A stretch of DNA of 5,273 bases from NCBI GenBank assembly GCA_002719575.1, contig PBHS01000040.1, forward strand, positions 26,336 through 31,608, read 5' to 3'. Shown piece after piece: positions 1-5,273 of this stretch. The first letter of the stretch is position 1; every line of letters begins with the position of its first letter. This stretch comes from Gammaproteobacteria bacterium. GTDB taxonomy: Bacteria > Pseudomonadota > Gammaproteobacteria > Pseudomonadales > Pseudohongiellaceae. The notes below the pieces were generated by a model. That model made no database searches. It was not told where the DNA came from and saw only the letters and a list, made by a program, of their open reading frames with translations. Position numbers and translations under genes: made by a program.

Positions 1-2
1 CC

Positions 3-641
3 TGCGTCGACACCTATATGGGCCCGATTATCAGAGAAAAATTTGCGGCAGATGGAATAGAAGTCTTCAGCAGCAGCGACCCCATGCACTCGCAGGAAGA
101 GTGCGAAGCGCTGATTGAGCGAGCGGGTGAAATTGATATCCTGATTGCCAACCTGGCAGAGCCTCCGATGACCGGACCGGTGCAGAAGATCGGGAATGCA
201 GACTGGAGCCGGCTGTTCGACACGCTTGTGCACCCGTTGATGTATCTGATTCGGGCAGTAACACCACAAATGATCGCGAGACAGTCTGGAAAAATAATTG
301 CCGTAACCAGTGCCGCTCCCATACGGGGTATTCCCAACCATGCCGCTTACTGTGCGGCACGCGGCGCGCAGAATGCCTTTATTAAGGCCGTTGGTCTGGA
401 GTTAGCGCGCAGCCAAGTACAGGTCAATGCGATTGCGCAAAACTACATCAACAACGATACCTACTATCCCGACGACCTGATCGAAAATCCGAAGTTTCTC
501 GACCATCTAAAACGCAATGTGCCCACCAACCGGGTAGGCGCAGCATCAGAAACGGCAGAACTGGCAGCTTATCTCGCCAGCGAGAAATGCAAGCACATGG
601 TGGGCCAGATTATTCCGCTGGCGGGGGGCTGGGCGAGCTAG
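3..641 (+). CDS. Halohydrin dehalogenase-like SDR-fold protein (5' end cut by window)
   Basis: Seen: the frame is open to the left edge, reading C-V-D-T-Y before the Met at 18, so 18 is probably an internal Met and only about 7-10 N-terminal residues are missing. Numbering from that Met, the active site is Ser98 (309-311), Tyr111 (348-350) and Arg115 (360-362), an exact S-x12-Y-x3-R. Normal SDR oxidoreductases have Lys at the Arg position. The N-terminal Gly-rich NAD(P) loop is replaced by a Y-M-G-P turn, matching the family's second signature, T-x4-F/Y-x-G, with the Thr just off the window. A QNYI segment (141-144) and TYYP (148-151) align with the halide-binding PNYL and YFYP segments I recall from HheC. 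The end, LAGGWAS, matches HheC's LAGGF but lacks its C-terminal tail. Known: such enzymes are cofactor-free cytosolic lyases that convert vicinal halohydrins to epoxides and reopen epoxides with small anions. Inferred: dehalogenase fold family, native substrate unknown. Automatic annotation would probably say SDR oxidoreductase. Confidence 0.8.
   Translation, partial: CVDTYMGPIIREKFAADGIEVFSSSDPMHSQEECEALIERAGEIDILIANLAEPPMTGPVQKIGNADWSRLFDTLVHPLMYLIRAVTPQMIARQSGKIIAVTSAAPIRGIPNHAAYCAARGAQNAFIKAVGLELARSQVQVNAIAQNYINNDTYYPDDLIENPKFLDHLKRNVPTNRVGAASETAELAAYLASEKCKHMVGQIIPLAGGWAS
638..641. other. Interlocked convergent stop codons (CTAG)
   Basis: The palindrome CTAG supplies the TAG stop of the + strand dehalogenase-like gene (639-641) and, on the other strand, the TAG stop of mct (638-640). 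The two genes therefore converge with a 4-bp overlap and no spacer, so any transcription terminator must lie inside the opposing coding region. Confidence 0.95.
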
Positions 642-1858
642 TCAGGCTTATCGGGGCCTGCGACGATATTGTTGTTATGCAGACGGCCAATCTGCCCGTC
701 GCTCAACCCGAGAACTTCGCTAAGCACTTCATCGGTGTGTTGTCCAAGCAGGGGCGCTGGTCTGATGGCTTCTCGGATCGTCGCACCAAAACTCAGAGGC
801 TGACCCGGCACGAGAAATTCTCCAATACCCGGCTGATGCACATTTTGAAAAAGCGGATTGTCATCGGAACAGTCAATATCTTCCGCTACCAGCTCTGAAA
901 TATTCTGATAGGGGCCCCAGCAGGCACCTGCCGCATTCAGTGCATCAGCCACTGTCGCAAAAGAATTCACTAAGAACCAGGGCTCGAACAGACTGCGGAG
1001 CGATTCCCGTGCCTCAAAGCGATCGCCTTCCCGGATAAAATCCAAGCCAAGCTGCTCTTCTAACGCTGCAACGGCTGGTTCCGTTCCCGTCACTTTGACC
1101 AGCGCCTGCCACTGCTTTGGACTGACACCAACCACCATGACGCGCTTGCCATCTTGACACAGAAAGTCGTGTCCAAAGGTGCCAAAAATGTGGTTTCCCA
1201 TCGGCTGCCTGGCCATTCCATTCAGCTGTGCCTCAGCGATATAGCCAAGATGCCCCATCGTGGCGAGGGCAACGTCGGCCAGCGCGATCGACACAAACTG
1301 ACCTGCACCGGTCCTGCGTCGATGACGCTCGGCACCCAGCAAACCCAGCGCAATTTGCTGACCAGCAATGACGTCCCATGCTGGAAAGGGGTTGTTAGTA
1401 GGCTCGGTGCCATTACCGGTAAGGTAAGGCAGACCCACTTTGCTGTTCACGGTGTAATCAAGAGCGTTACCCCCGTGTCGATCGCCGGTAAGATTAATGA
1501 AGATCAGATCCCTGCGATGCGCCCGCAGCGCTTCGTCACCAAGCCAACCCCGCGCAGGAAAATTAGTCATAAAAAGGCCGGCATCCTCGCCAGGAGCGGT
1601 AATCAGCTGGGCCAGCAATTCGCGACCTTCAGGGTGTCTAAAATCTACGGCAATAGAGCGTTTTCCTTTATTGAGTGAGTGCCAGTAAAGGCTCTTCCCT
1701 TGCGCACAAATAGGCCAGCGGCGATAATCTACGCCGCCGCCAATCATGTCGAAGCGGATCACATCAGCACCCAGTTGAGCCAGCGTCATACCGGCGGAGG
1801 GGGCCGCGATAAAGGCACTGCCTTCAACAATGCGTAAGCCATTGAGAATGCTTTGCAT
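638..1858 (-). CDS. mct: Family III (CaiB/BaiF) CoA transferase, mesaconyl-CoA C1-C4 CoA transferase (Mct)-like
   Basis: This 406-residue protein is full length for the family. Seen: the N-terminal Rossmann-like part carries the family pattern G-A-D-V-I-R (30-35), then LNKGKRSIAVDF (62-73). The catalytic Asp expected of family III transferases is Asp162 in AWDVIAG (1373-1375), followed by RHRRRTGAGQ (178-187). At the position of the racemase His of alpha-methylacyl-CoA racemases (GHD) it has A-L-D, which argues against a racemase. Segments such as VEGSAFIAAP, TNFPARGWLG and DYTVN, and the C-terminal IVAGPD, strongly resemble my recollection of Chloroflexus Mct. Known: Mct moves CoA within one molecule, from mesaconyl-C1-CoA to mesaconyl-C4-CoA, in the cytosol. 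Context agrees, since the preceding gene resembles the enzyme that forms mesaconyl-C1-CoA. The ATG at 1858 has a GAGG about 12 nt upstream, a weakly placed Shine-Dalgarno. It could instead be an intermolecular CoA transferase for a related branched dicarboxylate. Confidence 0.8.
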   Translation of the reverse strand: MQSILNGLRIVEGSAFIAAPSAGMTLAQLGADVIRFDMIGGGVDYRRWPICAQGKSLYWHSLNKGKRSIAVDFRHPEGRELLAQLITAPGEDAGLFMTNFPARGWLGDEALRAHRRDLIFINLTGDRHGGNALDYTVNSKVGLPYLTGNGTEPTNNPFPAWDVIAGQQIALGLLGAERHRRRTGAGQFVSIALADVALATMGHLGYIAEAQLNGMARQPMGNHIFGTFGHDFLCQDGKRVMVVGVSPKQWQALVKVTGTEPAVAALEEQLGLDFIREGDRFEARESLRSLFEPWFLVNSFATVADALNAAGACWGPYQNISELVAEDIDCSDDNPLFQNVHQPGIGEFLVPGQPLSFGATIREAIRPAPLLGQHTDEVLSEVLGLSDGQIGRLHNNNIVAGPDKPD

Positions 1859-1962
1859 GCTGAACCCCCGCCTCAGGAAATTTCCAGATAACCGTTATTA
1901 ATGAGCACTTTAGGTGAAGTGACCTAGAACACCGACCAATTCAATGCGCAGCAGGCCCGGGT
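1859..1962. other. 104-bp spacer between mcd and mct with two interleaved inverted repeats
   Basis: This is the largest non-coding stretch in the window. It contains CACTT (1906-1910) with AAGTG (1917-1921), and TAGGT (1911-1915) with ACCTA (1922-1926), interleaved in the order A-B-A'-B'. No T-tract follows, so it is not a convincing intrinsic terminator. No clear promoter is visible toward mct, although weak elements cannot be excluded. It could be an operator, an RNA processing site or chance. Confidence 0.35.
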
Positions 1963-3660
1963 TCACAGACTTCCCCGCTCAAGCAGTTCCCGTGCCACGA
2001 CCCGCGTAGCCAATACCTCTTCAGTGCCCTCAAAAATGGACAGCACCCGTGCGTCAACAAAATATCGGCTTACTGCGGTTTCTTCAGCATACCCCATCCC
2101 ACCATGAATCTGCATGGCCTCACGGGTCACCCACTCCGCAGCGCGACACGCAAATAATTTGACCAGACTGGCCTCCATTTGCCCCTCGCCCTGATCCATC
2201 ATTCTGGCGACAGAGTAGCTGAATTGACGCGACGCCGTAATCGTCGCCAGCATGCGTGCCAGTTTAATCCGCGTTATCTGGAGCGACGCGATCGGTGCAC
2301 CGAAAACCTCCCGCTCGTTTGCATACCGAAGCGCCTGTTCGTAAGCTGCCTGCATGACGCCATTTGCGCGCGCTGCAGTCTGGATTCTCCCACCTGAGAA
2401 GCCGGCCATGGTGTAATAAAAACCTTTACCTTCGCCTTTTTTTTCACCAATCAAGTTCTCAGCTGGCACAAAAAAGTCTTCAAAGAAAAGATCATAGGAG
2501 TGCATACCCCGATAGCCCAAAGTCGAGATAGCTTTGCCACTTAAGCTCCCTCTACCGCTCTGAGAGAAGGTGAACTCATGGCCTGAATAGGCAGGCTTTT
2601 CCACCAAGAAAAGACTCAATCCCCGGTAACCCAAAGAGGCATCGGGGTTGGTCCGGCCGAGAACCACCAGAACCTCGGATTTGCCTGCGAATGTACACCA
2701 GGTCTTGGCTCCGTTGAGAAGCCATCCACCCTCTGTTGGCGTGGCACGCAAAGAGACAGCAGCAACATCGGATCCGGTGTTTGGCTCGGTGATTGAAATC
2801 GCGGACAACTTTTCACCTGCAGCCAGTTGTGGAAGCCAGCTCGATTTCTGTGACTCAGTACCTCCTGCAAGCAAGGCACGTGCTGCGATTTCGGGGCGGG
2901 TGATCAGACTGCCGGCAGCGCCGAGCGAACCCCGTGATAACTCCTCAGTCACCACAATCATTCCCAGGCTGTCAGGCTGCGCGTCCGGCTGAAGCCCACC
3001 GAATCGTTCGGGAATGCAGGTGCCAAAACAGCCCATGCATGCAGCCGACTGAATAATCTCATCTGGAATGTCGCGGTCTTCCCGGTGAATCACTCCAGCA
3101 AGCGGCGCCACGACTTCATCAGCAAACCGTCTGAAGGTGTCGGCAATCAGCGCCTTTTCCTCTGTCAGACCGCTCGGAAGTTCATTAACCTCTGCTTCTG
3201 AGAGCAAGCGTCCAAGATCCGCGTAGCTGTCTCTGGCTCCGTGCTTATCGAGGAACCGCTGCAGCTGTGGCTGGGCCGCCAGGGATTCGGCCGCTTCACT
3301 CGATCTCCCTAACGTGCTTGACCCGGCAAACTGTGCCGCCATGACCCACCGGACTTTTTCCGCCACAAATTTCAATGTTAACTGACAGACCAGAGATGAC
3401 TCGAACTGTGTTTCCGCAAAATCGACCAGACACTGTGCCGAACACACATCAGCGCTCAGCATGGCGAGGTCGTAGCAGTCTTGCTGTGCATCTTGAAGCA
3501 GTGCCTCCTCAGCCCGACCTGCCACATACACCTTGTCACGCACAACGCCAATATCGTTGTTCAGGATAGATTTAGCCAGGGACAGTGCATGCCTTGCCAG
3601 GTCAAGGTTTTCTGCCTGGGTGGCGACTGAATTATCCAAATTGGTTTGCTGTGGGTTCAA
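1963..3660 (-). CDS. mcd: Acyl-CoA dehydrogenase with N-terminal extension, (2S)-methylsuccinyl-CoA dehydrogenase (Mcd)-like
   Basis: This flavoprotein has 565 residues against about 380-400 for ordinary acyl-CoA dehydrogenases. Residues 1-165 are an extra, mostly helical segment, and the dehydrogenase fold runs from about 168 to the end. Seen: FAD/substrate motif TEPNTGSD (291-298), TWCTF (320-324), FGAPIASLQ (453-461), QIHGGMGY (517-524), and the catalytic base Glu544 in IFEGT (2029-2031). The long N-terminus with SRGSLGAAGSLITRPEI (242-258) and LGYRGMHSY (381-389) matches what I remember of Mcd. Known: Mcd oxidises (2S)-methylsuccinyl-CoA to mesaconyl-C1-CoA in the ethylmalonyl-CoA pathway, passing electrons to ETF. 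Start: TTG at 3658-3660. An in-frame TAG lies only one codon further upstream (3664-3666) and the next in-frame Met is near residue 67, so TTG is well supported. It lies 11 bp after the thiolase gene. It could be a paralogue for another 2-substituted dicarboxylyl-CoA. Confidence 0.8.
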   Translation of the reverse strand: MNPQQTNLDNSVATQAENLDLARHALSLAKSILNNDIGVVRDKVYVAGRAEEALLQDAQQDCYDLAMLSADVCSAQCLVDFAETQFESSLVCQLTLKFVAEKVRWVMAAQFAGSSTLGRSSEAAESLAAQPQLQRFLDKHGARDSYADLGRLLSEAEVNELPSGLTEEKALIADTFRRFADEVVAPLAGVIHREDRDIPDEIIQSAACMGCFGTCIPERFGGLQPDAQPDSLGMIVVTEELSRGSLGAAGSLITRPEIAARALLAGGTESQKSSWLPQLAAGEKLSAISITEPNTGSDVAAVSLRATPTEGGWLLNGAKTWCTFAGKSEVLVVLGRTNPDASLGYRGLSLFLVEKPAYSGHEFTFSQSGRGSLSGKAISTLGYRGMHSYDLFFEDFFVPAENLIGEKKGEGKGFYYTMAGFSGGRIQTAARANGVMQAAYEQALRYANEREVFGAPIASLQITRIKLARMLATITASRQFSYSVARMMDQGEGQMEASLVKLFACRAAEWVTREAMQIHGGMGYAEETAVSRYFVDARVLSIFEGTEEVLATRVVARELLERGSL

Positions 3661-3665
3661 GCGCT

Positions 3666-3673
3666 ACCTGCCT
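3666..3673 (-). promoter_or_regulatory. Ribosome binding site that supports the TTG start of mcd
   Basis: The minus strand reads AGGCAGGT, ending 5 nt before the TTG at 3660 and overlapping the thiolase stop codon (3672-3674). The octamer is identical to the one before the thiolase ATG. With an in-frame TAG just upstream, it fixes TTG as the likely start and suggests coupled translation of thiolase and dehydrogenase. Confidence 0.6.
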
Positions 3674-4871
3674 AGTCGTAAGGTCCAACGATGGAAATGG
3701 AGCAGATGTTCTGATGGGGGAAGCCCCCCAGGTTGTGATTAAGGCCGATCTTAGGATCGGGGAGCTGGCGCGCGCCGGCACGGCCCTGAAGCTGCAGATA
3801 ATTCTCATAAAGCATGCGCAAGCCCGAAGCGCCAATTGGATGACCAAAGCATTTCAGCCCCCCATCAATTTGGCAGGGATTGCTTCCTTCGGCATCAAAG
3901 GCGCCATCTAGCACATCTTTCACACCTTTGCCTTCATCGGCAAGCTGAAGATCCTCCATGGTGACTAGCTCAGTGATAGAAAAACAGTCATGGACTTCTG
4001 TCATGGTGATCTCTTCTTTCGGTTTGCTGATGTCGGCTTCTTCATAGGCTCGTTGGGAGGCTATTCGTGTGGTCTTAAGATAAGAGCCATCCCAGCTGGC
4101 ATGGCCTGACTCGGTACCATTAGATACTGCGAGCTGCAGTGCTTTCACCGCAACGAGATTTTCTTTTCCGAGGCTTTCTGCAATTTCTGGCGTAGTCACA
4201 ATCGCACATGCTGATCCGTCACTCACACCACAGCAGTCGAACATACCAATCGGCTCGGCGATAAATGGCGCATTTATTGCCTGCTCCTCAGTAATTTCTC
4301 GCTGCAGATGCGCCTTGGGGTTCTTCGCGCCGTTGGCATGGCTCTTCACTGAAACATGGGCCATGGCCCGTTTGAGATCATCGCCATTGACCTTGTGCTT
4401 GGCTCGATAGCCAGAAGCAAGTTGCGCGAAAGCGCCGGGAGCAGAAAGGTTAGGCCAGTACATGTCGTTTTCAACTCCACGGGTTCTTTGTGGCAACCCT
4501 CCGTAACCGGTGTCTTTTAGCTTTTCAACACCAAGTGCCAGCGCGATATCACATGCGCCGGAGGCAACCGCATACACCGCACCGCGAAATGCCTCAGTGC
4601 CGGTCGCACACATATTTTCCACTTTCGTAACCGGGATGTAATTCAACCTTAGCGCAATCGACATTGGCATCGCACTGGAACCAACATTAAATGCATCAAT
4701 GCCAGCTCCAAACCAGGCCGCTTCGATCTGATTTCGCTCAATTCCGGCATCGTGCAGACATTCTTCGAAGGCTTCCACCATCAAGTCGGAAGGACTGGAT
4801 TCCCAGCGCTCGCCAAATTTGCTGCATCCCATGCCCAGAATGACTACTTTGTCTTTAATGCCGCTTGCCAT
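3672..4871 (-). CDS. SCP2-type thiolase / acetyl-CoA acetyltransferase-like protein
   Basis: This 399-residue protein is a complete single-domain thiolase without a fused SCP2 lipid-binding domain. Seen: nucleophilic Cys88 in ENMCATG (4608-4610), His294 and Cys296 in HDCF, His344 in CFGHPIGASG, and a C-terminal LNHNLGG (377-383) in place of the CxG loop of classical degradative thiolases. HDCF plus loss of CxG is the mark of SCP2-type thiolases, where the HDCF Cys takes over acid/base work. The start, VVILGMGCSKFGERW, resembles archaeal acetyl-CoA acetyltransferases that associate with DUF35 proteins. Known: these enzymes cleave or form 3-oxoacyl-CoA in the cytosol, and several need a DUF35 partner. 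Such a partner is encoded 27 bp upstream. The related steroid retro-aldolases (Ltp2 type) use tyrosines instead, and the intact Cys/His set here favours true thiolase chemistry. The ATG at 4871 is preceded by AGGCAGGT. The substrate is not evident from sequence. Confidence 0.85.
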   Translation of the reverse strand: MASGIKDKVVILGMGCSKFGERWESSPSDLMVEAFEECLHDAGIERNQIEAAWFGAGIDAFNVGSSAMPMSIALRLNYIPVTKVENMCATGTEAFRGAVYAVASGACDIALALGVEKLKDTGYGGLPQRTRGVENDMYWPNLSAPGAFAQLASGYRAKHKVNGDDLKRAMAHVSVKSHANGAKNPKAHLQREITEEQAINAPFIAEPIGMFDCCGVSDGSACAIVTTPEIAESLGKENLVAVKALQLAVSNGTESGHASWDGSYLKTTRIASQRAYEEADISKPKEEITMTEVHDCFSITELVTMEDLQLADEGKGVKDVLDGAFDAEGSNPCQIDGGLKCFGHPIGASGLRMLYENYLQLQGRAGARQLPDPKIGLNHNLGGFPHQNICSISIVGPYD

Positions 4872-4875
4872 TTTG

Positions 4876-4883
4876 ACCTGCCT
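4876..4883 (-). promoter_or_regulatory. Ribosome binding site of the thiolase gene
   Basis: The minus strand reads AGGCAGGT here, ending 4 nt before the ATG at 4871. It lies in the 27-bp gap after the DUF35 stop. The same octamer precedes the dehydrogenase gene. AGG-type pairing to 16S rRNA is plausible, with good spacing. Confidence 0.6.
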
Positions 4884-4898
4884 CTCTAATTTCAGCGT

Positions 4899-5273
4899 CT
4901 AAATCTCTACCACAGCCTTCCAGAAATATTTCCTGAACCCTCTCTGTGCATCAAACTGTCTGATTCTGAAATGCACCGACACCCTTGATCCAGAATCAAT
5001 CGTCCCTTCTTCTACCTCGGTAAAATCCATCATCAGCTTGCCGCCGCATTCAAACTGTACCATGCCGAAGTAGGCCGGTGGACTCCAGTCGAAAGTCAGC
5101 CGGTCAGCCGTCCAAGTCAACACCGTGCCGAGCTGATTGGCGAAGCTGAAATTGTCCTGGCTGTCCAGTGCCTGACACTCCGGATTCACACAGTACTTTT
5201 CTCGAGGTATTTGCACTGCGCCACAGGCGCGGCACTTGCCCCCAATGAAACCGGTTAACAAATCTTTCCGTCG
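4899..5273 (-). CDS. Zn-ribbon/OB-fold (DUF35, ChsH2 C-terminal-type) protein, N-terminus off window
   Basis: The frame is open to the right edge, reading R-R-K-D before the first possible start, a TTG at 5259-5261, so the N-terminus is probably missing. Seen: a rubredoxin-like zinc ribbon with cysteine codons at 5232-5234, 5223-5225, 5190-5192 and 5175-5177 (C-x2-C, x10, C-x4-C). An OB-fold follows, containing GMVQFECGGKLMMDF and ending RGFRKYFWKA. Known: DUF35 proteins bind acyl-CoA and serve as obligate partners or channels for thiolases and related enzymes, for example the archaeal thiolase/HMG-CoA synthase complex, BbsA of BbsAB, and ChsH2-Ltp2. Context: the thiolase gene follows after 27 bp. 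The wording R-K-D-L-L-T-G-F-I-G-G before the ribbon resembles, from memory, proteins in which DUF35 is the C-terminal part of an HMG-CoA synthase/KAS III-like enzyme, so the visible part may be the tail of a larger protein. A standalone protein of about 130-150 residues is the alternative. Confidence 0.85.
   Translation of the reverse strand, partial: RRKDLLTGFIGGKCRACGAVQIPREKYCVNPECQALDSQDNFSFANQLGTVLTWTADRLTFDWSPPAYFGMVQFECGGKLMMDFTEVEEGTIDSGSRVSVHFRIRQFDAQRGFRKYFWKAVVEI

Follow-up and report, generated by a model that had tools for sequence, protein, structure and literature searches.

A conserved pair of Mcd-like and Mct-like genes in Pseudohongiellaceae and its predicted route from methylsuccinyl-C1-CoA to acetyl-CoA and pyruvate

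Our data point to a conserved pair of genes, encoding an Mcd-like and an Mct-like protein, that in our estimate quite probably takes methylsuccinyl-C1-CoA to mesaconyl-C4-CoA, after which a hydratase and a citramalyl-CoA lyase encoded elsewhere would yield acetyl-CoA and pyruvate. This reading draws on homology, active-site residues, and gene order. The pair was analyzed in a stretch of 5,273 bp (the window) from a metagenome-assembled genome of the family Pseudohongiellaceae that is 83% complete and appears to be strain-mixed. The genus that carries the pair is known chiefly through environmental genomes. The features of the window, together with two candidate genes that the genome carries on contig C15, are as follows.

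3..641, plus strand, convergent: 3' part of a gene for an SDR resembling halohydrin dehalogenases (full version of 221 aa on the duplicate contig C61)
638..1858, minus strand: Mct-like gene, 406 aa, intact ORF with a CoA_transf_3 domain
1873..1908, minus strand: remnant of an MFE-2-type hydratase gene (last 11 codons, VLINNGYLEIS, and the stop)
1963..3660, minus strand: Mcd-like gene, 565 aa, intact ORF with a TTG start; predicted (2S)-methylsuccinyl-C1-CoA dehydrogenase
3672..4871, minus strand: SCP2-type thiolase (PRK06157, 674 bits against a cut-off of 403)
4899..5273, minus strand: 3' end of an HMG-CoA-synthase-like/DUF35 fusion (full version of 479 aa on C61)
C15:6485-7408: citramalyl-CoA-lyase-like protein (best PDB match 5VXC, CLYBL-type)
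C15:7994-8836: Meh/Ich-like hydratase (best PDB matches 8HUC and 8KHG, the latter named itaconyl-CoA hydratase)

The product of 638..1858 is supported as a relative of the Mct clade and is predicted to be a mesaconyl-CoA C1-C4 transferase. Its best PDB matches are two Mct structures, 7XKG of Roseiflexus (539 bits) and 8APQ of Chloroflexus (538 bits), all other chains scoring below 100 bits, and it groups with both at a support of 100/100 in a tree where only two other family III enzymes served as contrast. Against TIGR04253 it scored 559 bits, which is under the curated equivalog cut-off of 725; none of the 137 family genomes searched reached that cut-off, and neither did a protein of another family, the Mct of genome G204 (621 bits), which is encoded in a Meh-lyase-Mct row. 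In 8APQ numbering, the window protein has Val43, Arg47, Tyr136, and Asp165. The roles of these positions are taken from passages of PMC9813914, according to which the mouth of the known intramolecular enzymes is narrowed by a Leu or Ile at this first position. Arg47, Tyr136, and Asp165 are all kept in 50 of 51 close-relative copies, the remaining one being truncated at positions 43-47, and position 43 is Ile or Leu in 49 of them, with one Met and one gap. Val43 is a conservative change. Here and below, close-relative copies are those from named records with an Mct identity of at least 66%, chosen by identity and not by genus. Compared with the Mct of the 3-hydroxypropionate bi-cycle, the window protein thus shares the family III fold, the three residues, and the clade, and differs in Val43 and in being paired with an Mcd.

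The product of 1963..3660 is supported by sequence comparison as a relative of the Mcd clade despite its altered methyl pocket. Its acyl-CoA dehydrogenase (ACAD) domains, at residues 166-557, lie behind an N-terminal extension of ~160 residues. An extension of about 170 residues is a membership feature of Mcd, and the window protein has 162 residues ahead of 6ES9 position 165; two canonical ACADs have 5 and 0. The best solved relatives are 8CIW, named (2S)-methylsuccinyl-CoA dehydrogenase (586 bits), and 6ES9, the Paracoccus Mcd (319 bits); we take 8CIW to come from Pseudomonas migulae. The tree places the window protein, 8CIW, and an Mcd encoded next to a Ccr gene in one clade (support 97/99), and 6ES9 is excluded from the group that the remaining 23 Mcd rows form (90/92); together, the 24 rows are united at 83/81 against four other ACADs, whose branches are long. 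The Ccr-adjacent member belongs to genome G174 (locus L132), where Ccr scores 559 bits against a cut-off of 379. Two further members, from G204 and G335, adjoin Mch-type genes (PF19315 tested for G204). Such neighbors tie the clade to C1-CoA chemistry.

The ACAD fold, the N-terminal extension, Glu535, Arg252, Arg376, Arg421, Ser248, and Thr418 are common to the window protein and the ethylmalonyl-CoA pathway Mcd (6ES9, 8CIW). Among close-relative copies, the three substrate arginines together with Ser248 and Thr418 are present in 47 of 47 and Glu535 in 46 of 47. The changes relative to the Paracoccus enzyme are A285I, F287I, and E380S, at which positions the window protein is unlike 6ES9 and the same as 8CIW; it also comes from a family in which no Ccr was found. 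The resulting Ile/Ile in the C2-methyl pocket recurs in all 47 close-relative copies, and the Ccr-adjacent copy of G174 has Ile/Phe. Judged from these sequences, Ala285/Phe287 is no constant of the Mcd family as named. The roles of the active-site residues follow sections of PMC5798300, which also describe as inactive an R. sphaeroides Mcd with isoleucine at the position of Ala285. Altogether, the trees and most active-site residues bear out the Mcd-like and Mct-like assignments of the preliminary description, the exceptions being the methyl pocket and position 380 in Mcd and Val43 in Mct, and neither protein falls outside its clade.

Searches of 84 genomes of the genus detected Mcd in 82 (E < 1e-120), Mct in 80 (E < 1e-90), and both in 80, and the same search of seven sister genera (53 genomes) found neither. 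Wherever the two share a contig (76 of 76 cases), they have the same strand, with Mcd upstream and a gap of 35-3105 bp; in 4 genus genomes they are on different contigs. In a sample of 368 other genomes of the class (E up to 1e-80 for Mct and 1e-90 for Mcd), Mct occurred in 6, Mcd in 11, and both in 5 (Fisher p 5e-8); at these thresholds, G227 has Mct alone and six genomes have Mcd alone. Two further families of the class also have the pair, and in 3 of the 5 sampled genomes with both, Mcd and Mct keep their order at a distance of at most 2 kb and flank an MFE-2-type hydratase gene. Among the 53 named-record loci, 47 hold both genes; those without Mcd are L030, L043, L056, and L060 (near contig edges), L066 (cut), and L062, a Paraburkholderia locus with no Mcd within 8 kb of Mct. 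By eye, a citrate-lyase-type ORF adjoins the Mct of L062. Co-occurrence and order support a joint Mcd-Mct module, as had been proposed, and no description of the gene pair was found in the open-licence literature searched.

The two genes had also been described as consecutive on one strand, which is true of the window and not of most relatives. Of the 47 named-record loci holding both, 40 have a gene for a MaoC-type (MFE-2-type) hydratase of ~285 aa between Mcd and Mct. The flanks in the window match locus L014 at 83% over 78 bp on the 5' side and 88% over 69 bp on the 3' side, with the hydratase missing between them, and the same deletion junction is present on the duplicate contig C61. Mcd and Mct are therefore direct neighbors in the window because the intervening gene was deleted. 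A search for a relocated copy within the genome, run without a positive control, gave no match, and we treat the gene as lost. The recurring order counts against our main reading, in that it points to a different hydratase as the usual partner of Mcd and Mct, one that the window genome has seemingly lost. Of the genus genomes with an Mcd-Mct gap below 200 bp, 14 of 15 have a Meh-like gene, as do 49 of the 61 whose gap is longer (p 0.44, not significant), and we do not claim that the Meh-like hydratase substitutes for the intervening one.

The hydratase and citramalyl-CoA lyase that the preliminary description envisaged have candidates in the genome itself, where Meh/Ich-like, Ccl-like, and acyl-CoA dehydrogenase genes occur in one place on C15. 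Hence, every step from methylsuccinyl-C1-CoA to acetyl-CoA and pyruvate has a candidate gene. The lyase-like protein scores under every curated NCBIfam cut-off compared. The Meh/Ich-like hydratase was found in 68 of the 84 genus genomes (not in the other 16) and in 2 of 53 sister-genus genomes, and the lyase-like gene lies near it in 13 of 13 loci from 12 relatives' genomes as well as in the window genome. In G204 and G335, Mct sits directly within the Meh-lyase-Mct row, the G204 lyase being closest to the malyl-/beta-methylmalyl-CoA lyase 5UGR. No CoA_transf_3 match was found on C15, and a CoA transferase is present in the corresponding cluster of relatives L088, L089, L090, and L092. This tail is shared with the itaconate/methylsuccinate degradation cluster, for which passages of PMC12290011 and PMC9875883 give Ict, Ich, Ccl, a methylsuccinyl-C4-CoA dehydrogenase, and an isomerase. 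That route admits the C4 ester, whereas Mcd and Mct would here admit the C1 ester, termed a dead end for C. necator in the same passages.

By homology, Mcd would oxidize (2S)-methylsuccinyl-C1-CoA to mesaconyl-C1-CoA, passing electrons to ETF, and Mct would shift the CoA from C1 to C4 via Asp165, with no release of the free acid. The hydratase would then add water to mesaconyl-C4-CoA to give citramalyl-CoA, which the lyase would cleave into acetyl-CoA and pyruvate.

The weakest step is the origin of methylsuccinyl-C1-CoA, for which the neighbors in relatives tentatively suggest beta-oxidation of a 4-methyl-branched dicarboxylate. When such a chain loses acetyl-CoA, the CoA is left beside the methyl branch, and thus at C1. 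Many relatives' clusters contain an acyl-CoA ligase, an SDR, an MFE-2-type hydratase, and a thiolase, which, with a dehydrogenase, may carry out this beta-oxidation. The SCP2-type thiolase is found in 25 of the 53 loci, each of which also has the HMGCS-DUF35 gene, and the halohydrin-dehalogenase-like SDR in 41; the acyl-CoA ligase (16 of 53) and the SDR of the set just named (15 of 53) are both absent from the window's own cluster. In addition, an alpha-methylacyl-CoA racemase (410 bits) lies beside Mct in G281. A bolder proposal, in which we place somewhat less trust, is a dedicated end-game for isoprenoid-type methyl-branched dicarboxylates, in which MFE-2/SCP2-style beta-oxidation would deliver methylsuccinyl-C1-CoA, Mcd and Mct would flip it to the C4 form, and an itaconate-type hydratase and lyase would finish, as an undescribed natural catabolic pathway. 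A literature search on isoprenoid degradation and a word search of PMC6850023 (0 hits) yielded nothing about methylsuccinate.

Among other explanations, we regard it as unlikely, and still the most serious, that the true substrate of the pair is a larger branched dicarboxylyl-CoA, with CoA moved between the carboxyls so that beta-oxidation can continue. Passages of PMC11659651 offer a precedent in ThnO/ThnP of anaerobic naphthalene degradation, likewise an acyl-CoA dehydrogenase and an intramolecular CoA transferase acting on dicarboxylyl-CoA, and the beta-oxidation-type neighbors, the MFE-2-type hydratase between the genes in many relatives, and the altered methyl pocket fit such a substrate. 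However, the substrate arginines, Ser248, and Thr418 are kept in every close-relative copy, Mcd shares its clade with 8CIW and a Ccr-adjacent Mcd, and Mct retains Arg47, Tyr136, and Asp165 and sits in the Meh-lyase row in G204 and G335. Moreover, in those passages ThnP is a family I enzyme, which Mct is not, transfer comes ahead of oxidation, and a ring compound serves as substrate. Far less probable is a module that runs backwards, or a partial 3-hydroxypropionate bi-cycle for co-assimilation as proposed for Candidatus Kentron and similar symbionts. Parts of PMC6593406 place the bi-cycle enzymes Mct, Meh, and lyase in such heterotrophic Gammaproteobacteria, and, because a PF00463 search (E up to 1e-40) detected isocitrate lyase in just 1 of the 84 genomes of the genus, these bacteria may depend on a different source of C3/C4 compounds. 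Yet the known bi-cycle has no Mcd, which is here as strictly kept as Mct, the main text of PMC6593406 does not contain "methylsuccinyl," and a full-length Mch, the link to beta-methylmalyl-CoA, was not found in 137 family genomes.

That the module continues an ethylmalonyl-CoA pathway is a reading that we reject. A search at E up to 1e-60 that detected the Caulobacter positive control gave no Ccr in any of the 137 family genomes, and none was above the cut-off in the window genome. PF19315 gave 50 matches in 49 of the 137 genomes, all of them limited to the N-terminal half and lying in open frames that span 154-201 aa, as compared with 360 and 391 aa for the Mch-type genes of L133 and L128. 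With neither Ccr nor a full-length Mch found, the idea that Mcd serves that pathway and Mct is an accessory is already largely refuted and scarcely credible, the Mcd-clade member near Ccr in G174 notwithstanding; without a full-length Mch, the C1 ester would probably be stranded if Mct were lacking. We give equally little credence to ordinary acyl-CoA paralogues brought together by chance or common transfer with no pathway meaning. Both families are large, and the window genome has 8 CoA_transf_3 matches, i.e., paralogues, but this view is refuted in the main by the order kept in 76 of 76 cases, the recurrence in other families, the trees, the residues, and the co-occurrence statistic. We also do not claim a parallel with the synthetic HOPAC cycle, joint use of Mcd and Mct not being seen in the HOPAC passages.

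If the route from methylsuccinyl-C1-CoA through mesaconyl-C4-CoA is true, the ester said to be a dead end for C. necator would have a natural way out, ending in acetyl-CoA and pyruvate, and two carbon-assimilation pathways would have contributed enzymes to a route that belongs to neither. The clade would also offer natural Mcd/Mct pairs for synthetic pathways via mesaconyl-CoA. Given that Ccr was not found and that isocitrate lyase was detected so rarely in the genus, a branch that yields pyruvate could be important when lipids or isoprenoids are the growth substrate.

Mcd, predicted to be of the (2S)-methylsuccinyl-C1-CoA dehydrogenase type, and Mct, predicted to be of the mesaconyl-CoA C1-C4 transferase type, are transcribed consecutively behind two further genes.

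Genes of the window
4899-5273, minus strand: HMG-CoA-synthase-like/DUF35 (HMGCS-DUF35) fusion, 3' end, first in transcription order
3672-4871, minus strand: thiolase, second
1963-3660, minus strand: acyl-CoA dehydrogenase (Mcd-like), 565 aa, third
638-1858, minus strand: family III CoA transferase (Mct-like), 406 aa, fourth
3-641, plus strand: SDR-type gene, convergent with Mct

The source assembly (G000; window at C50:26336-31608) is 83% complete and comprises 61 contigs. Since the region occurs twice, being duplicated at 99.4% identity on contig C61, where the HMGCS-DUF35 gene is complete, and since C25:70941-71411 carries Mcd a third time, as a fragment (95%), this MAG looks strain-mixed.

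The Mcd and Mct pair is one unit. The preliminary description had proposed that the adjacent genes form a hybrid mesaconyl-CoA module, and the pairing is borne out by co-occurrence in 80/84 genomes of the genus and by a fixed order in 76/76. More specifically, a family search of 137 genomes (84 of the genus and 53 from seven other genera) detected Mct (E <1e-90) in 80/84 and 0/53 genomes, the best matches in the other genera having E-values of 1.6e-29 or worse, and Mcd (E <1e-120) in 82/84 and 0/53. Mcd occurs alone in G073 and G116, and G077 and G127 have neither gene. In the 76 genomes with both genes on the same contig, they share one strand with Mcd upstream every time (gap, 35-3105 bp); separate contigs carry them in the other 4 (G068, G071, G085, and G088). 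In addition, when 369 genomes were sampled evenly across the class, with our own genome left out of the counts, Mct was present in 6, Mcd in 11, and both in 5 (Fisher p 5e-8). The order Mcd, MFE-2-type hydratase, Mct recurs in G281, G349, and G450, from two further families; between Mcd and Mct, G281 has an extra SDR and G450 a second hydratase. The Mct of G204 and G335 stands in a row with a Meh-like (mesaconyl-C4-CoA hydratase) gene and a lyase gene (Meh-like, lyase, Mct), and Mcd is on a different contig, adjoining a gene of the Mch (mesaconyl-C1-CoA hydratase) type (for G204, by a PF19315 search). F420-biosynthesis-like genes (CofC/CofD/CofE-like, by eye) adjoin the row in G450 (L126:5921-8359, minus strand).

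Each protein is a predicted member of a known family, and phylogeny places both in the clades originally proposed. Among solved structures, the window Mcd is closest to 8CIW (586 bits), whose deposited name is (2S)-methylsuccinyl-CoA dehydrogenase, followed by 6ES9 (319 bits) and the remaining acyl-CoA dehydrogenases (~235 bits or less). In a maximum-likelihood tree of 28 rows, it groups with 8CIW and the Mcd of G174 (support 97/99), which lies near a Ccr (crotonyl-CoA carboxylase/reductase) gene (559 bits, cut-off 379); 6ES9 falls outside the remaining 23 Mcd rows (90/92), and a split supported at 83/81, flagged for long branches, divides the 24 Mcd rows from the four non-Mcd acyl-CoA dehydrogenases. 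According to the available text of PMC5798300, Mcd is defined by Glu535, Arg252, Arg376, and Arg421, with Arg421 held by Ser248 and Thr418, Arg376 held by Glu380, a methyl pocket formed by Ala285/Phe287, and an N-terminal extension. The window Mcd retains the four defining residues, Ser248, Thr418, and the extension, and has Ile at 285, Ile at 287, and Ser at 380. The same source describes Ile at the pocket Ala position as inactivating the R. sphaeroides Mcd, and Ile285 is the main point against the predicted assignment. 8CIW has the same three changes and the Ccr-linked copy of G174 also has Ile at 285; therefore, the pocket varies between two branches of enzymes sharing this name or pathway.

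The window Mct scored 559 bits against TIGR04253 (2-methylfumaryl-CoA isomerase; next family, 111), under the curated cut-off of 725, as do all 137 family genomes. Its solved matches are 7XKG (539 bits) and 8APQ (538 bits), with every other chain <100, and it groups with both at 100/100 in a tree of 22 rows with just two outgroups (one of four own-genome paralogue loci gave a usable row). Asp165, Arg47, and Tyr136, whose roles are taken from the available text of PMC9813914, are present. Position 43 is Val, and in 51 close-relative copies it is Ile (47), Leu (2), Met (1), or a gap (1).

We further compared 53 loci from named records, 47 of which contain both genes, on one strand in all. A ~285-aa hydratase of the MFE-2 hydratase-2 type (PF22622 and PF01575; PDB 1S9C) is present in 41/53 loci and in 40/47 of those with both genes. 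It is missing from the window, where Mcd and Mct are 104 bp apart. This gap and its edges match relative L014 at 83% until just short of the hydratase gene and again, at 88%, beginning with its last codons, and a remnant persists at 1908-1873 (VLINNGYLEIS and a stop), which indicates that the gene was deleted. No gene resembling it was found elsewhere in the own genome by a query run without a positive control genome. A second loss is seen in L019 (7901-8020), with an upstream junction apparently unlike that of the window (by eye).

The ethylmalonyl-CoA pathway background first envisaged did not hold: Ccr was found in 0/137 family genomes (a Caulobacter positive control was detected), and full-length Mch was found in none of the 137 in a PF19315 search. 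The 50 PF19315 matches, in 49/137 genomes, cover the N-terminal half only, in open frames of 154-201 aa (Mch-type genes for comparison: L133, 360 aa; L128, 391 aa). A PF00463 search for isocitrate lyase (E up to 1e-40) gave a match in 1/84 genus genomes, a fragment.

The predicted tail of the route, a hydratase and a citramalyl-CoA lyase, does have candidates in the own genome. One of its four HpcH/HpaI matches above cut-off, C15:6485-7408, has as its closest solved relative CLYBL (5VXC, 146 bits), a citramalyl-CoA lyase; it is also near the RipC/citE models, yet under their cut-offs. Divergent from it, ~600 bp away, C15:7994-8836 best matches 8HUC/8KHG (226/225 bits), of which 8KHG is named itaconyl-CoA hydratase, a type described in the available text of PMC12290011 as also having mesaconyl-C4-CoA hydratase activity. 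Next to these two genes are those for a single-domain MaoC protein and an acyl-CoA dehydrogenase. This hydratase type occurs in 68/84 genus genomes versus 2/53 others; the lyase accompanies it in 5/5 short loci of relatives (L081-L085), and the lyase and an acyl-CoA dehydrogenase do so in 8/8 20-kb loci (L086-L093; L082 and L091 are one genome). Candidate genes therefore cover each step in the conversion of methylsuccinyl-C1-CoA into acetyl-CoA and pyruvate.

We did not find the combination of Mcd, Mct, and an itaconate-type tail in the literature searched, and the nearest known systems each depart from the window route by one element. The itaconate/methylsuccinate cluster, as described, lacks Mct; the available text on the Kentron system (PMC6593406) mentions no methylsuccinyl-CoA enzyme; and ThnO/ThnP, in that of PMC11659651, involve a different CoA-transferase family and a different substrate.

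The convergent SDR-type gene (L011:5956-6621, minus strand, in a relative) occurs in 41/53 loci and resembles halohydrin dehalogenases, its top PDB matches being unnamed SDRs and the next halohydrin epoxidase B. T-x4-[FY]-x-G and S-x12-Y-x3-R occur together in 35/41, and GxxxGxG in 0/41. The HMGCS-DUF35 fusion (L011:259-1698, plus strand) has TMDIGSSQRAATSAL at the site expected to hold a catalytic Cys and is closest to PhlA (5M3K), which suggests a scaffolding role toward the thiolase like that in PhlACB. The thiolase is 87-97% identical to that of the window across genus loci and 82% in G281; in those loci, Mcd drops to ~60% identity (58% in G281).

This fusion and the thiolase lie upstream of Mcd in 25/53 loci, invariably as a pair, and the 53 loci also show a second acyl-CoA dehydrogenase (22), an acyl-CoA ligase (16), and an SDR (15); the ligase and this SDR type are not in view in the window's own cluster. 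In G281, Mct is adjoined by an alpha-methylacyl-CoA racemase (410 bits to 8RMW/1X74), by ligases and an enoyl-CoA hydratase, and by genes of a TRAP transporter, for its substrate-binding protein and, by eye, its membrane subunits. Such neighbors are what one would expect for beta-oxidation of a methyl-branched acid, a possible source of the methylsuccinyl-C1-CoA. By pathway chemistry, 4-methyl-dicarboxylyl-CoA chains would finish as 2-methylsuccinyl-CoA with CoA on the branch-adjacent carbon, i.e., the C1 ester. In the available text of PMC12290011, the dehydrogenase of C. necator takes the C4 ester, and methylsuccinyl-C1-CoA is described as a dead end in that organism; Mct would overcome this dead end at the mesaconyl stage.
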